Source: Deltaproteobacteria bacterium (lineage in GTDB: Bacteria > JAUYMQ01). From it: a stretch of 6,956 bases of DNA. How positions within the stretch are numbered: the stretch's first letter is position 1; every line of letters begins with the position of its first letter. Where the stretch lies: assembly GCA_030698575.1 (NCBI GenBank), contig JAUYMQ010000189.1, positions 1-6,956 of the forward strand. The letters run 5' to 3'. This document shows positions 1 through 6,956 of the stretch, piece after piece. The notes under the pieces are model-generated. The model was not told where the DNA came from and ran no database searches. It saw nothing but the letters and a program-made list of their open reading frames with translations. A program made the position numbers and the translations under genes.

Positions 1-1759
<1,759 letters not shown>

Positions 1760-1769
1760 GGCGGTCTCC

Positions 1770-2528
1770 TCAGAGCGCCCAGTAGGTCAGGGTGTCGTGG
1801 AGGCCGGCGATGATAAAGATCGCCCCGGCCAGCCGCGTGAGCACGACGCCGGCCCGTCCGAGGGTCACGCGATCCAACCCGGGGGAGGCGCCCGAGGCAA
1901 GGATCCCACCCAGGAGGAGCACGGGCACGCTCGTGCCCACGGCGAAGAGCGCGGGGAAGGCGAAGCCCACTTGACTCTGGAGGCTCAAAGGCACGGTGAG
2001 CCCGAAGAAGAGCCAGAAAAGCGTGGGACAGAAGGCCACGGCGAAAGCCCCGCCCATGAGAAAGGCCCTGGCAAGGCCCGGGCGCGGCGCATAGGCCCCG
2101 AGCCGCGCCGCGAGACGGGCCCCGAACCCGCCTCGGAGCCGCCAGACGCCGAGGAGTGAGAACCCGATCAGCAGCAGCATCGGACCCAGGACCCTCCGGG
2201 TGATCAGCGCAAGGGGGATGGCCCCGCGCTGCAGCTCCGCTCCGAGCACGAGGGCCAGACCGCCGAGAACCGTGTAGATGAGGGCCTTGCCGACCATGAA
2301 TGCCCCGGCTTCGGCCATCGCCGTGCCCCGCGGCCCCCCGCGGGAGATGTAGGCCATTGCCGAGGCGTTGGTAGTGAGCTGGCACGGCGCCACCGCCCCG
2401 ACGAGGCCGAAGAGGAAGGGGCTCAGCAGCGGCAGCTCGAGGCGGGTGGACAGCTCGCCGAGCGGCCCGGCGAGCAACGCGCTGAGCCGGCTCAGCGTCA
2501 CATACCACTCCCGCAAGATGTCCACCAC
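1770..2528 (-). CDS. CcdA/DsbD-type membrane thiol-disulfide transporter
   Basis: A 252-residue polytopic membrane protein with about six hydrophobic segments and no thioredoxin domain. CcdA/DsbD-type proteins carry reducing equivalents across the membrane with one cysteine in each of two symmetric halves. Here those are C49 in APCQLTTNAS and C167 in AFCPTLFW, matching the proline-flanked cysteines of the family. Neighbouring ccmF, 10 nt downstream, supports a role in keeping apocytochrome or assembly-factor cysteines reduced; the same protein group is also annotated as TauE/SafE-like, and the true substrate is not visible. The start is one of two consecutive GTG codons (2528 or 2525), with a G-run (GAGGGGGGGG) just upstream as a poor but plausible ribosome site. 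It follows the Rieske gene by 51 nt. The family call is firm, the partner is inferred. Confidence 0.85.
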   Translation of the reverse strand: MVDILREWYVTLSRLSALLAGPLGELSTRLELPLLSPFLFGLVGAVAPCQLTTNASAMAYISRGGPRGTAMAEAGAFMVGKALIYTVLGGLALVLGAELQRGAIPLALITRRVLGPMLLLIGFSLLGVWRLRGGFGARLAARLGAYAPRPGLARAFLMGGAFAVAFCPTLFWLFFGLTVPLSLQSQVGFAFPALFAVGTSVPVLLLGGILASGASPGLDRVTLGRAGVVLTRLAGAIFIIAGLHDTLTYWAL

Positions 2529-2579
2529 GATCGCCCCCCCCTCAGCGCGCCCTGCGCGGGGCCACGCCCGCCGGCGCCG

Positions 2580-3047
2580 TCACGCCCGGGCGCTCCGGCT
2601 GACCACGACCTTGTCGCCGCGCACATTGACCGCGTACTCGTCCAGGGGGCGTGGCGGCGGCCCTGCGATGTTCTTGCCGGTGATGGGATCGTAATGGCCG
2701 TTGTGGCAGGCGCACCAGATATGCTGCAGGTCCTCCCGGTACTGGACCGTGCACTGGAGGTGGGTGCACACGGCCGTGAAGGCGTGGAGCTCCCCGGCGG
2801 GCGTCCGGACGAGGATCGCCGGCTGTTTGCCGAACTTGAACACGCGGCCGGTGTTCCACCTGACGTCTGCGGCTTTGACGTCCAGCGCCACGCTCTGGGC
2901 GCTGGACTCCTCGACGCGCGGCGGGATCAGGAACCGGGTCACCGGATAAAGCGCCGACATCATGAAGGCCCCGACCCCGGTGCCGAGAAGCCAGTTCAGG
3001 AGCGACCGGCGCTCGACCGGATCCCGCGAGAGCGTTCCCTGTGACAT
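2580..3047 (-). CDS. Rieske [2Fe-2S] protein, membrane-anchored
   Basis: A 155-residue Rieske protein, the type that takes electrons from quinol in cytochrome bc-type complexes. The N-terminus has a twin-arginine-like stretch (ERRSLLNWLL, residues 12-21) followed by one hydrophobic anchor to about residue 41, consistent with Tat export. Box I is CTHLQC (C94, H96, C99) and box II is CACH (C112, C114, H115). By family precedent C94, H96, C112 and H115 bind the cluster and C99-C114 form the disulfide. Box I has Gln in place of the usual Gly, and box II continues NGHYD rather than GSHYD, so the serine that hydrogen-bonds the cluster is Gly117 while Tyr119 is kept. The start is well set by AGGAGG at 3059-3054, 6 nt before the ATG. 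No cytochrome b or c1 gene is in the window; CcdA-like and CcmF follow. Confidence 0.96.
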   Translation of the reverse strand: MSQGTLSRDPVERRSLLNWLLGTGVGAFMMSALYPVTRFLIPPRVEESSAQSVALDVKAADVRWNTGRVFKFGKQPAILVRTPAGELHAFTAVCTHLQCTVQYREDLQHIWCACHNGHYDPITGKNIAGPPPRPLDEYAVNVRGDKVVVSRSARA

Positions 3048-3099
3048 GCCTCCCCTCCTGGGGCCGGCGCGGAGAGGCCGCGCTCATTCCGGCGGCGCA

Positions 3100-3130
3100 T
3101 GCTCCGACCCCGTCACAGGTTGACGGAGCA
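3100..3130 (-). repeat. Imperfect inverted repeat upstream of the Rieske gene
   Basis: TGCTCCG (3100-3106) is complemented by CGGAGCA (3124-3130), and inside it CCGTCA (3110-3115) is complemented by TGACGG (3121-3126) around a 5-nt loop. The two pairings compete for three bases. It lies about 50 nt before the Rieske start and would be in its 5' leader or at its promoter. It has no U-tract, so it is not a standard terminator. Function is unknown. Confidence 0.4.
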
Positions 3131-3257
3131 AGACCAGTGCCGGAGCCGGTGCCGCAGAAGTGGTTGATACGCATAGGGTCTTCGCTGGAGGTTCGGCCCG
3201 GAGCGCGGGGCCTCCTGACAGAGTGGCGAATGCGCCGGCGGGCCCACTGCCCCCCCC

Positions 3258-3270
3258 TGACATCCTGTCA
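3258..3270. promoter_or_regulatory. TGACA-TCC-TGTCA palindrome, possible operator
   Basis: A perfect 5-bp inverted repeat with a 3-bp spacer, about 210 bp before the Rieske start. A further TGACA lies at 3216-3220, 42 bp away, about four helical turns. One arm overlaps a consensus-like TTGACA on the minus strand (3271-3266). I do not recognise a named regulator for this site, and short palindromes also arise by chance. Confidence 0.25.
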
Positions 3271-3284
3271 ATCGGAGGTGAGAT

Positions 3285-3301
3285 GCGCCGGCCCCCGGCG
3301 C
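3285..3301 (-). terminator. GC-rich hairpin after the glutaredoxin-like gene (weak terminator candidate)
   Basis: GCGCCGG (3285-3291) pairs perfectly with CCGGCGC (3295-3301) around a 3-nt loop, 37 nt after the TAA of the glutaredoxin-like gene. No T-run follows on the minus strand, so it does not meet the usual intrinsic terminator pattern. It could pause polymerase, stabilise the 3' end or be incidental in GC-rich DNA. Confidence 0.35.
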
Positions 3302-3338
3302 CTGCTCCCGGGCGGGCAATCGGGCTCTCGCGGGCCTC

Positions 3339-3584
3339 TTACTCCCGCTCGCGCTCCAGGCGGCGGCGGAGGGTCGCCTCGTCCACGCGGAACTTGAAGG
3401 CGATCCGGCCATTGACCAGGACCAGCGGGATGCGCTCCGCGTAGTTGGCGTACAGGTCCGGCGTGGACTCGATGTCGATCTCACGGAGATCGAAGGGGGT
3501 GTCGCGGCGAACCTTCAGCAGCGCCGCCTTGACGTCGTCGCAGAGACAGCAGTCGCGCTTTCCATAGACCTCGACGCGGATCAC
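3339..3584 (-). CDS. Glutaredoxin-like protein (DUF836 type)
   Basis: A small thioredoxin-fold protein of 81 residues. The N-terminal strand (MIRVEVYGKRDC) leads into the active-site motif C12-C13-L14-C15 followed by a helix, and the conserved cis-proline site is RIPLV (Pro53). Such short proteins act in the cytoplasm as thiol-disulfide exchangers, though the partners of this group are poorly defined. There is no signal peptide. The extra cysteine inside the CxxC (CCLC) is visible but its role is not known. The start is a GTG 7 nt after the stop of the DUF1573 gene with no clear Shine-Dalgarno sequence, so expression probably depends on translational coupling to that gene; there is no earlier start in frame. 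It ends in TAA. Confidence 0.9.
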   Translation of the reverse strand: MIRVEVYGKRDCCLCDDVKAALLKVRRDTPFDLREIDIESTPDLYANYAERIPLVLVNGRIAFKFRVDEATLRRRLERERE

Positions 3585-3591
3585 GGGGATG

Positions 3592-4065
3592 TCAGCGCGG
3601 CCCCCAGTAGGAGCGCACGATCAGCCGGCGCTCCGGAGCGGCGGGATCGTTGGTCCGCAGCGGCGTGTGGAACTCGTGGGCTCCACCCATACCCGCGTGC
3701 ATCGTGAACTGCATCGACAGCGTCGTGGACCCGCCCGGCTTGATGGTCGTCTGCCCGACGACCGCCTCCGGCGGTCAGCAGCCCTGTACCGCCTTCACCC
3801 GCGGCACCTCGGCGATCTTGAGCGGGCCGTTCCCCGTGTTGGTCAGCGTGAAAACGACCCGGGCCGGCGCCTCGAACGGAAGGTCGCCGAGCTCCACGAC
3901 CTCCCGATCCACGACGAGACGCGGTGTCCCGCCGGAGGCGTCGGGGCCCGCGGACATCCACCAGAACGTCCCCGCTCCCAGGACGATGACAGCGAGAACG
4001 CCCATCACGGCCCACCTCCAGCGCCCACGGCGCGCCGGCGGCTCGACTCTCTTCCTCTTGCTCAT
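3592..4065 (-). CDS. DUF1573-type exported protein, probable selenoprotein (in-frame TGA = Sec97)
   Basis: Read through the TGA at 3777-3775 this gene encodes 157 residues. A basic N-terminus and hydrophobic segment (about residues 19-39) form a signal anchor, placing the rest outside the membrane. The Ig-like (ASH/HYDIN-like) DUF1573 domain follows, with the typical early strand FTLTNTGNGPLKI (about 72-84) and the late TNDP motif (about 138-141). Residues 95-99 read Gly-Cys-TGA-Pro-Pro. After the TGA the same frame runs 60 more codons, rich in G/C third positions, and supplies the second half of the domain, including TMHAGMGGAHEF. Without it the domain would be cut in half. Selenocysteine next to Cys96 is the best reading; a point error changing a Cys codon, or a recent pseudogene, are alternatives. 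The ATG has GAGGAG at 4075-4070 and overlaps the SHOCT stop (ATGA). No biochemical function is established for the family; a redox or metal-thiol role is inferred. Confidence 0.82.
3742..3766 (-). promoter_or_regulatory. SECIS-like hairpin downstream of the in-frame TGA
   Basis: On the transcript GGUCGUC (3763-3757) pairs perfectly with GACGACC (3751-3745) around the loop GGGCA (3756-3752); G-C and G-U pairs at 3766-3742 and 3765-3743 extend it past one mismatch. The loop begins 18 nt after the TGA. Bacterial SECIS elements are stem-loops inside the coding region just after the UGA, with a G at the start of a small apical loop, where SelB binds. The loop lacks the GU pair of E. coli fdhF. A competing hairpin starts within the TGA itself (3776-3760). 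Confidence 0.55.
3775..3777 (-). other. In-frame TGA, candidate selenocysteine codon
   Basis: TGA at codon 97 of the DUF1573 gene, preceded by TGC (Cys96) and followed by CCG CCG. The next base is C, a weak termination context also seen at known Sec codons. TGA is not reassigned in general here: the Rieske, CcdA-like, methyltransferase, SHOCT and polyferredoxin genes, and this gene itself, all end at TGA. Confidence 0.75.
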
Positions 4066-4367
4066 GGCTCTCCTCTCCCTGTGGGCCCCGTGGATCGCCA
4101 CTGGGCCTCGTTCTCGGCTGCCAGCAGGTCTCGTCTTCTCTCCTCGAACTCCTCCCGATCGATCTCCCCTCGCGCGTAGCGCGTCCTGAGAATCTCCAGG
4201 GCGCGGTCGCCGTCCTGCGGCGGCCGACGGGGCTGGCCCTGATCCCAGAGCCAGCGTACGCCGAGCACGGCCGCGACGATGACGACCACCCAGATGAGCA
4301 GCATGAGGAGCCCCCCGCCTCCCATCCCGACTCCTCCCCATCCCATCATGCCAGCGCCGGGCATCAT
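4062..4367 (-). CDS. Small membrane protein with C-terminal SHOCT domain
   Basis: A 101-residue protein. The N-terminus is rich in Met, Gly and Trp (MMPGAGMMGWGGVGMGGGG), one membrane helix spans about residues 20-41, and a short cytoplasmic SHOCT domain lies at about 56-82 (ALEILRTRYARGEIDREEF and following). SHOCT is a short helical domain thought to support oligomerisation; it does not define a function. Single-helix SHOCT proteins are common beside membrane and metal-related genes. The start at 4367 has AGGAGG at 4380-4375 with a 7-nt spacer; a second ATG follows directly. The stop overlaps the DUF1573 start by 4 nt (ATGA), implying coupled translation and perhaps stoichiometric production. 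The methionine-rich exposed N-terminus might bind Cu(I), which is only a guess from composition. Confidence 0.9.
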   Translation of the reverse strand: MMPGAGMMGWGGVGMGGGGLLMLLIWVVVIVAAVLGVRWLWDQGQPRRPPQDGDRALEILRTRYARGEIDREEFEERRRDLLAAENEAQWRSTGPTGRGEP

Positions 4368-4387
4368 GACGATCCCTCCTCATCCCT

Positions 4388-5011
4388 TCATCGCGCCACG
4401 ATCAGCTTGATCCAGTCGGAGAAGACGTTGCGCTCTTCCACTAGGATTAAGCCGGCCTCGCGGATGGTGTCCAGCGTGCGCCGGTTTACGTGCGGCCCCA
4501 TGACGCGGTTGACGATCGGATCCACGAGGTCGAACAGCCGCCCCAGCCACCCGCGGGGCCGCATGTGCTCGAGCAGGAGCACCTCGCCCCCGTTCTTGAG
4601 CACCCGCCGCACCTCCCGCAGGCCGCGGAGCGGATCCGGCACGCTGCAGAAGACGCAGGTGGCGATCACGGCGTCGAAGGCGCCATCCCTGAAGGCCAGA
4701 TCTTCCGCGTCCGTCACCACGAGGCGGCACGCGCCCTCTACACGTTCGGCCTTCTCGGCCGCGCGCGCGAGCATCCCCGGGCTCAGGTCGGACGCCACGA
4801 TGACGGGGCCCGCAGGGTAATGGGCGATGTTCCTCCCGGTCCCCGCGCCCACCTCGAGCACCCGTCCCTTCGGCACCCGCGCGAAGATCCACTCACGGGC
4901 CCGCTCGAAGCCGAGCATGCGCTCCATCGGCGCGGTCAGGCGATCGTAGAGCTGCGCCTTGCGGCTCCAGCGCCTGAGGGCGCGCCCCGTCCCCTCCGGA
5001 GATGTCGGCAT
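4388..5011 (-). CDS. Class I SAM-dependent methyltransferase (UbiE/PmtA-like)
   Basis: A 207-residue soluble protein with a complete Rossmann-type methyltransferase fold. Motif I, which binds S-adenosylmethionine, is VLEVGAGTGRN (51-61). The acidic residue after strand 2 is D75 in ASDLSP, D101 in TDAEDLAF lies near the adenine, and strand 4 is FDAVIATCVF (112-121) with LREVRRVLKNGGEVLLLEH (131-149) as post-motif region. The sequence resembles enzymes annotated as UbiE or phospholipid N-methyltransferase, but the acceptor cannot be told from sequence; quinone or lipid methylation would suit the membrane redox neighbours. The basic N-terminal region (ALRRWSRKAQLYDRLTAPMERM) is typical of this group. 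The ATG lies 8 nt after the CuA gene stop, with a G-run (TAGGGGGG) as ribosome site. Confidence 0.92.
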   Translation of the reverse strand: MPTSPEGTGRALRRWSRKAQLYDRLTAPMERMLGFERAREWIFARVPKGRVLEVGAGTGRNIAHYPAGPVIVASDLSPGMLARAAEKAERVEGACRLVVTDAEDLAFRDGAFDAVIATCVFCSVPDPLRGLREVRRVLKNGGEVLLLEHMRPRGWLGRLFDLVDPIVNRVMGPHVNRRTLDTIREAGLILVEERNVFSDWIKLIVAR

Positions 5012-5019
5012 CGTCCCCC

Positions 5020-5418
5020 CTACGGCTCCACCACCAGGGTCCCCATCAGCGCCATGTGCAGCGGGCTGCAGCGCACGCTGCAATAGAACGGGAACTCCCC
5101 GACCCGCTCCGCCGTGAACTCGACGACCTTCGTCGTCCCGGTCCTGATGGCTCCCACGTTCACCCCGAAGTGGAGGAGCTGGAAGCCGTGCGTCACGTCC
5201 TCGGCAAGGATCCTGAGCCGCACCGTCTGTCCCTGCTTGACGACGATCCGCGCGGGGCTCCAGCCTCCGTGCTCCACGGTCCGCGCCACCAGGAAGATCT
5301 CGCCCGACTCTGCGGGCCCGTTGCGCAGCGCCTGATACGAAAAGACCGCGGCGGGAACGCCGACCGTAATGGCCAGGACAATCACCAGGGCAAACCGCTC
5401 CGCGCTCTTCATCGCCAT
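5020..5418 (-). CDS. Membrane-anchored CuA-type cupredoxin (COX2/NosZ-like domain)
   Basis: A 132-residue protein with one N-terminal hydrophobic anchor (about residues 9-27) and a cupredoxin domain outside the membrane. It has the layout of the dinuclear CuA site of cytochrome oxidase subunit II and nitrous oxide reductase: H77 in DVTHGF, then C113-SVR-C117-SPL-H121. The axial ligand, normally Met three residues after the last His, is Leu124 here; Met122 and Met125 flank it. There are no subunit II transmembrane hairpins and no subunit I gene in the window, so it is not a normal oxidase subunit. The likely role is periplasmic electron transfer or copper handling. The ATG at 5418 shares one base with the polyferredoxin stop (TGATG); a second ATG at 5412 is possible. 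It closely resembles the CuA tail fused to the neighbouring upstream protein. Confidence 0.9.
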   Translation of the reverse strand: MAMKSAERFALVIVLAITVGVPAAVFSYQALRNGPAESGEIFLVARTVEHGGWSPARIVVKQGQTVRLRILAEDVTHGFQLLHFGVNVGAIRTGTTKVVEFTAERVGEFPFYCSVRCSPLHMALMGTLVVEP

Positions 5419-6956
5419 CACCCAAGGTACAGGGCCAGGAACGCCCACGCCAGGAGCCCCAGGAAGCCCGCGAGCGGCACGAGGCCGCGCCGAGCGGCCG
5501 CCGCCTCCCCCAGCGCGTCCCTGACGATCTCGCGGGCCGCACGGACCGAGCCCCAGAGCCCGGCCAGAAGCAGGCCGAGCTGGGCCCAGGGCAGAAGCCC
5601 CAGGGGCACCCATGTCCACGTGGTTTCGCGTGTCCCGAAAAGGTCCCAGCCCCAACCAAGCGGATCTGACAGGACCCGAGGGATATAGGAGAGGTTCGGA
5701 GCCACCACTGCCAGCGTGAAGGCCATCCATGCCGCCAGGCTCAGAGGGATCAGGGCGTACGCGTAGGCCACGAAGAGCTTCCCCAGCCGCAACGACGGCG
5801 CGCCCGCCAGCGCCCGCGACAGCCACGCCGCCAGGAGATGCAGGCCCGGAAGCACGACCAGGACCGCCCCGAGGAAGAGCCCCGAGTAGAACAGGAACTC
5901 GACGGGCCCTTCGAGGTTGGCCCACGACTTGATCCACCCCCACGGCCCGAGCTTGATCACCGAGTGGGCGAGCGCGGTCCCGAGGAGGAGTAGCGCGATC
6001 CACGCCTCGTCCGCCCGGGCGCCCCGGCTCACCCGCAGGTCCGCGCCGAAAGGCCTGAGGCTGAGGGCGAGATTGTCGTGGGGACAGGCCTTCAGGCACT
6101 CGGTGCACAGCAGACAGTAGGTGTTCCGCATGAGCCCGCTCCCGGGAAACTGGAAGGTCGGGCACGGGTAGCCGGCTCCCCCGCGGAAGCACGGCTTCTC
6201 CCGGCACGTCCGGCAGACCTCGAGGTCCCGCGGCCGCAGCTCGATGGGAGCCGCCAGCGCGTAGACACCGAGGAGGCCGCCCACCGGACAGAGGTAGCGA
6301 CAGAAGACCCGCCGCTCGAAGAGAAGGTGGGTGACGAGAGCGACCGCCGCGAGCCCGAGGAGCAACGCCGCCGTGACGATGGGGCGCGTCGTCACGACAA
6401 GTCCGAACAGGACGAGCACGAGAAGGCCGCCGAAGGCCGGCCAGAGGTTCCGGAGCGCCTTCGGCCAGGGCCACCCGAGGCCCCAGACGCGCTTCCTCCG
6501 CTCGACGATCGCGCCCCGCGCAAGCCACTCGCCGGGGGCCGGGAGCGGGCACATGGCGCACCAGGCCCGCCCTCCGAACGGGATCAGGACCAGCACGAGG
6601 AATCCCCACCACGCCAGCCAGACGAAGATCGTCGAGACGTTCAGAGCTCCGGTTGCCGTCCCGACCAGCCCGCCGAGGACGATGAGGGTGAAGACGAGCA
6701 GGTTCGGCGCGATGAGCGCGAACTGGAGGGGGCGCCGCGTGAGGAGCCAGCGGAGCGGGCGCCAGCGGAGCAGGTCGCGCCGCAAGCCCGGGCGCGCAAG
6801 GCCAGCCGAGGCGAGGAAGCCCACGACCACCACCAGGCCGCCCCCCCAGAGGGGCCAGCGGTTTGGCTGCACAATGATCTCGCCCACCATGAAGGGGTGG
6901 AGCGGGCCGCAGATGACGGAGCAGCGGTAGCGGATCTTCCCCGGCCGCCCGGTCTG
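5418..6956 (-). CDS. CuA cupredoxin-polyferredoxin membrane fusion (NapH/NosR-like; 5' end outside window)
   Basis: 512 residues are visible; the frame is open to the right edge, so the start is missing and the ATG at 6890 is internal. Residues 1-33 are the end of a cupredoxin domain with C12-SVI-C16-GPL-H20-PF-M23, a complete C-x3-C-x3-H-x2-M half of a CuA site. About nine or ten membrane segments follow. Between them are the NapH/NosR/CcoG-type motifs WCAMCP (C133, C136) and FCRYLCP (C219, C223), then a ferredoxin part with C248, C251, C256, C265 and a classical C-x2-C-x2-C-x3-CP (C281, C284, C287, C291). Such proteins move electrons between the quinone pool or cytoplasm and periplasmic reductases. 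NosR has a periplasmic FMN domain where this protein has CuA. Stop TGA overlaps the next start, indicating an operon. The electron acceptor is unknown. Confidence 0.92.
   Translation of the reverse strand, partial: QTGRPGKIRYRCSVICGPLHPFMVGEIIVQPNRWPLWGGGLVVVVGFLASAGLARPGLRRDLLRWRPLRWLLTRRPLQFALIAPNLLVFTLIVLGGLVGTATGALNVSTIFVWLAWWGFLVLVLIPFGGRAWCAMCPLPAPGEWLARGAIVERRKRVWGLGWPWPKALRNLWPAFGGLLVLVLFGLVVTTRPIVTAALLLGLAAVALVTHLLFERRVFCRYLCPVGGLLGVYALAAPIELRPRDLEVCRTCREKPCFRGGAGYPCPTFQFPGSGLMRNTYCLLCTECLKACPHDNLALSLRPFGADLRVSRGARADEAWIALLLLGTALAHSVIKLGPWGWIKSWANLEGPVEFLFYSGLFLGAVLVVLPGLHLLAAWLSRALAGAPSLRLGKLFVAYAYALIPLSLAAWMAFTLAVVAPNLSYIPRVLSDPLGWGWDLFGTRETTWTWVPLGLLPWAQLGLLLAGLWGSVRAAREIVRDALGEAAAARRGLVPLAGFLGLLAWAFLALYLG

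Follow-up and report, generated by a model that had tools for sequence, protein, structure and literature searches.

A DUF1573 protein of 157 residues, encoded on the minus strand at 3592..4065 of the window (i.e. the whole analyzed stretch of 6,956 nucleotides), almost certainly contains selenocysteine (Sec) at an in-frame TGA, codon 97. As originally predicted, the Sec reading is strongly supported because computational analysis established (i) TGA at this codon in 24 sequences, (ii) a homologue with Cys in the corresponding motif, (iii) a covarying SECIS hairpin, and (iv) the Sec machinery in relatives. Judged by its sequence, the protein represents an additional selenoprotein subfamily, in which Cys and Sec are vicinal and the gene lies beside copper-site genes; a possible part of selenium in copper-center assembly thereby becomes directly testable.

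Reading frame and conservation of codon 97

The coding sequence starts with an ATG at 4065-4063, which overlaps the stop codon of the preceding SHOCT gene (ATGA), and ends with a TGA stop at 3594-3592 (codon 158). The original prediction had correctly located a DUF1573 gene with one in-frame TGA while leaving its strand unstated. A plus-strand reading of 3592-4065 gave a nonsense frame and was rejected; the minus strand gives the 157-residue protein. Codon 97 (3775..3777, minus strand), read as Sec on the basis of the alignment of relatives, lies in the motif Gly-Cys-TGA-Pro-Pro (GCUPP), and in the read-through translation Cys96 directly precedes it, forming the expected vicinal pair. The frame is open on both sides of this single TGA. 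At codon positions 1/2/3, GC content was 0.69/0.54/0.89 upstream of the TGA and 0.65/0.58/0.92 downstream of it, in agreement with the earlier remark that the G/C bias at third positions is kept. The read-through product scored 34.8 bits against the Pfam family DUF1573 (PF07610), above the cut-off of 26.1, in a match that covers residues 52-127 and spans the TGA; the second half of the domain does lie beyond this codon, as had been proposed. The truncated call of 96 residues that was anticipated is expected of any gene caller stopping at codon 97, and such callers lose 60 of the 157 residues.

In a first contig scan of genomes, codon 97 was TGA in five Rokubacteria loci and TGC in one Chloroflexi locus. 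The window itself was placed in the uncultured Rokubacteria because several of its genes are 82-97% identical to their counterparts in two loci of this phylum (L026 and L028). Rokubacteria, the phylum of the best relative, were searched as a set of 95 genomes. The gene was present in 22 of them; TGA was found in all 21 in which the site is covered, the 22nd being a fragment. GCUPP also occurs in two genomes of other lineages (G048 and G233). In the alignment, 23 of 24 sequences carried TGA at codon 97, and the Chloroflexi homologue L031 (genome G103) carried TGC, giving Gly-Cys-Cys-Pro-Pro (GCCPP), the Cys-Cys-Pro-Pro form that had been expected of homologues. As G233 adds a further TGA, the codon is found in 24 sequences from three lineages, including the window. 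A search for relatives within the family and the phylum of the home genome matched this genome alone, and a search of plasmids gave no match. One genome (G187) contained two near-identical copies of the gene (L055 and L066), one of which ends at a contig edge.

Downstream of the TGA, the window and L044 differ by six synonymous and no nonsynonymous changes, and dN/dS was well below 1 in every pair checked. By these substitution patterns, the post-TGA half is under purifying selection. A chance TGA was excluded because the codon is kept in 21 other Rokubacteria, the sequence beyond it is under purifying selection, and codons +4 to +10 hardly vary in their third base. The TGA is not a sequencing error.

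SECIS hairpin and selenocysteine machinery

The SECIS hairpin, GGTCGTC-GGGCA-GACGACC, extends from +12 to +30 after the TGA (3745..3763, minus strand) and was recognized by covariation and frozen synonymous sites. Nearly all Rokubacteria display GGTCGTC-GGNNN-GACGACC at this position, and the stem pairs in 99.2% of cells (19 distinct sequences). In three of the seven stem pairs, both partners have changed (L063, G048, and G233), with synonymous compensations among these changes, e.g. GTC to GTA together with GCG to GCT in L063. The covariation score was reached by none of 500 shuffles, and a shifted partner abolished pairing. Mean third-base entropy was 0.24 bits for codons +4 to +10 vs. 1.22 bits elsewhere in the coding sequence. 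Compared with synonymous-codon randomization, the hairpin energy was weakly significant (z about -2), and not significant for L063; because energy randomization alone is weak, the case for a SECIS element rests on covariation and on the freeze of synonymous sites. The Cys homologue L031 is without the hairpin (five of seven pairs, -2.9 kcal/mol). An Rfam scan of the window returned no SECIS match. Hairpin position and apical GG agree with the SECIS of Escherichia coli fdhF, whose hairpin starts about 12 nt after the UGA and carries GG at +19/+20 in its apical loop; the GGTCT loop of L046 is a further likeness. Compared with that element, the window stem is shorter, with seven perfect base pairs and no bulged U.

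SelB was matched in 84 of the 95 Rokubacteria genomes (above the cut-off in 83) and in 20 of the 22 carriers of the selenoprotein gene; because SelB is so common in the phylum, its presence in carriers is consistent with Sec insertion but weak evidence for it. SelA was found in G098, G099, G100, G102, G048, and G103, and tRNA-Sec with the anticodon TCA in G099, G100, G102, G048, and G103. In G099, G100, and G102, selC, selA, and selB are clustered. The Chloroflexi genome G103 has SelB, SelA, and tRNA-Sec, yet contains the Cys form of the protein. The search of the home draft (G000; 91.6% complete, 653 contigs) returned no selA, selB, or tRNA-Sec, and all three were also missing from the searched carriers G101 and G179. 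The best SelB-like match in the home genome was EF-Tu, and the best tRNA-Sec-like matches checked there were ordinary tRNAs. Since selC, selA, and selB sit together in relatives, a single assembly gap of about 5 kb could explain their absence from the home draft.

This absence would also fit a true stop at codon 97, in a gene that is truncated, decaying, or affected by a sequencing error. Such an origin is highly improbable in view of the 23 other sequences with TGA at the same codon, the purifying selection beyond it, and the covarying hairpin; in the AlphaFold2 model, moreover, truncation would cost the domain about half of its strands. A genome-wide reassignment of UGA to an ordinary amino acid, with which one TGA in frame is compatible, has a negligible probability: the gene's own stop is also a TGA, located 61 codons on at the conserved protein end in most relatives, codon 97 is aligned with Cys in L031, and relatives possess a tRNA-Sec with a TCA anticodon. 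We retain Sec insertion, in which SelB and tRNA-Sec would decode the UGA of codon 97 under the direction of the hairpin that begins 12 nt further on.

Protein architecture, gene neighborhood, and proposed function

A membrane anchor helix is predicted for residues 14-37 (3955..4026, minus strand) from the AlphaFold2 model and the basic residues ahead of it, from which we infer the membrane orientation. From residue 51 onward, the model consists of one Ig-like sandwich (pLDDT 94-98) spanning the Sec. A fold search returned Ig-like, PapD-like, and MSP folds; the closest solved structure (2qsv, Z 14.1) is an uncharacterized Porphyromonas protein. The fold match is uninformative on function. Residues 122-130 (3676..3702, minus strand) form the subfamily signature MHxGMxGxH with invariant Met122, Met126, and His130, which were found in 25 of 25 GC(U/C)PP proteins vs. 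none of 12 ordinary DUF1573 proteins. Cys96-Sec97-Pro-Pro also sets the group apart from these 12. Going by the strand order in the model, the Sec loop and the Met/His loop should share one end of the sandwich.

All genes of the window run in one direction (minus strand), from a CuA cupredoxin-NosR/NapH fusion through CcmF. Ahead of the selenoprotein gene are the fusion gene (5418..6956; Pfam PF12801), in which a cupredoxin end with the CuA motif CSVICGPLHPFM is joined to a NosR/NapH-like 4Fe-4S membrane protein, and which is cut by the window end but full-length in a relative (L026:835-2646); a CuA-like cupredoxin, CSVRCSPLHMALM (5020..5412; PF13473 and PF00116, with a motif check), whose Met spacing is one off the classical CuA motif; a UbiE-type methyltransferase (4388..5020; PF08241); and a small SHOCT-domain protein (4062..4367; PF09851). 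The next gene downstream encodes a glutaredoxin-like protein (DUF836; 3339..3584; PF05768, 62.4 bits) and also adjoins the selenoprotein gene in L047, L051, and L052. It is followed by genes for a Rieske [2Fe-2S] protein (2580..3047; PF00355), a CcdA/DsbD-like transmembrane thiol electron carrier (1770..2528; PF13386, DsbD_2), and a CcmF-like cytochrome c biogenesis protein (2..1759), which was identified by eye, is cut by the window end, and has tblastn relatives in L026, L028, and L081.

This gene set recurs, whole or in part, in L026, L027, L028, L084, and L086, and CuA-type cupredoxins, NosR/NapH-like proteins, CcdA, CcmF, SCO1, and Cu-ATPases characterize most Rokubacteria loci with wide context. 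Near the selenoprotein gene are P1B ATPases with CPC (L027, L084, and L087), SCO1 (L084), and genes for RND efflux, accompanied by an outer-membrane channel in L087 and by a CusB-like fusion protein in L083. In the Chloroflexi locus L031, CuA and NosR-like genes lie ahead of the Cys-form gene, and the stretch examined contained no CcmF. Neighbors in G048 are genes for cytochrome c biogenesis (CcmF and CcmH) and Rieske-type proteins in place of copper genes, and neither G123 nor G233 showed a copper neighborhood at the gene. We also noted secreted Met/Gly-rich proteins (MGGGMMGPGMMGGG...) near the gene (L084:9638-10069, L086:7267-7695, and L027:5608-6159). They are possibly metal-binding; a scan of the L084 protein gave no Pfam match.

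Together, neighbors and conserved residues suggest that the protein acts in the periplasm as a selenol/copper protein in respiratory-chain assembly. Five residues may build a Cu(I)/selenol site with a redox switch, to which one loop of the Ig-like sandwich would contribute Cys96 and Sec97 and a later one Met122, Met126, and His130. The neighboring CcdA would reduce this site, and the reduced selenoprotein could keep CuA-type cupredoxins reduced and aid their copper loading. We infer this role in copper and CuA handling from sequence; the explanation as a whole, a membrane-anchored periplasmic DUF1573 selenoprotein whose Sec97 takes part in such a site serving CuA, is put forward tentatively, its chances being a little short of even. 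That the protein is dedicated to copper, with Sec as a Cu(I) ligand or as a selenol reductant in CuA assembly within a conserved cluster of uncultured bacteria, is conceivable but rather doubtful.

PCuAC and Sco/TlpA are periplasmic CuA assembly factors; such factors are reviewed in PMC6696091. The window protein would resemble them in its proposed job, in the combination of Met/His with vicinal chalcogen ligands, and in having CcdA and CuA neighbors. It differs from these factors in its domain family.

The same selenoprotein might instead be a periplasmic thiol/selenol oxidoreductase that is fed by CcdA and acts in the maturation of cytochrome c or more generally in disulfide handling, without any role in copper. 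This is a serious contender, its chances only slightly lower than those of the copper explanation, as CcmF, CcdA, and Rieske genes are present in the window, CcmF, CcmH, and Rieske-type genes adjoin the gene in G048, and a vicinal Cys-Sec pair generally fits redox chemistry. Thiol exchange, however, has no need of the invariant Met122, Met126, and His130, and CuA genes are still linked to the gene in Chloroflexi, with no CcmF in the stretch examined there. Assembly of respiratory copper sites is narrowly preferred to a part in general redox chemistry or in maturing cytochrome c because CuA, NosR, SCO1, P1B ATPase, and efflux neighbors recur, despite the exceptions G048, G123, and G233.

Relation to known DUF1573 selenoproteins

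The original prediction knew of no described DUF1573 selenoprotein, but one with the motif UGC, OS_HP2, has already been catalogued; it is listed after Zhang and Gladyshev 2007 and traced to work of that year on Olavius symbionts (PMC9312934; PMC13188914). OS_HP2 (NF041425) shares with the window protein the Pfam family, a Sec in the same loop region, and a bacterial SECIS-type gene. They differ in where Sec stands: in OS_HP2 it takes the place of the first Cys in CGC, and in the window protein it follows a Cys in GCUPP. Sec at the first Cys of UGC was not found in the window protein, and all TGA-bearing relatives have GCUPP. Against NF041425, the window protein scored 26.1 bits, below the curated cut-off of 100. 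Ordinary CGC DUF1573 proteins, unlike the GC(U/C)PP group, are without the Met/Met/His signature. A 2026 review treats differing Sec positions as distinct subfamilies (PMC13188914). By sequence comparison, the GCUPP proteins are a new DUF1573 subfamily with a new Sec position, because of this different position, the window protein's sub-threshold NF041425 score (26 bits; cut-off 100), and their own Met/Met/His signature. GCUPP is absent from the 2026 catalogue of 119 families, including its DUF1573 entries (PMC13188914), and DUF1573 is not mentioned in the deep-Sep paper. As cited in PMC13188914, a 2026 groundwater study predicted that a single Methylomirabilota genome has 63 genes for selenoproteins; these may include a GCUPP DUF1573 gene.

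We also noted DUF1573 genes of the UGC type. Genome G076 contains two nearby genes (L022), each with an in-frame TGA in a UGC motif; their products scored 96 and 84 bits against NF041425 (cut-off 100) and are apparently known UGC-type selenoproteins. Another DUF1573 gene, in G286 (L104), has its TGA in a UGC motif with a hairpin shortly downstream.
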